IMG/VR virus record: IMGVR_UViG_3300025598_000044
Coordinates: 1-61,874 of that record
DNA from: a virus
Length of the DNA stretch: 61,874 nt
Reading direction: 5' to 3' (one strand)
Shown: positions 1-61,874 of the stretch, one piece after another
Layout of the letters: each line of letters starts with the position of its first letter
Numbering within the stretch: position 1 is the first letter of the stretch
Position numbers and translations under genes: made by a program
The notes under the pieces: model-generated
The model's database searches: none
Told to the model about the DNA's origin: nothing
Seen by the model: the letters and a program-made list of their open reading frames with translations, nothing else

Positions 1-132
1 AGGCTCGGGGGCACGACTGTAGTTACCGCAGCCCATGTAGCCCCCAAACCCGTTTCAAACGCCGGAGATGGTTGGAACGCCCCGAACTGAAACGCGCCCC
101 CCGCAGGAGCCGGTACGGAAATCGACGTCCAG
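1..132. repeat. terminal repeat, left copy (contig closure overlap)
   Basis: These bases recur at the right end of the window (61742-61874). The only difference is a G run of 5 here (positions 7-11) versus 6 there. Such a short overlap is typical of a circular or circularly permuted genome closed by assembly, not of a biological terminal repeat, although the sequence alone cannot exclude a short direct terminal repeat. The overlap lies inside a coding sequence read on the minus strand. Confidence 0.95.
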
Positions 133-170
133 TTGGGAGTTTCGGTCGTAGTTATGGGCGTCCAAGTCAC
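1..170 (-). CDS. small fibre-region protein split by the contig ends (N-terminal part)
   Basis: Read across the circle this is an 89-residue protein that starts here and ends at 61643. The GTG start (168-170) lies one base after the TGA of the methyltransferase gene, which suggests translational coupling. The N terminus reads MTWTPITTTETPNWTSI, followed by a Gly/Pro/Phe-rich middle. The frame closes cleanly only with the 6-G version of the overlap; with 5 G it shifts and runs out of frame into the next gene. No known domain is recognised. Its place between a methyltransferase and a tail-fibre gene suggests a small fibre-associated or chaperone-like protein, which is inference. Confidence 0.7.
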   Translation of the reverse strand, partial: MTWTPITTTETPNWTSISVPAPAGGAFQFGAFQPSPAFETGLGATWAAVTTVVPPS

Positions 171-171
171 G

Positions 172-678
172 TCACTTCTTCGTCAAAGTAATGATCAGAT
201 CACGATAAGAATTGATGTATCGGCTCATGGAGAACACACGCGTGTCCATGCTCCGAGTCTCAAGCCACGAGTCCCAGCTACCGCCCACCACGAAATCAAA
301 GTCGCAAGTCAGCGGCGCGTGAGGTGCATTGGCATCCCGCCAAGTCTTATTGAGGTAGTACACTGCCCACTCGCTCATGGGGGGCCATTGATGCGTCGGA
401 TCGCCATAAGCACAGGCGTTCGACCAGTGCGGCGTAATGATCCGAGCCTGTGCGCCCGTCTTCATGACACGATACAGTTCATTCCAGAACGCAACGCGCT
501 CCGGGTTCGTAAGGTGTTCAACGAAGTGGCTGGAATGCACTTCCTCAATCGTACCGTCTTCCCAAGGCCACGGAGTCTGGCGCACGTCAAGAACCGTATC
601 GACGCCTTCAAACTCAATGGAATCCACACCGTGGAAACCGGCTTGTTTGTTCTTACCACAACCAATATCAAGCTTCAT
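172..678 (-). CDS. class I SAM-dependent methyltransferase
   Basis: A 168-residue protein that opens directly with the SAM-binding motif I, LDIGCGKNKQAG (residues 3-14). It has an acidic motif II region near residues 24-31 and the segment HSSHFVEHL, typical of methyltransferase type 11 proteins. It is short for the family, so it probably contains little beyond the Rossmann core. AAAGGAC precedes the ATG. It follows the glycosyltransferase gene in the fibre cluster, so a role in modifying a sugar or surface component of the virion or host envelope is plausible but not shown. The substrate is unknown. Confidence 0.8.
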   Translation of the reverse strand: MKLDIGCGKNKQAGFHGVDSIEFEGVDTVLDVRQTPWPWEDGTIEEVHSSHFVEHLTNPERVAFWNELYRVMKTGAQARIITPHWSNACAYGDPTHQWPPMSEWAVYYLNKTWRDANAPHAPLTCDFDFVVGGSWDSWLETRSMDTRVFSMSRYINSYRDLIITLTKK

Positions 679-700
679 GACTGTCCTTTAAAGTTGCGGA

Positions 701-1438
701 TTACCACATGGTATCCGGGGGGCCAAACTTGCCATCGTAGTCGTAGTGCCCAACGAGGACACTGCAATCGACAGCACAGCGATAGCCATATTTGCGAGCA
801 TCCGCCCAGAAGTATAGGTCTTGTGTACCTACGCCCTGACCGTCCTGCCCGTTGATGGTCTTGAACCAAGGCTTCCTCAAACGCTCATCTTTGAACATCG
901 ACATACGCCACAAATTGAACCCCATGCTGGTGCCGCAGCACTCGACAAGTTCTCCTGCGCGGGGAACCTGCGGACGGAAGTTCAACTGAGCATCGTTCGG
1001 ATCACCCCAGATGTGGGCACAGCCTTCTGGCCCCTTGCACCAGTACAGCCCGCCAATGCAGGAGTATTCGGGGTGCTTTTCCATCTGGCCAATCAACTTG
1101 ATCAGCCCGTCGCTAGGCGGGCAGTTGTCCGACTCAATCGTGAGGATGTATTCCCACTGACTGAGATCGGGGTGAGCAAGGATCTCTGAGATGCAATTGC
1201 TATACGCCTCGCCAACTTCCTGACCGAGCGCCAACATGCGATGCACGGCTTGATTGGGAGGGAACACGAGAGACCAATGCGCGAAAGCCACCTTCGTAGG
1301 AATCGTGGCTGCGGAAGGAACGATGACGATGACGCGCTGCTTCTTCCAAGACCCGCCTTCCAATACGCGAAGAGAAGACTTGGGAAGATCGACGTTGTGA
1401 TAACCAGAATCGTGTGTTGTGACGATCTGAGGTTTCAA
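701..1438 (-). CDS. glycosyltransferase-like protein (GT-A fold)
   Basis: A 245-residue protein with family 2-like features: a nucleotide-sugar binding N-terminal half, the acidic segment TIESDNCPPSDG (about residues 100-111) in the place of a DxD motif, and the aromatic, Gly-rich acceptor region GGLYWCKGPEG. The start appears to be TTG at 1436-1438. It overlaps the TGA of the upstream fibre gene and is preceded by GGAG seven bases away, and no other good start lies nearby. Together with the adjacent methyltransferase it probably modifies a carbohydrate on the virion or the host surface. The donor and acceptor are unknown. Confidence 0.75.
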   Translation of the reverse strand: MKPQIVTTHDSGYHNVDLPKSSLRVLEGGSWKKQRVIVIVPSAATIPTKVAFAHWSLVFPPNQAVHRMLALGQEVGEAYSNCISEILAHPDLSQWEYILTIESDNCPPSDGLIKLIGQMEKHPEYSCIGGLYWCKGPEGCAHIWGDPNDAQLNFRPQVPRAGELVECCGTSMGFNLWRMSMFKDERLRKPWFKTINGQDGQGVGTQDLYFWADARKYGYRCAVDCSVLVGHYDYDGKFGPPDTMW

Positions 1439-4233
1439 GGAGTTACTCCAAAGATGACGTAATGTTTGTTGCCAGAAGCGGCATTTTGCTGAATGGCGGT
1501 GTACGCCACAGTGCCCGGAAGAGCGGTAGAAGTAGCGAGGTTGAATCCCAGTTGTTTAAGCCTATTGTTTGCCGAGGAAGAAGAAATGTAATTAGGCGCT
1601 ATGACCCCAAGAGCCGAAGCAGACTGCGAGAACGGCTGCACGAACAGCATAGAGCCGACCAAGTTAGCTGTCACGCCACTAGTAACAGAACTCATCTGTA
1701 CGCCAAGGAAATACGTACCGTTTGCAGCCATAGACCCTGTAAATGGCAGGTTGAGGATCTTGGCACCAGAGAGTCCTGAAACGGCGGCAGCAAATTGAAA
1801 GCTGCTCGCCGTGCTATTGGTGCCTTGAGCCAACGTATACCCATAAGTATTGATTGTTGCGCCACCTGTGGTAGCGCCCGAACCGCTTTGGCTGAACAAC
1901 ATTGATGACGAAGACATCAGCGTAAACTGAGATGAATTCGTCCCGATATCTTGCTGATACAAACCATAGTTCAACGTCGTACCAACGGACCACGCCGAGG
2001 CTCTAGTGATGATCGGATTGATGTAGGTAACGAACTGTACGCTTGAGAAAGACACGTTGTTAGGCGGATACAGCGGTGCTACGTAAGGCACGTTTTGGCT
2101 AAGTGTACCCGTAGCGGTTACAGCCATAGGAGCGGGTTCCCAGAAATTCAACGTGTTGGCAACGCCACTCACGGTGCTGACAGAACCGATAATTGAAACC
2201 GTTGCGCTACCGCCGTTCGTTGATCCGGACAACGTGATGTTGTTACCGCCCACCAGCACAAGCTGGTTCGTGGCCATGCCCGAAACGCCTGACGTATTGC
2301 CCAAATTGGACATGCCACCGGAATGCGGAATAGCACCGATGTTGACCGTGCTTCCCGTCGTTGCAACGGTGACCGCGCCCGATCCGGCAATTAGCGACGA
2401 GGCCGGGGCATTGATCGTCAGCGTACCGCCCGAACTGTTGGTCGCCAAAGATTGCGATAGGCTGATGCCGTTGGTTCCGACCAGTACAAAGTTACCCGCA
2501 GTTGCAAAGCCCGTCGTACCCGCCGTGTTGCCAAGGTTCGACACACCGGGGAAAGCGCCGCCACCCGCGCTGGAGAACGACGCAGACGCCGTAACCGTAC
2601 CGCCCGAAAGCCCAAACGTGACGTTGTTGCTGTTGGCAAATGAGATGGCGCTGGCATTGGTCGTGGACCCTTGAGCGGTCACGTTGATACCGCTGATCAG
2701 CCCCGTTGTGGACGGAACGGTATAGCTCGCAACGATAGTACCGTTACTGTTGCTGAACTGGAGTCCATTCACAAGCGCCGAAGCAAAATATAATGTCTGA
2801 AACGTGCTTGAACCGTTAAATGCGCTAAAAACCTGATTGCTCTGGGTAGCCGAGATGACAATCCCAGACCCTGCGCTTGCGCCTACGCTAACGATACCTG
2901 CACCACTGACAGACAACGACCTTGCATCATACGTGCTGCTGCTGGAACCTATAGTGTTGCCCGCAGCGTAAAGACCGACGCTCTGGTTGGTCTGCGAGTA
3001 ACTTGCCGTCAGCGAATTTGAGGACATACCGAACGCGATATTGCCCGCACCGCTGCTGGTGAAGTTCAAGGCATTGACATTGCTGCTCGTCGTGCCCGCA
3101 GAGACGTTGAACGCATAACTTGCGGCAATCGCGCTAGAGCCGCCCGTCGTGGTCGTGTAGAACGAGATGTTATTTGAGTTGGTATGGATCAACGTGCTGA
3201 ACGCGTACGTGCCGTTGGATCCCGCCGCGTAGAACGACTGCAAGCCACCCACGGTAGGACCGGATACGGTCACCGTCATGCCAAGGCTATTTGTAGACCC
3301 GGACAATGTGACGTTGTTACCACCCGCCAACACAAACTGAGGCGGGGCGCTATTCGTGAAGTTGATACCGCTGGAGTTGGTACCGCTGATACCCAACGTC
3401 TGATACGGAACGCCCAGATTGATGGTATTGCTATTCAGCGAATAACTGAGGTTACCCGTGACCGAGATCGACTGTACCGATTGGCTGGCACTTGCCGTAA
3501 TGACCTGATTGCCCAGCGTGTTGGTCGTCGTGCCAAACGTGACGTTGTTTGAGTTCTGAAACTGAACCGTACCCGTCGAAAACGTATTGGACCCGTTGAC
3601 ACCGATAGCCCCGACGCCGCCGCCTGCACCGCCACCCGTCGTCGCATGGATGGCAATCGTCATGTTGCCAGAGGCGTTGGTCGTGCCCGAGAACGTAATG
3701 TTGTTGCCCGCAGCCAGAAGGATCTGGTTGGTGCCGCTCGACGTACCCTGCGTACCGGACGCGCTGAATGTGATCGGCGGCGCAACGCTTGCCGTGATGA
3801 CCGAGTTCGTTCCGCCAAACGAGACGTTGTTGCTGTTGGAGAAGACAACGGTTCCGGTGCTGCCCTGAAGCTGCAACGTGCTTACTGCGGGCTGTACCGA
3901 CTGGGAGAAGCTGGCCGTTATCGTGCCGTTGATGCCACCAAAAAATACGTTAGCGCTGCCACTGCTACCGAAAACAATATTGCCGGAGCTACTCTGCACC
4001 AGAACGCTGTTTTGGGTCTGGATGGACTGACTACCACTGACCGTGGCCGTGATGTAGCCGTTGGAGTTGAGTCCGAATGAGACGTTGCCGCCGTTGGAGA
4101 ACGCCCCAACGACCTCGCTGCCCACCATACTGACAGAGGCGACATGCTTGCTGTTCCAGTTCGACGGCTTGATTTCGTATGCCGTGTTATCCGGGGTCGT
4201 TGCAGTCAACGAGTGATATACGGTAACAGGCAT
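1435..4233 (-). CDS. repeat-rich tail fibre protein
   Basis: A 932-residue protein very rich in Ser, Gly, Asn and Thr. From about residue 40 to 690 it repeats a degenerate beta unit of the form NNVSFG-x(3-8)-ITAS roughly twelve times, as expected of a trimeric beta-stranded fibre shaft. The C-terminal 240 residues lack the repeat and look like a globular tip domain (segment NTLNFWEPAPMAV onward). It ends in an overlap with the glycosyltransferase gene. Receptor recognition is inferred from composition and from its position among spike and fibre genes. Confidence 0.75.
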   Translation of the reverse strand: MPVTVYHSLTATTPDNTAYEIKPSNWNSKHVASVSMVGSEVVGAFSNGGNVSFGLNSNGYITATVSGSQSIQTQNSVLVQSSSGNIVFGSSGSANVFFGGINGTITASFSQSVQPAVSTLQLQGSTGTVVFSNSNNVSFGGTNSVITASVAPPITFSASGTQGTSSGTNQILLAAGNNITFSGTTNASGNMTIAIHATTGGGAGGGVGAIGVNGSNTFSTGTVQFQNSNNVTFGTTTNTLGNQVITASASQSVQSISVTGNLSYSLNSNTINLGVPYQTLGISGTNSSGINFTNSAPPQFVLAGGNNVTLSGSTNSLGMTVTVSGPTVGGLQSFYAAGSNGTYAFSTLIHTNSNNISFYTTTTGGSSAIAASYAFNVSAGTTSSNVNALNFTSSGAGNIAFGMSSNSLTASYSQTNQSVGLYAAGNTIGSSSSTYDARSLSVSGAGIVSVGASAGSGIVISATQSNQVFSAFNGSSTFQTLYFASALVNGLQFSNSNGTIVASYTVPSTTGLISGINVTAQGSTTNASAISFANSNNVTFGLSGGTVTASASFSSAGGGAFPGVSNLGNTAGTTGFATAGNFVLVGTNGISLSQSLATNSSGGTLTINAPASSLIAGSGAVTVATTGSTVNIGAIPHSGGMSNLGNTSGVSGMATNQLVLVGGNNITLSGSTNGGSATVSIIGSVSTVSGVANTLNFWEPAPMAVTATGTLSQNVPYVAPLYPPNNVSFSSVQFVTYINPIITRASAWSVGTTLNYGLYQQDIGTNSSQFTLMSSSSMLFSQSGSGATTGGATINTYGYTLAQGTNSTASSFQFAAAVSGLSGAKILNLPFTGSMAANGTYFLGVQMSSVTSGVTANLVGSMLFVQPFSQSASALGVIAPNYISSSSANNRLKQLGFNLATSTALPGTVAYTAIQQNAASGNKHYVIFGVTP

Positions 4234-4245
4234 TGGGCAACCCTA

Positions 4246-4683
4246 TCAGGTAAACGTAAGCACGGAAGTGGTCGGGCCATTAGCCGGAAATTGCACGGTA
4301 AAGACCGTGTTGTTGGGCGTTTTGTTGTTCCCAAACGCCAGAATAGCCACAGCGCGGTTACCCTGCGTACTATTGTATATCAAGGCACCGTTGGCCGTAA
4401 ATGAGGCGTTCGTCCAGACGGCATTGTTGAAGGATAAATACGCTGTCGTCCCAGAGTTGGCCGGGGAGAGGGGGGTCAGGATGATGCCCCCTGCCGTGTA
4501 TCCGGGGCCGGAGGTCTCGCCCACAGTCGTATAGACAGTCGTCGTATTGGGGTCCAGCGAAGCGGCTGACGTGTATAGCGCCATCATGAACGTATCGGCA
4601 GTGCGGTAGGCCGAGTTAAACGCATGAAATCCTTCAAGAAGTTCCGTCTTGAAGCTACCGCACTGGCCTTGGATGATGCTCAC
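4246..4683 (-). CDS. virion structural protein, unknown function
   Basis: A 145-residue protein that starts at GTG 4681-4683 with GGGAG upstream. The N-terminal third is helical (SFKTELLEGFHAFNSAY) and the rest is Ser/Thr/Gly-rich beta sequence. It lies between the tail spike and the repeat fibre in a tightly packed late operon, so it is probably a structural or connector protein. I do not recognise a named domain. Confidence 0.65.
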   Translation of the reverse strand: MSIIQGQCGSFKTELLEGFHAFNSAYRTADTFMMALYTSAASLDPNTTTVYTTVGETSGPGYTAGGIILTPLSPANSGTTAYLSFNNAVWTNASFTANGALIYNSTQGNRAVAILAFGNNKTPNNTVFTVQFPANGPTTSVLTFT

Positions 4684-4700
4684 AAATTACTCCCGTCAGC

Positions 4701-7700
4701 TTAGAACGTCGTGATAAATAGCACGAATCCGGGCGCACCCGCGCCACCCTTGCCAGAAGTCTCAACCGTTCTCCAAATCGCTGCGCCGCCACCGCCGCCG
4801 CCCGCGCCGTAGTTTTGTCCTATCACACCACCATTGGCGTCGCCGCCCTTTGCACCGCTATACGTCACGCCCACAGTCGACCCGCCGCCAGAGCCGCCAG
4901 AGCCGCCCATGTAATTGAACGTGTATCCCGTACTTCCGGGTCCGGGGGGCGTGCCACTCGCACCTGCCGAGCTACCAACATTGTCCCCATAGGCCCAACC
5001 GCCATTACCAGCACTAGTTACAGCACCCGCCTTAATGCATCCGCCAGCACCGCCTCCTCCGCCGCCGTACATAGCGCTACCCGCAGGGTGAGAAGGAGGG
5101 CCGTTGGCGCTGCTGGTTCCAAGACCGCCAGCGCCCGCGAAAGGTATAGCCGGATATACGATGGTAGAGGTCGAGTCTCCGATACCGTTACCGCCGCCAT
5201 AAGTGCCGCCGGTAGACCCGGAACCAAAGCCCCAGATACCCGCGCCGCCGCCGCCCAGAACCACAGATCCGTCAGCGGATCCACCAGCACCGCCAGCACC
5301 GCCCCATACGTACACCCATTGGAGTGACGTGCTATCTACAACGTATGTCTCGCCCCCTGCTAAACCGGGGTTGCCCGCTCCAACGCTGTTTGAGACGAAG
5401 CCGCCTCCTAATCCACCAGCGCCAACATAAACATTAAGCGTTAAAGGTAGTTGAGTTGCATCAAAAGTTGCGTCGTAATAAGCGCCGCCCCCTCCGCCTG
5501 CGCCGCCGCTACAAGACCCGCTGACAGCACACAAAGCGCCACTACCGCCACCGCCACCGCCGCCCATCGCTATGATGCGAACCAATTTAGCCCCAGCGGG
5601 CTTGTTCCATATACCAATAGTAGAAGGAGAGCCATTATATGGAGTGGTGAAGGCTTGCAGGTTTGTGCTGCTACCACCGCTAGAGCCACCGACTGCACCG
5701 AACGTTTGCCAGACAGCGGGGCTACCGGGATTGTTGGGGTAGCCGCCCGTCGCCGTGCAGATCCATCCGGCATAGCCGTTTGAAGCAGGTGAGGAGTTGT
5801 AAACAATTGTTCCCGCAGCCCACGGCCCGCCCGTCGGAACAGTCGTGCTGTACTTGGACGACGGCGGCATCTTCGTATTGGTAAACGTACACGACAGATA
5901 GACCGCTTGGTCCGTCGTTGCCATCGTCTGCGTATACGACGAGATGTTAGATATTAATTCGTAGCCCGACGCAGAAGCTTGGTTAAGTGTAAGGTAATTT
6001 CTGGAAAACGGCGTTAGCGTCTTGGAGAAAATAGTCCACGAAATCGTAGAACCCGAAGCCGCCGTAGCCGACAACCCGCTGACGACACCTTGAACAACAA
6101 GCCGCTTATTGTTGGAATCATAACTATTGATCGTAACCGTCGTTCCGTTCAGCGTAAACTGAGAGAACGGGGAAACAGTGATTGGCGGCGCAGACGTAAC
6201 GTAGATGTACTGATCGCCATTATTGGTAGCAGCGGAAGTCGTCAACGAGAAAGGATTGTTACCGAACTGCATATAAAACTGACCGTAGTCAGTTTCGCCG
6301 GTAGCCAGATTCAGCACGTTGACGTTCAAGATACCGGACGTAAGAGTTCCGTTACCCTGCATACTCAATCTACGGTGGAAATACCCATCCGGCATCTTGA
6401 TGGGCAAAGTGCAGCTAAAATTCCACGCATCTACGGGCGTAGTGTCGTTGGATACGAGTCCGCCATTTTGCGGCCCCAACGTAACGACAATATCGCCATC
6501 CGCGCGGCTGTCGTAGCCAGTAGAACTATTCGCCGTGTTCTGACCTAACAGAATAACTTGACCGGCAACGCTACCGGGGACCGCATTTGAATTGGATGCA
6601 AATCCTGTCGTGATCGGCAGCGTCGTGCCGTTATACGTCGGGGGAGTAATTTTGCAATTGATGAACGTTGTATTGGTGTTGTCAATCGCCGTACGGCCAG
6701 AGGAATACCCCTGCCCAGTCAATGTGTAAAACGGAACTTGAGCAAGGACGTTTGTGGTCGTGTTGACGTTCTGTATGTAAAGCGCGTTGATGGAGCCGAA
6801 AATAAAATGCTGCTGCAAAAAGATAACGTTAACAGCTTCCCATTGATACCCATTAATTACCATTCCAATTATGGAAGTATTAACGCAGCCCATGCCGTAG
6901 GTTCCGGCAGCAGCCAAATTGGGATTGACGATGGTATACGTGTAGGCGTCGCGGGGGTTCCTGAACGGTATATAGCAAATCGCCCAACCACTAGGTTTGC
7001 AAACCACGTTGCTTACGTCGAACGGATAAACGTAATCCGTAGTACCCGCGCTAGTGCTGGGTACCGTAGGTCTCAAAATAGAATTGATGAACCATGTATC
7101 GAAGTATGGGTTTGCGAAATGCGTGTTGTCCGCCCATGTTAGATCTTGTCCGCCAGCAGAACTCTGAGAGTTTGTAGACGTGTAAGAGAACCCGTCGGTG
7201 TAATACCCGTCTTGTCCGGCATAAGGTGATCCGTCTGGGAAGCAAGTTGCCGACGAGATATGAACCGGTCCGCCACGAGTAGAACAGTTAACGTACGTAT
7301 AAAGCTGAGACCCCTTGTAACAAAACACCAGCGCATTTACGAACCCAGCGAACAAATTCGTAAACGTGGGCGCAGCATGAGTTTCAAGAAATGCCAACGC
7401 AAACTTGTAACCGTTGAATTCGATATTTTCAAAAACGGATGAGTAAATAAGCGAAGTAAAATAAAACGCGGAGCCTGACATTGGCCCCGTATAATTCGCT
7501 GTGGGATAAGACAGATCGGTAGACGGTACGTTGTAATGACAAACGTAACTGCCGAAATAATTTGATAAGTCCGGCAAAACTTGGCTAGCCGGAGGCACCC
7601 CAGCAATAATAGTGCTTTGGGGGTCTTGTCCTTGGATGTTGAAATAACTACCAGAAACGATTACTGGGCCTTTGACGTAGTAGTACCCGCTAGGCACAAG

Positions 7701-7988
7701 AATGGGGACTTGTGCCAAATTACATACGTTGACAGCGGCTTGGAACGCTGCGGTACATTCTTGGTTATGCGTCGGATCTGCGCCATAACGCAGCACGTTA
7801 CCAACCGGATAATTGAAGTTGGTAGGCACGACACCGACAGAGGCTTCCTGCGTTGTCTGCGGGTAATAGACGCCCGCGCCCGTGTACAACTCCGTAAAGT
7901 TGGCGTTCGTTTTCTGAAACGAAGTACGTATCGGGTCACCGGCACCGTCGTTAGGATACGCGCCGACATTGATAATCTGCTGGGTCAT
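4701..7988 (-). CDS. tail spike with pectate-lyase-like beta-helix and Gly-rich C terminus
   Basis: A 1095-residue protein. The N terminus (INVGAYPNDGAGDPIRTSF) is a short attachment motif common in phage fibres. Residues near 65-90 (VLRYGADPTHNQECTAAFQ) match the entry of pectate-lyase-superfamily right-handed beta-helices, which run to about residue 560. The last 300 residues hold many glycine runs (such as GGGGGGGSGALC), resembling glycine-rich adhesin tips that fold as polyglycine II sandwiches. Likely roles are host binding and possibly polysaccharide depolymerisation. Catalytic residues cannot be assigned by eye. Confidence 0.8.
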   Translation of the reverse strand: MTQQIINVGAYPNDGAGDPIRTSFQKTNANFTELYTGAGVYYPQTTQEASVGVVPTNFNYPVGNVLRYGADPTHNQECTAAFQAAVNVCNLAQVPILVPSGYYYVKGPVIVSGSYFNIQGQDPQSTIIAGVPPASQVLPDLSNYFGSYVCHYNVPSTDLSYPTANYTGPMSGSAFYFTSLIYSSVFENIEFNGYKFALAFLETHAAPTFTNLFAGFVNALVFCYKGSQLYTYVNCSTRGGPVHISSATCFPDGSPYAGQDGYYTDGFSYTSTNSQSSAGGQDLTWADNTHFANPYFDTWFINSILRPTVPSTSAGTTDYVYPFDVSNVVCKPSGWAICYIPFRNPRDAYTYTIVNPNLAAAGTYGMGCVNTSIIGMVINGYQWEAVNVIFLQQHFIFGSINALYIQNVNTTTNVLAQVPFYTLTGQGYSSGRTAIDNTNTTFINCKITPPTYNGTTLPITTGFASNSNAVPGSVAGQVILLGQNTANSSTGYDSRADGDIVVTLGPQNGGLVSNDTTPVDAWNFSCTLPIKMPDGYFHRRLSMQGNGTLTSGILNVNVLNLATGETDYGQFYMQFGNNPFSLTTSAATNNGDQYIYVTSAPPITVSPFSQFTLNGTTVTINSYDSNNKRLVVQGVVSGLSATAASGSTISWTIFSKTLTPFSRNYLTLNQASASGYELISNISSYTQTMATTDQAVYLSCTFTNTKMPPSSKYSTTVPTGGPWAAGTIVYNSSPASNGYAGWICTATGGYPNNPGSPAVWQTFGAVGGSSGGSSTNLQAFTTPYNGSPSTIGIWNKPAGAKLVRIIAMGGGGGGGSGALCAVSGSCSGGAGGGGGAYYDATFDATQLPLTLNVYVGAGGLGGGFVSNSVGAGNPGLAGGETYVVDSTSLQWVYVWGGAGGAGGSADGSVVLGGGGAGIWGFGSGSTGGTYGGGNGIGDSTSTIVYPAIPFAGAGGLGTSSANGPPSHPAGSAMYGGGGGGAGGCIKAGAVTSAGNGGWAYGDNVGSSAGASGTPPGPGSTGYTFNYMGGSGGSGGGSTVGVTYSGAKGGDANGGVIGQNYGAGGGGGGAAIWRTVETSGKGGAGAPGFVLFITTF

Positions 7989-7995
7989 GGTGGCC

Positions 7996-8634
7996 TCAGG
8001 TTACAGGAACGCGGACTTGTCCGTTGCGGTAGGCGTCTCGACGGTTCTTACCATCGCCAAGCTGCTTCAGAAGAGCCATGCCTTCGGCATACTTGTCCTC
8101 GCAATACTTGACAAGATCTTGTTCACCCTTCATAAACAAATATGCTTCACGCAAAGACCCGTAGAAAAGCACTTCTTCAAAGTTGGTACCTAGCCAACTC
8201 GTACCTGCTGTCACGATGGACGTTGGGTAATAGTAGTAGTGCAATTCGACCGAATAAGACTGATCCGGAGTGGGTCCGAGAATTAAAGTGCTTACGTCGA
8301 ACTGAGCATAGTAAGCCGGAGTCCCCGTAATAGTCGGCAGGGGGTACGACTCACGGATGAAGTTCACGTCCTTGTCGAGCAAGAACGTCTGTGCGCCGGT
8401 CGCAGGGTTGATAACCGTCAACGAGAAAGTCGCCAACCAATCGGTTGGTAGAGCAAGGTACTTGTTGCCCGCATTCAGGTTACCGATCTGGTTCTTGCGG
8501 ATCGCCGGAATCTGGACCGAGTTATATACACGCTCTTCGGCAAGTTGGACGAAAATAGGAATATTGTTTACGAACGTCGTTTCCGAGTTGTTCGTATAAT
8601 CCTGAATCGCCTGTACAAGCTGCGTGTAATTCAC
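7996..8634 (-). CDS. tail tubular A-like / head-tail adaptor protein
   Basis: A 212-residue protein with a GTG start (8632-8634) after GGGGAATAAGCC. The pattern is an N-terminal helix (YTQLVQAIQDYTNNSE), a region rich in hydrophobic beta strands, and a C-terminal helical segment with EEVLFYGSLREAYLFMKGE. This is the usual layout of podoviral tubular/adaptor proteins that form the ring below the portal. It is immediately upstream of the tail spike and downstream of a second adaptor-like gene (9472-10191). The exact ring position is inference. Confidence 0.7.
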   Translation of the reverse strand: MNYTQLVQAIQDYTNNSETTFVNNIPIFVQLAEERVYNSVQIPAIRKNQIGNLNAGNKYLALPTDWLATFSLTVINPATGAQTFLLDKDVNFIRESYPLPTITGTPAYYAQFDVSTLILGPTPDQSYSVELHYYYYPTSIVTAGTSWLGTNFEEVLFYGSLREAYLFMKGEQDLVKYCEDKYAEGMALLKQLGDGKNRRDAYRNGQVRVPVT

Positions 8635-8637
8635 GGC

Positions 8638-8946
8638 TTATTCCCCGCTGGAAACCTGCTTACGACCCTTGGTACGCGGAGCGGCACGGTTCTGATCTTC
8701 ATCATAGAACCGCTTACCACGCTGCGTATTCTTGCAGCCACGGATCTCCATGCGCCCCTTCTTGTCGCCGTTCAGCGGGCGGATCCACCGACCATAGGTC
8801 TTGGTGCCGGTCATGTCTTCTTCATCGACCGGATAGCCCTGCTGCCCTGCGCGGCCCGTACGAGGGTTTGGCATCGGCTGCTTGTACTTGCCAATCGGCT
8901 CTTCGTCCCAGTCGAAGAACTTGAAGTCCTGCCATTTGTTGCTCAT
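8638..8946 (-). CDS. small hydrophilic virion-region protein, unknown
   Basis: A 102-residue basic and acidic protein with no predicted membrane segment. Conserved-looking features are an N-terminal WQDFKFFDWDEEPIGKYK and the segment KTYGRWIRPLNGDKKGRMEI. The ATG shares its A with the TAA of the upstream gene (TAATG), showing tight coupling. Its position among adaptor genes suggests a minor head or neck component, but the function is not known. Confidence 0.6.
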   Translation of the reverse strand: MSNKWQDFKFFDWDEEPIGKYKQPMPNPRTGRAGQQGYPVDEEDMTGTKTYGRWIRPLNGDKKGRMEIRGCKNTQRGKRFYDEDQNRAAPRTKGRKQVSSGE

Positions 8947-9089
8947 TACCGACCCCTTCCACTGTGCTTGTGGAGACCTTTGCCCTTGGCCTGATTCATG
9001 GCGCGGGCAAGATTCCGACCGTACTTCTTCATCGCTTCACCGGTCACGCCTTCGATATTCTTGGGGCCGTGACTACCATGCTTCTTCAT
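8946..9089 (-). CDS. 47-residue basic protein
   Basis: A small Lys/Arg/His-rich protein that starts MKKHGSHGPKNIEGVTGEAM. A good ribosome binding site (AGGAG) precedes the ATG, and the TAA overlaps the next start, so it is very likely translated. One of several small basic proteins in this stretch. No enzyme motif is visible; nucleic-acid contact is possible from charge alone. Confidence 0.65.
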   Translation of the reverse strand: MKKHGSHGPKNIEGVTGEAMKKYGRNLARAMNQAKGKGLHKHSGRGR

Positions 9090-9099
9090 TGCCTTGCTC

Positions 9100-9468
9100 C
9101 TAAACTATAGACACGCCATTGACGGCGCAAGCGGTTTTAAGGTTGTTCGTGGTCTCAGGTAGGAACGACGTATTGTACCCTACAGGATTCCACCCCCACT
9201 GATAAACTCGACTGCCACCCGCACCGTCGTTTCCGGGTTCGTAGTAGCTGATGTCGGGACGTGGTTCTCGCACGGCTTGCGGGTCATTGACCGGATACAG
9301 GCCGAGTTGCAATTGCGGTTGGTCAGGTTCCCAGCACGTTGGACAGACCTTGATCGACACGTTTTTGGTCTTGATGACCAAGTTCTTGAGGTCTGTCAGC
9401 TTATAGCGGAACCCGCATCGGTCGCATTCTGCGATTGCATGTTTGCCAGATGAAAACCGGCTAGGCAT
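9100..9468 (-). CDS. zinc-ribbon-containing phage protein
   Basis: A 122-residue protein with two CxxC pairs, CDRC (near residue 15) and CPTC (near residue 42), separated by beta-rich sequence as in a zinc ribbon. The segment EPDQPQLQLGLYPVNDPQ follows directly, then a Tyr/Trp-rich tail. It lies between two adaptor-like genes. It may be a structural zinc protein of the neck or a minor head protein; the role is not established. Confidence 0.65.
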   Translation of the reverse strand: MPSRFSSGKHAIAECDRCGFRYKLTDLKNLVIKTKNVSIKVCPTCWEPDQPQLQLGLYPVNDPQAVREPRPDISYYEPGNDGAGGSRVYQWGWNPVGYNTSFLPETTNNLKTACAVNGVSIV

Positions 9469-9471
9469 ACG

Positions 9472-10191
9472 TCACCGCAAGAACGTTTCACGTGGAACAA
9501 ATCGAACCGCAGCTTTTTCACGATCTTCGTCTGCCGCCCGTTGCCATTCTTCGTCGTACATAGCTTTGAGCATCGGAGTACGAGATTCTGAACCGGGGAG
9601 CTTCAATGACAAGTAATAAGCAAGCCCAGCCACAAAAACGTTGTAGAACCGGAACGGAATATCCTGACCATTGACGCCAGTTCCAGCATCCTGCAAACGA
9701 CGTAGCCGTGTGTAATAGAACGTATACGTTGTAGAGTTATCCGGAGTCGGCCAAACCGTGATAGTTGGATAAGCTACCGTACCATCGGCATTTGTAGCGC
9801 CCGACAACCGATTGATCCAGACCTGAATTGGACGCCCATTGGCCGTCTTGTTTGGGATCATCAGGTAGGTCGAACTGGAAATACGCGTGATGTTGATGTC
9901 GATCTGCGTTGTCCCAGAGCCGGTACGGATCACATGATCCAGCAGATCTACCGTGTCGATTGGCAGGTTGTAAGTAGCCGTGTTGTAGACCAACGGGATC
10001 TGCCCCGTATCCAGCGTCCACAGGTTGATCCCACGATTGGCCCATTCGGACATCATGAGATTGATGCTGCGCGTCGCGGTCCGCAGATCGTAACCAGAAC
10101 GAAGTTCAGCCCCGCAACGCTCAAACGCCTCTTCTACGAGGTCATTGAGGTTCGGAGTGAAACTGTCTGTGCCGCTGAGTAAGGTGGTCAT
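9472..10191 (-). CDS. head-tail adaptor protein
   Basis: A 239-residue protein. An N-terminal helical segment (LNDLVEEAFERCGAELRSGY) leads into LRTATRSINLMMSEWANRG, an architecture seen in podoviral head-completion and adaptor proteins of the P22 gp4 / T7 gp11 type. Beta-rich middle and C-terminal helices follow. It is one of two such proteins in this block (the other at 7996-8634), so together they probably build the neck between portal and tail. Assignment by layout and position. Confidence 0.7.
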   Translation of the reverse strand: MTTLLSGTDSFTPNLNDLVEEAFERCGAELRSGYDLRTATRSINLMMSEWANRGINLWTLDTGQIPLVYNTATYNLPIDTVDLLDHVIRTGSGTTQIDINITRISSSTYLMIPNKTANGRPIQVWINRLSGATNADGTVAYPTITVWPTPDNSTTYTFYYTRLRRLQDAGTGVNGQDIPFRFYNVFVAGLAYYLSLKLPGSESRTPMLKAMYDEEWQRAADEDREKAAVRFVPRETFLR

Positions 10192-10197
10192 TACCTG

Positions 10198-10434
10198 TTA
10201 CCGATAACTGCGGACTTTGTTGGCAATGCCTTTCGGCTGTTTTACAAACTGCTTGCCCGAAGCCTTGCCTTTACGCTTGGCTGCGGTAGTCGCCGCATAT
10301 TCCGAATTACTCAACGCTTTGATTGCGGCTTCTGGCAAGTAACGTTCACCTGTCTTGCTTGACGGCTTCCCGCTCTTGGTGCGCCACTTCTGTTGCGTCC
10401 AGTCTTTCAGCGACTTCTGCGGTCCTTTAATCAC
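10198..10434 (-). CDS. small basic phage protein (DUF5872-like)
   Basis: A 78-residue protein taken from the GTG at 10432-10434, whose first codons overlap the stop of the upstream gene. It contains LKDWTQQKWRTKSGKPSS and ERYLPEAAIKALSNSEYAA followed by a Lys/Arg-rich tail, which fits the DUF5872 pattern as I remember it. A longer reading with an upstream start overlaps the neighbouring gene and has an unlikely composition. Function unknown; the charge suggests nucleic-acid binding. Confidence 0.65.
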   Translation of the reverse strand: MIKGPQKSLKDWTQQKWRTKSGKPSSKTGERYLPEAAIKALSNSEYAATTAAKRKGKASGKQFVKQPKGIANKVRSYR

Positions 10435-10714
10435 GGTACCCGCCACCTTTGGCTTTGTACTGTTTCGCCAGCAACTGCGCTTTACGCGCAGACCATTGCC
10501 CCGCTTTCGTACCCTGCGTTGCGCTTGCTTTGATCTTGTTGAACAAAGCTTTACGCATGGATGGCTTGGTATAGTTACCCGCCTTGTTGACGCCACCACC
10601 CTTCGCCATACCACCCGCGCAATAGACCTTCACGGGGACATGAGCATCCTTACGCTGTATCTTTTTAGATACTTTGTTCGGATTGATCGCGCCCATGCCC
10701 CGTGAAGGAAGCAT
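10427..10714 (-). CDS. small basic phage protein with an AKGG motif
   Basis: A 95-residue Lys/Arg-rich protein. It carries the motif CAGGMAKGGGV near residue 35 and a helical segment SMRKALFNKIKASATQGTKA followed by WSARKAQLLAKQYKAKGGG. It starts at the ATG (10712-10714) a few bases after the TAA of the His-rich gene. The AKGG motif links it to the portal C terminus and to several internal virion proteins. Function unknown; packaging with DNA is a reasonable guess. Confidence 0.65.
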   Translation of the reverse strand: MLPSRGMGAINPNKVSKKIQRKDAHVPVKVYCAGGMAKGGGVNKAGNYTKPSMRKALFNKIKASATQGTKAGQWSARKAQLLAKQYKAKGGGYRD

Positions 10715-10717
10715 CAC

Positions 10718-10882
10718 TTACTTCCCGTGGAAGTGATGGAGGACATGCTCACGGATGTGTTTGTGGGTATGCACATGTCCGCCATGCTTGTGGTGATGCA
10801 CATGCGGAGTCATATGCTCCGGGTGATGCTTCGGCTCGTGATGCTTCGGGTGACCGTGATGACCCTTCTTTTCATGCTTCAT
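10718..10882 (-). CDS. 54-residue histidine-rich protein
   Basis: Twenty-two of 54 residues are His, arranged as HH, HxH and HHH clusters (for example HVHHHKHGGHVHTHKH). The rest is mainly Lys, Pro, Glu and Gly. The ATG is preceded by AGGAG at good spacing and the stop abuts the next start, so translation is likely. Binding of divalent metals such as nickel, zinc or copper is suggested by composition. The neighbouring upstream gene ends with a similar His-rich patch. I know no characterised homologue. Confidence 0.75.
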   Translation of the reverse strand: MKHEKKGHHGHPKHHEPKHHPEHMTPHVHHHKHGGHVHTHKHIREHVLHHFHGK

Positions 10883-10906
10883 AATCAATCTCCTAAAAAT
10901 TAATAA

Positions 10907-11803
10907 TTAGACAACTTTGCAACGGGTGTGGCCCTTGGAGGCCATCCCGTCGGCGCGACGCGACGGGTGCGAGCCAACGTGACCACCGGAAGCCATCTTC
11001 ACCTGCTTGCCACGAGTATGGCCGCGCTCGGCCTTTTCATCAATACCCGCACGGACGCTACCACCCTTGGCATAGTGGTGGTGATGATGGATCTGATGGC
11101 CATGGCCATGGTGGGCGTGATGAGCGACATGACCGCCCTTCTTCATTCCCGGCTGCGGCATCGGGGACGCGCCTGACGCGCCCATCGGGGATCCACCCAT
11201 ACCGCCAAGAGCGCTAGCCAGACCGCCCGGAAGTCCCGGCATCGCCGGAGCAACACCACGCGACTTGCCGCCCTTTTTCATATGCTTGACGTGACCACCT
11301 TTCTTCATAGCGAAGCCTTTCTGCTTCGTTTCTTCCTTGGGAGCCTTCGCACGGGTAACCGAGCGACCCTTGCCCGTGCCCTTGCCCATACCAAAACCCT
11401 TCAGCTTGGTGTCGCCTTCTTCGCCCTTGCTGCTATGAGGAGCCTTACGGCCATGCCCCATGCCTTTGCCCATAGCGAAACCCTTCTTCGGGGTCTCGAC
11501 ACTGCCGCCGCGCTTGTAGCCCATAGCCTTATGCTCCGACTTTTCATGTTCCATAATGGCCTTCGGCGCGTGACCACGCTTCAGGGCTTTCATTTCTTCC
11601 TTGGCAATCGCCTTCGTTTCCTTGGCCTTGCCGTGGAGTTCATTTGCGTGTTTCATTTCGCCGCCTTGATTGAATTTTTTGCCCTTGTCGGCGTCGCTGA
11701 AGTGCTGACCGACCCTTTGTGGAATGCCCACTTTCTTCGCAAAGCCGGGGTTGTGTGCCACCGCCGCCATCAGTCGATGCTGCTTTGCGCTTGAACTTGG
11801 CAT
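10907..11803 (-). CDS. Lys/Gly/His-rich repeat protein of the head region
   Basis: A 298-residue protein. The N terminus (SSSAKQHRLMAAVAHNPGFA) resembles the start of a family of small phage head proteins. The rest is low complexity, with three KGFAMGKG-type repeats and at least five GGxV motifs (KRGGSV, KKGGHV twice, AKGGSV, ASGGHV). A patch near residues 225-245 has more than ten His. GGAG precedes the ATG inside the overlapping HNH gene. Strong positive charge and likely disorder suggest DNA contact in the virion. Confidence 0.7.
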   Translation of the reverse strand: MPSSSAKQHRLMAAVAHNPGFAKKVGIPQRVGQHFSDADKGKKFNQGGEMKHANELHGKAKETKAIAKEEMKALKRGHAPKAIMEHEKSEHKAMGYKRGGSVETPKKGFAMGKGMGHGRKAPHSSKGEEGDTKLKGFGMGKGTGKGRSVTRAKAPKEETKQKGFAMKKGGHVKHMKKGGKSRGVAPAMPGLPGGLASALGGMGGSPMGASGASPMPQPGMKKGGHVAHHAHHGHGHQIHHHHHYAKGGSVRAGIDEKAERGHTRGKQVKMASGGHVGSHPSRRADGMASKGHTRCKVV

Positions 11804-12119
11804 TCATCCGTCTCCAATACTCTTTTCGCCAATTACAGTTCTTACATAAAAGCTGATACAACTTGGGGTATTTTTTGACCAACCAAATCGTGCCGTTATG
11901 TTGCTTCCTGTGTTTTGTTCCACCGTCATCAATATGATCAAAGTCTAGTACAACCGGATCTCTTTCACCACAGTAAGTACATCGACCACCAAATTCACTA
12001 ATCAACTCCAGTCTAGCCTTGCGGACGCGCTCAGAGTTTTTTGCGTGAAGAAAATGTTTGTTCTTGAGGTAATACTTCCGTTTATACGCCCAGCTTTTGT
12101 CTTTACTTACCGCGCTCAT
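11640..12119 (-). CDS. HNH endonuclease (probable homing enzyme)
   Basis: A 159-residue protein with a zinc-bound HNH fold: CTYC (residues 47-50), FDHIDDGG (about 60-67) and CKNC (92-95), between a basic N-terminal region (KDKSWAYKRKYYLKNK) and WRKEYWRR. The start overlaps the stop of the upstream membrane protein. The 3' end runs 164 bases into the next gene in another frame, beyond the recognisable domain. This packing is typical of a free-standing homing endonuclease inserted in a late operon. Cleavage target unknown. Confidence 0.8.
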   Translation of the reverse strand: MSAVSKDKSWAYKRKYYLKNKHFLHAKNSERVRKARLELISEFGGRCTYCGERDPVVLDFDHIDDGGTKHRKQHNGTIWLVKKYPKLYQLLCKNCNWRKEYWRRMNAKFKRKAASTDGGGGTQPRLCEESGHSTKGRSALQRRRQGQKIQSRRRNETRK

Positions 12120-12303
12120 GGGGGACAGCCCTTCCCGTAAGCTTACGGACGGTTTCAGACTCCCAGATACGGATGGCATACCAGATGATTGAGAACAACG
12201 CAGCGATAGCAGGTAACCAATTGAACACAGCACCCACCGTAAAAGCCGCGAACATCCAATCAATGAAATGCTTAACGTCTTCGTGTTTGCCTAGCATTTC
12301 CAT
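12103..12303 (-). CDS. small membrane protein, holin candidate
   Basis: A 66-residue protein with one or two hydrophobic segments (FAAFTVGAVFNWLPAIAALF and following SIIWYAIRIW), a charged N terminus and a basic C terminus (RKLTGRAVPHERGK). Size and layout fit small phage holins. It lies among head genes far from the lysozyme, and a second candidate is at 59736-60071, so which one triggers lysis is open. Confidence 0.6.
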   Translation of the reverse strand: MEMLGKHEDVKHFIDWMFAAFTVGAVFNWLPAIAALFSIIWYAIRIWESETVRKLTGRAVPHERGK

Positions 12304-12539
12304 GCCCTCAAAGACTTGTTGATGCGCGAATCCGGGTCGCTGGCCGTTTTCTTGCTGGTCAACTTCCGCTTCATACCCTTCATCCGGGCACAGAACGAGT
12401 CGCGTCTGGAACCACCTTCGGGCTGGGGGGCCTTGAGATGAGCGCCGTGAGCTTTGTTGTAAGAAGCCCTGCCTTTGGCATTCAAGCCGCCAGCAGGGTT
12501 CTTGCCTTCCTTACGCTGCCACGCAGGAGACTTAGCCAT
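12291..12539 (-). CDS. DUF6321-like small basic protein
   Basis: An 82-residue Lys/Arg/Ser-rich protein starting MAKSPAWQRKEGKNPAGGLN. It contains GSRRDSFCARMKGMKRKLTS and ends DPDSRINKSLRAWKC, the pattern I associate with DUF6321 proteins of many tailed phages. Its ATG overlaps the stop of the upstream gene (TAATG) and its end overlaps the holin-like gene. It probably binds DNA or acts in head assembly; no direct evidence. Confidence 0.7.
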   Translation of the reverse strand: MAKSPAWQRKEGKNPAGGLNAKGRASYNKAHGAHLKAPQPEGGSRRDSFCARMKGMKRKLTSKKTASDPDSRINKSLRAWKC

Positions 12540-14821
12540 TACGACATCGCCTCCTGACAGATCACGTTCACGCCAATGTTCGGAGCTGTACCACCCGCCG
12601 CCACCGTGATCGCTACAGTCAGAATATCAGGGATGTTGCCTTTGATATTGGTCAGCAGGGGGAAGAAGTTGGACAGATCCAACTGCTGTAGACCCGAGCC
12701 ACCTGCCGGAGACGTAAACGCATAGACCGCTTCACCACCACTCATTGCCGTAGCTGACACGTCGCGTTCCGCGAATGAGTAGAGCGCGCCTTGTGTATTC
12801 AAGGCTTGGAAGCTCGCGCCATCCAGACCGACCTGCGCCGTTGGCGTACTCGCAATAAGTTCCACAATGCAGACTTGATCAGACGAAATAATAAGTGACT
12901 GCGGTAGCAACTGACCACGGTCGATCAAACCAACCGTAGAACCTGCAATGTTAGTTGGACCGTTAGGTAACGCGTTACCCGTCACTACGTCTTGGATAGT
13001 CAAGACGTTGTTCGTATTGCTACTGATACGAGCGGTATATTGAACGGTTACAGTTCCTAATGTAATTGTTCCTGTCGGGTTAATACCGTACCCAAGATTG
13101 ATTACAACGCTATTGCCTGATACAGAAACAACCGGATAAATCCCGTTAAAGTTGGTAGTGCCCGTCGTAGCGGAAAATCCAGTCAACGTCAATAGGTCAT
13201 TAACAACAAGATTGTGAGCAGCGCTAAAAGTTAATGTAAGTTCAGCGCCCGTAGCCGTCGTAAACGTACCTGCGGTCGAAGTGCTTGTGTTAGGAACACT
13301 GACCGTATAAGTGCCGTCACCGCCCGTTGTTCCGCTGACCTGTCCGGTAATGATATTAGTAGCGGAAGCAAACGTACCGCCGGTTATCGTACCGAGCGTC
13401 ATACCAATGTAGACGCCGCTTCCGCCTGTACCTGAAATAGTGGCAAGGTTGGACGACGCCGCAATGCTGCCCGTAAGACCTGACAACGAAGCGGCGGTTA
13501 CGCTAGACAATATACTTGAACCAGTAGCGCCCGGATAAGTGCTGTAAGACAACATTTTACCCGCGTAGTTTTGCAAAAACGTAACTGTTACGCCTGAATT
13601 AGTTGCGGTAAAAGGCAAAGATACGCCGATAATACCCCCCGTGACGGACGTGACAACCGTACCGGTTTGAATGCCCGTACCTGAAACCGTTTGACCTACA
13701 GCAACGGTTCCACTAGTTACCGTAGTAAAGGTCGTAATTCCGGCGGTAATATTTGATGTACCAGTGAACTGAAATGGGCTACCAGTAGTAACATATGTAG
13801 TAGTTGTACTGGTAGATCTGGCAATTGCAATAGCAGTGGACTGTCCCATCTGCCTCATGCGGAACGACATCACGGGGTAACGCACGGAGCCAGCCGGAAT
13901 GTTACGTCTGGGAGCAGACAAACTCATTCCGTAGGAGTACGTAAAGCCGCGCTGCCGGTCGATAGTGCCTTCGACAAGCACTGAGACGCCGAAATGACGA
14001 AATACTGTTTGGGCAGTAACATTTACATTGCGTTGTTCATAACGAACCGGGAGGTTACCCGTACGCGACCACGGAAGAGCCTGAGGAAGTCCTGTCGCCT
14101 GATTGATGCCGTTACCCGATCCATACTGATGAAGGATGTACGGTTCGCCATTGAGGATCACGCCCCAACGCAAGCAACCTGCGCCGTACCACGAGAACTC
14201 AAGCCAAACCATCTGGATTTTTGTCCAGTCAATAGTGCTCTTGATGCTCGGGTCGCCGTTCCAATTCTCATACGAAATTCGGGTATCAACCGGCATGGCG
14301 CCGTTGACACTTTGAGAATCAGATCGGATAACCACAAACATCCCCGAAGGATTGCTCGTAGTCGGACCCGCTTGCTCAAAGAAAATACCATTGCCGTCAT
14401 CAAAAATACCGACACGTTGAACCTGCCCCGCCAGAGGGCCACCGAAATTAACGTTCGATGCAACGTAAAGCGACTTTCCCGGCTGGTACCGGTGATACGG
14501 ACGCGACTGACGAACAGTAACGTCTCCATTGGAATATATCTGCATCTGGACGCCACCCAACCCCGGAAGGTGGGTGATCGTCGCTGTACCAGAAGTCGAG
14601 TACGTGAACTGCTCCCAACGCAACGGCTGGGTGCCGTATTCAAAGTCTGCGTCGTAAATGTTCTGGTGGATCGACATCTTCTGGCGACCGTTCGTGTCGC
14701 GGACCCGAGGATCCTGAACAACGAACGGTGCGCCATTGAGACCTTTCCAACCCAACGGCCCGCCTTTATTGGTCAGGCCGTTGTTGAACCCCGGTGTACC
14801 AGCATCATAAATATCAGTCAT
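12539..14821 (-). CDS. large virion structural protein with inserted beta modules
   Basis: A 760-residue protein. Residues 1-330 form a Trp/Tyr-rich globular part (for example KIQMVWLEFSWYGAG) and residues 640-760 a second conserved-looking part. Between them lies a Ser/Thr/Gly-rich stretch with short beta modules, including VAVGQTVSGTGIQTGTVVTS. This module type also occurs in three other virion genes here. ATG is preferred over the adjacent GTG; GGGAG lies upstream. It follows the capsid genes, so a head fibre or major decoration role is possible. Confidence 0.65.
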   Translation of the reverse strand: MTDIYDAGTPGFNNGLTNKGGPLGWKGLNGAPFVVQDPRVRDTNGRQKMSIHQNIYDADFEYGTQPLRWEQFTYSTSGTATITHLPGLGGVQMQIYSNGDVTVRQSRPYHRYQPGKSLYVASNVNFGGPLAGQVQRVGIFDDGNGIFFEQAGPTTSNPSGMFVVIRSDSQSVNGAMPVDTRISYENWNGDPSIKSTIDWTKIQMVWLEFSWYGAGCLRWGVILNGEPYILHQYGSGNGINQATGLPQALPWSRTGNLPVRYEQRNVNVTAQTVFRHFGVSVLVEGTIDRQRGFTYSYGMSLSAPRRNIPAGSVRYPVMSFRMRQMGQSTAIAIARSTSTTTTYVTTGSPFQFTGTSNITAGITTFTTVTSGTVAVGQTVSGTGIQTGTVVTSVTGGIIGVSLPFTATNSGVTVTFLQNYAGKMLSYSTYPGATGSSILSSVTAASLSGLTGSIAASSNLATISGTGGSGVYIGMTLGTITGGTFASATNIITGQVSGTTGGDGTYTVSVPNTSTSTAGTFTTATGAELTLTFSAAHNLVVNDLLTLTGFSATTGTTNFNGIYPVVSVSGNSVVINLGYGINPTGTITLGTVTVQYTARISSNTNNVLTIQDVVTGNALPNGPTNIAGSTVGLIDRGQLLPQSLIISSDQVCIVELIASTPTAQVGLDGASFQALNTQGALYSFAERDVSATAMSGGEAVYAFTSPAGGSGLQQLDLSNFFPLLTNIKGNIPDILTVAITVAAGGTAPNIGVNVICQEAMS

Positions 14822-14850
14822 CACAATCTCCCGAGATTCAGTTCAGAAGA

Positions 14851-15789
14851 TTAATACGAAACCTGCAACGGGTTCGACGTGATATTCGGCGTCTGTGGGA
14901 AAGACGTACCGTCCGGGTTACGCACCGCGTACTCAATCGAAACCGTGGCAAGTCCCGTCGTAGCCGCTACCAGAGTCGTACCCGCCTGTGCGTAGACCGC
15001 CTGAACGATCTGGTCGGTCGGGGTATTCTGGCCCGCGCTGACGTTGTTGAGATACATAAGCGACGAAGCCGTCGGAAGAACGTCACTTGCCGTACCAGAA
15101 CCCGCAGCGTTGGTGCCAATGCTGTAGCGTCCAACAGGAATCGTCATAGTTGCCCCACCCGAACCGCCATTGACCACGCCTAGCACGTACGTACCCGTCG
15201 AGTTCAAAAGCTGAATCGTGATAGACGAAGTACCGCCAGACGCTGCGGTCGGATTGAACGCCGTAAGAACGTCAACAATGATGTCCTTGATATACGCGCC
15301 CGCCGGAAGAATCATCGGATTCATATTGGTCGGGCAAACCAACGGGCTGGAATTCGTTACGAGACCGTTGAAGAACTGAAAGCCCTGCGCCGTAACGGTG
15401 GTCGAAGTCGCCGCCGACAGCGTAACCGTCGAACCCGAAACCGAAGCCACAGTGGTGTTACCAACGATGCCGGGGCCAACAACCGTCATGCCCGAGAAGA
15501 TATTGGCGGCGGCAGCGGTCGTACCAACAAGGGTCATCGTCGTAGACGAAGCCGTCGTAGCAACCGCGTTAACGACGTTGCCCGGAATACCGAGAATCGT
15601 CGTCGTACCTGCCGTGGAAAAGTTGACCGCGCCGGGAGCTGTCTGGATACAGGTCGTAGCGCCCGTATTGCGATAGGAGCCGTTGGCGAAACCGACGCCA
15701 AGAGCCGTGGTAGCGACCGTCGTAGATGTCGCGGTGGAGTTTTTAACCGTGCCAAGGAGCCACGGACCAAGATGAGTAGCAAGTCCCAT
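14851..15789 (-). CDS. capsid-associated structural protein
   Basis: A 312-residue Thr/Ala/Ser/Gly-rich protein. It starts GLATHLGPWLLGTVKNSTAT and ends with a more ordered half containing ILPAGAYIKDIIVDVLTAF and a terminal IEYAVRNPDGTSFPQ. The middle carries the shared module IFSGMTVVGPGIVGNTTVAS. It is the first gene after the capsid gene and its terminator, so a decoration or stabilising protein of the head is likely. Confidence 0.65.
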   Translation of the reverse strand: MGLATHLGPWLLGTVKNSTATSTTVATTALGVGFANGSYRNTGATTCIQTAPGAVNFSTAGTTTILGIPGNVVNAVATTASSTTMTLVGTTAAAANIFSGMTVVGPGIVGNTTVASVSGSTVTLSAATSTTVTAQGFQFFNGLVTNSSPLVCPTNMNPMILPAGAYIKDIIVDVLTAFNPTAASGGTSSITIQLLNSTGTYVLGVVNGGSGGATMTIPVGRYSIGTNAAGSGTASDVLPTASSLMYLNNVSAGQNTPTDQIVQAVYAQAGTTLVAATTGLATVSIEYAVRNPDGTSFPQTPNITSNPLQVSY

Positions 15790-15880
15790 GATACATTCCT
15801 TACCCCTTGCAGGGGGTCGTTAATCGTCGCCTTACGATCTCTGCAACGTCCGCTAGGTCGGTTCGTAAGACTCAAAACCC

Positions 15881-15905
15881 TAGAAAGAAGGGGGCCGAAG
15901 CCCCC
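15881..15905 (-). terminator. Rho-independent terminator after the capsid gene
   Basis: Read on the minus strand, GGGGGC-TTCG-GCCCCC is followed by TTCTTTCT, starting a few bases after the capsid stop. The stem is all G:C with a UUCG tetraloop. It probably lowers transcription into the downstream late genes, keeping capsid mRNA most abundant. Confidence 0.8.
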
Positions 15906-15911
15906 TCCATA

Positions 15912-16814
15912 TTAGGCCACGCCGAACACGCCGAGCGGATCCGACCAACCGAACGAGTAACGCTCGCGGCTCTTGTACCGCACGTTGCCCGTGTCGAAGT
16001 CGCCATCCATGCTGTTCTGGAGGGCCACACGCTCGAACATCTTCAGGCCGTTCGGAACGTCCGTCAGGATGTAGTAGCCGTGGGTGTCAGTGAGGAAGTG
16101 GTTGACCTTGAACCCCTCGCTGATCGTGCCCATCGACTTGAGCGCGTTGATGTCGTTGTCCGTCGTACCAACACGGAGTTCCGTGTCGAGAAGACGCTTG
16201 GCAACGAACATCTGGCTCGGCGGAACCACCAGCTTGCGCGGCTTGGCAGCGATCAGCAGACCACGCTCGTCCGTCCAAGCGGCAATCTGAATCGTGATCG
16301 CTTCAAGCGACGTTTCGTTCAGGTCAGGGCTGGTCGAGAACGTGTTGCTGTTCGTGCCGCCGTTGACGAGCGGATGAGCCGTCGAGAAGAGCGGAACGCC
16401 ATCACCACCGTTGTAAGCGCTGTTGAAGCCGTTGTTGATGACCGACGCAGCCTTGTACTGCTTCGTGTACGCCATAGCGCGGGCAAGAGCCTTCGTATAG
16501 CGCTTCGACAGCGAGTCATACAGGTTGTCCTCAATCGCCTCTTCCGTGATGGAGAAGCCGAGGGCGATGGTCTCGTGGTTGTAACGAGCGGTCCAAGCTT
16601 CCTGCGCGTTGTCGTACGCAATCGCCTGACCTTCGTTCTTCACCGGAGCCGCATTGAAGCCCGAAAGCTTCGTCTCTTCTTCAAACGAACGTTCCGAAGT
16701 CTCGACCTCGAAAAGTTCCTTATGCTCCTCGCCGTAGGAAGCATACTCAAGACCGAACAGAGCGTTCAGGCCGGGGAGCAGTTCCTTAAGGAGCTGTGCG
16801 CGTGAAATTGCCAT
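15912..16814 (-). CDS. major capsid protein
   Basis: A 300-residue protein in the expected place after the scaffold gene. Typical features of HK97-fold capsid proteins of this branch are an N-terminal arm (SRAQLLKELLPGLNALFGLE), a segment GFSITEEAIEDNLYDSLSKR followed by a long helix, and the loop PLFSTAHP. It ends in a beta-rich C terminus (SFGWSDPLGVFGVA). A good AAGGAG site lies upstream and a strong terminator follows, in line with high expression. Confidence 0.88.
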   Translation of the reverse strand: MAISRAQLLKELLPGLNALFGLEYASYGEEHKELFEVETSERSFEEETKLSGFNAAPVKNEGQAIAYDNAQEAWTARYNHETIALGFSITEEAIEDNLYDSLSKRYTKALARAMAYTKQYKAASVINNGFNSAYNGGDGVPLFSTAHPLVNGGTNSNTFSTSPDLNETSLEAITIQIAAWTDERGLLIAAKPRKLVVPPSQMFVAKRLLDTELRVGTTDNDINALKSMGTISEGFKVNHFLTDTHGYYILTDVPNGLKMFERVALQNSMDGDFDTGNVRYKSRERYSFGWSDPLGVFGVA

Positions 16815-16827
16815 TTTTAATTACTCC

Positions 16828-17784
16828 TTACTTACCGGTAACGAGATTGTAAGCCTGATAACCGAAGTTCCAGCCAACAATCACTTCCGGATAACCGACA
16901 AACGCAATGGTCGTGCCAGACGGTGCCGAACACGTAATACCAGACACCGAGCTAAGCGTAGTAGCCGGGGTGCTGATCGTAACGCTCGTACCGTTAACCG
17001 AGGTAACCACCGCAAACTGTCCCGGCAGAGCGCCGGTATAGCCCGTGATGATCGCCTGCATTCCCGGCTGAATGCCGGTTGCGCTAGACACAGTAACAAC
17101 GCCCGAAGAGATCGTGCTAGCCGTGGTCGTAACAACGGTAACCGCCGTATCCGGAACAAGCTGGATAACACGGAACGGAGCCGTCGCCAACTGACGCATG
17201 TTGCCAGCCGTATACGCGCCGTTCAGCGGGTTACCGCCAGTAACGCCCATCGAAGAGTCACCAGTCGCCGTGGAACCGCCCGCGCCCGAAACCGGAACAA
17301 CGTTGGTACCGACAAACGCCGGAGACATGTAGCCGATGGTATTCGTCGTGATGTCGGCAATGGTAAACGCCGAAGAGCTTGCAACCGCCGCCTGCTGAAG
17401 AACAGCGACACGGAAGTACGCTTTTTCGTCGTCAACAACGTAACCAACCGCGTCCTGCGCATTGGTCGAAGCGGGCCAGTATTGAAAACGGTTTTTGCCG
17501 TAGATCGGACCCTGCGGAACGCCAACCGAGCTAGACGTAGTGTATTCCGCGCCAACAAACACACCGAGACCGGCGGCAGTGGCGGCGGCGGTAACGCCGT
17601 TATACAAGCTGGACGAAGGAGCAACCAGTGCACCCGAGGCATAACCCACGAGGTCACCATTGAAAATATTGCTGCTGTAACCCGTGGAAATCGGGAACAT
17701 ACGGGTCGAACCCGAGTAGACCCGACCACCAGCAAGGTTTACGGGCTTGAACCCGTAAGGTGCTGAGAGAGTAGGATAAGCCAT
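16828..17784 (-). CDS. head decoration-like structural protein
   Basis: A 318-residue protein that begins YPTLSAPYGFKPVNLAGGRV, an N-terminal pattern common to phage proteins encoded next to the capsid gene. The first 170 residues look ordered; then comes a Ser/Thr/Val-rich stretch with the shared module SSATGIQPGMQAIITGYTG, and a Tyr/Trp-rich end. It lies directly upstream of the capsid gene with its own GGAG site. Probable decoration or minor head protein. Confidence 0.7.
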   Translation of the reverse strand: MAYPTLSAPYGFKPVNLAGGRVYSGSTRMFPISTGYSSNIFNGDLVGYASGALVAPSSSLYNGVTAAATAAGLGVFVGAEYTTSSSVGVPQGPIYGKNRFQYWPASTNAQDAVGYVVDDEKAYFRVAVLQQAAVASSSAFTIADITTNTIGYMSPAFVGTNVVPVSGAGGSTATGDSSMGVTGGNPLNGAYTAGNMRQLATAPFRVIQLVPDTAVTVVTTTASTISSGVVTVSSATGIQPGMQAIITGYTGALPGQFAVVTSVNGTSVTISTPATTLSSVSGITCSAPSGTTIAFVGYPEVIVGWNFGYQAYNLVTGK

Positions 17785-17800
17785 TAGAGACTCCTAAAAG

Positions 17801-18262
17801 TTATTTGCCACGCCCAAAAGAGACCTGAGATTTCTTCTCGGTGAACATATCCATGTTCGACCGACGGTCCTTCTGAGAAAACATATTGTTATCGACAGCT
17901 TTCAGTTGCTGCTCGGCCAGATTCTCGAAATGTTCACGACGAGACTGGACAAGCTCTTCTGGAGCTTTACAAAGCAAAAGACCACCAATCTCCACACAGT
18001 CGGGGTACCGGCTCTGGGGATTGTTGTCACGCTGGTGCATGATTTCCGGAACTTCAGTTGCCTTCACAGGCTCCCAACCTTCGCGGAACATAGTGGATAC
18101 ATTGGTCGGATCATTCTGACCCATCACCGCCGTACGGATGTACTTGAATTTCCAACCGGGGACGGGATTGGGATCAGGGAGGATCGACGCCGGACGCCAA
18201 GTCATTTTACGCTTGGACGCTTCACGATTTTCCAGTTCACGAGCCAGACGATTTTCAGCCAT
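17801..18262 (-). CDS. conserved head-region protein, unknown
   Basis: A 153-residue hydrophilic protein. It has a basic N terminus (NRLARELENREASKRKMTWR), a central globular part (GWKFKYIRTAVMGQND) and a helical, charged C-terminal half. Its start overlaps the scaffold stop by eight bases. It sits between scaffold and decoration-like genes, so a role in head assembly is likely, but I know no characterised function. Confidence 0.7.
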   Translation of the reverse strand: MAENRLARELENREASKRKMTWRPASILPDPNPVPGWKFKYIRTAVMGQNDPTNVSTMFREGWEPVKATEVPEIMHQRDNNPQSRYPDCVEIGGLLLCKAPEELVQSRREHFENLAEQQLKAVDNNMFSQKDRRSNMDMFTEKKSQVSFGRGK

Positions 18263-19160
18263 TGTTACTCTCCAGTTTCAGTTTCTCACGGGCATAAGCT
18301 TCCGGTGTCAGACCGAGGCGTTTTGCAATTGCGGCTTCGGAGGCCGAGATACGAATCTGACGGGGAGCAGTTGACCGTGTAGCCGGAGCGACAACAGTGC
18401 TGTTAGTTCTGCGTGCGGGCCTTTCAGCCTCGTCGTTATCTTGCACTTCGCCAAAATACTCTGGGAAGCGTTTCCTCATCGTCTTATCGACTCGTTCGTA
18501 GTAGTCGTCGCTCGACGCATCGACTCCTGAACGGACCAACTTTTCATGCAGACCCAACGCGAGGGCGGTCATCTCCTCGTCTTTCCCGAACCACGTATTC
18601 TTTTCTCTCCATGCCACGGCTTTTGGGTCCGGGCGAGGAACAGACTGGTTCTGGAATTGATTCTGTTGGGCGTTTTGTACACCAGTTTCTTCCTCTTGTA
18701 AAGAGGGTCTAAAGGAAGAAACTTCACGAAGTTTGAGCTTCGCGTCAGTCATAGCCTCCTGCGCTTCGGCAATGGACCCCGCATCCCCGGACTCGTACGC
18801 CGCTTTCAGGGCTGCTTTGGCGGCATTGAGTTCAATGGTCGCCGCGTTGGTTGTTTCCTTAGCAAAAATCTTTTCGCCAGTGCTAAGTCGTTGTTTCAGC
18901 AGCTTATTTTCTTCATAAGCCTGTTGAGCAAACCGAAGAGCTTCCTCCCTTTCACGGGCTGCGGCTTCCTTGGCCCGACGCTCATCGTGCCAAACCTTTT
19001 TCATCTGCTTGATGCGGGTCTGGACTTTCTCCGAATACTCGTCTAAATCGTCTTTTTCCAACTCTTTGACCAGTTCTTCGGGCATTGGAGGCTTGTTACG
19101 GTCCTCCGGAGGAGTGTCGTCCTCAATTTCTACCTTAAACGCTTCGGTTTGCTCGCTCAT
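18255..19160 (-). CDS. capsid scaffold protein
   Basis: A 301-residue, highly charged, mainly helical protein without cysteines. It has an acidic N terminus, a long coiled-coil region (about residues 30-150, for example KEAAAREREEALRFAQQAYE), a Gln/Asn-rich linker and a basic C-terminal helical segment (SEAAIAKRLGLTPEAYAREK). This is the usual profile of an internal scaffold, and it lies just before the capsid genes. No protease motif is seen. Confidence 0.8.
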   Translation of the reverse strand: MSEQTEAFKVEIEDDTPPEDRNKPPMPEELVKELEKDDLDEYSEKVQTRIKQMKKVWHDERRAKEAAAREREEALRFAQQAYEENKLLKQRLSTGEKIFAKETTNAATIELNAAKAALKAAYESGDAGSIAEAQEAMTDAKLKLREVSSFRPSLQEEETGVQNAQQNQFQNQSVPRPDPKAVAWREKNTWFGKDEEMTALALGLHEKLVRSGVDASSDDYYERVDKTMRKRFPEYFGEVQDNDEAERPARRTNSTVVAPATRSTAPRQIRISASEAAIAKRLGLTPEAYAREKLKLESNNG

Positions 19161-19169
19161 ATAGTCTCC

Positions 19170-19556
19170 TTAACCTGCGCGGCCAATGCCACGGGGATCT
19201 TCTACAGTGCCGTCAACGGAATCATCATTGATAATCCGCCATTCGGTTCCATGAATCTTGATACGGGTACCCGAATAGGCCCGTACAACAACAAAATCGC
19301 CCACTTTGCACCACGGACCGGACGGAAAACGAACCGGATCTTTGTAAGCATCAGGGCCAATTTTGGCTACAAAAAGCACAATTGTGGTCTGTTCTTCGAC
19401 TCGAACGGACTCACTGGGCTTGATAAGGCCCGTATTGCCGAATTCTTCTTCGACTTTGGGTACCATGCAGAGCAATTTGAACCCAACAGGGTCTGGCAAC
19501 TGCTTTGCCTTACGTTCTGCCTCAGATAGCGTCTTATCGACGTTAATGTCGCTCAT
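19170..19556 (-). CDS. GroES-like co-chaperonin
   Basis: A 128-residue protein matching the Cpn10 layout: GFKLLCMVPKVEEEFGNTG (N-terminal strand plus mobile-loop region), then a barrel part with IGPDAYKDPVRFPSGPWCK, GDFVVVRAYSGTRI and the C-terminal EWRIINDD. It is longer than bacterial GroES (about 97 residues) at both ends, as in phage co-chaperonins. It lies between portal and scaffold genes. It probably replaces host GroES on host GroEL to fold the capsid protein, as T4 gp31 does; that role is inferred. Confidence 0.82.
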   Translation of the reverse strand: MSDINVDKTLSEAERKAKQLPDPVGFKLLCMVPKVEEEFGNTGLIKPSESVRVEEQTTIVLFVAKIGPDAYKDPVRFPSGPWCKVGDFVVVRAYSGTRIKIHGTEWRIINDDSVDGTVEDPRGIGRAG

Positions 19557-19752
19557 CAATCAACTCCTCGTCGTTTGCGACCTTGTTGGCCGTGTCTTTG
19601 ATCAACTCAATTGCATACGTAAGCCCCTGAACCAGCCCGACAATTCGGCGGTATTCAGCTTCCGTAGTCCCTCGCAGTACCTGTGCAGTAAGAGAACTGA
19701 TCATGCTTTCTAATCGCTTGATCAAAAACTCCGCTGCGGTATCCGTTTGCAT
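19543..19752 (-). CDS. small conserved phage protein, unknown
   Basis: A 69-residue mostly helical protein (AAEFLIKRLESMISSLTAQV, then VQGLTYAIELIKDTANKVAN). It lies between portal and co-chaperonin genes; its end overlaps the co-chaperonin start by 14 bases and contains the ribosome binding site for it. No named domain is recognised. It may be a minor head-assembly factor. Confidence 0.65.
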   Translation of the reverse strand: MQTDTAAEFLIKRLESMISSLTAQVLRGTTEAEYRRIVGLVQGLTYAIELIKDTANKVANDEELIDERH

Positions 19753-19763
19753 TTGCGACCTCC

Positions 19764-22415
19764 TCAGTCGTCAGTGTCATCATCGTCGTCATCATCGTCA
19801 TCCGACTCAACCTCCCCGCCCTTAGCCATGTGCTTGGCTTCTTCGCGGCGGATGTCGTGTTCATCCAGCTTGTGAGCAACATCAGCCTTGTGCAGCGCCT
19901 TTTTGTGGGCCATATCGACGCCCAATTTCGCCCCTTCCAGCTCGTGTTTGGAGCGCTCAAGCTCATGCTGGTCGGCTTTATGGGCTACGGCAGCGACGTG
20001 AGTGTGCTTCTTGTGGGCAATATCCGCGCCAAGTTTGGCTCCGCCCAACTCATGAGTAAGCTGTAACTCAAGCTCTCGCAGTTTCAACTCGTCTGCCTTG
20101 CCCGCAGCGTCCATCATGTCTTTCTTGGCTTTGCGCTGCTGCTCGGCCTGCGCAATCTGCGCTTCAGCCTGCACCTGCTGCGCCTTGAGCTGCACTTCTT
20201 GCTGCTTGATCTGCAATTCCTGCTGCTGCATCTGGATGAGCGGGTCTTGCGCTTGCTGCTGAGCCTGCTGCTGCGCAACTTGCTGTTGATTGCTTTGGAG
20301 GAGCTGCTGAGCTGCCTGTGCCGCAAGTGCAGACAACTGAACCTCAATCTCAGGCGGCAGGTAGCCCATGTCGTTGTCAAGGTCAGGCGGGGGTGGCAAT
20401 TGCGTACCCAGCTTCTTCTGGATCTCGTTGCGGTACTTGAACGCCACATGCTCCATAAGATGCGCTGCGCCAGCCGCCATAATCTGTTGCGCCTGCGGGT
20501 TTTGCCCAATGACCTGCTGCATCATCGGATCGTGCATAGCCGCCATATGCGCCTGAATATGCGCATCGTGATCCTGATACATGAACGCTTTGACCGGCTT
20601 ACCCGTCAGAATGAACATGTTTTCGCTGATCGGATCGACCGGCTTCATGTCGTCGTTCAGTGGCACGATCTTGTTGGCGTTCTTGACGCCAATCGTTTCG
20701 ATCATCTGCCGGTGGAGAAAAGGGAGGTTATAAATCTGGGGAGCAGACTGAGCCAGTTGTAGAACCGCCTGATACTGAACAATCCTTTGGGCCATTGTGC
20801 TGGCGTTAGGATCTGACACAGGTAGTACGTCCACGTGGTCATAGTCAGAACGCTTAGCACCAGCGTCACCAGTCTCAGGCTCATAGTCGTAGCTCTCAGG
20901 CGTGTTGTCGCGGATGATGGCGGCAAGGAGCTTGAACTCCTGTTTCATCGTGTAGTGAATGCGGGCTTGGATGGCCCCCATCACCTTCAACTGCCGCTCA
21001 AGAATGGCCAGCGTCGTGCCAACCGGAGCCTGTGCCGACATATCGCTGGCATTGAGATCTGCCGAACCCGCGAACCGACGGGCATCCTCGACAATCTTAT
21101 CCATGAGCGCCGCGAGCACCTGCGACGGCTCTTTGTATGGAAGCGGCAGGATGTTGTCGCGTATCGCACCACTAGGCAAGTCAACGTCGCGAAATTCGCC
21201 CGGAGCAATCGGAGTGTCGTCGCCCTTGACCCGAAGACCTTTGGACTTGAGACCGCCGGGGAGGTTCGACAACGTACCGGCATCAATGAGCTGCCGGATG
21301 AGGGAAGTTGCCGCCTTGCTGTGCCCGCCAATAAGGTGAATCAGGCCAAAGTAATAAAAGCCAAAGCCGGGGATGTAACCGTAATGTGTGAAGTGCTGAC
21401 GACGCAGTTTGAGCTTGTCGTCTTCCAACCAGTTGCGGCGGATTGCAAGGACCGTGGCGGTGCCTTTCTCAACGGTGACAACATACGGCAGTTTGATCCC
21501 CGTGTAGCCGTGCTTGTCCTCGTCCTCATAGCCGGGGAGGTCAAGATTGCAATGGATTTCAAGGATTTGGAATCGCTCGTCCATCGACGCGCTGAAACCC
21601 TGCTGCTCCGCTTTGCGCTTCTCAACCTCGTCCATGATCCGCATCGGTTCGCCAAGTTCGATGTCTCGGTAGAACCCTGCCACCTGAAGCTTGCGCAGCT
21701 CGTTCTTGGTCTTACGCATCCGGTGCGTAATGCGCTCCGCCGTCTCGATATTGGCAGCGCCATACGGAACGATAATGTCCTCGGGAGCGATAAACGGAGC
21801 CACTTGTCGCTCAAGCGACGGATCGAAATAGATCTTCTTGAACGCGTTACCGGCAAGGGCGGTGGTCAGCAAAGCACGTTCATGTTCTGGCCGATACTCC
21901 TGCATGACTTCCGTCATTTCGTAGTTCATATCGGTTTCGACGCGCTTGGCGGCTGCGAGCTTATCGGGAGTCTCTTTCCCAATAATCACGGTACGCACCG
22001 GCCCTGCTGCCGGGAAAGTCTCCATGATGGTCTCGGACTGGAACTTGACCGCTGCTTCCATCAGGAGGGGATGGTAGACGCCGCACGCTCCCGGCCACGG
22101 CTCGGTACGTTCTTCGTACTTAAGGCCCAAGAGCTGTAAGCCTTTGACGTAGGTATCCAGCCATTCTTTACGTGAAGCAATGTCTTCCTCGACATCGCCA
22201 AGGAGTTCGTAAGCAAGCGAGGCCAACTGGCCTTCGGGAATAAGCTCCGCAAGATTTGCGTCGAACTCTTCCTTACCGTCATGCTCCATGTGCATCTCGA
22301 AACCCGGACCTGAGATATGCACTGCTTCCGGATCTTCGATCTCTACGGAAATCGGATCTTCATTGAGGGCACCCAACCCCTGCGGGGCGGCGTAAAGCGA
22401 TTTGTCGATAGCCAT
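19764..22415 (-). CDS. portal protein
   Basis: An 883-residue protein directly after TerL, with a TAATG overlap. The N-terminal half carries segments typical of large podoviral portals (EPWPGACGVYHPLLMEAAVK; MNYEMTEVMQEYRPEHERAL; a stem/crown region near EFKLLAAIIRDNTPESYDYE). Residues about 680-850 form a long Gln/Ala-rich coiled coil. The C terminus has MAKGGEVE followed by nine Asp. It forms the dodecameric DNA channel and docks the terminase. The acidic tail and GGxV motif are unusual additions. Confidence 0.87.
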   Translation of the reverse strand: MAIDKSLYAAPQGLGALNEDPISVEIEDPEAVHISGPGFEMHMEHDGKEEFDANLAELIPEGQLASLAYELLGDVEEDIASRKEWLDTYVKGLQLLGLKYEERTEPWPGACGVYHPLLMEAAVKFQSETIMETFPAAGPVRTVIIGKETPDKLAAAKRVETDMNYEMTEVMQEYRPEHERALLTTALAGNAFKKIYFDPSLERQVAPFIAPEDIIVPYGAANIETAERITHRMRKTKNELRKLQVAGFYRDIELGEPMRIMDEVEKRKAEQQGFSASMDERFQILEIHCNLDLPGYEDEDKHGYTGIKLPYVVTVEKGTATVLAIRRNWLEDDKLKLRRQHFTHYGYIPGFGFYYFGLIHLIGGHSKAATSLIRQLIDAGTLSNLPGGLKSKGLRVKGDDTPIAPGEFRDVDLPSGAIRDNILPLPYKEPSQVLAALMDKIVEDARRFAGSADLNASDMSAQAPVGTTLAILERQLKVMGAIQARIHYTMKQEFKLLAAIIRDNTPESYDYEPETGDAGAKRSDYDHVDVLPVSDPNASTMAQRIVQYQAVLQLAQSAPQIYNLPFLHRQMIETIGVKNANKIVPLNDDMKPVDPISENMFILTGKPVKAFMYQDHDAHIQAHMAAMHDPMMQQVIGQNPQAQQIMAAGAAHLMEHVAFKYRNEIQKKLGTQLPPPPDLDNDMGYLPPEIEVQLSALAAQAAQQLLQSNQQQVAQQQAQQQAQDPLIQMQQQELQIKQQEVQLKAQQVQAEAQIAQAEQQRKAKKDMMDAAGKADELKLRELELQLTHELGGAKLGADIAHKKHTHVAAVAHKADQHELERSKHELEGAKLGVDMAHKKALHKADVAHKLDEHDIRREEAKHMAKGGEVESDDDDDDDDDTDD

Positions 22416-23938
22416 TAGTAGTACCCTCTATGCCTAGACCTAAACACCATTGGTTCGTCTTTCTCGTCCGTATCCAGTCGCATGAACCCCCCGCGACGGA
22501 ATCTAAGCAACGCCTGACTAGTGGAGTCCACAAGGTCGTCATGGTCTCCGGAAGGGAAAGAAGCTACTTCTTCCACGACTTCCTCTGCCCAAGACATGTT
22601 GGGCACCCATACGCGACCGGACGAGAATATATCTGCCACGGCGTTAAGTCGCGCAATCTTATCGTTTCCTTTGGAGGGCGTAAATTCCTGTACAGGTATT
22701 CCCATAGCCCTAAGCTCAAAGATAAGCGGGGAACCCGCAGCCTTGGCTTCCACGATAAGACTGTCCGGGTTCCACTCCTTGAACTGCTGCATAGCGGTCT
22801 GCTTCAGTTCCGGAAACTCCATGCGCTCCTTGAAGGCGTTCAGGAGGATAATGTGCGGGTGCAGCACGCCTCGGTCGTCCGGATGGTCAAATATCCCCCA
22901 CGTCGTGCACGCTGAGTAGTCCGCGCGTTCCGATTTGAGGAAGGCGGTATCCCAAGACTGGATGATGTAGTTGCACATCGGCGGGTGGGGCTGTTCCCAT
23001 ATCTTCCACCACTCACGCTTTATAATGGCCGACACGTCTGAGGTCGGCTGCTGCATGTACTGCGCCATCCACTTGGCGAGTGGCAGTTCTTCCCGCAATG
23101 CAGCAAGTTCTTCCAAATTCCAGAATTCGGGCCAGAGCGACCGTTCGCCGTTCTTGGTCTCCAGAATGGCAGGAAACTCAATGACCTCCCACTCTTCACC
23201 GCCACGCTGTGCGGCGGACTTAAGTACTTGACCTGTAAGATCTTTCTTTGACCAACGGGTCATGACGACCACGATTGCGCCGCCCGGTTGCAAACGCTGC
23301 CGGGGTCCGGAGGTATACCACTCGTACGCCTTGTCGTAGATCTCGGAGTTGGTCTCCGCAAGCGTGGCTTCCTGCTCGGAGTGCGGGTCGTCAATAATAA
23401 GGAGGTCTGCGCCCTTACCGGTTACGGCACCGCCCACACCGATAGCGAAGTATTCGCCCATTGCGTTGGTGTTCCAACGACCTGCCGCCTTACTGTCCGC
23501 TTGCAGGGCTACCTCGGGGAAGATGTCCTTATAACGGTCGGAGTCCACGAGATTTCGGACCTTACGACCAAAACCAACGGCCAATTCCGCCGTATGAGAG
23601 GACTGAATGATCTTTTTTTGAGGGTAAAGTCCTAAAAACCAGCTAGGTAAAAGATAAGAAGCAAACTCGGATTTGGTATGTCGTGGCGGCATATTGATAA
23701 TAAGCCGCTTGCATTTGCCTTGAGCAACTCGCTCAAAGGCCGCAGCCATCATCTCGTGGTGCCTTCCATGAATAAACCCCGGCCAGACGTACTTGACATA
23801 GGACAAGAAGTTGTTCTTAGCGAGCTGTCGAGTCCCCAGCCGCCTAGCCTCTGCGATGAGCTGGCCTACTTTCTGCTGAACAGACGGTGGCAGAGTTGGG
23901 AGGCGTTTCTCCGCTTCCAGCAGGAGATCAAGATCCAT
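22415..23938 (-). CDS. terL: terminase large subunit
   Basis: A 507-residue protein. The ATPase has a Walker A variant PPRHTKS (residues 84-90) and Walker B LLIIDDPH (D183, D184). The nuclease domain has QSWDTAF (D330) and a terminal HDDLVDS, both expected in RNase H-like terminase nucleases. The ATG at 23936-23938 is preferred; a longer reading would add about 20 basic residues overlapping the acidic end of TerS. Together with TerS and the portal it packages the DNA. Confidence 0.92.
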   Translation of the reverse strand: MDLDLLLEAEKRLPTLPPSVQQKVGQLIAEARRLGTRQLAKNNFLSYVKYVWPGFIHGRHHEMMAAAFERVAQGKCKRLIINMPPRHTKSEFASYLLPSWFLGLYPQKKIIQSSHTAELAVGFGRKVRNLVDSDRYKDIFPEVALQADSKAAGRWNTNAMGEYFAIGVGGAVTGKGADLLIIDDPHSEQEATLAETNSEIYDKAYEWYTSGPRQRLQPGGAIVVVMTRWSKKDLTGQVLKSAAQRGGEEWEVIEFPAILETKNGERSLWPEFWNLEELAALREELPLAKWMAQYMQQPTSDVSAIIKREWWKIWEQPHPPMCNYIIQSWDTAFLKSERADYSACTTWGIFDHPDDRGVLHPHIILLNAFKERMEFPELKQTAMQQFKEWNPDSLIVEAKAAGSPLIFELRAMGIPVQEFTPSKGNDKIARLNAVADIFSSGRVWVPNMSWAEEVVEEVASFPSGDHDDLVDSTSQALLRFRRGGFMRLDTDEKDEPMVFRSRHRGYY

Positions 23939-24527
23939 CGTCAGATTCCGTATCTTCCGTACTTTCCGTACTTCCCTCTCCCAGTTCCTCGTCCACATCG
24001 AAGTCGGCTATAGCCGTAGTGTCGAGTTCTTCGTCCTTGACCATTGTGTAATCGGTGTACATCTCCAACGTCTTACGCAGCTCGGCCTCAATATCCGACA
24101 CCGAACGATGCGTGATGTTGATGTCTACACGGTCCGAAAATGCGTTAACACCGGCTGTCTTGCCCAGCAGCTCCAGAGCCTTGAGTCGAATTTTGGGGTC
24201 TTCATCGTTACTCTCCAAAAGAAGCTTGTTTGTAACGTAGTTACGAAGCCGTCGGTGCACATCCAGCACCTCGTGGTCCCACTCATTCAATAGTGCTTCC
24301 AACGTGACGATGGCACCGGTTGTCAAGGTCTTGACAGGCGGAAACTCCTTTTCCGCCATGATTTGGTGTGCTTGCCGTCTATCGGCATCAGTAATTTCTA
24401 CTGGTTCATCAAGGACTTGCACCGTAGCAAACAGTGCGTGGGCCTTGGCACGGAAGTCCGTTAACTCTTCCGGAGTCGTGTCGAACGGCAGGGGGATACC
24501 GGACTCTGGGGTAGCGACAATGGGCAT
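23928..24527 (-). CDS. probable terminase small subunit
   Basis: A 199-residue protein from the ATG at 24525-24527. It is helical, with VTLEALLNEWDHEVLDVHRR and IRLKALELLGKTAGVNAFSD, then an acidic Ser/Thr/Glu/Asp-rich tail. It overlaps the start of TerL by 11 bases. Assignment rests on position, size and helical character; a clear DNA-binding HTH is not seen. A TTG start 18 codons upstream would add a hydrophobic, Cys-containing stretch and is less likely. It is the first gene of the late block. Confidence 0.65.
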   Translation of the reverse strand: MPIVATPESGIPLPFDTTPEELTDFRAKAHALFATVQVLDEPVEITDADRRQAHQIMAEKEFPPVKTLTTGAIVTLEALLNEWDHEVLDVHRRLRNYVTNKLLLESNDEDPKIRLKALELLGKTAGVNAFSDRVDINITHRSVSDIEAELRKTLEMYTDYTMVKDEELDTTAIADFDVDEELGEGSTESTEDTESDDGS

Positions 24528-25193
24528 TTTGCATTCGCAATGGCGAAAGAAGCTTAGAACATAACATAAAACTATTTTCAAAAATATATACCCCCCTCCC
24601 CCATCTGAAAAGAAAAAGCAAGGGGGTAGGTTCCTATAAACAAGTGGGTGGGGGGTTGGATTTTAAAGAAGCAGATCGGGTGTGCAGATTATTGAGCATG
24701 GCTGGCGCGCGGGGGGCCCGTTGTGATTTTGGGGGGTGGCCTCCTAGTGGGAGTCAAGGTGCGAACCGTGGCGAATTGCTCGGTTTCGGCTGATCGTGGT
24801 CGTTTTGACAATCATCGTCAAATATGGTCTTATAGATGCAAGTAACGACGTGACGTCGTCGCTAGTCGGATCCCACCCGCAAGAGGTGCAAACCCCCGGA
24901 CGGATCCGCCGGATGCTGAAGGCTAGGGCCTTGCAGCCACGTGGACCGAAAAGCGCGCAAGCGTGAGTACCGGCGAGTGTGGGCGACGTGCAAGAGCAGC
25001 CATTAGGAATACCGAAGGCGCGTAATCGCCCGTACACCACTGGCACCGTGTACGGATTGGATTGCAACCGGATACAGACCGGAACATGAAAAAGCGCATC
25101 AGCCCGTGCTGATATTGAGAAGGGCGCAATCTCGCTACCCTTCATAATGTCAACATAGACTCATCTTTATACCAATCAATCGGAGTGCAAATC
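24528..25193. promoter_or_regulatory. divergent control region between late and early blocks
   Basis: About 660 bases with no well supported gene. It holds several palindromes: TTGACAATCATCGTCAA (24805-24821, one mismatch, overlapping a TTGACA hexamer), ACGACGT-G-ACGTCGT (24845-24859) and CCGTACAC-N10-GTGTACGG (25030-25055). An AT-rich segment next to C runs (ATATATACCCCCC, about 24585-24597) lies just upstream of TerS. Divergent promoters and operators, and possibly the origin or packaging site, are expected here. No single promoter can be fixed by eye. Confidence 0.55.
24744..25145 (-). CDS. doubtful open frame in the control region
   Basis: An open frame of 133 codons in late orientation inside the divergent region. 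The translation is rich in Cys, Arg and Ser (for example FGIPNGCSCTSPTLAGTHAC) and shows no domain I recognise. No ribosome binding site precedes the ATG. The region also holds several palindromes. It may be chance coding in a GC-rich control region, or a small regulatory protein. Confidence 0.25.
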   Translation of the reverse strand: MKGSEIAPFSISARADALFHVPVCIRLQSNPYTVPVVYGRLRAFGIPNGCSCTSPTLAGTHACALFGPRGCKALAFSIRRIRPGVCTSCGWDPTSDDVTSLLASIRPYLTMIVKTTTISRNRAIRHGSHLDSH

Positions 25194-25706
25194 ATGTTTA
25201 AACTTCTCTCACAAGCCGATACCGTTAAGACCATCAAGAGCATCAAGACTCGTGCCAACAAGTTGCAAAGCGACATTCATACCTGCGCGGTCTCGACTCT
25301 CGCCCATATGCGTGACCACGGCGACTACACTCTCGCTGTATCGCTCATGAACGCTCTACCCTCGGGCCAGCGCGTGAAGGGCCTCGCTGCTTGGTACAAG
25401 AATTTTACCAATGGCAAGTTCACGCTGCGGCAGGACAAAAAGCAGGGCAACATCTGGGTCGGCGCTTTGTCGAAAGACCGCACGGCGGAGGATTTCCTCG
25501 TGGATGAAGCGTCGAAAATCACCTTCGCGGAATTCACGGCTGAGTCCGCACCGATGCAGGTCACGCCGGAGTCGATCAAGAAATACCTTGACCGCCTGAT
25601 CGCTAACGACGAGACGATTAAGGACGCGCTCGGCGAGGACCAGCCGAAGGTCACCGAGGCTGCGAAGGTTGCGGCTAAAGCTATGTTGGCCATGATTGCA
25701 GCGTGA
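25194..25706 (+). CDS. first early protein, unknown function
   Basis: A 170-residue, mostly helical, basic protein. The N terminus (MFKLLSQADTVKTIKSIKTR) and LAVSLMNALPSGQRVKGLAA resemble a family of small podoviral early proteins known to me only as hypothetical. It is preceded by GGAGTGCAA and followed 18 bases later by a strong terminator, so it forms its own transcription unit. First position in the early block suggests an abundant host-takeover or nucleic-acid-binding protein; this is inference. Confidence 0.75.
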   Translation: MFKLLSQADTVKTIKSIKTRANKLQSDIHTCAVSTLAHMRDHGDYTLAVSLMNALPSGQRVKGLAAWYKNFTNGKFTLRQDKKQGNIWVGALSKDRTAEDFLVDEASKITFAEFTAESAPMQVTPESIKKYLDRLIANDETIKDALGEDQPKVTEAAKVAAKAMLAMIAA

Positions 25707-25724
25707 TCGTGTACTTCACTTTGA

Positions 25725-25760
25725 CCTGTAGGCTGCATTGCAGCCTACAGGTTTTTCTTT
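25725..25760 (+). terminator. Rho-independent terminator of the first early gene
   Basis: A perfect inverted repeat, CCTGTAGGCTGCA-T-TGCAGCCTACAGG (25725-25751), is followed by TTTTTCTTT. The 13-base arms and T tract are typical of an intrinsic terminator. It separates the first early gene from the rest of the block. Confidence 0.85.
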
Positions 25761-25791
25761 CGGCCGTCAATACTCGCGCAAAATGCGTCGT

Positions 25792-26154
25792 TGAGTAGCA
25801 ATCACCTATTTTGAGTAGAGTGAGTAGCAGAGGTACTCACTCCGTTTCGTTCGCAAGTGATTGATCCGCAAGCAAGTAGTGAGGGGTCCAGTAGTAAGTA
25901 AGTAATAAGTAATTAAATTATATATATACCCCCTATTCCTCTCACAACACAGAAAAAACTTGTTGCTCTGTGTCTGTACGAGCGGCTGCGCGGGGGTGAA
26001 CGTATATTTTTGAGTTGCTACTCAAAATCGTCGAAAAACGTCTATTTATCTTTTACATTCAATGCCTTAGCGCGATTAGCCTAACTACTCACGCTACTCA
26101 GGCATTTTTTATTGTCTTACATTTCAATAACTTGGAGTGAGTAGCACTACTCAC
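25792..26154. repeat. non-coding region with TGAGTAG half-sites
   Basis: TGAGTAG or its complement occurs at 25792-25798, 25812-25818, 25821-25827, 26084-26090 and 26094-26100, with two compact palindromes: TTTTGAGT-TGCT-ACTCAAAA (26008-26027) and GTGAGTAG-CA-CTACTCAC (26137-26154). A partial inverted TACTCA is at 25834-25839. Between them are GTAGTAAGTAAGTAATAAGTAA (25891-25912) and an AT-rich stretch ending in TATATATACCCCC. No gene is seen from 25761 to 26193. This could be an operator cluster or a replication origin with iterons. Confidence 0.7.
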
Positions 26155-26193
26155 CCGCCGACCGCGCGAACTATCACGCGCAAAGGATCCGCA

Positions 26194-26325
26194 ATGAAAC
26201 TTAGAGGCTGGAAAGGTTGGCTCATTGCATTGGCATATTTCTCGGCGCTCGGTGCGCCCTTTTGGTTCGCGTTGCCGGTCCTGCTAATGACCGCCGTCGT
26301 AATGGCTCATGAGGAGGAGGAGTGA
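26194..26325 (+). CDS. 43-residue membrane protein
   Basis: Starts MKLRGWKGWLIALAYFSALG at ATG 26194, after AAAGGAT. One hydrophobic segment covers most of the middle (to VLLMTAVVMAH) and the end is EEEE. An alternative GTG start at 26137 would lie inside the TGAGTAG palindrome and is less likely. It is the first gene after the repeat region. Function unknown; a superinfection or membrane-acting early peptide is possible. Confidence 0.55.
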   Translation: MKLRGWKGWLIALAYFSALGAPFWFALPVLLMTAVVMAHEEEE

Positions 26326-26326
26326 G

Positions 26327-26530
26327 ATGGACCGATGCAAGTGGTGCGCACAAGTCATCGCACCGTCACGTGCAAACATCGGGTACCAAACCTGCAAACC
26401 ATGTGGGGAGCGAGACGCTCGCGCCTACAAGCACACCATCGTGCCGATGCACAAGAGTAATTACATGCCGGTCACCGACCGGGAAATGCTGAAACAACTA
26501 ACCCGCCCCGGACGGGGCTTAGGAGGCTGA
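26327..26530 (+). CDS. small zinc-ribbon early protein
   Basis: A 67-residue protein with two CxxC pairs, CKWC near the N terminus and CKPC near residue 25, then KHTIVPMHKSNYMPVTDREM. A GA-rich ribosome binding site (GAGGAGGAGGAGTGAG) precedes the ATG and overlaps the previous gene. The pattern suggests a zinc ribbon that may bind nucleic acid or a host protein. Function not established. Confidence 0.65.
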   Translation: MDRCKWCAQVIAPSRANIGYQTCKPCGERDARAYKHTIVPMHKSNYMPVTDREMLKQLTRPGRGLGG

Positions 26531-26531
26531 G

Positions 26532-26780
26532 ATGAGTAACGAGAACAAGACGAAAGACGGTGCAGTGATGGGCGGCGATTGGGATGCCCGCTGTGACGTG
26601 ACACTCACTTACAAGGGTAAGACTCTCAAGGGCTTTTGGGATAGCGAGTGTGGTTACAACTTGTACAACGATGACGAGACGGAGGCAGTCACCGACGCCA
26701 TGAGCGAGGACGAGGAGGATGCGTTCTGGGATTGGGTGATGGAACTGCCGCAACCCCGTCTGATTTTGGAGGAGGTGTGA
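26532..26780 (+). CDS. acidic early protein, unknown
   Basis: An 82-residue strongly acidic protein (TEAVTDAMSEDEEDAFWDWV near the C terminus) with a beta-rich middle (CDVTLTYKGKTLKGFW). GGAGG lies just upstream and the gene follows the previous stop by one base. No domain is recognised. Acidic early proteins often target host DNA-binding proteins, but nothing here proves that. Confidence 0.6.
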   Translation: MSNENKTKDGAVMGGDWDARCDVTLTYKGKTLKGFWDSECGYNLYNDDETEAVTDAMSEDEEDAFWDWVMELPQPRLILEEV

Positions 26781-26781
26781 C

Positions 26782-26958
26782 ATGAAGAAATACGTTGTCA
26801 GGATTGAAGTAGAACCTTCTGAATCAGACTTTGAGTTTGACTTTGAGTGTCAGGCGATGAACAACGACCATGCGGAAGAGCAAGCCATGGAGCAGATCAA
26901 CCGGTACGAAGCAGACGAGGCCCACATCAACGCGCCATCAGGAGGCGAACCGAAATGA
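26782..26958 (+). CDS. 58-residue acidic early protein
   Basis: A short protein starting MKKYVVRIEVEPSESDFEFD and continuing with an acidic, helical half (EEQAMEQINRYEADEAHINA). GGAGGTGTGAC precedes the ATG, and the stop overlaps the start of the next gene (ATGA). It belongs to the same tightly packed unit as its neighbours. No known domain. Confidence 0.6.
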   Translation: MKKYVVRIEVEPSESDFEFDFECQAMNNDHAEEQAMEQINRYEADEAHINAPSGGEPK

Positions 26959-28001
26959 GTATTCCAGACCTGCATCTGTACAACGCGTACAAAGAAATAT
27001 TCAACAAGACTGAACCCCTGCGCGGCACGCACGTGCGGCCAATGGGCAAACGACGCAGCAAGACGTGGGTGCTGATCGAAAAGACCGGATACGACGCAGC
27101 CCTGCAACAAGCAACCGACCCCGTGTACATCGTGCGGCTGTACGAAACCGACATTGTGAAGGTCTACCCGGACGGCACGTGCATAGTGGGTACTGGCGGA
27201 TGGGATACCAACACGACGGCGAGGAGAATATCGGACTCGCTGCGCAAGGGCTTCGGGTATCGCGTGGCGTGGGAGATGGGTGCGTTCAAGCAAGCCAACC
27301 GCGTGTGGCTGTACAGCAGGGGACAGTCCAACTACACAAAGATCCCGCTGACCGCAGACGGCATCAGGTTTCGGGTTAAGGGCGGCGGGCTGGAGCCTAT
27401 CGACTACAAGGTGCAGATCAGCGTGGCTGACCGCAAGGCAACCGCACCGCAGTACGCCAAGATGAGACCGTTCTTCGACTGGATGAAGTCGTTCGTGATG
27501 CTAAGCGACGGCTGGCTGATGCACCAGACACGTAAAGAAGTTTTAGGGACCGTGGAGAATGAAGCAGACCCAGCAGAAGTTCGAGCTAGCCGGTTCGGGT
27601 ATCAGATGCCACCTAAATCCCCATCGGGTAAGCCCGTGCCGTATGCGTTCATGCTCTGGGCTGCGAATGGTGGGTACGCCCCGGTGCAGAGTGATCGGCA
27701 GTTGGCTATCGAGTGGCTGACCAACCTGCACGAAGATGACTATTTGTTGACCTTTTGCCTTTTAGCGTATATAAATGATCCCGGCAACTATGGTTATTCC
27801 CATGCCGGTATGAACGAGGGGCTGCGACCTGTCGAGACGGTGGAGACCAAGTTCAACGGCTGGCCGCGTCGTCTTGTGTATTACGACGTGAAACAAGATC
27901 TGAAACGAATCAAGAGGGCTATACAGAAACTTGTTGTGAGTGAATCGCAGAAGATTGTTGAGATCCAACCGGACGACAAGATCCGGCGCAATGTTGTCTG
28001 A
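26955..28001 (+). CDS. early protein of unknown function
   Basis: A 348-residue protein from the ATG at 26955, preceded by AGGAGG. It has a basic N-terminal part (MGKRRSKTWVLIEKTGYDAA), a beta-rich section with IVKVYPDGTCIVGTGGWDTN, and a helical C-terminal half. I see no catalytic motif. It lies immediately upstream of the AAA+/VWA cassette and could be part of that unit, though an intergenic GGAGTGCAA element separates them. Confidence 0.65.
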   Translation: MSIPDLHLYNAYKEIFNKTEPLRGTHVRPMGKRRSKTWVLIEKTGYDAALQQATDPVYIVRLYETDIVKVYPDGTCIVGTGGWDTNTTARRISDSLRKGFGYRVAWEMGAFKQANRVWLYSRGQSNYTKIPLTADGIRFRVKGGGLEPIDYKVQISVADRKATAPQYAKMRPFFDWMKSFVMLSDGWLMHQTRKEVLGTVENEADPAEVRASRFGYQMPPKSPSGKPVPYAFMLWAANGGYAPVQSDRQLAIEWLTNLHEDDYLLTFCLLAYINDPGNYGYSHAGMNEGLRPVETVETKFNGWPRRLVYYDVKQDLKRIKRAIQKLVVSESQKIVEIQPDDKIRRNVV

Positions 28002-28028
28002 ACATCCATAAACATATAGGAGTGCAAG

Positions 28029-29105
28029 ATGAGTGCTATCAATTTCGGCAGCGAGATTTCGCTGCAAGAGTTCGCCCATTCCGTTGCGACGGTTGGCGAG
28101 TACGTGACCATCATTGGCGAGGGCGAGATGGGGCTTGGCAAGTCCGCCATGCTGAGCGAGATCGTCCGACTGCGCCCGACCCACAAGCCCATGATGATCG
28201 ACTGCACGTTGCTCGACGTGGGTGACTGCGCGTTGCCGTTCGTGGTTGAAGAGAACGGTATGAAGGTGACGCGCTTCGCTCCCAATGCGCGGTTCGGGTT
28301 CAATGCCGGTGGGCCGGTCGCTGTGTGTCTTGACGAGATCGGCAAGGCGTCCCGCCCCGTGCAGAACGTGTTGCTCACGTTGTTGTACGAGAAGCGTCTT
28401 GGTGACAACTACCTGCCAGAAGGTAGCATCGTGTTTGCGACCAGCAATCTGGGCATTGAAGGTCTAGGCGACCTGATGCAGAAGCACGCTCTCAACCGTG
28501 CGACCAAGGTGCGCATCCGCAAGCCCGACGCTGACGAGTGGATTGAGAACTTCGCAATGCCCAAGGGGCTGGAGGCAACTATCATTGCGTGGGTCAAGCA
28601 GTTCCCGCATTGCCTTGCAGCGGCGACCGATTCGACGCAGCGTGAGAACCCGTACATCAACAACCTGCACGATGCTGGCCGCAGCGCGTTCGTGACCGGA
28701 CGTTCGTTGGAGAAGGCGAGCCACATCGCTGCACGGCGTGCCGAGTTGGGCGAGGCGACGACCATTGCATTGCTGGCCGGTACCGTCGGTGAGTCGGCTG
28801 CGCGTGATATGCAAGCGTTCTTCACGGTGGCTGACAAGTTGCCGACATGGGATGCCATCGTCTCCGACCCGGACAATGCCAAGTTGCCTGACGACACGGT
28901 TGCCAAGTGCATCCTCACGTTCGGTGCGGTGACGCGTGTCGATAAGGACACACTCAGCAAGTGGATGCGGTATGCGCAGCGCATGGACAAGGAGTGGCAG
29001 GCGTTGTTTGCGACCAGCGTGATGAAGGTGGCCAACAAGCAAGCGTTCTGCGTGATGAACAAGGACTTCAAGGACTGGGCGCTTGCGAACCAGTGGCTGT
29101 TCTAA
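28029..29105 (+). CDS. MoxR-type AAA+ ATPase
   Basis: A 358-residue AAA+ protein. Walker A is GEGEMGLGKS (K38), Walker B AVCLDEIGKA (D102, E103), and a sensor-1-like segment FATSN follows after the loop LLYEKRLGDNYLPEG. Early placement of the P-loop and the insert pattern fit the MoxR/AAA_5 group, which usually works with a VWA-domain partner. The next gene encodes just such a partner 15 bases downstream. Such pairs act as chaperones that remodel or metallate targets (known for NorQ/NorD, CbbQ/CbbO, RavA/ViaA). The phage target is unknown. Confidence 0.85.
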   Translation: MSAINFGSEISLQEFAHSVATVGEYVTIIGEGEMGLGKSAMLSEIVRLRPTHKPMMIDCTLLDVGDCALPFVVEENGMKVTRFAPNARFGFNAGGPVAVCLDEIGKASRPVQNVLLTLLYEKRLGDNYLPEGSIVFATSNLGIEGLGDLMQKHALNRATKVRIRKPDADEWIENFAMPKGLEATIIAWVKQFPHCLAAATDSTQRENPYINNLHDAGRSAFVTGRSLEKASHIAARRAELGEATTIALLAGTVGESAARDMQAFFTVADKLPTWDAIVSDPDNAKLPDDTVAKCILTFGAVTRVDKDTLSKWMRYAQRMDKEWQALFATSVMKVANKQAFCVMNKDFKDWALANQWLF

Positions 29106-29120
29106 TAACAGGAGAGTGCA

Positions 29121-30293
29121 ATGAAGTTGAGTGCTGAACAGCGTGTGCAGCGTGCACACGTATGGCTGATGCGTAACCCCAAGTACTGTCTGTACTCTGG
29201 GATCATGATGATCGGTAAGACCGAGGTGTGCGACGACGTGCCCACGGCTTGCACCGATGGCGTCAATACCAAGTATGGGCGCGTGTTCGTAGACAAATTG
29301 TTGGATGAGGAACTTCGGTTCCTCATTCTTCACGAGAACCTGCACAAAGCGTTTCGGCATCTTATCGTATGGCGCAAGTTGTACGACCAAGATCCTCGAC
29401 GCGCCAACCGTGCGTGCGACTTCGTTATCAACCTGATGATTCGCGACACCGATCCGGAAGGTAAGGATGTCAAGTTCCCGGCTGGCGGTTGCCTTGACGA
29501 GCAGTATCGCGGACTCGACGCGGGTACTGTGTTCCGCTTGCTTGAGGACGAGGATGACGACGATGAGGGTGGCGACGGTGGCAGCGATGGCGAGTGCTTC
29601 GATGACCACGACTGGGACAGTGCCAAGGAGATGACCGAGGCCGAGAAGGCTACGCTTGAGAAGGACATTGACCAAGCGTTGAGACAGGGCAAGTTGTTGG
29701 CCGGTAAGATGAACGGCAACATCCCCCGCGAGATCAACGAGGCGCTCGAACCCAAGGTTGACCCCCGTGAGATATTGCAGGACTTCATTACCAGTCATTG
29801 CAATGGCAAGGACGAGTCAACGTGGCGCAAGCCACATCGACGGTGGGTGAGTCAGGACGTGTATATGCCGAGCATGATCGGCAACACGGTTGGTCGGTTG
29901 GTCATCGCTATTGATATGTCTGGCTCCGTGACGCAGCAGGTTGCATCACGGTTGCTTGGCTTCGTCAAGTTGGTATGCGAGCAGGTCAAGCCCGACGGCA
30001 TCGACCTGTTGTATTGGGACACGGACATATGTCGTCACGAGACGTATGACGCCGGTCAACTCGACAACTTGTTGCACAGCACCAAGCCAGCGGGCGGTGG
30101 TGGCACCGAGCCGCAATGCGTACCGGACTACATCAAGCAGAAGCGTATCAATGCCGAGTGTGCAATCGTATTGACCGACGGCTATGTGTCGAGTTGGGGT
30201 AACGGGTGGCCGTGTCCGGTGTTGTGGGGTATCACGACCAAGGGCATCGTGGCTGCGAATGGCAAGAGTTTTTACATGGACATCAATAACTAG
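29121..30293 (+). CDS. VWA protein with metallopeptidase-like N-terminal domain
   Basis: A 390-residue protein. Residues about 1-110 match the metallopeptidase-like domain placed before VWA-like domains (DUF2201 type): HENLH (71-75) is an HExxH zinc motif, followed by RRANRACDFVINLMI. An acidic Asp/Glu/Gly-rich linker lies near 140-165. The C-terminal VWA-like domain has the MIDAS motif DMSGS (265-269). It follows the AAA+ gene and probably forms a functional pair with it. Whether the zinc motif is an active protease is not known. Confidence 0.83.
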   Translation: MKLSAEQRVQRAHVWLMRNPKYCLYSGIMMIGKTEVCDDVPTACTDGVNTKYGRVFVDKLLDEELRFLILHENLHKAFRHLIVWRKLYDQDPRRANRACDFVINLMIRDTDPEGKDVKFPAGGCLDEQYRGLDAGTVFRLLEDEDDDDEGGDGGSDGECFDDHDWDSAKEMTEAEKATLEKDIDQALRQGKLLAGKMNGNIPREINEALEPKVDPREILQDFITSHCNGKDESTWRKPHRRWVSQDVYMPSMIGNTVGRLVIAIDMSGSVTQQVASRLLGFVKLVCEQVKPDGIDLLYWDTDICRHETYDAGQLDNLLHSTKPAGGGGTEPQCVPDYIKQKRINAECAIVLTDGYVSSWGNGWPCPVLWGITTKGIVAANGKSFYMDINN

Positions 30294-30302
30294 GAGTGCA
30301 TC

Positions 30303-31136
30303 ATGATTCAGAATAGTGCAATGTTGATTGATCTCAATCTGGCGGTCTGGCTGGCTCGCAAGATGGATCGCAAGGTCTCGCAGGAAGTGGACGCGAACAA
30401 GAACACCAAGACTCGCGCGGGCAACTATCACAAGCAGTTGCTGCCGGGTATGGACAAACTTGACGCGCTGCATAGCATCGCCAATGCGACTCGCGCTTGG
30501 CATTACGAGAACACGCTGCCGTGGTCGGACAATGGCACGCGGTTGCTGCCTATGTCCAACTTCTTTGAGTACAAGGCCAAACTCAACGAGTGGCAACGCG
30601 CGTTCGATGCGGCGGCTGATGAGTTCTACGCCGAGTATCCCAATCTCATCAGCGCGGCAGCGCTCAAGTTGGGCGACCTGTTCAACCGTGACGACTACCC
30701 GCAGCTTGAGGTCATCAGGCACAAGAATCGGTTCGCGTACACGTTCATGCCGGTGCCGATGGCCGGTGACTTCCGTGTGGATGCACCCGAGGCTGCACAG
30801 CGCGAACTGCGTGAGCAGTACGAGAAGTACTACAACGACAAATTGCAGGACGCCAATCGTGATCTGTGGGAGCGGCTGCACGAATGTCTCAAGCACATGA
30901 GCAACAAGTTGGCAGGTGAGGACAAGCAGATCTTCCGTGATTCGCTTGTAACCAACACTACCGAGTTGTGTTCGATCCTCACGCGCTTGAACGTGACCAA
31001 CGACCCCAAGTTGGAGACTGCGCGACGTGAAGTTGAGAAGGCGCTTGTCGGTCTGACTGCGACTGACTTGCGTAAGGATACCGAGCTGCGTCATGAGACG
31101 AAGCGTCGGGTTGATGAAATTCTAAATATGTTCTAA
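30303..31136 (+). CDS. cassette partner protein, possibly DUF3150-like
   Basis: A 277-residue, charged, mainly helical protein. It has NAVWLARKMDR-type N-terminal helices, a central NLISAAALKLGDLFNRDDYP followed by FMPVPMAGDFRVDAPEA, and a long helical C terminus. Its size, position after AAA+ and VWA genes, and the central motif recall DUF3150 proteins that accompany CobS/CobT-like pairs in integrative elements; I cannot verify this. GGAGTGCA precedes the ATG. Probably the third member of the AAA+/VWA module. Confidence 0.6.
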   Translation: MIQNSAMLIDLNLAVWLARKMDRKVSQEVDANKNTKTRAGNYHKQLLPGMDKLDALHSIANATRAWHYENTLPWSDNGTRLLPMSNFFEYKAKLNEWQRAFDAAADEFYAEYPNLISAAALKLGDLFNRDDYPQLEVIRHKNRFAYTFMPVPMAGDFRVDAPEAAQRELREQYEKYYNDKLQDANRDLWERLHECLKHMSNKLAGEDKQIFRDSLVTNTTELCSILTRLNVTNDPKLETARREVEKALVGLTATDLRKDTELRHETKRRVDEILNMF

Positions 31137-31147
31137 GGAGTGCAATC

Positions 31148-32002
31148 ATGGGTATCAAGTTCGATCCGTCCAAGAAGTTGGGCGAGGATATGGGCATAGA
31201 GATCACCAACATCTGCCAAAAACTGCTCAAGTCATCGCGGTTGATGCGGTATCAGTACGGCATCACCATCACACCCACGGCGCATTACGAAGTGCGCTTT
31301 GCGGATGACCGGCTCGCATTAGGTGGGTACCCCAATGCCCACATGGGCTACTGCGGTAGGCTCACGTATCAGAGGAACGATAAAGGCAATTGGGTATTTG
31401 TTGTCGAGGCTCCGACAATCCACAACGAGAAGCTCAAGAACCGGGGTAGCCGTGCGAATACCAAGTTCGCACGTACTCCAGAAAAAGCAATCGAACTTAT
31501 CAACAACTTCGTCAAGCCTTTGGACTGGAAGAACTTGTTCGATACGCACTCACGTACTGCGCGGGGCGAGCATCGCAGTTGGATCCGTGAAGCAGAGGAG
31601 AAGTATCAAAGGCTGTTTAACGAAGCGGCTGGCTATTCGTTTGGAACAATCAACGAGACGTTGCTGCAAGCGTTGATTAAAGAGCGGTCGTACTCAGGCA
31701 ATTTCGCCACCGAGTATCTCAACAGTCTGACTGACCAGAAAGTTGTGGACGCGTACAAAGAGCGAGTCGGACGAATGACTAAACCGTGGCCGTCGCGCGT
31801 CGCTTATCTTGGAGATGCCGAGGCTGTGATTGCGAACATGGGGCAAGAAGGCATCGTTACTGGCATCCAGCTACCGGCTAAACCGGAAGACTTGGCAAGT
31901 GATATTCAGGAAAAGATTGCGCTCCTCAAATTGATGGACACGCGATTTGTTCCTCATGTTGGATACCGTGCTTGCGATACACTATACTACCTTTACGAGT
32001 AG
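31148..32002 (+). CDS. fourth protein of the AAA+/VWA cassette, unknown
   Basis: A 284-residue protein preceded by GGAGTGCAATC. A beta-rich N-terminal half (QYGITITPTAHYEVRFADDR; GNWVFVVEAPTIHNE) is followed by a helical part with IREAEEKYQRLFNEAAGYSF and a C-terminal SDIQEKIALLKLMDTRF. No motif is recognised. It shares the initiation element and spacing of the three genes before it, so it is likely coexpressed and may be the substrate or adaptor of the ATPase module. Confidence 0.6.
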   Translation: MGIKFDPSKKLGEDMGIEITNICQKLLKSSRLMRYQYGITITPTAHYEVRFADDRLALGGYPNAHMGYCGRLTYQRNDKGNWVFVVEAPTIHNEKLKNRGSRANTKFARTPEKAIELINNFVKPLDWKNLFDTHSRTARGEHRSWIREAEEKYQRLFNEAAGYSFGTINETLLQALIKERSYSGNFATEYLNSLTDQKVVDAYKERVGRMTKPWPSRVAYLGDAEAVIANMGQEGIVTGIQLPAKPEDLASDIQEKIALLKLMDTRFVPHVGYRACDTLYYLYE

Positions 32003-32020
32003 TATCTAAACGAGGCAGGT

Positions 32021-32308
32021 ATGACTCCAGAAGCTAAAGTAAAAGCTAAAGTCAAAAAGCTATTGTTGGAATACAACGCTTATTTCTTTATGCCCGCCAC
32101 ACATGGCTACGGTAGCTCTGGAGTCCCTGACATCGTTGCGTGTTTTAACGGTAGGTTCATAGGCATCGAATGTAAGGCTGGGTCTAACAAACCCACAGGA
32201 TTGCAATTGATGAATTTGAACTCCATTGAACGGACTGGTGGACTCAGTTTTGTAATCAACGAATACAATCTGGGAGAACTAGAAAACAAGCTAAAGGAAA
32301 TCAAATGA
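32021..32308 (+). CDS. VRR-NUC nuclease
   Basis: A 95-residue protein of the minimal VRR-NUC type: a helical start (TPEAKVKAKVKKLLLEYNAY), then YGSSGVPDIVACFNGRFIGI and ECKAGSNKPTGLQ, giving the PD...(E)xK active site (SGVPD then ECK). Stand-alone phage VRR-NUC proteins are structure-specific endonucleases that can cut branched DNA such as Holliday junctions. It is close to the replication genes, which suits a role in resolving replication or packaging intermediates. Confidence 0.85.
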   Translation: MTPEAKVKAKVKKLLLEYNAYFFMPATHGYGSSGVPDIVACFNGRFIGIECKAGSNKPTGLQLMNLNSIERTGGLSFVINEYNLGELENKLKEIK

Positions 32309-32598
32309 ACTTGAGTAACTTCGCGGAGGCCACGCGGGTACTGAATGACGATGGCTTCGATCTTTCTGATCTGTATGTCATCAGCGAGTACCAACGTGCC
32401 AAAGCCAAAGGCGACGTAACTATCATGACGCTCACCAAGAACACGGTGCTATCCAAGACGGTGATGCTGCGTCGTATAAAAAAACTTGTAGAACAAGGAG
32501 TGTTTAAACGTGCAGAACGCGATTCAGATTTGCGGCTGCGAGTGTTGGTTGATGGCCCGCGCATGGGGCCAATTGTCGAGTACTTCAAAGAAATCTAA
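32305..32598 (+). CDS. winged-helix DNA-binding protein
   Basis: A 97-residue protein overlapping the previous stop. It shows a MarR-like winged-helix pattern: a helix ISEYQRAKAKGDVTIMTLT, a recognition-helix region NTVLSKTVMLRRIKKLVEQG, and a wing FKRAERDSDLRLRVLVD. It is likely a small transcription regulator and a candidate ligand for the palindromes in the control regions. Which sites it binds is not shown. Confidence 0.65.
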   Translation: MNLSNFAEATRVLNDDGFDLSDLYVISEYQRAKAKGDVTIMTLTKNTVLSKTVMLRRIKKLVEQGVFKRAERDSDLRLRVLVDGPRMGPIVEYFKEI

Positions 32599-32610
32599 CA
32601 GGAGAGTGTG

Positions 32611-32994
32611 ATGAAGAAGCAGAGTAAGTCGGCGCAGATCCGTGCGCTGTTGGCCGAAGGCAAGTCGGTTGATGAGATTGCCAAGGCTGTGAAATGCACA
32701 AAGAAACTTGTCTATGTTGTGCGTAGCCAGTGGGGCAAAGAGCCAAAAGATTGGAAGCCCGCAGAGCCTTTGTTCGTTGAGATCAGCGCGCCTGATATGG
32801 TCAACCATCCTCCGCACTACAACGTAGGCGGCATCGAAGTGATTGAAGCCATCGAAGCGTGGGGTCTCAATTACCGTCTAGGCAACGTCGTCAAGTATGT
32901 CGCTCGCGCAGAGTCCAAGGGCAATTACCTTGAGGATCTCAAGAAGGCGCGGTGGTATTTGGATCGTGAGATTACCAAGTCGGAGGAGATTTAA
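32611..32994 (+). CDS. DUF3310 protein with N-terminal HTH
   Basis: A 127-residue protein. The N terminus resembles a helix-turn-helix (SAQIRALLAEGKSVDEIAKA, VKCTKKLVYVVRSQWG). The C-terminal 65 residues are a DUF3310 domain: VNHPPHYNVGGIEVIEAIEA, RLGNVVKYVARAESKG and DLKKARWYLDREI. DUF3310 is related to part of T7 gp1.7, a nucleotide kinase. A link to nucleotide metabolism is therefore possible; the fusion to an HTH is notable. GGAGAG precedes the start. Confidence 0.78.
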   Translation: MKKQSKSAQIRALLAEGKSVDEIAKAVKCTKKLVYVVRSQWGKEPKDWKPAEPLFVEISAPDMVNHPPHYNVGGIEVIEAIEAWGLNYRLGNVVKYVARAESKGNYLEDLKKARWYLDREITKSEEI

Positions 32995-32995
32995 T

Positions 32996-33208
32996 ATGTG
33001 GATGGTACGTGTTTCCGACAAGGGTAAAGAAAGTGTTTTCAAGATGATGCCGCAGTCGGTGCGAGTGTGGCGTTGGAGACCCAAGTACATCAACGTTAAT
33101 CGTTGGGAGTACCGTACAGGAATGTCTGGCGGTTGGACCGCAGTTGCGCCTACTGTAACGGCAGCGCTTTCGATGATTGAAAACGCTCAGACAAGGGGTG
33201 AACCGTGA
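32996..33208 (+). CDS. 70-residue basic early protein
   Basis: Starts MWMVRVSDKGKESVFKMMPQ after a strong GGAGGAG site, and contains RVWRWRPKYINVNRWEYRTG. Rich in Trp, Arg and Val; one small beta domain is likely. The stop overlaps the GTG start of the next gene. Function unknown. Confidence 0.6.
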   Translation: MWMVRVSDKGKESVFKMMPQSVRVWRWRPKYINVNRWEYRTGMSGGWTAVAPTVTAALSMIENAQTRGEP

Positions 33209-33501
33209 ACGCTCCAGTACAACTTGATCTGTTCAAGGATGATGAATATCCGGCGTGTGGTGTAAAACTTGTAATCGAACGATTACGAACGAATCCGCAA
33301 GATTTCAATGATGACAAATGGGAATGGCTCACCAGTTCCATATATGAGTACATAGCCGATCAAAAAGATCCGGCTATCCAATATTTTATTGGGTTGACCA
33401 AACAGGAAAAAGATATGCTCGCGGATGCTTATACCAAATATATGCGCGAAGAATTTACCACGAAGGTTTTACGAATTTTAACGGAGGCCGACCATGACTG
33501 A
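33205..33501 (+). CDS. small protein with a beta-clamp-binding motif
   Basis: A 98-residue protein with a GTG start overlapping the previous stop (GTGA). Residues 6-10 are QLDLF, the consensus bacterial sliding-clamp-binding motif, in a flexible N terminus (MNAPVQLDLFKDDEYP). The rest is helical (KWEWLTSSIYEYIADQKD). It may bind host DnaN to recruit the clamp for the phage polymerase or to block host replication. Only the motif is seen; binding is inferred. Confidence 0.65.
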   Translation: MNAPVQLDLFKDDEYPACGVKLVIERLRTNPQDFNDDKWEWLTSSIYEYIADQKDPAIQYFIGLTKQEKDMLADAYTKYMREEFTTKVLRILTEADHD

Positions 33502-33691
33502 AGACACCAAACTTCCGAGCGACGAGGACATTATTCGCAATATGCTTACTTTGCTTGCGGTGCGTGTTGCCAATGATCGTGGTGATCTTCCTATGGATGA
33601 AGAAGATCAAGAGATTTGGGGAGATCGTAGTGTCGCTACCATATTCATCGCGGCCACTAGGCTTAATTTGGAAATAGGAACGATGCAATGA
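33494..33691 (+). CDS. 65-residue acidic early protein
   Basis: A helical, acidic protein (DIIRNMLTLLAVRVANDRGD, then DEEDQEIWGDRSVATIFIAA). GGAGG precedes the ATG, and the gene overlaps both neighbours by a few bases. No domain recognised. Confidence 0.58.
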   Translation: MTEDTKLPSDEDIIRNMLTLLAVRVANDRGDLPMDEEDQEIWGDRSVATIFIAATRLNLEIGTMQ

Positions 33692-33852
33692 ACGCAGTAT
33701 GGGACTGGTGGCAGAAGTTGTCATGGAGCCACGCATTGTCAGTTGTGCTGATGGTGTGTTGTATCGCCATTTGGGTTATAGCTTTGTTTACAGCAGTCAA
33801 GGAGGAAGAAGCTGATGGACAAAGAAAGCCACCTAAAAACACGCAAGGCTAA
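33688..33852 (+). CDS. 54-residue single-pass membrane protein
   Basis: Begins MNAVWDWWQKLSWSHALSVV and has one transmembrane helix (about residues 16-38, through CCIAIWVIALFTAV), then a hydrophilic tail. The start overlaps the previous stop (ATGA). It shares 38 bases with the next gene in another frame. An early inner-membrane peptide could act in superinfection exclusion or membrane stress, but this is only a guess. Confidence 0.55.
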   Translation: MNAVWDWWQKLSWSHALSVVLMVCCIAIWVIALFTAVKEEEADGQRKPPKNTQG

Positions 33853-33931
33853 AAAGAAAGGGGTGCATAAGCACCCCCATCCTTGGAGAGCAGTCAGAGG
33901 TCAGTTTAAAAATAAAGGGGAGAAGCTATGA
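33815..33931 (+). CDS. 38-residue basic peptide
   Basis: Starts MDKESHLKTRKAKKKGVHKH with a strong AAGGAGG site placed inside the previous gene. The stop overlaps the next start (ATGA). The coding sequence contains a perfect hairpin GGGGTGC-ATAA-GCACCCC without a T tract. The peptide is rich in Lys and His. Likely translated given the ribosome binding site, but function is unknown. Confidence 0.5.
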   Translation: MDKESHLKTRKAKKKGVHKHPHPWRAVRGQFKNKGEKL

Positions 33932-34107
33932 AAATTACTTGCTCATTTAATAGTGCATCTATTGAGTTGGTGCGTATCCACCTAGACGAGTTCAACAAGT
34001 TGGACAATACCATAGAAGGCTTTCCAGTTTATTGGACTCAGAACAAAGACGGTTACATCGTAATGTGGCCTAAGCCTAGCGATGAAGTATTAGGGGAAAG
34101 AGAATGA
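33928..34107 (+). CDS. 59-residue early protein
   Basis: Starts MKITCSFNSASIELVRIHLD after GGGGAGAAGCT, ends MWPKPSDEVLGERE, and overlaps both neighbours with ATGA junctions. The sequence looks like a small alpha/beta domain. Nothing further can be said from sequence. Confidence 0.55.
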   Translation: MKITCSFNSASIELVRIHLDEFNKLDNTIEGFPVYWTQNKDGYIVMWPKPSDEVLGERE

Positions 34108-34310
34108 GCATGAAACCCCATTGGTCACCGGGAATCCCGTTGCGTTTTGTCGAGCGCGACGGCAAGAAGATTCTACAGCAAGTGTGGCTGCGTTATGCTT
34201 TCACGGTGCGAGATCATTGGGAGCAAGTTGACGGACATGAGTGGCGCGACGTTCCTATGGATTACGAATGTGAAGACCCGTCCTATTGGTCGCAAGAGAA
34301 AAAAGAATGA
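34104..34310 (+). CDS. 68-residue early protein
   Basis: A Trp-rich small protein (FVERDGKKILQQVWLRYAFT, then HEWRDVPMDYECEDPSYWSQ). Preceded by GGGGAAAGAG; its stop overlaps the polymerase start (ATGA). Beta-rich. It may be coexpressed with, or bind, the polymerase, but no motif supports a function. Confidence 0.55.
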   Translation: MSMKPHWSPGIPLRFVERDGKKILQQVWLRYAFTVRDHWEQVDGHEWRDVPMDYECEDPSYWSQEKKE

Positions 34311-36133
34311 GCATCATCACGATTGACTTTGAAACGTATTACGACAAGGACTACAGCCTGTCGAAGATGACGACGGAGGAGTACATCAACGATCCACGCT
34401 TTGAAGTCATTGGTATGGGCATGAAGGTGGATGACGGCCCGAGCAAGTGGTACTCCGACGCGGCTGAGATAGAGGCTGTCTTGGAAAGAGGCCACAAGGA
34501 GTGGCAGGGACACGCCATCCTCTGCCACAACACAATGTTCGATGGCGCGATCTTATCGTGGCGTTACGGCATCAAACCGAAGGCATGGCTTGACACGTTG
34601 TGTATGGCTCGCGCCATCAATGGGGTAGATGCTGGAGGATCTCTAAAGAAGTTGGCAGAACGATACAACATTGGGGAGAAGGGCAATGAGGTCGTTAATG
34701 CTTTGGGTAAGAGACGCGTTGATTTCAACGCTGCTGATCTTTCTGCCTATGGTAAGTATTGTCGTAACGATGTGGATCTCACTCATCGTCTATTTAGTAT
34801 TCTTGCTAGGGATTTTCCTGTTGGAGAGCTTAGAGTCATAGATCAGACTCTCAGGATGTTCATAGAGCCGACGTTGCAGTTGAACCTGCCGAAGCTTGAA
34901 GCACATCTGGAGAACATCAAAGACAACAAGAGCAAGCTGATGGAAGCTACAGGCGCAAACAAAGATGCGCTCATGAGCAATGATCAGTTCGCCGGGTTGC
35001 TACTGAAGCTGGGCGTCGAGCCACCAAGAAAGGTAAGCCCCCGTACCGGAAAAGATACATGGGCGTTTGCCAAGACCGATGATGAGTTCAAGGCGCTTCT
35101 GGAACATTCAGATCCACGTGTACAGATGTTGGTGAGTGCAAGGCTGGGCGTCAAGACGACGCTGGAAGAAACACGCACGCAACGGTTTATAGATATAGCC
35201 AAGCGAGGGCGGCTGCCTGTACCGATCAAGTACTACGCCGCGCATACGGGGCGGTGGGGAGGAGATGACAAGATCAATCTCCAGAACCTGCCGAGCCGTG
35301 GGGCGTTTGCCGGGAAGCTCAAGCAAGCCATCGAACCCCCGCCGGGGTTTGTAATCATCGACAGTGACTCCAGTCAGATCGAAGCCCGAGTGTTGGCGTG
35401 GCTGGCAGGTGCAAAGGATTTGGTTGATTCGTTTGCACGTGGCGAAGACGTGTATAGAAAAATGGCTTCTGCTATATACGACAAGCCCGAAGATCAGGTC
35501 ACCAAGGAAGAACGCTTTGTCGGCAAGACCACCGTGCTGGGCGCAGGTTACGGCATGGGCGCAGCCAAGTTCCAGATACAGTTAAAGACGTTTGGCGTTG
35601 ACGTGGATTTGGATGAATGCAAACGCATCATCAGTGTGTACCGGAAAGCATACCCGGAAATACCCGCACTCTGGCGGCAGGGGGGTTTATGCCTAGCGGC
35701 TATTCTGTCTCAGAGCGACGCCAAATTTGGGGTCGTAGACGCTGTGAAGTTCGACCCAGAGGAGCGGGGCTTCCTGCTACCAAGCGGGCTGTGGCAGCGG
35801 TATAGCGGGCTGGCGAAGCATGATGGCCCTGATGGTGTGCAGTTTACATATACCACCCGGACAGGCGCTGTTAAGATATACGGCGGCAAGGTTGTAGAAA
35901 ACATCTGCCAAGCAGTTGCCCGTTGTGTAATTGCCGAGCAGATGCTGCGTATCGGGAAACGATACGAGGTCGTGCTGACCGTGCACGATGCCGTCGCTTG
36001 CATTGCCCCTGAAGCTGAAGCGGATGAGGCGATCAAGTACGTAGAAGAATGTATGCGTTGGAGACCGACGTGGGCGCAAGACTTGCCGTTGAATTGCGAA
36101 GCGGGCGTGGGGGCTAACTACGGGGAATGTTGA
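34307..36133 (+). CDS. family A DNA polymerase with 3'-5' exonuclease
   Basis: A 608-residue protein. The exonuclease domain has DFETYYD (D7, E9), CHNTMFDG and YCRNDVDLT. The polymerase domain has motif A DSDSSQIEA (352-360), motif B RFVGKTTVLGAGYG (K407, Y415) and motif C TVHDAVA (H560, D561). Leu411 occupies the position of E. coli Pol I Phe762, and Ala562 follows the motif C Asp in place of the usual Glu. There is no 5' nuclease domain. It is the replicative polymerase of this phage and overlaps the next gene. Confidence 0.93.
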   Translation: MSIITIDFETYYDKDYSLSKMTTEEYINDPRFEVIGMGMKVDDGPSKWYSDAAEIEAVLERGHKEWQGHAILCHNTMFDGAILSWRYGIKPKAWLDTLCMARAINGVDAGGSLKKLAERYNIGEKGNEVVNALGKRRVDFNAADLSAYGKYCRNDVDLTHRLFSILARDFPVGELRVIDQTLRMFIEPTLQLNLPKLEAHLENIKDNKSKLMEATGANKDALMSNDQFAGLLLKLGVEPPRKVSPRTGKDTWAFAKTDDEFKALLEHSDPRVQMLVSARLGVKTTLEETRTQRFIDIAKRGRLPVPIKYYAAHTGRWGGDDKINLQNLPSRGAFAGKLKQAIEPPPGFVIIDSDSSQIEARVLAWLAGAKDLVDSFARGEDVYRKMASAIYDKPEDQVTKEERFVGKTTVLGAGYGMGAAKFQIQLKTFGVDVDLDECKRIISVYRKAYPEIPALWRQGGLCLAAILSQSDAKFGVVDAVKFDPEERGFLLPSGLWQRYSGLAKHDGPDGVQFTYTTRTGAVKIYGGKVVENICQAVARCVIAEQMLRIGKRYEVVLTVHDAVACIAPEAEADEAIKYVEECMRWRPTWAQDLPLNCEAGVGANYGEC

Positions 36134-36804
36134 TGGATGAGAACAACTACACATGGTCATACTCATCCTTGGGCCTGTTCCAACAGTGCCCACACAAATA
36201 CTACCGTATACGTATTCAGCAGGATGTGAAGGAACCGCCGACCGACGCTATACGGTACGGGCTGATGATGCACAAGGCTGCGGAGGAATACATCCGCGAC
36301 GACATTGACCTGCCCCCGACGTTGGAATACCTGCGCCCTATCCTTGACAAGTTGGCTGCGTACCCCGGCGAGAAGCATTGCGAATACAAGATGGCATTGA
36401 CTCGCTCAATGGAACCATGCGCGTTCGACTCACCCGATGCTTGGTGGCGGGGCATCGCAGACTTGCTAATCATTGACGGAGACACCGCCCGCATCATCGA
36501 CTACAAGACCGGCAAGTCTGCAAAGTTCGCGGATACGAAGCAGCTTGAGTTGTTGTCGTTGGCTACGTTCAAACACTTCCCGAATGTCAAGCAGACGAAG
36601 TGCGCGTTGCTGTTCGTCGTATCACAAGAGATGGTGAAAGCCAACTACAACGTGCATGACACGCATAGATACTGGTTGAAGTGGCTCAATGAAACTGCTC
36701 TGCTTGAGAAAGCGTTCAAGGTGAAAGTGTGGAATCCAAAACCTAACTTTACATGTAGCAAGTGGTGTCCGATCAAAGACTGCTTGCATAACGGGAGATC
36801 ATAG
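36133..36804 (+). CDS. Cas4-like PD-(D/E)XK exonuclease
   Basis: A 223-residue protein of the RecB/Cas4 nuclease group. The active site is WWRGIADLLIIDGD followed by IIDYKTGKS (D...DxK). One Cys in FQQCPHKYY near the N terminus and three in CSKWCPIKDC at the C terminus form the arrangement of a 4Fe-4S cluster, as in Cas4 and AddB. No CRISPR array is present. It overlaps the polymerase stop (TGATG). Likely role: end processing in recombination or replication. Confidence 0.83.
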   Translation: MDENNYTWSYSSLGLFQQCPHKYYRIRIQQDVKEPPTDAIRYGLMMHKAAEEYIRDDIDLPPTLEYLRPILDKLAAYPGEKHCEYKMALTRSMEPCAFDSPDAWWRGIADLLIIDGDTARIIDYKTGKSAKFADTKQLELLSLATFKHFPNVKQTKCALLFVVSQEMVKANYNVHDTHRYWLKWLNETALLEKAFKVKVWNPKPNFTCSKWCPIKDCLHNGRS

Positions 36805-37056
36805 ATGGCGCGTGACTACAGACGAGAGTACGACAACTACCAAGGCAAGCCCGAACAAATCAAGAATCGTGCCAAGCGCAATGCGGCACGGGCGGAAATG
36901 GTGAAGGCGGGTCGCGCTCACAAAGGCGACGGCAAAGATGTCGATCACAAACAACCGCTTAGCAAAGGCGGGTCAACGAGTCGCAGCAACTTGCGTGTTG
37001 TCGCAGTGCACAAGAACCGTGCGTACAAGCGAAATAAAGATCGCAAACCCGCTTGA
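36805..37056 (+). CDS. HNH endonuclease-like protein
   Basis: An 83-residue basic protein with a minimal HNH signature, DVDHKQPLSKGG followed by SRSNLRVVAVHKNRAYKRNK. The N terminus (RDYRREYDNYQGKPEQIKNR) is a helical basic stretch. GGGAG precedes the ATG. Such small HNH proteins in phages may be nicking or packaging-related nucleases; unlike the late HNH gene it does not interrupt another gene. It is the last gene before a promoter-like sequence. Confidence 0.75.
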   Translation: MARDYRREYDNYQGKPEQIKNRAKRNAARAEMVKAGRAHKGDGKDVDHKQPLSKGGSTSRSNLRVVAVHKNRAYKRNKDRKPA

Positions 37057-37141
37057 CTTTGTTTCGAGAGTATCTATATTAAGTAAACCGACTGACCCCC
37101 GTTAGGGGTCAAGCCGCCAGAAGTAAAAACCTTACTTCTGG
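37053..37141 (+). promoter_or_regulatory. sigma70-like promoter and two-hairpin leader of the helicase gene
   Basis: TTGACT (37053-37058) and TATATT (37075-37080) are separated by 16 bases. Downstream lie two perfect hairpins: TGACCCC-N5-GGGGTCA (37093-37111) and CCAGAAGTAA-N5-TTACTTCTGG (37117-37141). Neither is followed by a T tract, so they are more likely regulatory or RNA-stabilising elements than terminators. The helicase GTG follows at 37164. Confidence 0.65.
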
Positions 37142-37163
37142 TGCAGAGTCTATTGGAGCAGAT

Positions 37164-38714
37164 GTGCAAATCATAAATAACAAAGCTCTTCTCTTGAAGG
37201 TGAAGAACCCTCAGAGAATCACAACCGTCATTCCACGGTCGAAGCAGCTTGGCCCGAATGATGTGCTGGTGAAGTGGGGGCTGGAGGAAGCTCAGATCCT
37301 CAAGAACCTACAGATGAAGAACGTCCCGTCTCCGATCCTAGCGGACTACGAATGGACCGGGATGTACACACCGTTTGAACATCAGAAGACGACGGCAGCG
37401 TTCTTAACTCTGCACAGGCGGGCGTTCTGTTTCAACGAACAGGGTACCGGCAAGACATCATCTGTGATATGGGCTGCTGACTACTTGATGAATATCGGAC
37501 GTATAAAGAGAGTATTGGTTATATGTCCGCTGTCGATCATGCAGTCCGCATGGGGCAACGATCTGTTCAAGACCGCCATGCACCGTACATGCGCAATTGC
37601 GCATAGCCACTCGAAAGAGAAACGGATTGAGGCAGTGCGCAGCGACGCAGAGTTTGTGATCTGTAACTTCGATGGGCTTGCCATCATCAAGGATGAAATT
37701 GCAAAAGCGAACTTCGATCTGATCGTGGTCGATGAAGCCAACGCGTATAAGAATGTTCAGACGAAGAGATGGAAGGCGCTCAACTCCATCATCAAGGCAG
37801 ACACGTGGATCTGGATGCTGACCGGAACCCCGGCAGCGCAGTTGCCCACCGACGCATATGGGCTGGCGAAGATCGTCAATCCGAAGAACGTACCTAAGTT
37901 TTACGGAGACTTCAGGGATCAACTCATGTACAAAATCAGTACATTCAAGTGGATCCCCAAACCTAACGCTAGCACCGTGGTACATAACGCGTTACAACCT
38001 GCGATCCGGTTTACCAAGGACGAGTGCCTCGACCTGCCGCCAATGACGTATGTAATGCGGGACGTGCCATTGACCACACAGCAGACAAAGTTCTACGAAC
38101 AGATCCGCAAGCAGATGGTCGCGGTCGCAGCGGGCGAAGAGATCACAACCGTCAATGCGGCGGCGCTGCTCAACAAACTGCTGCAACTATCATGTGGCGC
38201 GGTCTATGCGGATACTGGTGAGGTCGTGGCGTTTGATGCGGGCAACCGCATGGACTCGCTGCTTGAGGTAATCGAAGAAGCCAGCCAGAAAGTCATTGTG
38301 TTCGTGCCGTTCAAACACGCCATCGACATCATCGCGGAGAAGCTTACGGCAGAAAAGATCAGCAACGCGATCATCAGTGGCGAGGTAAGCCCAAGGGCGC
38401 GAACCGACATATTCAATCGGTTCCAAACTGAGAAGGATCCAAAGGTATTGATCGTGCAGCCGCAAGCTGCCGCGCATGGTGTAACGCTACACGCTGCGAA
38501 CGTGGTCGTCTGGTGGGGGCCGATTACGTCGATAGAGACATACCTACAAGCCAATGCGCGGGTGCATCGCGCAGGGCAACATCATCCATGCACCGTGGTG
38601 CACTTGCAGGGCAGTCCTGTGGAACGGCATATCTACAAGATGCTGTCCCAGAAGCTCGACGTGCATACGAAGCTGATTGACTTGTACAACAACGTCGCTG
38701 AAGACGCCGCATAA
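37164..38714 (+). CDS. SNF2-type DNA helicase / ATPase
   Basis: A 516-residue superfamily 2 protein. Walker A is NEQGTGKTSS (K97), motif II is DEAN (190-193) in place of DEAH, motif III WMLTGTP, and the C-terminal half has VFVPFKHAIDIIAEKL and the motif VI region QANARVHRAGQHHP. It starts at GTG 37164, with GGAG upstream; an ATG two bases earlier leads to a stop. SNF2-like phage helicases act in recombination-dependent replication or fork remodelling. It has its own promoter and leader. Confidence 0.87.
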   Translation: MQIINNKALLLKVKNPQRITTVIPRSKQLGPNDVLVKWGLEEAQILKNLQMKNVPSPILADYEWTGMYTPFEHQKTTAAFLTLHRRAFCFNEQGTGKTSSVIWAADYLMNIGRIKRVLVICPLSIMQSAWGNDLFKTAMHRTCAIAHSHSKEKRIEAVRSDAEFVICNFDGLAIIKDEIAKANFDLIVVDEANAYKNVQTKRWKALNSIIKADTWIWMLTGTPAAQLPTDAYGLAKIVNPKNVPKFYGDFRDQLMYKISTFKWIPKPNASTVVHNALQPAIRFTKDECLDLPPMTYVMRDVPLTTQQTKFYEQIRKQMVAVAAGEEITTVNAAALLNKLLQLSCGAVYADTGEVVAFDAGNRMDSLLEVIEEASQKVIVFVPFKHAIDIIAEKLTAEKISNAIISGEVSPRARTDIFNRFQTEKDPKVLIVQPQAAAHGVTLHAANVVVWWGPITSIETYLQANARVHRAGQHHPCTVVHLQGSPVERHIYKMLSQKLDVHTKLIDLYNNVAEDAA

Positions 38715-38729
38715 CAAACGGAGAGTGCA

Positions 38730-39113
38730 ATGAGTGAAGAAGTCAATGTCGATAGGTTGACCAAGATTTACGTAAAGATCCGCGAGAAGCGACGCGAGCT
38801 TGCGGAACAAGATGAAGCGTTGAAGGAACAGCTTGATGTCATATCCAACAAGTTGTTGGAGATTTGCAAGGAGCAGGGACTCAGCACCATGCGCACCGAG
38901 CATGGGACGGTCTCTCGTCGTGTCAACAAGAACTACTGGACGAATGACTGGGGATCGTTCATGGAGTTCATCAAGGAGCATGATGCTTTGAGCTTGCTCC
39001 AGCATCGTATCAACAACACCAACATGGCCCAGTTCTTGGAGGAACATCCCGACCTGCACCCGCCCGGACTGAACATGGATACCAACCAGATCATCGTTAT
39101 TACCAAACGCTAA
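38730..39113 (+). CDS. early protein of unknown function, coiled coil
   Basis: A 127-residue protein. The first 55 residues form a charged coiled coil (IREKRRELAEQDEALKEQLD). The rest has RTEHGTVSRRVNKNYWTNDW and a helical region ending in a beta strand (QIIVITKR). GGAGAGTGCA precedes the ATG. It lies between the helicase and the ssDNA-binding protein, so a replication or recombination accessory is likely; no named domain. Confidence 0.6.
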   Translation: MSEEVNVDRLTKIYVKIREKRRELAEQDEALKEQLDVISNKLLEICKEQGLSTMRTEHGTVSRRVNKNYWTNDWGSFMEFIKEHDALSLLQHRINNTNMAQFLEEHPDLHPPGLNMDTNQIIVITKR

Positions 39114-39122
39114 GGAGCGTAT

Positions 39123-40010
39123 ATGTCGAAGGAATTGTCGCTTTTCGACGGCAACAAACTGCCGTCTTATCTGAAGACCCGCGAGATTGACGACGTTACC
39201 AAGTCCCTGATGGGCAGCGGTGGCGGCGGCATCAAGCGCATCAGCATCAAGGGTGGCGTGTGGCGCTGCGTCATCAACGGTAAGGAAGTGTCGCGTAATG
39301 AAGAACGCGCTCTGCCCATCGTCATCGTGAATGCCGCGCCGTACAATTCGCGTACCTACTATGCGGGCGCATACAGCGAAGGCGCTGAGCCGACCCGCCC
39401 CAACTGCTGGAGTGCCAATGGCATCACTCCGGATCCGAAGGTGGCCGAGCCGCAAGCCAAGCGTTGCGTCGATTGCCCGCAGAACATCAAGGGTTCGGGG
39501 CAGGGTGACTCCCGTGCTTGCCGTTACAGCCGCCGTCTGGCGGTCGTGCTTGCCAATGACATCGAAGGTGACGTGTACCAGCTCACGCTTCCGTCGAAGT
39601 CGATCTTTGGTGAAGGCGAACACAACAAGTGGCCGTTGGAAGCCTACGGCAAGTTCATCGGCAGCAAGGGTATTCCCATTACCGCAGTCGTGACCGAAGC
39701 GCGGTTCGATACCAATCAGGCTACGCCGACGATCACGTTCAAGCCCCTGCGCTTCCTTGAAGCCGACGAACACGCTGCTGTTATTCGGCAGGGTGAGTCG
39801 GACGCTGCCAAGAAAGCCATCACCATGACCGTCTCCGAGGTTGATGGTGTCAAGAAGGATCCCGCCCCCGTCGTTACCGAGGAAGAGGAAACCGTTCAAG
39901 CTGCGCCTGTTGAGGCAACGCCCGAGCCGGTCAAGCGTACTTCCAAGAAGAACGAGGCTCCCGCTGAGAAGGCCGATCTGTCCAAGATCCTCGACTCATG
40001 GGATGACTGA
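39123..40010 (+). CDS. single-stranded DNA-binding protein
   Basis: A 295-residue protein. The central domain has a CW...CxxC...C zinc-type pattern (RPNCWSANGITPDP; RCVDCPQNIKGSG; RACRYSRRLAVVLAND) and an OB-fold-like beta region. The C-terminal 60 residues are acidic and disordered and end ILDSWDD, like the protein-interaction tails of SSBs. The N terminus contains ELSLF, similar to clamp-binding motifs. It is next to the primase-helicase, fitting a replication SSB. Confidence 0.75.
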   Translation: MSKELSLFDGNKLPSYLKTREIDDVTKSLMGSGGGGIKRISIKGGVWRCVINGKEVSRNEERALPIVIVNAAPYNSRTYYAGAYSEGAEPTRPNCWSANGITPDPKVAEPQAKRCVDCPQNIKGSGQGDSRACRYSRRLAVVLANDIEGDVYQLTLPSKSIFGEGEHNKWPLEAYGKFIGSKGIPITAVVTEARFDTNQATPTITFKPLRFLEADEHAAVIRQGESDAAKKAITMTVSEVDGVKKDPAPVVTEEEETVQAAPVEATPEPVKRTSKKNEAPAEKADLSKILDSWDD

Positions 40011-40035
40011 TAACAACTAAGCGCGGGAGCTTAGG

Positions 40036-42891
40036 ATGCTTACGAGAAATGACTTTCTCGCGCTTGTGCTTCCCCCTCTTACGGAGGGGGAATGCTATTG
40101 CACGACAGGTATCAAAGAAGACGGTGTAAGGCAACGGTTCGTCCATAGTGTTGACGCGCTCAGTCAATACGCAGACGAGTTGATGGCTGACAACTTCAAT
40201 GTATTTTTCGCCGTTGCCAAATTCGGGGGGACGATCAATGGGCGCACGATCAAGAACGCTGTATCGCTACGTTCGTTTTTCATAGACCTTGACTGTGGCT
40301 TCAACAAGCCATACGCCGATCTGAGCGAAGGCATTTCCGCCTTACGTGCTTTCTGCAAGACCACAGGTTTGCCGCGTCCCACCATCGTCAAGTCCGGTGT
40401 GGGTGCGCACGTCTATTGGATCTTGGATAAAGAACTGCCCCGGCTTGATTGGGCGGCGAGAGCAGAGACACTCAAAGATCTTTGCAATCATCACGACTTC
40501 AAGGTGGATGCTGCTGTTACGTGCGACGCTGCGCGAGTCTTACGAGTTCCTGAAACGCTTCACGTCAAAGACCCTACGAACCCCATCCGGGTTGAAGTAC
40601 TGACCGTAGGCGATCTGTGGAGCGTAGATGATGTAGATCAAGTACTGCCAAAGAGCTTTCTTGCTACGAAAGAGAACGCGCCCCGACTTCCGTTGGATGC
40701 GGTCACACTTTCGCTGATGGGTAACAAGCAATCTCGCTTTCGTTCCATTCTGGTCAAATCAGTTGAGGGTAATGGCTGTGGACAACTTTTACATATTTTC
40801 GAGAATCAAGAACAAATTGAGGAGCCTTTATGGAGAGCAGGTCTCAGCATCGCAGAGCGGTGCATCGACCGAAACCGCGCCATCCACGTCATCTCCAACA
40901 AGCACCCGGACTATGACCCGGAAGAAACCGAACGCAAAGCGGCAGCGACCAAAGGCCCGTACACGTGCGAGACGTTCAAGAAACTCAATCCTAGCGGTTG
41001 TGAAGGGTGCCCTCACAAACTTACGTCTCCGATCCAGCTTGGGGTTGAGCTTGTTGAAGCTACGGAAGAAGAAAACAAAGTCGTTGAAAAAGACGAAATC
41101 ACGCAGCAAGAAAAAGAATACGTAATTCCGAAGTTCCCGGCACCTTACGTTCGCGGTAAGACGGGCGGTGTGTACGTCCGCAACCGGATCAAAAACGAAG
41201 AAGGCGTCGAAGAAGAACGTATTGACCTTGTTTACCAACACGACTTTTACGTTGTGAAACGGATGTTGGACCCCGAGGTAGGTGAAACCATACTCATTCG
41301 TGTACACAAACCAAGAGACGGTGTGGTGGATTTCATCATGCCGCTGACGACGCTCATAGCGAAAGACAAGTTCGTTGGGGCTATGGCATTCAACGGGATC
41401 ACCGCGCTCAACAAGCGGCAGGATCTTTTGATGTCCTACGTAACCAAATGGGTGGAGACACTACAAGTGGAGATGAAAGCGGACAAAGCCCACCGGCAGT
41501 TTGGGTGGCTTGATGATGAGTCGGCAATCGTCATTGGCGACCGGGAGATCCGTGCTACGGAGATTGCGCACAACCCGCCGACCGAGGCCACGATTGCGAT
41601 CATGCCGTACTTTACGGCCAAGGGGAGCTTCCATGTCTGGAAGGACATCATCAACTACTACGCAACACCGGGGCTGGAGTATCGGGCGTTTGCGTTCTTC
41701 ATGGGGTTCGGTACTCTGCTGCTGCGATATACCGCGCTGGATGGCTTCCTGCTGAACCTAGTAGGGCGTCAATCAGGTACCGGCAAGACGACCGTCCTGC
41801 AAGCCATCAACAGCATCTACGGTCATCCCAAGCAGCTCTTGCTCAGCCCCAAGGATACGTACAACGTGCGGATGCAGCGGTTGGGCGTAATGAGGAATCT
41901 TGCGGTCACTATGGACGAGATTACTAATATGCCTCCGGACATTATGTCACAACAGGTATATGACGTTACGTCCGGTCGTGGCAAGAACCGAATGAAGCAG
42001 CACTCAAACGCCGAGCGCGTGAACAGCACGACGTTCCAGACGGGCATGATCTCATCGTCCAACCGATCCGTTGTCGATATGCTGACATCCCTAAAGACGA
42101 TGCCGGATGGTGAGATGAAGCGAGTCATGGAGATCACTTTTCCTGACCCGACCGTGGAAGACGCCACGTGGTCTCGCAACCACTTTGAGCCGCTGGTGCA
42201 TCACTACGGGCACGCCATTCAGCCATTCGCACAGGCTCTTGTCGGGCAGTCTAGGATGGTCGAAGCCAAGCTCAACGAGGTACGGACCCTTGTTGACAGG
42301 CAGGGTGACGTGCGCAACTCAGAACGGTATTGGGCGCTACAGACCAGCCTTGCCATAACGGGTGGCGCAGTAGCCAAGCAGCTCAACCTGCACGACATCC
42401 CCATCAAGCCGGTGTTTGACTATGGACTTCAACTCATTCAGAAGTCGCGTGAGACGGCGCGTCAGTACATGTTCGACGCTGACGAGTTCTTGGGGTTGTT
42501 CCTTCAACGGCATTACGCCGAGATATTGGTCATCAACGGGAAGAAGTCTACCCGAGGGCTGGATCCGGGTCCGATTCGTGAACCTCGCGGGGCGCTGACG
42601 ACGCGCTATGAGCCAGACACAAAGATGTTGTATATATCCGCAAATGCGTATCGGGCGGAGTGCAACAAGAACCACATGAACTTTGAGGAGAGCCTTACTC
42701 CATATCGCAAGAGCAACGCGCTTGTTGTTCACGAAGGTAACGAAGTCACGAAGCGGCGGCGTATCTTCTCTGGCACCAGCGCCAACAACAATACGCAAGT
42801 GACGTGTCTGTGGTTCGATACGACCAAGTTGGGGTTCTTCAAAGAAGAAGCGTTCCTTGATGAAGATCGGGTCACAGACGTTGATGATTGA
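40036..42891 (+). CDS. primase-helicase
   Basis: A 951-residue protein. The N-terminal 200 residues resemble an archaeo-eukaryotic-type primase: SFFIDLDCGF (D84, D86) and, later, AVTCDAARVLRVPETLHVKD. A Cys-containing segment (TCETFKKLNPSGCEGCPHKL, about 315-335) could bind zinc. The C-terminal half has a P-loop GRQSGTGKTT (K584) and a Walker B LAVTMDEIT, as in DUF927-like phage helicases. It therefore combines priming and unwinding. Start ATG follows GGGAGCTTAGG. Confidence 0.82.
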   Translation: MLTRNDFLALVLPPLTEGECYCTTGIKEDGVRQRFVHSVDALSQYADELMADNFNVFFAVAKFGGTINGRTIKNAVSLRSFFIDLDCGFNKPYADLSEGISALRAFCKTTGLPRPTIVKSGVGAHVYWILDKELPRLDWAARAETLKDLCNHHDFKVDAAVTCDAARVLRVPETLHVKDPTNPIRVEVLTVGDLWSVDDVDQVLPKSFLATKENAPRLPLDAVTLSLMGNKQSRFRSILVKSVEGNGCGQLLHIFENQEQIEEPLWRAGLSIAERCIDRNRAIHVISNKHPDYDPEETERKAAATKGPYTCETFKKLNPSGCEGCPHKLTSPIQLGVELVEATEEENKVVEKDEITQQEKEYVIPKFPAPYVRGKTGGVYVRNRIKNEEGVEEERIDLVYQHDFYVVKRMLDPEVGETILIRVHKPRDGVVDFIMPLTTLIAKDKFVGAMAFNGITALNKRQDLLMSYVTKWVETLQVEMKADKAHRQFGWLDDESAIVIGDREIRATEIAHNPPTEATIAIMPYFTAKGSFHVWKDIINYYATPGLEYRAFAFFMGFGTLLLRYTALDGFLLNLVGRQSGTGKTTVLQAINSIYGHPKQLLLSPKDTYNVRMQRLGVMRNLAVTMDEITNMPPDIMSQQVYDVTSGRGKNRMKQHSNAERVNSTTFQTGMISSSNRSVVDMLTSLKTMPDGEMKRVMEITFPDPTVEDATWSRNHFEPLVHHYGHAIQPFAQALVGQSRMVEAKLNEVRTLVDRQGDVRNSERYWALQTSLAITGGAVAKQLNLHDIPIKPVFDYGLQLIQKSRETARQYMFDADEFLGLFLQRHYAEILVINGKKSTRGLDPGPIREPRGALTTRYEPDTKMLYISANAYRAECNKNHMNFEESLTPYRKSNALVVHEGNEVTKRRRIFSGTSANNNTQVTCLWFDTTKLGFFKEEAFLDEDRVTDVDD

Positions 42892-43072
42892 GTGGACGAA
42901 GTTCCAACCGGGAACATCGTTCTTTGTGCCCTGCCTCAACAGGGCACAGGTTCAACGCTATATCCTAAAAGAAGTTCAGCGTTTGAAAATTGAACGGGTT
43001 GTCTGCAAGCAAGTGATTGAGAACCACGTCTATGGCTTGCGTGTTTGGCGCGACGACCCTATACTCCCCTAG
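42884..43072 (+). CDS. 62-residue early protein
   Basis: Starts MIEWTKFQPGTSFFVPCLNR and continues with a helical part (QVQRYILKEVQRLKIERVVC) and a basic end. It overlaps the end of the primase-helicase gene and is the last gene of the early block, just before the terminator. No known domain. Confidence 0.58.
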   Translation: MIEWTKFQPGTSFFVPCLNRAQVQRYILKEVQRLKIERVVCKQVIENHVYGLRVWRDDPILP

Positions 43073-43100
43073 CACTCTGCTTCTCCCCCCGAGAAGATTA

Positions 43101-43126
43101 ACCCCCGCTTCGGCGGGGGTTTTTTT
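43101..43126 (+). terminator. terminator between the convergent blocks
   Basis: ACCCCCGC-TTCG-GCGGGGGT is followed by six further T. The stem is nearly all G:C with a UUCG loop. The T tract overlaps the stop codon of the minus-strand giant gene (43125-43127). In the other direction the T run is weaker (TTAATCTT), so it stops early transcription best and late transcription less well. Confidence 0.88.
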
Positions 43127-46100
43127 ATTCCTCTTCGTCAGGGTATGCGCTCATAATCTCAGAGCGAAGTTTCGGGCGAAGCGAAATCCCATTCACCGAC
43201 TCAGCCAACCGCTTGTAGTGGTTCAGAATGTTGGAACTCAGGTTTGCACCGGAGATGGCTGCACCGGGGTGCCGACTGTTGAACTCTTCAATGCGTTCCA
43301 GCGTTTCGTCAAACCCTTCATCATCCCCAGTCATACGGGCCAGCGCCGCTCTGGTCAGCAACGTCTTGCGGGAATTCTCAATCTTCTTTTCCATGCCCGT
43401 GCGGTTCATGTTCTCCCGCTGCATTTCCGCAAGGTCATCTGGAGCGAATCCGAGAATCTGCATGAAGGCGTTGTAGCCGTTCACATCATGCTTGAGCGGT
43501 ATTCCGTCCTTGTTGGTTGCGCCTTCCAACCCAAGCCGCACGCCTTTCATGGCGTTACTGGCAAACTTGGGTATCACATCTTCCAAACCGCGTTCAAAGT
43601 GCCCTTCAGAAAAATGATGCCACGCGTTCGGCGCGTTTTGCGTTACGAACGAATACGTCGGTCCGAGCGCCTTCTCAGCGGCAAACCCCAAGAACCCCAC
43701 ATCGTTACGTCGCTTCTCGTCATCTCTCCAAATCATATTGTCCCAACCAGTACGGTCAGCGACATTGAGATTCAAGAAGTAATTGATCGGACCTTTATAG
43801 GCCAGCGTACCTACCGACTGCTTGACCATTTCCTCCGGGTCAAACGTATCATCTCCACCCGCCACATCATTCGCTAACTTGGCAAAGAGTTCCCCCCAGC
43901 CAACCAGCGGCATCCCCTGCACGCCAGCGAACAATCCCCCCATCGCAAAGAATCCGAGAGTCTGCATGAGCGCAGCCTTTCTGACTTCGGGAGACTCTCC
44001 CTTTGTAAGATCCTTGAACGACTTGTACAACATATACTCACGGTTCAGAGCAAACTGTTTGAACGTGAGGAACAACTTGGCAATCGGGTGCTGCATCATG
44101 TTGGCACCGGCAGACGAATACGCCGATCCAAGCGTGTTGTAGACTTCCTGCTTGGCGCGTTTGTACGCTTCTTCTTGAAGCGCTTCGCCCGACAGCTTCC
44201 CAGAAAGCGCATCTTTGTGCAGCTCATACGCTGCCAGCAGCGTGGTATCGCGGTTCGCCTTGTCTGCCGTACCCAGCATCTTGTTGAAGATGGCATCGGC
44301 CCGCGCCTTGATGCCAACGTACCGAGTCGTACCGGACGTTTTGAACTCCGCAATATCCTCTGCGCGACGTTCTCCCAATACCCCATCGTCAATGCCCCGC
44401 TTGATTACATTGGCTATCTCAGGCGGGATATTCTTGCCTTCATTGAAATGATAGTTTGTTGAGTACTTACCCGCGTTCCACATTGCCTTGGCAGCGGCGT
44501 CGAAGCCACGGATACGTCCAAGCACGGGGTACACGACCGTCGGCAAGTGGGACAGCGCAACGAACGCGGTCGATACGTTCCCAGCGAGATATTGTAGGTA
44601 GTTGAAGTACTGAACGCCGCTCAGTACGGAATTGGAGTTCGGCTTCAGCATTCCCTGATGGGACTGCTCCACGTTGTCCATGAGCGCACTGGCCACATCG
44701 ACATCCAAGCCTTTCGGGTTGTCGGAATTGGTTTCATGCAGATTGGCGGCGTCCATGAGTTCCTTGCGGATGTTGCCCATCACGCCTTCAAGCTCATGGT
44801 TGTACTTCATGTTGTTAATGTGATACGCCTGCGCGGTCGCCACATTCGCGTACGACTTGACCACATCTTGTTCATAGCCCGCCGTGTTCTTACGCGTGCG
44901 GGTCATTTGCAGGGTGGACTTCGCCGGAAGCAGTTTCAGATACGAGTCCACCACGTTCTCAATGACGCTATCGCTGACCTTTGCTTTGCGCAAGGCAGTA
45001 ACTACTTCACCGAAGAACCCTGCGGGCGGGGCGCCTTTGATCATGTGCTGCAAGTTGTTGTAGCGTTCAATGTCTTTCGCGCCTTCCTGCTTTGCCTGAG
45101 CAATAGCCAACTCACGTTCGCGGGGCGTTTCAAATGACCGCTTTACGAACTCACCGCTCTTATCGGTATACGACACCCAATGATCGCCCGAACGGAACAG
45201 CGGCAGGTACACCCGCAAACGATTTGACTTCCAATTCATCACCAATCGCTGATATTGCGATGGCGTCATAATGGTGCTTAGGAACTGCAACGTAGCATTG
45301 GATTGCTCGTGATACGTTTCGCGCATCTTGCGATACACATCTTGTACATTTTCTGGAAGCGCTTTAAATTCTTTGTACAACGGGCTTGTTTTGTCGGCAA
45401 CCCATCCGCGCTTCGCGTCATCCAGAACTTCGGTCTGATCGACAGTCGTGCGGTTCATGATGTCGAACATTTTTTGTTTTTGCGCCAAAGAATACTTTTT
45501 GAATACTTCATGCGCAGCAATTACGTTGTCGGCAATAGCTTTCTGATCCTTACGCAGCGCAGCGCCTTTCTTGTTCAACACATCGTGGCGCGTGCGTAAT
45601 GACGGCACGACCTTTTCGTATTCGTTGGCGATCTGATTGACGGACATGCCGCTCAGAAGCCCACGTCGAAGAGCGGGACTTGCCGTGGACAATACTTCAC
45701 GACCGCGCTCCATCATTTCTCGCGTAGCGGAAGGCTTGGTGTCATCTTCGGAGACATACGACCGCATAAAGCGCAGATCAGCTTCACGCTGGGCTTCCGG
45801 ATTCAACTTAGTCCGAGATACTGGATCAAACACGGTGTCAATTGTGAGCGTCGCGCTACCCTGTACGCCTTCATGAGCTTGGCGAAGAATTTGAGTGATG
45901 TCGTTGTCAGAATATTTAAGATCAGACCCAAAAAATTGTTTTGCGCTACGGATCCAATCCCTAACCCATGCAGCGACGCGGTTGAATACGCCGCGCAGTC
46001 CGGATTCAGTAGTTGGACCACCCTCCGACCGTTCGGCAAGAACTTCTTCTACGGCACGTGCTTTCTGAAGATCCGTATTGAGATGCTTGTAGGTGTCGGG

Positions 46101-49100
46101 ATTGTTCTTTAGCCACTCATCCGCAGCCTTCCGCATCGACGGATTTTCGTACATCTTGTTGAGTACGCTGTCGAGATCACCCCTAAACTTTTTTTCTAGC
46201 CCGTAGTGTCCCAACGATTCATGAAATACGGTAGCTATAACGCCTTCTAATGACGGTGCATTTTCGCTGATGACGTGCACGGTCTTAGTGGCGCGATCAT
46301 AGAAGCCGGGAGTGTTGTCAGGCACTTTGTCCTGTAAATGCGCGGGAAGATCCTCCCGGCTACGCACCACATTCACGTCAGGCGCATTCTTCCAACCCTT
46401 AGTCGCTTCTTTGGCGGCAGCAACCGCATCTTCATGGGCAATCGCGCCTTTTTTTGTAGTGCCACGTTGAAACAACAGTTCATTCGGTTCGTCCGGGTTG
46501 AAGTTAAGATCAACCCCGTGTTCAGCAAGCAAGCGGTCAGCTTCAGCCTCAAGCTCATCAAGAGTTTTCTTTTGCTCTTTCTTGCGTATTTTTTCTTCTG
46601 TACGTTTGGTTTCACGTTCCGCGATTCGTTCGGCGGCTTTGTTCTGAAGCAGCTTTTCAACGCGAGCAAGATCGGGCGTCCGCTTCTTCAGTTCATCCTT
46701 AATCTCTTCATACGTCTTGAATGAAATCTTGCCATTCTCATACGCTTCAATGGCAGCGTCTCTAAACTTTCCGGCACGCTCTTGAGGGCTAGGCGCAGCC
46801 TCAGTATCCGGATGCGGCCTTCTACCAAACAGTTTTTGAATGGCCCGCAGTCGTTCTTTGGGGCCAACAAGATTAAGCACGCCACTTCGCGCTGCTTCTT
46901 CACGCAACTCTTCGGGGGATTTCTTACTCTGCGCCTCCAACCATTCTTTGGTTTTTTCGCGGCTGTAAGGTTCTCCCTGTTGGAACTGAGGCTCAAACAA
47001 AGACCGTTGATACGGAGCAGAGCCGTAATTCGGTTCGGCCAATGGTGGTTCGGCTTCAGGATGGACGTACCCACGCATTCTACCAGCGGGCATGTCCAGT
47101 TCCATTTGCGGCGATTTTTCTTCAACCGCGCGTTGTTTTTCCGGAAGCGCTTCACCCTTACCGCCAATTTCGGCGCGGATTTGTTCCATCATATCCGACA
47201 ATTGTTTTACAGGAGGTGTGGAAGCAATCTTCTCCCGTGATGGGAGCATCTTTTCTATCTGATCAAGAATCTTGGGGTCATCGTTCTTTGTGAACTTGAA
47301 CCCGTTGGTCATCTCACCAATTTTGTCGTACGTCTTATCGGTAATGAGGCCGGTTCTGTTGAAGTATCCTTCTTCCAGACGATCCATAAGCTCAAGATAA
47401 CGATCAGCCACGCTAGTAGGCTTAACAGGTTCCGGGGCTTTGAGCTTTACTGGTTTAACAGTAGGGGCAGCTTCTTTGCCGATAACATTGTTGCCTTTGT
47501 CCGTAATGCCGCGATTACGCAGATCGCCCATGAATTGCAAAGCTTTTGTACGAGTAGCGCCCGTGGCCTTTTGGATCACCGGAACCGTCGCCTTGCCTTG
47601 CGCCATGATCGCTTCAAACGCTTTATTGTACGTTTCCGAATCGAACGTCTCGCCTTCCGCAGCAGGTGCGGTGACGGCGGCGGGAGTAATCACTTCAGGT
47701 TCGGCAGGTGGGGCAGCTTTCTTTTTCTTTGCCTCACGCGCAGCTTTGGCATCATCTTTGGCTTTCTGTTTAGCGGCAATGAAGTCCTGCGCAGCCTTCT
47801 GTTTCTTCAATGCTTCCTGACGGAAGAACTCCGCTTGCGGGTCATTGAGATACGGGGGCGCTAGGTTCTCAGGAGTAGTACCTGTATAGACTCTGCCCTG
47901 CGGATCGACATGCAACGTCGCGCCAAACAAATCTCGCTGCTGATCGGATACTTCCGGGGTCGCTTCCGGCGGCGGGGCTTCCGGTTCAGGCGCACGCGAC
48001 GTGCCGCCAAAAATGTCGAACTGCGAACCTTCCGGCAATGCGGAAAGTTGTTGCTGAACCGCCGCCTTACGAGCTACATCAATTTCATTTCGGTCAGGCA
48101 GAACAGTTGATGCCGTGCCTGTTTCATCTACATATAATGAAGGTTGTTCGGGCGTCGTACCAAACAACTCCATCTGCCGTTTCGATACATACGGAGCTTC
48201 CGCAGGAGCGGCTTGTTCAGACGGAACTTCATTGAGCGCGGCACGGGGGCGTTCGCCTTCATTCACGAACGAATACTGCGCATTTTCAGGAACGACCGAA
48301 TACCGACCAGATTTGTCGTCGTAGGTCAGATAGCCTTCGTTGACGAGGCGTTCCATTTCGGCTTTGGCCGTTTTGTGGTCAAGTCCTGTGGCGTCTCTGA
48401 ATTGCTTGATGGTGGGACTCTTTTTAAGGACATCCATCACCATGTCGCGGAATAGCGATTCCTCCTTCGTAGTGCTAGGAGGCGGGGGCGGGGTAGGTTC
48501 TTGTGCCGTGGATTCACCAGTAGGTTCTTCAGGAACAAACTGATGCGCACGCGGATCGTACATAGGTTCCGCGCCAATAGTTCGACGCGCGGCATTCCCA
48601 ACTGCACGGCCCAATGTGGTAGGAGTATTGGATAGCCCGCCAAGCAGCGCTTGTTCGGCAACGTCCGTCCAGTCAATTGGCTGTCCGGTAACTCCTTGTT
48701 GGACTATATCTCCAGCAGCGCCCATGCCCGCACCGGTAAACGCCGCCTTACGAGCGGCAGCAACTTCTTCTGCCGTACCCTTGCCAAGCAACGCGGCGGT
48801 ACCCGATAGAGTCGGGCGAATCAACGCTAGGTTGGGGGCAGCTTCACCGAGACGCGCAGCAATCGGATGCGCTTTCTCTTCCGCAAGCAATGTCTCCGGG
48901 TCGATCTTGAGTCTCTTGGCAGTTTCAGGTAGCGCGTCAATTGCAGCCTGCTGTGCTTTACCAGCAAGCCATCCAGCCGGAATAGCACCCGCCAACGCAG
49001 CGAGTCCTTCGACACCGACACCCAGCAGGGGGTTGATTGCCGCCGCGCTAAGAGCCAACGGAGCCGCCGCTCCCGCCGCAAGTTCTGCGCCCGCAAACCC

Positions 49101-49346
49101 ACCCGCAGCAGGTAACGCGCCAAGTGCGGCGCGTTTGGCAAACGTAGCTCCAGCACCCGATTTAGGCGAGGCCGGTTGCGGTACGGTGCTTTCCCTGAAC
49201 TGACGATATGCGGGCCACATATCTTCTGGATTGAGCTTAGGAGCAACCACATCGTGAAAGTATTGATCACGAGCTTCTGATTGTTCTTCAGGACTAAGCG
49301 CCTGATAAGAGGCACTTGCCGCAACTTCAGGCCACGACTTAGGCAT
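43125..49346 (-). CDS. giant polyvalent internal virion protein
   Basis: A 2073-residue protein, the last late gene. The N terminus (PKSWPEVAASASYQALSPEE) is a motif seen at the start of several phage polyvalent proteins; residues about 70-130 are hydrophobic. Two winged-helix-like segments lie near 295-350 and 580-620. A zincin-like motif FHESLGHYGL is at about 1041-1050. The C-terminal 900 residues are helical and match the large polyvalent LPD38-type ending (YNAFMQILGFAPDDLAEMQR). Likely ejected with the DNA to form a channel or act on the cell wall or host. Confidence 0.75.
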   Translation of the reverse strand: MPKSWPEVAASASYQALSPEEQSEARDQYFHDVVAPKLNPEDMWPAYRQFRESTVPQPASPKSGAGATFAKRAALGALPAAGGFAGAELAAGAAAPLALSAAAINPLLGVGVEGLAALAGAIPAGWLAGKAQQAAIDALPETAKRLKIDPETLLAEEKAHPIAARLGEAAPNLALIRPTLSGTAALLGKGTAEEVAAARKAAFTGAGMGAAGDIVQQGVTGQPIDWTDVAEQALLGGLSNTPTTLGRAVGNAARRTIGAEPMYDPRAHQFVPEEPTGESTAQEPTPPPPPSTTKEESLFRDMVMDVLKKSPTIKQFRDATGLDHKTAKAEMERLVNEGYLTYDDKSGRYSVVPENAQYSFVNEGERPRAALNEVPSEQAAPAEAPYVSKRQMELFGTTPEQPSLYVDETGTASTVLPDRNEIDVARKAAVQQQLSALPEGSQFDIFGGTSRAPEPEAPPPEATPEVSDQQRDLFGATLHVDPQGRVYTGTTPENLAPPYLNDPQAEFFRQEALKKQKAAQDFIAAKQKAKDDAKAAREAKKKKAAPPAEPEVITPAAVTAPAAEGETFDSETYNKAFEAIMAQGKATVPVIQKATGATRTKALQFMGDLRNRGITDKGNNVIGKEAAPTVKPVKLKAPEPVKPTSVADRYLELMDRLEEGYFNRTGLITDKTYDKIGEMTNGFKFTKNDDPKILDQIEKMLPSREKIASTPPVKQLSDMMEQIRAEIGGKGEALPEKQRAVEEKSPQMELDMPAGRMRGYVHPEAEPPLAEPNYGSAPYQRSLFEPQFQQGEPYSREKTKEWLEAQSKKSPEELREEAARSGVLNLVGPKERLRAIQKLFGRRPHPDTEAAPSPQERAGKFRDAAIEAYENGKISFKTYEEIKDELKKRTPDLARVEKLLQNKAAERIAERETKRTEEKIRKKEQKKTLDELEAEADRLLAEHGVDLNFNPDEPNELLFQRGTTKKGAIAHEDAVAAAKEATKGWKNAPDVNVVRSREDLPAHLQDKVPDNTPGFYDRATKTVHVISENAPSLEGVIATVFHESLGHYGLEKKFRGDLDSVLNKMYENPSMRKAADEWLKNNPDTYKHLNTDLQKARAVEEVLAERSEGGPTTESGLRGVFNRVAAWVRDWIRSAKQFFGSDLKYSDNDITQILRQAHEGVQGSATLTIDTVFDPVSRTKLNPEAQREADLRFMRSYVSEDDTKPSATREMMERGREVLSTASPALRRGLLSGMSVNQIANEYEKVVPSLRTRHDVLNKKGAALRKDQKAIADNVIAAHEVFKKYSLAQKQKMFDIMNRTTVDQTEVLDDAKRGWVADKTSPLYKEFKALPENVQDVYRKMRETYHEQSNATLQFLSTIMTPSQYQRLVMNWKSNRLRVYLPLFRSGDHWVSYTDKSGEFVKRSFETPRERELAIAQAKQEGAKDIERYNNLQHMIKGAPPAGFFGEVVTALRKAKVSDSVIENVVDSYLKLLPAKSTLQMTRTRKNTAGYEQDVVKSYANVATAQAYHINNMKYNHELEGVMGNIRKELMDAANLHETNSDNPKGLDVDVASALMDNVEQSHQGMLKPNSNSVLSGVQYFNYLQYLAGNVSTAFVALSHLPTVVYPVLGRIRGFDAAAKAMWNAGKYSTNYHFNEGKNIPPEIANVIKRGIDDGVLGERRAEDIAEFKTSGTTRYVGIKARADAIFNKMLGTADKANRDTTLLAAYELHKDALSGKLSGEALQEEAYKRAKQEVYNTLGSAYSSAGANMMQHPIAKLFLTFKQFALNREYMLYKSFKDLTKGESPEVRKAALMQTLGFFAMGGLFAGVQGMPLVGWGELFAKLANDVAGGDDTFDPEEMVKQSVGTLAYKGPINYFLNLNVADRTGWDNMIWRDDEKRRNDVGFLGFAAEKALGPTYSFVTQNAPNAWHHFSEGHFERGLEDVIPKFASNAMKGVRLGLEGATNKDGIPLKHDVNGYNAFMQILGFAPDDLAEMQRENMNRTGMEKKIENSRKTLLTRAALARMTGDDEGFDETLERIEEFNSRHPGAAISGANLSSNILNHYKRLAESVNGISLRPKLRSEIMSAYPDEEE

Positions 49347-49349
49347 GGT

Positions 49350-51215
49350 TTATTTCCAGTTTGCGCTGTAGTCTTTGGTTGGCGCTCCGGGGGTTGGCGT
49401 ACTGATACCCGCGTGCTGCATAGCGGCACTGTTCCACGCGTTGTAATAAGCCAGAGCTTCTTTATATTCCGTTTCGATCTGATTCAACATTGCTGGGTTG
49501 TTTTTGGCAACCAATTGTGCATTGTCGTATGCTTTTTTGGCGTTGGCCAGTCGTTGATCTGCGCCGACCATGCCGTATTGAATGAATTTACCCTTTTCAG
49601 CGGCATCAGCTTTTATGTACTGCGCCTGAATCGTATCGTTGTATTGCTTCGACCTAGCGTTCAGCCCAGCTTCCTGCACCAGCGTACGGACGTTCGCAGC
49701 GTGCTCTTGCGCCTTGAACTTAGCCAAGTCTCCGACCATTGCAGAGTAGTTGCGCTGATCCGCGCCATACTCACGAGACGCATCGCGCAACATTTCGGAA
49801 TCTTCACGGCGCTGCGCGTCGGCAAGCCTGAATTTGTCTTCCGCGATCTTCTGCTGCGCGGCCATGAGACCCTGTTGAATATGCGGCACAGCCTGAGAGT
49901 AAGACAGCCCGCCAGTGGCGGCAGCATTGAGGAACTTGGTAAGCCCGTTACCCGCCTGCCCCGGCTGGCCCGCAGCCATCGCCATGTTGAAGAATGCGCC
50001 TGCCCGCGCCATACGCATCTGAGATTCAGCGTTCATCTTTGCCATGCCAGACTGCGCGTCAAGCGCTTTCTTGTACTCTTCCACGCCAGCGTTCGGTCCC
50101 AGCGCTTCACGCTGCTCTCTTATACGATCCGCAATCGACTTAGGCTGCGCATCCCTGATGTGTTGTTCCAAAGAAGCAATCAACGGGTCTTTGCTTTCAT
50201 CCAGATTCATACCGCCAATACGAAGAACGTTTTTGGTTTGTTCCGAAACATTCGCAGCATTTGGCGCGGTGGGAGCCGCATTAGTCGGCGGAGTATTGGT
50301 GGGAGCCGCAGGGGGCGTACCCGCAGGAGCTGCTGCATTAGGAGGTACAGACGGCGCAGCGCCACTTGCTGCGGCCTGTCGAGCAGCAAGAACTTCCGGA
50401 GGAATAGGTGCCTGATTTTGCGAGGGGTTGCGGAAAGCTTGTTCTCGTTGCCGTAGCCTTTCTTCATAGCTGGAAGGGCTGGTAAAGAGATTATTGAAGA
50501 AACTACCAATCCCGGCAGCAATCCCCGTATCAGGCGTAGTGGTTTGCATACGCTGAGTGGGATGCGCCATATACTGAGACTGCGCGTATTCTTTTTCTAC
50601 GTCGTTCAACGGGCGATTGGAGCGAGATACAAGCGAACCATACTCGCCCATATTGGGCACTGCCCCAAGATTATGCAGCTTGCCGCTTGCGTCGATTGCC
50701 ATGTTCAAGGGGCGACCCTGTTCATCATGGGCTAGCATGGGAGTGCCATCCGCGCCGACAGGATCCGTAGAAGCTTCTACGCCGTAAGGACCGCCAGCAT
50801 TGCCACCCGTAGCAAGCGCAACGACGCCACCTTTGGCCATACCTTTTGGTTTACCAAATGAGTACAGATCCGGGTTGACCGGAAGATCCGCGACTCCGCC
50901 CTGACGAGCTTGATCGGCAGCGTGCTGCTGGACGGCTTGCATCGCTTGCGGGGCCACTTGCTGCGCCATCTGTTGAGGCATCTGCTGGAACATCTGATGG
51001 GTGTTCTGCAACACATTAGGCTGCGGACCCATAGCGCCTTGAATAGCCTGTTGCGTCTGTGCGGCACGCTTCAACTGAGCGGCTTCCAGTACGCCAATGG
51101 CGAGCGCCTGATTCAAACCATGCGAAGCAAGGTATTGCAACGCGCTAGCAGGGTCCATACCCGCAATGGCTTCGGACGCTTTCTGATATGCCGGATCACT
51201 AGCAAGAATACTCAT
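49350..51215 (-). CDS. internal virion (ejection) protein with coiled coils
   Basis: A 621-residue Ala/Gln-rich protein. It has helical N-terminal segments (ASALQYLASHGLNQALAIGV), a Met/Gln region, the motif KGMAKGGVVALATGGN (about residue 130), a Pro/Ala-rich linker (about 285-335) and long C-terminal coiled coils (for example AAQQKIAEDKFRLADAQRRE). Position before the giant polyvalent gene, composition and the GGxV motif suit an internal protein released during DNA ejection. Confidence 0.68.
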   Translation of the reverse strand: MSILASDPAYQKASEAIAGMDPASALQYLASHGLNQALAIGVLEAAQLKRAAQTQQAIQGAMGPQPNVLQNTHQMFQQMPQQMAQQVAPQAMQAVQQHAADQARQGGVADLPVNPDLYSFGKPKGMAKGGVVALATGGNAGGPYGVEASTDPVGADGTPMLAHDEQGRPLNMAIDASGKLHNLGAVPNMGEYGSLVSRSNRPLNDVEKEYAQSQYMAHPTQRMQTTTPDTGIAAGIGSFFNNLFTSPSSYEERLRQREQAFRNPSQNQAPIPPEVLAARQAAASGAAPSVPPNAAAPAGTPPAAPTNTPPTNAAPTAPNAANVSEQTKNVLRIGGMNLDESKDPLIASLEQHIRDAQPKSIADRIREQREALGPNAGVEEYKKALDAQSGMAKMNAESQMRMARAGAFFNMAMAAGQPGQAGNGLTKFLNAAATGGLSYSQAVPHIQQGLMAAQQKIAEDKFRLADAQRREDSEMLRDASREYGADQRNYSAMVGDLAKFKAQEHAANVRTLVQEAGLNARSKQYNDTIQAQYIKADAAEKGKFIQYGMVGADQRLANAKKAYDNAQLVAKNNPAMLNQIETEYKEALAYYNAWNSAAMQHAGISTPTPGAPTKDYSANWK

Positions 51216-52147
51216 GCTGCCGCCCCCGCGCCCATACCACCAAACAAGCTTGCCATGCCACCGCCAAGACCAACCGCCTGTCCCAACGCGCTGCCCGGAG
51301 ACATATACGTGGACGACGTGCTTTGCTGGCCCAACGCTCCCGGCGACGTGCCGTGGAGGATACCCGACAAAAACGCTTGCTGCGCGTACGGATAATTGAC
51401 GTAGTTCTGGAAGTTCTGATTGAGCGCATTGTTGACCGCTTGCGACAACTGCTGCTGTTGAGTACCAAGAGCGTTCTGCCCCTGCGTGATACCCATCTGC
51501 TGCGCATACTGGTTCTGGCCAAGCAAACCCAACGCCTGTGCCGCGCCAAGCCCCATCTGCTGTTGGTTTTGCAACGCGCCCTGCGCGTTCTGATAACCAC
51601 TCTGAAGCCCAGCAGCCGTGATGCCCTGCAACTGGCTCTGAAGGTTTCGATTGGCTTCGGACTGCATCAACGCTTCGCGCGATCCACCCAAACCACCGAC
51701 GTTGGCAGCGGCGGATCCCAACTGCGGGAGGCTACGTGCGTAGTCCGCGATAGCCTGATTCTGCTGCTGGTTGATGACGTTCTGCGTATATGGAGACAGG
51801 TAGTTCTGGATGTTCTGCTGATACCGCGACGGATCCATCGCCTGAGCGCCAACCAGCCCCGCCATACCAGACGCTTGCTGCGTCTGCGGCGACACACCCA
51901 TTCGCTGCATGTTTTGCATGGCTTGCACTTGCAACGGGGTCATCCCGGCAACGGTCGTACCTTGAATACCCTGACCACCAGCAGCCGCGTTACCAATATA
52001 GGACTGGTACGGGTTCTGGCTTGTATTCGTTAGCGCAAGCGCTTGACCAGCAAGCTGCTGTACCGGACCTTGCAAATAGGTCGGTAGGTTGGTGTTGTAG
52101 ACTGTCGATTGTGTGGGTTGACTAGACCCGCCGCCACCGCTGCACAT
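51212..52147 (-). CDS. Gln/Ala-rich internal virion protein
   Basis: A 311-residue protein rich in Gln, Ala, Asn and Gly. It begins MCSGGGGSSQPTQSTVYNTN and ends with a glycine-rich hydrophobic stretch (VGLGGGMASLFGGMGAGAAA). The middle is helical with many Gln (QQQNQAIADYARSLPQLGSA). This profile matches small ejection proteins of podoviruses (T7 gp14-like role). Its stop overlaps the next start. A Cys at position 2 is noted but no signal peptide precedes it. Confidence 0.68.
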   Translation of the reverse strand: MCSGGGGSSQPTQSTVYNTNLPTYLQGPVQQLAGQALALTNTSQNPYQSYIGNAAAGGQGIQGTTVAGMTPLQVQAMQNMQRMGVSPQTQQASGMAGLVGAQAMDPSRYQQNIQNYLSPYTQNVINQQQNQAIADYARSLPQLGSAAANVGGLGGSREALMQSEANRNLQSQLQGITAAGLQSGYQNAQGALQNQQQMGLGAAQALGLLGQNQYAQQMGITQGQNALGTQQQQLSQAVNNALNQNFQNYVNYPYAQQAFLSGILHGTSPGALGQQSTSSTYMSPGSALGQAVGLGGGMASLFGGMGAGAAA

Positions 52148-52150
52148 AAC

Positions 52151-52519
52151 TCACCTCAAAACAATGTGGTAGGGGATCGGGAAATGAAGCGTGTCGTCCA
52201 TGCTTCCTGTACGCCGATCCATAGGCAGGTTTCTAAACGGCGCAGGTACGCCATACAAAAACCGATTGAAAATAACCGTGTTATTCTCAAGCGCCAAGAC
52301 TTCATGTAAAGCGCTCCAATCAAGCGCGTGGTGTTCGCCTTCAACCAAAACGACTGACGGCATATCACCCGACACGCGAACTGCGCCTTTCATGACCAGA
52401 ATATCGTGCGCGGTATCTTCCTCATGCACATGTGCCATGAGACCTTCACCACGTTTATCGAAAGCGTAAAGGATGCCCTCCAAGCCTCCGAGTTGAATCA
52501 ATTGAATATGAGTTGTCAT
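52151..52519 (-). CDS. cupin-fold protein
   Basis: A 122-residue single-domain cupin candidate: GEGLMAHVHEEDTAHDILVM has the HxH of cupin motif 1, with a His near the usual Glu position. VEGEHHALDWSALHEVLAL resembles motif 2. A single metal site is plausible. It lies among the ejection-protein genes, between a GNAT-like protein and a Gln-rich protein. Its substrate is unknown; it could modify a small molecule or simply be a structural fold. Confidence 0.68.
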   Translation of the reverse strand: MTTHIQLIQLGGLEGILYAFDKRGEGLMAHVHEEDTAHDILVMKGAVRVSGDMPSVVLVEGEHHALDWSALHEVLALENNTVIFNRFLYGVPAPFRNLPMDRRTGSMDDTLHFPIPYHIVLR

Positions 52520-52947
52520 CGGAAGAACTTCTCATAGACCACAGTCTGCGACGTGCAACCATGCTTGCGAGCATGATTCCGCCAACCGGGACGCCCAAAG
52601 AATTCAATCCCCTGACAGCCCTGATCTTTTGCAAACTTCTCCAATTCCGTAAACACCAGATCCCCAGATAAATCAAGCACTCCCTCATCGCCTGCGCTGT
52701 ACTGAAATACCAGCATCTTGCACAGGGGATACTGCTTGATCTCCGTGATGACATAACCCCAAACGTCTTCCGTCTCAGGATCATGTACCGCCCACAACTG
52801 CATGTGCATCGTGTAAAGAAATCGCACGATGTCATCAATAGACGCCCGTCCCCGCGTCCACAACTCTGACTTTTTCAGGTTGTGAATAACCTTTGGCAGC
52901 ACGTAAGAGAGCTGTCCATAAGGAACGTAGGTGACGGTCAGGGCCAT
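52516..52947 (-). CDS. GNAT-like acetyltransferase-fold protein
   Basis: A 143-residue protein with a GNAT-type order of elements: beta strands around QLWAVHDPETEDVWGYVITE, a core KMLVFQYSAGDEGV in place of the acetyl-CoA loop, a helix FTELEKFAKDQGCQGIEFFG and RPGWRNHARKHGCTSQTVVY at the end. T7 gp13, a podoviral morphogenesis protein, is also said to have a GNAT-like fold, and this gene has a similar position before ejection-protein genes. The CoA-binding loop is not clear, so activity is uncertain. Confidence 0.65.
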   Translation of the reverse strand: MALTVTYVPYGQLSYVLPKVIHNLKKSELWTRGRASIDDIVRFLYTMHMQLWAVHDPETEDVWGYVITEIKQYPLCKMLVFQYSAGDEGVLDLSGDLVFTELEKFAKDQGCQGIEFFGRPGWRNHARKHGCTSQTVVYEKFFR

Positions 52948-53276
52948 TAGCTGTTCCTGATTTGCGGGCCGTAGTGCTGCAAACCGCTAGGCTGCGGAGC
53001 AATGGAAGCAAGACCGGTGGAGGTCATTGGATTCTGAAACTGCTGTGTCTGCTGCATCGGCATCTGCTGACCCGGAATACCCGCCATGCCACCGCCGACG
53101 CCGCCGAATAGTCCGCCAAGCTGCCCCACCTGACCCGGCATCTGTTGTCCTGTCATCGGCATCGTCTGACCGCCGGGAGCCGCCGGTTTACCCGCCTGAC
53201 CGCCAGCGGGAGCCATCGGACTCCGCATCATCTGCTGCCCCATCGGGGGCGTCGCCTGTCCTGCTCCACCTGCCAT
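52947..53276 (-). CDS. Gly/Met/Gln/Pro-rich low-complexity protein
   Basis: A 109-residue low-complexity protein (for example PMTGQQMPGQVGQLGGLFGG) with almost no charged residues except at the ends. A good GGAG site precedes the ATG. It sits in the ejection-protein block. It is likely disordered and may be an internal virion component; there is no known domain. Confidence 0.58.
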   Translation of the reverse strand: MAGGAGQATPPMGQQMMRSPMAPAGGQAGKPAAPGGQTMPMTGQQMPGQVGQLGGLFGGVGGGMAGIPGQQMPMQQTQQFQNPMTSTGLASIAPQPSGLQHYGPQIRNS

Positions 53277-53285
53277 GTTTATCTC

Positions 53286-55022
53286 CTAAGCCGGAATGAA
53301 TTTATCGGGGTTGATCTGACGACCCTGCTTGGGGTTGCCGGTGCGAGCCTGACGCACGCGATCCATCATCTTGTAGAGTGTACGCGAACCGGCTTCTGTA
53401 GAGCCATTCCCAAGATGGGAGACAACATCTGCCGGGATGACAAACTCACCGTCTGCCAAGGCAGCGGGTTGTGGCTTATTCCCTACAATATGTGCTGGGA
53501 TGTCATCGGACATACCATCGCCCGGACCCTTGAGCAGTCGCCCACCGTCCGAATAAGAGCCAAGGGTCGTGCCGCCGCCAGCAAACGCGTTGAGCGAACC
53601 AATCCCACCACCCGCCGCCTTGCCGCCGCCCCCACCGCCAAACCGACCAAAGCCAGAGTTTGTCTGAGTGTAAGACTGCGTGGCCGGATTCCACGTATAA
53701 GACGGCATACTGTCTCCGCCGTCTGTGCCGCTACTAAACGGACCAAACCCACCAAGGCCACTAAACCGAGGGGTTGTCGGAGTCTGCGTCGCTGACGTAG
53801 TGGTTGAGGACGGAGGCGGGGCCGTGTAGCCGTACGGGTTGGTTGCCGACTGCGGCTGCTGATTCCCCAAGAACCCCATACCGGCACCGCCAGTTGGAGT
53901 CGTCGGAGCAGTACCCGCGCTGATACCGGCCATGTACGCATTGTTGGCCGCAGGGCTGGGAGTTTGCAGGGTGGACGTGGTGTTCGCGCCGCTCATCAAA
54001 CCCTTGTAGTAATCCTGAAGATTGCTGGACGTACCGCCCGCCGCCATGTGCTTGACTGAGCCACCTTCCTTGCCGTTCACCGCATAAGGATTGACCGGTG
54101 CGATAGACCCGTACGGATTGGCAAACGAACCAAGCGGTGCGGCACCTGCGACTTGGACCTGATTAAGTCCCGGCGCACCCGTATATCCTGTCCCTGCAAA
54201 TTGCGTACTCCAGTTGCCACGTGAATACCGCTGCGTACGCGGATCGTAGGTGGTGTTGTAATACGGAGCCGCTGCGGTGTTTGCAGCGGTCATTCCCGGC
54301 TGACCTGAACTGACTGCGCCAAGAACGGATCCGGCAGCGCCCGCCATACCAAGCGGACCCATAGCCTTTCCAATAGAGCTAAGCGCCCCCGGCTGGTTCA
54401 GATTGCCAAGACCGGTCTTGAACGCTTGCCACGGGGAGTTGTTGACGGCATTAAGCGCTTGCATTTGCGCAGAACCAGCGGTTCCAGCCAATTGACCAGA
54501 AGCCACTGCGGGCATCTGCGCCACTTCTCCAGTCAACGGATTGGTAACGTCAATAGCGCTGATGCCTTGTGGCACAGCAGTTTCTGCTCCGCTTGTTATT
54601 GCATTTGCCGCAGCGTCTGACGCTGCTTTCGCGCCCACACCTTCAATGCCGCCAGCAAGGGTAGCACCGCCGTACGCGCCAAGCCCCGCCATGAGGCCCT
54701 TCTTCCAACTACCCGTGATGGCGGTATCGGCAGCGCCGGTAAGCGCAGCAGCGCCCAGCGACCCAAGCCCCGGCAGGAGAAAGTTCAGACCAAACCCTGC
54801 AACCATCGGCAAGATCGAAGACAGGAACCCTGCTTCGTATAGACCCGTATGCGGATTAACGGTTAGGTCACCGCCAGCAGCCATTGCCAACTGCTTGAGA
54901 CCACCCACTTCCTGCGGAGTCATGTGCACGAGCATTTTGTCGTCGCCACGACCAAGCGAAGCCAGTCCAAGCGCCGCGTGATGCGGGTGGTGGGCTAATG
55001 GACGCATTTCACCTGTAAACAT
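53286..55022 (-). CDS. internal virion protein with membrane segments and GGxV motif
   Basis: A 578-residue protein. The N-terminal third contains MLVHMTPQEVGGLKQLAMAA and Gly/Ala-rich hydrophobic helices (FLSSILPMVAGFGLNFLLPG; AALTGAADTAITGSWKKGLM) that could insert into membrane. GKEGGSVKHMAAGG lies near residue 320. The C-terminal 100 residues hold a conserved-looking block, KGPGDGMSDDIPAHIVGNKP and LADGEFVIPADVVSHLGNGS. A role in DNA ejection is likely. The second in-frame start (MLVHM) is possible. Confidence 0.68.
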   Translation of the reverse strand: MFTGEMRPLAHHPHHAALGLASLGRGDDKMLVHMTPQEVGGLKQLAMAAGGDLTVNPHTGLYEAGFLSSILPMVAGFGLNFLLPGLGSLGAAALTGAADTAITGSWKKGLMAGLGAYGGATLAGGIEGVGAKAASDAAANAITSGAETAVPQGISAIDVTNPLTGEVAQMPAVASGQLAGTAGSAQMQALNAVNNSPWQAFKTGLGNLNQPGALSSIGKAMGPLGMAGAAGSVLGAVSSGQPGMTAANTAAAPYYNTTYDPRTQRYSRGNWSTQFAGTGYTGAPGLNQVQVAGAAPLGSFANPYGSIAPVNPYAVNGKEGGSVKHMAAGGTSSNLQDYYKGLMSGANTTSTLQTPSPAANNAYMAGISAGTAPTTPTGGAGMGFLGNQQPQSATNPYGYTAPPPSSTTTSATQTPTTPRFSGLGGFGPFSSGTDGGDSMPSYTWNPATQSYTQTNSGFGRFGGGGGGKAAGGGIGSLNAFAGGGTTLGSYSDGGRLLKGPGDGMSDDIPAHIVGNKPQPAALADGEFVIPADVVSHLGNGSTEAGSRTLYKMMDRVRQARTGNPKQGRQINPDKFIPA

Positions 55023-55024
55023 AG

Positions 55025-55804
55025 TTACACCGCTGTATTAGAAATAAGGATGCCTTCGACGCCGATACCGACTTGGAACGAACCGGACGACGGTTCACCC
55101 GCCGCTTGCCATTGAACGTCGGTCTTTTGCGGATAGGCGCGTGGGGCTACACGAAGCGTTCCGTATTCGTTCGTGAACGGAGCCTGAAGAAGAATTTGAA
55201 TTAGGCCCGTACTGGATTGTGTGTACACGCGATAAAACGAATAGTTGCCCGCCGTGTTACCGTTAAGGCTTGAGTAAGCATTGGAACGCGTCAGATAGAA
55301 CGTGTAACCGTTTGGTACGGTGTAGATCATCATCTGACTCTTGCCATATCCGGCGGTAATCTCAGCGTATTGAAGAGTCTTACCCGCGTTGCCTACGTTC
55401 AGCGTACCTACCGCGTTGACCGTTCCGACCACCGAAATACCGTTGATCCGCAAATACGAATTGACGGAAGTAACGCCTGTCGTGCCGTTAGTCAGGGTAA
55501 GAGTTTCTGAAATCTGGTTGTATCCAGAATCGAGTCCGTTGATTAGGACTTGCACTGCTGTGTCAGAGTTTGATGAACTCCAGAGCAATACCTGCGCCGC
55601 TGACGCAGGGTATGTGTATTGCGTAGTGTTTTCCCAAACCGGATAAAACGTAGCGCCGCTGCTATTAGGCAAAGCGTTCTGGTATCCGTACACGTTGACA
55701 ACCGAACACCCCGGCACGAGACCACGGGCCACCTGCATGTACCAAGGAGCCGCAAGGCTCGACTCAGTGCTGCCAGCAAACGGTGGGTAGAGCGTGATAC
55801 TCAT
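55025..55804 (-). CDS. virion structural protein, unknown
   Basis: A 259-residue beta-rich protein with Asn/Ser/Thr/Tyr-rich segments (VLINGLDSGYNQISETLTLT; MMIYTVPNGYTFYLTRSNAY). Its start overlaps the previous stop (ATGA). It lies between the stabilisation-type protein and the ejection block, so a tail or head surface role is likely; no domain is named. Confidence 0.62.
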   Translation of the reverse strand: MSITLYPPFAGSTESSLAAPWYMQVARGLVPGCSVVNVYGYQNALPNSSGATFYPVWENTTQYTYPASAAQVLLWSSSNSDTAVQVLINGLDSGYNQISETLTLTNGTTGVTSVNSYLRINGISVVGTVNAVGTLNVGNAGKTLQYAEITAGYGKSQMMIYTVPNGYTFYLTRSNAYSSLNGNTAGNYSFYRVYTQSSTGLIQILLQAPFTNEYGTLRVAPRAYPQKTDVQWQAAGEPSSGSFQVGIGVEGILISNTAV

Positions 55805-56136
55805 TGAGACTCACCGCCCGTCAGAGTTGCCGTGACGCCCGTCGTGCTGGCCTTCATCTGGATGGTGTCCCCGGTGTTCATGATCTGGGATCCAGTCCAT
55901 TGCATCGTGCTGTAAGCAGGGATGGCGGCTTGGTAGAAAATGGCGTTGTACGTATTCGGGGCGCTGCCTACCGGGACGATGCACAGAGTGACGGTGACCG
56001 CCGTGCTGTTCGTGTTGCAAATATCAACGTCTTTGAGGAACGTGCGTGTACTCGCCGGGACCGTATAGACAACGCCATACGATGCAGTCAAGGCAACCTG
56101 CCCGAGTCTAACCGGCGTAATATTCTGGTACGCCAT
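55801..56136 (-). CDS. virion structural protein, unknown
   Basis: A 111-residue beta-sandwich-like protein starting MAYQNITPVRLGQVALTASY. Contains FLKDVDICNTNSTAVTVTLC and AIFYQAAIPAYSTMQWTGSQ, typical of small virion attachment proteins. The start overlaps the previous stop (TAATG). Likely a minor structural protein. Confidence 0.62.
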   Translation of the reverse strand: MAYQNITPVRLGQVALTASYGVVYTVPASTRTFLKDVDICNTNSTAVTVTLCIVPVGSAPNTYNAIFYQAAIPAYSTMQWTGSQIMNTGDTIQMKASTTGVTATLTGGESQ

Positions 56137-56324
56137 TAGAGGAATTCCCCAAGCCACTGATATACGGCAAGATTACCAAGTTGTTGAATGGTCTGCTTGT
56201 CGTTGTTGTCGATCTGGTTGAAGTACAACCGCAACTGATTGGCGAATTGATTGTGGCTACCCGCGTCGTATTGCGGCGGCGCAACAAGCAGGTTGGGTGC
56301 TTTGGTGGGGGTCAGCGTTGACAT
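56136..56324 (-). CDS. 62-residue virion-region protein
   Basis: Short protein with an N-terminal TPTKAPNLLVAPPQYDAG and a helical part HNQFANQLRLYFNQIDNNDK. Joined to both neighbours by TAATG overlaps. The pattern NQLRLYFNQID also occurs in small phage virion proteins I have seen next to fibre or stabilisation genes. Function unknown. Confidence 0.6.
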   Translation of the reverse strand: MSTLTPTKAPNLLVAPPQYDAGSHNQFANQLRLYFNQIDNNDKQTIQQLGNLAVYQWLGEFL

Positions 56325-58666
56325 TAGCGCCTACCATCCGGACGGACATCGACACGGGTAACACCCAACTGCCAAGCCGTACCCTTCTGTGAAGACTCGA
56401 CCCGCATCGCCATCTGCCGCCCACGGACCCGCGTGTATATCTGACCGGTGTACTGTTCGACAGGCGCGATAGAGGGCGGAGTCGGGGGTAGTTGCGTCGA
56501 GGTAACTACCGGGGTATCTACCGGGTAAGTATAGGACGAGCCGGGGTTCTGCCGGGGCTTCAGGGTGTACGTCACCTGCGGATTGCTGTTGGGCGTCGAT
56601 CCATCAAACGTAATGTCAGGGATGATGCGCCACACGTACGAGAAGTGATCCCCCGAATCCAATTCAAAGTCCGTGGTTTCAATATACGCACTGATGCCAA
56701 TCGAAGGACTCACCGAGCCGTCGTCCGTACCGACCTCATGCAGCAGGATCTGGTTGGGGACCACATACGATACCTTGTCGTACTGGTAATGTTGTTGAGT
56801 GGTCGCCGTACCGTTGACTAGCGTCAGAGACCCGCCTGAGTTGCTGCTATATGCCAGCGTCTCCGTACCAATCGTGATCGACCCCGAATTCGGGTAGGAG
56901 ATAGAAGTCGTCATGGGGATCACAGTAGACCCCACCGGCAGGTTGGTCGTCAGGTAAGAAGTCTGAATACTGAACGCGCCCAGCGGGTTGGTGGCAAACG
57001 GCGAGTCGTACCATGCGGTACGGTTCATGGTGCCGAAGTACCACGACTGATCCATGTAGTTGAGGACAACGTAGCTATCGTTCGTCTGGCTGTTGGTGGA
57101 CGGATAGAACCACCAGATCTCGCTATACGCTTCGTTGTGCCCGCACACGACCTGATAGGACTGACTCATATTCAGGTTGGCGAACACGTATTGACGCACC
57201 GGACATACCAGCGGCTGCACCGTACCGCTATACGCGTAGAACTTGTCCACACCCATCCAGTAGGTGATGTTGTTCACCGTGATCATGGCATTGGGCGACA
57301 TGATGGAGATGTTGTCCATCAAGGTCTGGAAGTTGAATACGAACGGAGCGCCGATGTACTGCATAGAGTACAGCGCTTTGTCGGTCCAAATCAGAAGTTC
57401 CTGTCGGGTAGCAACACCGCTTACGATGTAAGATCCGTTGGCCAGCAACTGTTCACCGGACTGATTCGCCGTCGTCGGCGTCCATTCATACGGCACAGAC
57501 TGGTCTGACCAGCGCACCAGCATGGGGTTGAACGTCGGGGAGAACGTTGTTGGGTCATACGGTGTAGCGCCTAGCGCCACAGCAAACTGATACGTGCTGA
57601 AGATGACGATCTGGTTGGTCTCATTGGGCGCGTTCTGCCCCGAGTATGAGAAAGAAATCGTCGCGCCTTGGGCGACAGTAGATGACAAGGGTTGCGTCAA
57701 TGGGATTGTCGTACTGCCGTTCCAACTTGTAGAAACGTAAGTATTTGGCGGAATGCCCGCGCCGGTAACTGTGGACCCTACGTCGATACTGATCGTATCC
57801 GTTACGGTGATAGTTGACGTTCCACTATTGCTAGAAGCCGTAGTTGCCTTGCTCGTTTTCTGTATAGAACCCGCATACGAGTTGATGGTTATCGCGGGTG
57901 AATACGCTTGGTAGCCAAGGTCGTTGGTGTTCTTGAGCCAGTAATAGATCTGACCGGCGCGTTGCGCCATGATGAGGTCTTGGCCCCAGTTGGCTTGGGA
58001 CCACAGGTTGAGCGGGACGTACCCACCGATGTTATTACCCCAGCCACCCGTACCCCAGCCACCGGCACCCCAACCACCCGTCTGCGTTGCAGCATAGGTC
58101 GAACTGCCCGCCGACAGTTCATAATTGATGTTGACCGTCGCGCCGCCTGTACCTGAAGAAGTCGCTGTGCTACTACCCCGGATGACGTATTGCGTTGCAT
58201 TAAGTACGGCCAGAATCTCGTAGGCTCCGTAGAGCAGGACTCCGTTAACCGTATAACTTGAAGCTCCGGCAATCGTAATGAACGACCCAACCGTAGAAGA
58301 GAAGTTCGGATCGGTTACCGTGACAAGGCTGCTTCCGTTGGTCGTCGTGAATGCAAGAGAAAGCGTCGCCGTGTACGTGATTGGCGTTATGGCATAATAG
58401 TTGAGATCGGCTTGGTTCTGGATGTAGTACCGCTGGTTGGTGCCGACCGCCAGCAACTTCTGGGCATCCAGAGTGACCCAGTTGAACAATGTACGTACAA
58501 CGCCCGCAAAGGTAGCCCCTGCGTTGTTGTTGACCCATCCACCGAGCTTCTGAGGGAAGCCGTAACGAAACCGGATCTTGTCACAGTTGTAATACGCCCC
58601 TTCGTTGGCGTAATTCGTCAACTCTCTATTGAGTCCCGGTTTCGGATGGATCTTGACCAAAGCCAT
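56324..58666 (-). CDS. large tail/stabilisation-type structural protein
   Basis: A 780-residue beta-rich protein. The N terminus (LVKIHPKPGLNRELTNYANE, then CDKIRFRYGFPQKLGGWVNN) is a recurring start of large podoviral structural proteins. The body has propeller-like repeats with Trp/Tyr (GWGAGGWGTGGWGNNIGG; QELLIWTDKALYSMQYIGAP) and one shared beta module (VGSTVTGAGIPPNTYVSTS). The profile resembles P22 gp10 or T7 tubular B types, closing the neck or tail. Exact homology cannot be fixed. Confidence 0.7.
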   Translation of the reverse strand: MALVKIHPKPGLNRELTNYANEGAYYNCDKIRFRYGFPQKLGGWVNNNAGATFAGVVRTLFNWVTLDAQKLLAVGTNQRYYIQNQADLNYYAITPITYTATLSLAFTTTNGSSLVTVTDPNFSSTVGSFITIAGASSYTVNGVLLYGAYEILAVLNATQYVIRGSSTATSSGTGGATVNINYELSAGSSTYAATQTGGWGAGGWGTGGWGNNIGGYVPLNLWSQANWGQDLIMAQRAGQIYYWLKNTNDLGYQAYSPAITINSYAGSIQKTSKATTASSNSGTSTITVTDTISIDVGSTVTGAGIPPNTYVSTSWNGSTTIPLTQPLSSTVAQGATISFSYSGQNAPNETNQIVIFSTYQFAVALGATPYDPTTFSPTFNPMLVRWSDQSVPYEWTPTTANQSGEQLLANGSYIVSGVATRQELLIWTDKALYSMQYIGAPFVFNFQTLMDNISIMSPNAMITVNNITYWMGVDKFYAYSGTVQPLVCPVRQYVFANLNMSQSYQVVCGHNEAYSEIWWFYPSTNSQTNDSYVVLNYMDQSWYFGTMNRTAWYDSPFATNPLGAFSIQTSYLTTNLPVGSTVIPMTTSISYPNSGSITIGTETLAYSSNSGGSLTLVNGTATTQQHYQYDKVSYVVPNQILLHEVGTDDGSVSPSIGISAYIETTDFELDSGDHFSYVWRIIPDITFDGSTPNSNPQVTYTLKPRQNPGSSYTYPVDTPVVTSTQLPPTPPSIAPVEQYTGQIYTRVRGRQMAMRVESSQKGTAWQLGVTRVDVRPDGRR

Positions 58667-58668
58667 GA

Positions 58669-58881
58669 TTATTCGCCTTCACGAAGCTTACGGGCTTCTT
58701 CCGTTGCTTTCTCGTCACGGGTCCATTTTTCCCAGACTGCGCCCTGCTCGTATTTATACTCAATAGAGTGAACGAGTCCGCAGTCGCAACACTCGTGATG
58801 ATACGGAGGCCGACCGTGGGCCGACCGATACCACTTACCATCTTCTAGTTGGTAGGTGTGTTCACGCTTTTTCTTGGCCAT
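58669..58881 (-). CDS. 70-residue zinc-type small protein
   Basis: From the ATG at 58879-58881, overlapping the lysozyme stop by 20 bases. It reads MAKKKREHTYQLEDGKWYRS and contains HHECCDCGLVHSIEYKYEQG, a Cys/His cluster that may bind zinc. The C terminus is highly charged. An upstream in-frame start would overlap lysozyme further and is less likely. Small proteins with this pattern occur near phage lysis genes; function unknown. Confidence 0.6.
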   Translation of the reverse strand: MAKKKREHTYQLEDGKWYRSAHGRPPYHHECCDCGLVHSIEYKYEQGAVWEKWTRDEKATEEARKLREGE

Positions 58882-59326
58882 TTCCAGTCCTCGCAAAGAG
58901 TTCCGCTTCAGCCGCACGTCGCTTGGTCAAACCCGGAAGCACCTTGCCGCCAGCCTTGTTCCACTTGGAGAACTCCTTGGTCGCCGCATCGAAGTCTTTC
59001 GCATTGACCAGACTCAGAAGCGTCGAGCCTTTGAAGTTGCCCGCACCGACGTTGAACACAAAATCACACAGCGCATCGAACTGATTCTGATTGATCTGCG
59101 GCTCAACAAGATTGTTGACCGTGTTTTGGGCACTTTGCAGATCCAGCATCAGAAGATAATCAGCGCGGGCTTGGTCGATCTTGAGACCCGCATAAACGTC
59201 AGGGCCAGTATGGCCATAGCCGACCGTCCACTTACCAATCGGATCTTGGTACGCTTCTAATTGGCAACTCTCAAACTGCTTGGTGATCGCCGCGCAGTTT
59301 GGACTGACGTTCATGCGGTTCAACAT
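58862..59326 (-). CDS. endolysin, GH24 lysozyme (T4-lysozyme type)
   Basis: A 154-residue muramidase. The catalytic triad pattern E-x8-D-x5-T is exact: E19, D28, T34 (FESCQLEAYQDPIGKWTVGY), as in T4 lysozyme. The second lobe has NQFDALCDFVFNVGAGNFKG and ends PGLTKRRAAEAELFA. No signal or membrane anchor is seen, so a holin is needed to release it. An internal ATG four codons in is an alternative start. Confidence 0.9.
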   Translation of the reverse strand: MLNRMNVSPNCAAITKQFESCQLEAYQDPIGKWTVGYGHTGPDVYAGLKIDQARADYLLMLDLQSAQNTVNNLVEPQINQNQFDALCDFVFNVGAGNFKGSTLLSLVNAKDFDAATKEFSKWNKAGGKVLPGLTKRRAAEAELFARTGNGQEKA

Positions 59327-59328
59327 GA

Positions 59329-59685
59329 TTAAGCCGCCGGAGCCGTGATCGGAGCCGGGGTCGTCGCCGCCGCAACCTGATTAACGACCGTCGTAACGAG
59401 CGTAGTCACAGTCTTGGCCGCGATGTCCTTGCCCAGAGCCTTGAACTCGACTTCAGCCGAAGCAAGACCCGCAGCAATCGCTGCGCTGGTGCCGCCCGAG
59501 GCAAGAGCCGACAGGACAGCCAGACCGATGACTTTGACCGCGTTTTCAAGATCCGCAACGGCAATCTGGTTCAGTTCGGTGACGCAAGCCCTGTAATCGG
59601 CTTCGACAGCGGCAGCAATCGGGCTACCTTCAAACCACTTCTTGACCGCAAGCAGATCATTCTCAATCGTAGTGAAAAAACTCAT
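59329..59685 (-). CDS. small lysis-region protein with Gly/Ala-rich helix
   Basis: A 118-residue protein. A charged N-terminal half (FTTIENDLLAVKKWFEGSPI) is followed by an amphipathic or weak membrane helix (VIGLAVLSALASGGTSAAIA) and an Ala/Thr/Pro end. It follows the possible lipoprotein, with GGAGG just upstream, and precedes lysozyme. It may be an antiholin or membrane-associated lysis factor, but hydrophobicity is modest. Confidence 0.58.
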   Translation of the reverse strand: MSFFTTIENDLLAVKKWFEGSPIAAAVEADYRACVTELNQIAVADLENAVKVIGLAVLSALASGGTSAAIAAGLASAEVEFKALGKDIAAKTVTTLVTTVVNQVAAATTPAPITAPAA

Positions 59686-59686
59686 T

Positions 59687-59890
59687 TCAATCCTCCGTTA
59701 ATAAACACGAGAACCCAATATCGAACTCAGCCCTCTCAAGACTTTCCACCGTCCACGGGCTGTTCGGCTGTGGAACCACTCCCGCTGTTGGACGGCATTC
59801 CAACCCTTGCCGACGTAATGACGTGCATGACTGCATTGACAGCAGCGACGATAGCAACAATACCCGCAGCAAGATTCTGAATGGTGTCAT
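59687..59890 (-). CDS. possible lipoprotein (outer spanin candidate), nested
   Basis: A 67-residue reading frame overlapping the holin gene in another frame and filling the gap to the next gene. It has a signal-like start FRILLRVLLLSSLLSMQSC, giving a lipobox-type end (SMQSC) and a short periplasmic part with some Pro. Overlapping, nested lipoproteins near lysozyme are typical of Rz1 proteins, but the lipobox is not ideal, there is no obvious ribosome binding site, and no inner-membrane Rz partner is seen. Treat as tentative. Confidence 0.4.
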   Translation of the reverse strand: MTPFRILLRVLLLSSLLSMQSCTSLRRQGLECRPTAGVVPQPNSPWTVESLERAEFDIGFSCLLTED

Positions 59891-60071
59891 TGTCAAGACT
59901 CAGTGGGTAGCCGAAAGCCTTGGCAAGTGCAAGGAGCGTACCGATCAAAGCCAACAGGACGTTGGTCGCAATGGTGCGATTCTTCCACGTCGTGGGATCG
60001 GCAACTTCCTTACCTTCCTTGAACAGTTCAAAGAATTTAGGAGCGTTCTTGATGTAATCGAACAATGACAT
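59736..60071 (-). CDS. holin candidate (two transmembrane segments)
   Basis: A 111-residue protein. An N-terminal amphipathic part (YIKNAPKFFELFKEGKEVAD) and TWKNRTIATN lead into two hydrophobic helices (NVLLALIGTLLALAKAFGYP and AAGIVAIVAAVNAVMHVI), with a Ser/Gly/basic tail. Size and topology fit phage holins, and the gene lies two genes before the lysozyme. It is the better placed of the two holin candidates in this genome. Confidence 0.7.
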   Translation of the reverse strand: MSLFDYIKNAPKFFELFKEGKEVADPTTWKNRTIATNVLLALIGTLLALAKAFGYPLSLDNDTIQNLAAGIVAIVAAVNAVMHVITSARVGMPSNSGSGSTAEQPVDGGKS

Positions 60072-60080
60072 GTGGATACC

Positions 60081-60563
60081 TCAAGTAATGGATACAGATA
60101 TTTTTGCACCAACCGTTGTACCAAACAACGTAGTCGTATCCGTACGCGTGAATGTAAATCTCGTATTTGATACTGAGCCTTGTCCCGTCGAATCGTAAGT
60201 TGCAACGGGGCTAGTCAATGTTGTGCCGTTAATTGTCAAAGTCGTTATGCCAGTCGTATGGTTTCCGCTAACATAAACATAATAAACCGCCGCATCGACC
60301 GTGCCATTTGGGGCACTTCTTGAAACAACCCCAAGCACCGTCAAGCCGTTCACAATGTAAGGACTGGGGGAAACGCTGCCGCTGGCGTTATCCGGATATA
60401 GTAGCCACGGCCCTGAAGGCGTGCCCGTATTGGTAATTGAACTCCATCCCCACCAACCAAAAGAATTTCCGTTTACGGTATTGACTGACGACATCGAACC
60501 TACAGTGATTGATGTACTTGCGCCACGCGCCAAATAGCCAAGCGTACGTACCGCGAATGTCAT
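60081..60563 (-). CDS. tail-fibre accessory or tip protein
   Basis: A 160-residue Ser/Thr/Gly/Val-rich protein with an aromatic segment NSFGWWGWSSITNTGTPSGP and beta strands (DAAVYYVYVSGNHTTGITTL). Joined to the fibre gene by TAATG. Likely a distal tip or fibre-associated domain; no homology assigned. Confidence 0.6.
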   Translation of the reverse strand: MTFAVRTLGYLARGASTSITVGSMSSVNTVNGNSFGWWGWSSITNTGTPSGPWLLYPDNASGSVSPSPYIVNGLTVLGVVSRSAPNGTVDAAVYYVYVSGNHTTGITTLTINGTTLTSPVATYDSTGQGSVSNTRFTFTRTDTTTLFGTTVGAKISVSIT

Positions 60564-61633
60564 TATGCAAACGCCTTAGCAACTGTGGCGTACCACGTAG
60601 TGCCACGATATGTGGCAACGATCAGATCTACCGCGCTCGACGTGGTGCTAAGAAGGGGCGACGGAGCGCCTCCCGGCCACTTGGCCCACGAGGTATACAT
60701 CGTCGCAGCCGTACCGCTGGCGGGTTGAGTCACAAAAATGTTAATGGTCTGTCCGTCACCCTGATTGGTAAACGTCAGCGTATTGATCGCTGCCGAGGCA
60801 GCGAGCGTCATGTAGAAAACGTTGCCCGTCGAACAATCAATTGAGGCAGCACTTGTAGAGGGCGAAATCGAAACAGCGCCGGTATATGCCTGAGTGAATT
60901 TAGCCTTAGTGGGTGTACTCTGCCCAATCGTGGAGTTTTCAATAGTGTCTCCTTGAATAGTGACACCCTGCATAGTTCCGCCAACAATAGAGGCGGTATT
61001 GATCGTTGGAGACGTAAGCGTTTTGCCTGAGATACTCTGAGTAGAGCTTGTATCAACAAGCGTTACAGACCCCGGAATCGTCGTACCATTCAGTACCGTT
61101 GCGCCCGACACCGTGAGCGAAGAAGCGTTCAACGTCGTGAACGCGCCCGTCGAAGGAGTATTGGCTCCGATAGGCGTATTGTCGATGGCATTGGTCGAGA
61201 AGTTGGCGATGTAGTTGATCGCCGGGACGATAGCCGTACCATTACACGCAAGGCAGATACGCGAGCCTGTCGGAATCGTAACCCCGCTGCTACCCGTCGT
61301 GACCGTAAGCGCCTGACCCGTGTTGTTGTATATAAAGTACAACTTCTTATTAGTCGGCACGGTGAGCGTGGCGGGGGACGACAAAGACCCCTGACACTCA
61401 ATGTACATGTTGCGGGCAATCGCATATGGGCTGCTGTTGTCGTAGCCATTCGGGATCGTGATCGCCATGCTACCCGTCATCGTAAGGACGAAGTAACCGC
61501 TGACCGCCTGTTCCAGAATGCCCGACGCATTGGTCGATTGGTCGCCAAGATTATTGTTGGCGAGGGCACCCCAGTTCGGCGTACCCGTGTCTGGGATGGC
61601 GATTTTAAGGTTCGTGCTGTAGTAAATTGCCAT
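60563..61633 (-). CDS. tail fibre protein
   Basis: A 356-residue protein. N terminus MAIYYSTNLKIAIPDTGTPN is a typical fibre start. The middle carries NTPIGANTPSTGAFTTLNAS, a triple-beta fibre motif widespread in phage tail fibres, followed by ITGKTLTSP-type repeats (here SISGKTLTSPTINTASIVGG). The C-terminal 100 residues look globular. GAGGAATCATC precedes the ATG. A host-binding fibre of the tail. Confidence 0.75.
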   Translation of the reverse strand: MAIYYSTNLKIAIPDTGTPNWGALANNNLGDQSTNASGILEQAVSGYFVLTMTGSMAITIPNGYDNSSPYAIARNMYIECQGSLSSPATLTVPTNKKLYFIYNNTGQALTVTTGSSGVTIPTGSRICLACNGTAIVPAINYIANFSTNAIDNTPIGANTPSTGAFTTLNASSLTVSGATVLNGTTIPGSVTLVDTSSTQSISGKTLTSPTINTASIVGGTMQGVTIQGDTIENSTIGQSTPTKAKFTQAYTGAVSISPSTSAASIDCSTGNVFYMTLAASAAINTLTFTNQGDGQTINIFVTQPASGTAATMYTSWAKWPGGAPSPLLSTTSSAVDLIVATYRGTTWYATVAKAFA

Positions 61634-61642
61634 GATGATTCC

Positions 61643-61874
61643 TCAAGTCGTCGCCACAGGTACCCAACCCACTTCGGTAGATACGTCTGCTCTGTACACC
61701 GTGCTATCCGCAGTAATGTAAGTCGTATCAGCGCTGAAGTAAGGCTCGGGGGGCACGACTGTAGTTACCGCAGCCCATGTAGCCCCCAAACCCGTTTCAA
61801 ACGCCGGAGATGGTTGGAACGCCCCGAACTGAAACGCGCCCCCCGCAGGAGCCGGTACGGAAATCGACGTCCAG
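61643..61874 (-). CDS. small fibre-region protein split by the contig ends (C-terminal part)
   Basis: This is the C-terminal part of the 89-residue protein that starts at 168-170. It reads TTVVPPEPYFSADTTYITAD and ends GWVPVATT before TGA at 61643-61645. The stop is nine bases before the fibre ATG, a normal operon spacing. The run of six G (61748-61753) is required for this frame. Confidence 0.7.
   Translation of the reverse strand, partial: WTSISVPAPAGGAFQFGAFQPSPAFETGLGATWAAVTTVVPPEPYFSADTTYITADSTVYRADVSTEVGWVPVATT
61742..61874. repeat. terminal repeat, right copy (contig closure overlap)
   Basis: Identical to bases 1-132 except for one extra G in a G run (61748-61753, six G). It marks where the circular genome was cut during assembly. 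The version here keeps the junction gene in frame, so it is likely the correct one. Confidence 0.95.

Follow-up and report, generated by a model that had tools for sequence, protein, structure and literature searches.

Pairs of a MoxR-type AAA+ ATPase and a VWA protein have been described from several viruses. In coliphage N4, gp24 and gp25 are core genes of the Schitoviridae (PMC4193335), and jumbo phages of group 2.2 encode a MoxR protein together with a VWA protein that carries an N-terminal metallopeptidase domain (PMC7824862). A MoxR-type pair in Bacillus thuringiensis phage 0305phi8-36, orf66/orf63, is likened to these by its description (PMC2147016), and in the Acidianus two-tailed virus (ATV) the MoxR protein p618 and the VWA protein p892 interact (PMC4124505). 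In MoxR-vWA ternary conflict systems, a third component of the VMAP, iSTAND or FtsH type is added (PMC7159879). Our literature search found no tested function for the AAA/DUF2201-VWA pairs of bacterial phages and no paper on DUF3150, and the main text of the CRISPRi-ART study mentions no MoxR or vWFA gene.

We analyzed a window of 61,874 nucleotides, the IMG/VR virus record IMGVR_UViG_3300025598_000044, in which four co-directional open reading frames occupy positions 28029 to 32002 of the + strand, as the first-pass annotation had placed them. A further gene directly upstream, g0, is a conserved fifth member, so that the block is larger than first described. The block and its surroundings contain the following features:

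26955 to 28001, + strand: g0, 348 aa, with an ATG start and an AGGAGG Shine-Dalgarno sequence, directly upstream of the AAA gene
28029 to 29105, + strand: predicted AAA+ ATPase of the MoxR/midasin clade, 358 aa, phrog_1297
29121 to 30293, + strand: DUF2201 protein with a predicted HExxH domain and a VWA domain, 390 aa, phrog_1314
30303 to 31136, + strand: DUF3150-like protein (g3), 277 aa
31148 to 32002, + strand: g4, orphan family, 284 aa
32021 to 32308, + strand: small phage-type endonuclease, phrog_93, with a weak Hjc-like Pfam match
34286 to 36133, + strand: family A DNA polymerase (Pfam/PHROG), which identifies the replication arm and shares the strand of the block

The endonuclease gene opens the run of replication genes, and in relatives it usually lies directly after the block. 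The initiation element GGAGTGCA precedes the AAA, DUF3150-like and g4 genes, and GGAGAGTGCA precedes the VWA gene and a gene at 38730. The near-identity of these elements, reported earlier, holds in the shared form GGAG(AG)TGCA with AG optional, while the pattern GGAG[AG]TGCA as it had been written finds no match in the window.

The first two proteins of the original four bear the motifs that the first-pass annotation had read in them. In the AAA+ protein, Walker A (GEGEMGLGKS) includes K38 and the Walker B DE is D102-E103; these residues, together with G35, G37, N140 (sensor-1), R157 and R225, are invariant in all aligned relatives, and R157 and R225 would, judging from their position, be the arginine finger and sensor 2. 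The Pfam models AAA_2 and AAA_5 both match below the gathering cut-off (AAA_5 at 19.4 bits against 22 bits), and comparison of the protein's profile with PDB sequences recovered the midasin AAA region (1e-24), 2r44 (5e-6) and NorQ (6e-5). The motif set is complete and similarity to the clade profiles is present, so that the protein is, as predicted from its sequence, a MoxR/midasin-clade ATPase. Its partner matches DUF2201_N (PF13203; 79.4 bits, 4.6e-22, cut-off 23.2) and the DUF2201 VWA model (PF09967; 40 bits, 5e-10, cut-off 26.4). The N-terminal HENLH corresponds to H71-E72-x-x-H75 within a full HExxHx4H domain that adds H80, and the MIDAS motif DMSGS of the C-terminal VWA domain (positions 265-269, with D265, S267 and S269) is completed by T329 and D353, two residues absent from the earlier description. 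Its motif residues are invariant in aligned relatives, with H80 kept in 130/132. Because conservation in the two proteins was scored over 107-133 aligned relatives and the residues are invariant or nearly so, the motif pattern is more than chance. We predict the product to be a DUF2201 metallopeptidase-like VWA protein whose putative peptidase domain is intact. The PHROG label of its family, 'HNH endonuclease', was rejected, as no HNH model matched at E<=1 and DUF2201 matched instead; the protein is mislabelled in this way in many records.

A relationship of the third protein to DUF3150, also proposed earlier, finds support. The window's protein gives no match to the Pfam DUF3150 model (PF11348) itself, while 6/8 relatives do (best 2.2e-5), and it shares 27.7% identity (E 1e-22) with the annotated DUF3150 protein of Synechococcus phage MinM2. 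Its AF2 model consists mainly of long predicted helices (pLDDT 86), and a search of this model against PDB folds gave nothing below E 0.001. The Pfam model is too narrow, since its search of four MAG genomes came back empty while an HMM built from the phage proteins recovers the DUF3150-like proteins of the same genomes. N4 gp30 and phage G gp569 were considered as equivalents and dropped for want of any similarity.

The remaining members, g0 and g4, are two new, uncharacterized and fast-evolving families tied to the AAA/VWA pair: mean column identity is 16% for g0 and 19% for g4, whereas the AAA and VWA proteins are conserved. The g0 family has an N-terminal KPIRGR...RPxGxRR motif and matches PHROG families of unknown function weakly; g4 has relatives in uncultured phages only, and no relationship of g0 and g4 to each other was detected. 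The AF2 model of g4 (pLDDT 89.7) predicts an alpha/beta N-terminal part, long helices and a C-terminal beta part, and found nothing below E 0.001 among PDB folds. An E2-like topology of the N-terminal part, suspected from secondary structure, received no support from Foldseek, the g4 profile retrieved mostly designed helical proteins from PDB sequences, and fold matches for g4 and g3 such as HIV RT were discarded as meaningless (TM < 0.2).

The block was seen in hundreds of uncultivated viral contigs, and the VWA protein is matched by 601 records. Among 20 near-complete relatives, picked with VWA or DUF3150 as bait, VWA (20/20) and DUF3150 (18/20) reflect the choice of bait, while g4 is present in 20/20 and g0 in 18/20. 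Over wider samples, g4 occurs in 93/97 loci that have sufficient downstream sequence and g0 in 47/52 loci where the sequence extends 5 kb to either side of VWA. The five genes remain grouped under three rearranged orders; one lineage lacks DUF3150 and still keeps AAA-VWA-g0-g4 together, and two records whose terminase (41-43%) and polymerase have strongly diverged retain VWA, g0 and g4. The linkage of g0 and g4 could reflect shared genome ancestry alone. Thus the four-gene co-occurrence proposed at first is conserved in related phages, with the corrections that g0 belongs to it and that DUF3150 is missing from one lineage. MoxR/VWA profile searches and neighborhood analysis had been named beforehand as tests, and neither a lack of profile matches nor a lack of conserved co-occurrence was found; the MoxR-clade AAA+/VWA pairing is supported by the Pfam and PDB profile matches and by motif invariance.

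The virus itself, an uncultivated phage, is HTVC023P-like. Its terminase best matches those of DSL-LC04, 023Pt_psg01, HTVC027P, HTVC023P and MinM2 (MinM2 at 49%), and its major capsid and portal proteins share 61-62% and 42-45% identity with those of DSL-LC04, HTVC023P and 023Pt_psg01. Membership in the N4-like Schitoviridae was rejected, as terminase, capsid and portal are all closest to the DSL-LC04/HTVC023P type. The VWA gene is absent from DSL-LC04, HTVC023P and 023Pt_psg01, the nearest cultured or named terminase relatives, and is therefore not needed for this virion type, nor for replication in all relatives. This bears on a role in which the pair assembles proteins of the head or tail or matures them by proteolysis. 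The jumbo-phage report proposes virion assembly for this domain architecture (PMC7824862), and a role in tail development has been assigned to ATV p618/p892 (PMC4124505). The VWA gene lies on the strand of the DNA polymerase in 20/20 relatives but opposite the terminase in 18/18, so that the block sits on the replication strand and an ATV-like placement among virion genes is not found; moreover, homologous modules occur on plasmids, which make no virions. We regard a virion-assembly chaperone or protease as unlikely.

Comparison with cellular replicons also removes the notion of a dedicated phage machine. A conjugative plasmid carries AAA-DUF3150-VWA next to genes for PRTRC proteins and type IV secretion, and Acidobacteriota bins contain the set as well. 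Neighbors of the cellular and plasmid versions are SSB and PRTRC genes, genes for type IV secretion, or the helicases UvrD and RecQ. Burkholderia ambifaria pBMC401 has three contiguous homologues (phage HMMs: AAA 6e-44, DUF3150 1e-55, VWA 6e-56), in contrast to the window in the order AAA-DUF3150-VWA, next to PRTRC A/ThiF and VirB genes and without a g0 or g4 match; the phage DUF3150 HMM reaches 1e-55 and 9e-74 against the corresponding plasmid proteins. MinM2 and Planktothrix phage Pag-Yong1, which have a related terminase, likewise encode MoxR ATPase, DUF3150 and VWA-like proteins in one run, but in the plasmid order and with extra genes in between; neither has a g4 match, nor a g0 match in the stretch compared, and the MinM2 genes that follow VWA, considered as g4 relatives, gave no match. 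In N4, a homologous AAA (20%) and DUF2201-VWA protein (23%) are encoded near each other upstream of replication genes, but the downstream gp26 is annotated as a dCTP deaminase, the N4 stretch compared has no DUF3150 or g0 match, and g4 has no match genome-wide. The group 2.2 jumbo phages share the phage-encoded AAA+ MoxR/metallopeptidase-vWA architecture, and their account, in the portion available, does not mention DUF3150, g0 or g4 (PMC7824862). The phage MoxR/metallopeptidase-VWA pair was already published (PMC4193335 and PMC7824862). What is new is the ternary phage form of AAA, VWA and DUF3150 and the g0 and g4 families tied to it.

Assignment to the ternary conflict systems was rejected, since the third component is DUF3150-like and neither an FtsH/STAND-type Pfam domain nor a PADLOC match was found. 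Another idea is that the machine takes a host complex apart or renders it inactive during takeover or counter-defense; g0 and g4, which evolve fast beside the conserved AAA and VWA proteins, would then be its recognition factors. A module common to different mobile elements is in line with this, and strand and position are also compatible with it. Nevertheless, none of the five proteins matched in PADLOC, whose models cover defense rather than counter-defense, and a block that is near-universal in the bait-sampled lineage and accompanies replication genes looks more core-like than accessory, and we give this role a low probability. Metal insertion into an enzyme of the phage or the host, in the manner of CobST, NorQD or CoxDE, would draw on the same AAA/VWA partnership found in chelatase-type and NorQD-type systems (PMC7159879) and on the weak NorQ match. 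No Pfam model of CobS or CobT is among the matches at E<=1, and a chelatase large subunit was not seen among the proteins tested. To our knowledge, the HExxH domain is not part of chelatase-type partners, which counts further against such a chaperone, and we consider it very improbable.

Alongside the observed gene order, motif invariance, co-occurrence and strand linkage to replication genes, we propose, at about even confidence, that the block encodes an ATP-driven remodelling and possibly proteolytic machine of the phage replication program. The AAA+ protein would, like others of its clade, form a ring, and its profile matches to midasin AAA and NorQ support the model because both work with VWA/MIDAS partners. 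The DUF2201 protein would dock on this ring, capture a substrate peptide via its VWA MIDAS, and present it for pulling or, through the HExxH domain, for cutting, as the intact motifs suggest. The DUF3150-like protein may be the helical third component common to the plasmid versions, and g0 and g4 would be lineage-specific partners, most likely substrate adaptors or the phage's own clients, roles with which their fast evolution would agree. Active in the replication phase, the machine would most likely remodel or clear complexes that proteins form on DNA or within the replication apparatus; for the host or replication protein that the first-pass annotation suggested as a target early in infection, gene position is the one line of support. 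More speculatively, AAA, DUF3150 and metallopeptidase-VWA might be the three parts of a machine in general use among mobile replicons, both phages and conjugative plasmids, where it clears or cuts protein complexes on replicating DNA; in phages, g0 and g4 would then be interchangeable subunits that direct it to other targets. We hold this broader idea to be doubtful.

Hundreds of sequenced phages encode AAA/DUF2201-VWA pairs, which belong to the core genes of N4-like phages and constitute a widespread and unexplained machine. The g0 and g4 proteins and the plasmid-shared third subunit provide handles for finding its target, as pull-down baits, in mutants and in co-folding, and coliphage N4, with its homologous pair, offers a laboratory phage in which the machine can be tested.

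The five-gene block is a real feature of this genome, and the AAA/VWA pair at its core is already known. A MoxR/VWA cassette proposed by the first-pass annotation was confirmed as four consecutive plus-strand ORFs spanning 28029-32002 and separated by gaps of 9-15 bases, with a fifth gene, g0, lying upstream (26955-28001):

28029-29105, plus strand: AAA+ ATPase, protein 1 (Walker A GEGEMGLGKS, Walker B DE; phrog_1297)
29121-30293, plus strand: DUF2201/VWA protein, protein 2 (HENLH, DMSGS; DUF2201_N and DUF2201; phrog_1314)
30303-31136, plus strand: DUF3150-like protein
31148-32002, plus strand: g4, an orphan family

All of the AAA, VWA, and zinc motifs that had been read from sequence are present, and the classing of the pair was correct by Pfam, PHROGs, and motifs: protein 1 matches phrog_1297 (ATPase, 2e-40), with sub-threshold Pfam matches to AAA_2/AAA_5, and protein 2 matches DUF2201_N (4.6e-22), DUF2201 (5e-10), and phrog_1314 (3e-81). 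The HNH endonuclease label that PHROG 1314 and many GenBank records attach to this DUF2201 metallopeptidase-VWA protein is without Pfam backing and was rejected; since the window protein gave no hit to any HNH model, many of the 601 phage records that match it appear to be mislabeled.

Over 107 to 133 aligned sequences, K38, D102, E103, N140, R157, and R225 of the AAA protein and the MIDAS residues D265, S267, S269, T329, and D353 of the VWA protein are invariant or nearly so, and the HExxH residues are conserved in 132 of 132 sequences; both enzymes are thus under strong constraint. The third histidine, H80, is conserved in 130 of 132; metzincins have the spacing HExxHx5H, whereas the window protein has HExxHx4H, and H80 is a candidate third zinc ligand.

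IMG/VR scans with DUF3150-like and VWA alignments as queries confirmed at least 583 and at least 573 relatives, respectively. HMM annotation of 168 loci revealed the recurring order g0-AAA-VWA-DUF3150-g4-nuclease, with neighboring block genes on the same strand in all cases; g0-AAA-VWA-DUF3150-g4 occurs in 66 loci and the same five genes in three other orders in 12, and g4 is present in 93 of the 97 loci having at least 5.5 kb past VWA. Among 20 records of at least 50 kb, for which VWA or DUF3150 served as bait (biasing the counts of those two genes), DUF3150 was found in 18, g0 in 18, and g4 in all 20 (full length in 19). Two of these relatives, G019 and G021, lack DUF3150 and retain VWA, g0, and g4 (AAA-VWA-g0-g4 are consecutive in G019, locus L114), although their terminases are only 41-43% and their polymerases about 30-40% identical to those of the window over short stretches, which speaks for a link of g0 and g4 to the AAA/VWA pair itself and not just to shared genome order.

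The near-identical initiation elements claimed earlier were found, as GGAGTGCA before three block genes and GGAGAGTGCA before the VWA gene; the exact string that had been given is absent. Further GGAGTGCA copies lie at 25182 and 42657, and because 5 of 100 shuffles also attain five copies, the motif by itself is not strong evidence; its weight lies in its position directly ahead of three block starts.

The g0 and g4 families are fast-evolving, with mean column identities of 16% and 19%, respectively, and profile comparison found the two to be unrelated. The predicted fold of g4 is confident (pLDDT 89.7), with no match in PDB and only uncultured-phage matches in BFVD, and that of the DUF3150-like protein (pLDDT 86), long helices plus a small beta part, likewise had no PDB match. 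Several relatives carry extra short ORFs 3' of g4 that correspond to its C-terminal part only (e.g., L085:10317-10637 and L076:9714-10073).

A 126-base direct repeat at both ends of the 61,874-base record (7-132 and 61749-61874) suggests a complete genome, circularly mapping or terminally redundant. Similarity of terminase (57% identity), portal (42%), and major capsid (62%) places the virus near DSL-LC04 and HTVC023P-type pelagiphages. These three genes are on the minus strand, and the block sits near the start of a plus-strand run that continues with a small endonuclease, a DUF3310 protein, DNA polymerase A, an exonuclease, a helicase, and a primase-helicase; in relatives, VWA shares the strand of the polymerase (20/20) and is opposite to the terminase (18/18). 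Two further minus-strand genes were noted:

19170-19559, minus strand: likely phage GroES co-chaperonin, between the portal and capsid genes (36-41% to annotated GroES of DSL-LC04, HTVC023P, and 023Pt_psg01)
1435-4233, minus strand: 932-aa gene, no PHROG match, in which a 25-base repeat (CCAAACGTGACGTTGTTGCTGTTGG-like) occurs four times at 2612-4097

Outside this lineage, AAA, DUF3150, and VWA occur together in cyanophage MinM2, and AAA and VWA in N4 and phage G; the N4 genes, gp24 and gp25, belong to a set of 14 N4-like phage core genes with no known function (PMC4193335). Two bins, Acidobacteriota or unclassified, carry the full triad on a single contig, and in another two bins two of the three genes were found with contig ends nearby. 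The triad is also found on the conjugative plasmid pBMC401 and in Simplicispira suum, where other genes intervene between AAA and DUF3150; for pSYSA and pTHEOS01 only the pair was noted. The stretches compared gave no match to g0 or g4. AAA-DUF3150-VWA adjoins PRTRC genes on an Acidobacteriota contig (L171) and is flanked by PRTRC and VirB genes on pBMC401 (L183), the PRTRC genes across the two loci being E2-like, ThiF, and PRTRC_E; one bin contig with triad genes also encodes SSB, PRTRC_E, and Prok-E2_D. Such gene neighborhoods hint at a connection between the machine and ubiquitin-like PRTRC cassettes.

A MoxR pair has also been noted in phage 0305phi8-36 (PMC2147016). For the MoxR/metallopeptidase-vWA pair of jumbo phages, the proposed function is virion assembly, accompanied by proteolytic processing (PMC7824862), building on ATV p618/p892 (PMC4124505). 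Judged by its occurrence on plasmids and in bins, AAA-DUF3150-VWA is a mobile-element module, and virion assembly cannot be the sole role in all carriers. MoxR-vWA pairs generally act through peptide capture by VWA followed by ATP-driven restructuring (PMC7159879), and the mechanism class of the block is well supported; its target we infer from gene position only. What is new is the ternary phage form, its tie to plasmid modules, the fifth gene, g0, and the attachment of two orphan families to this machine.
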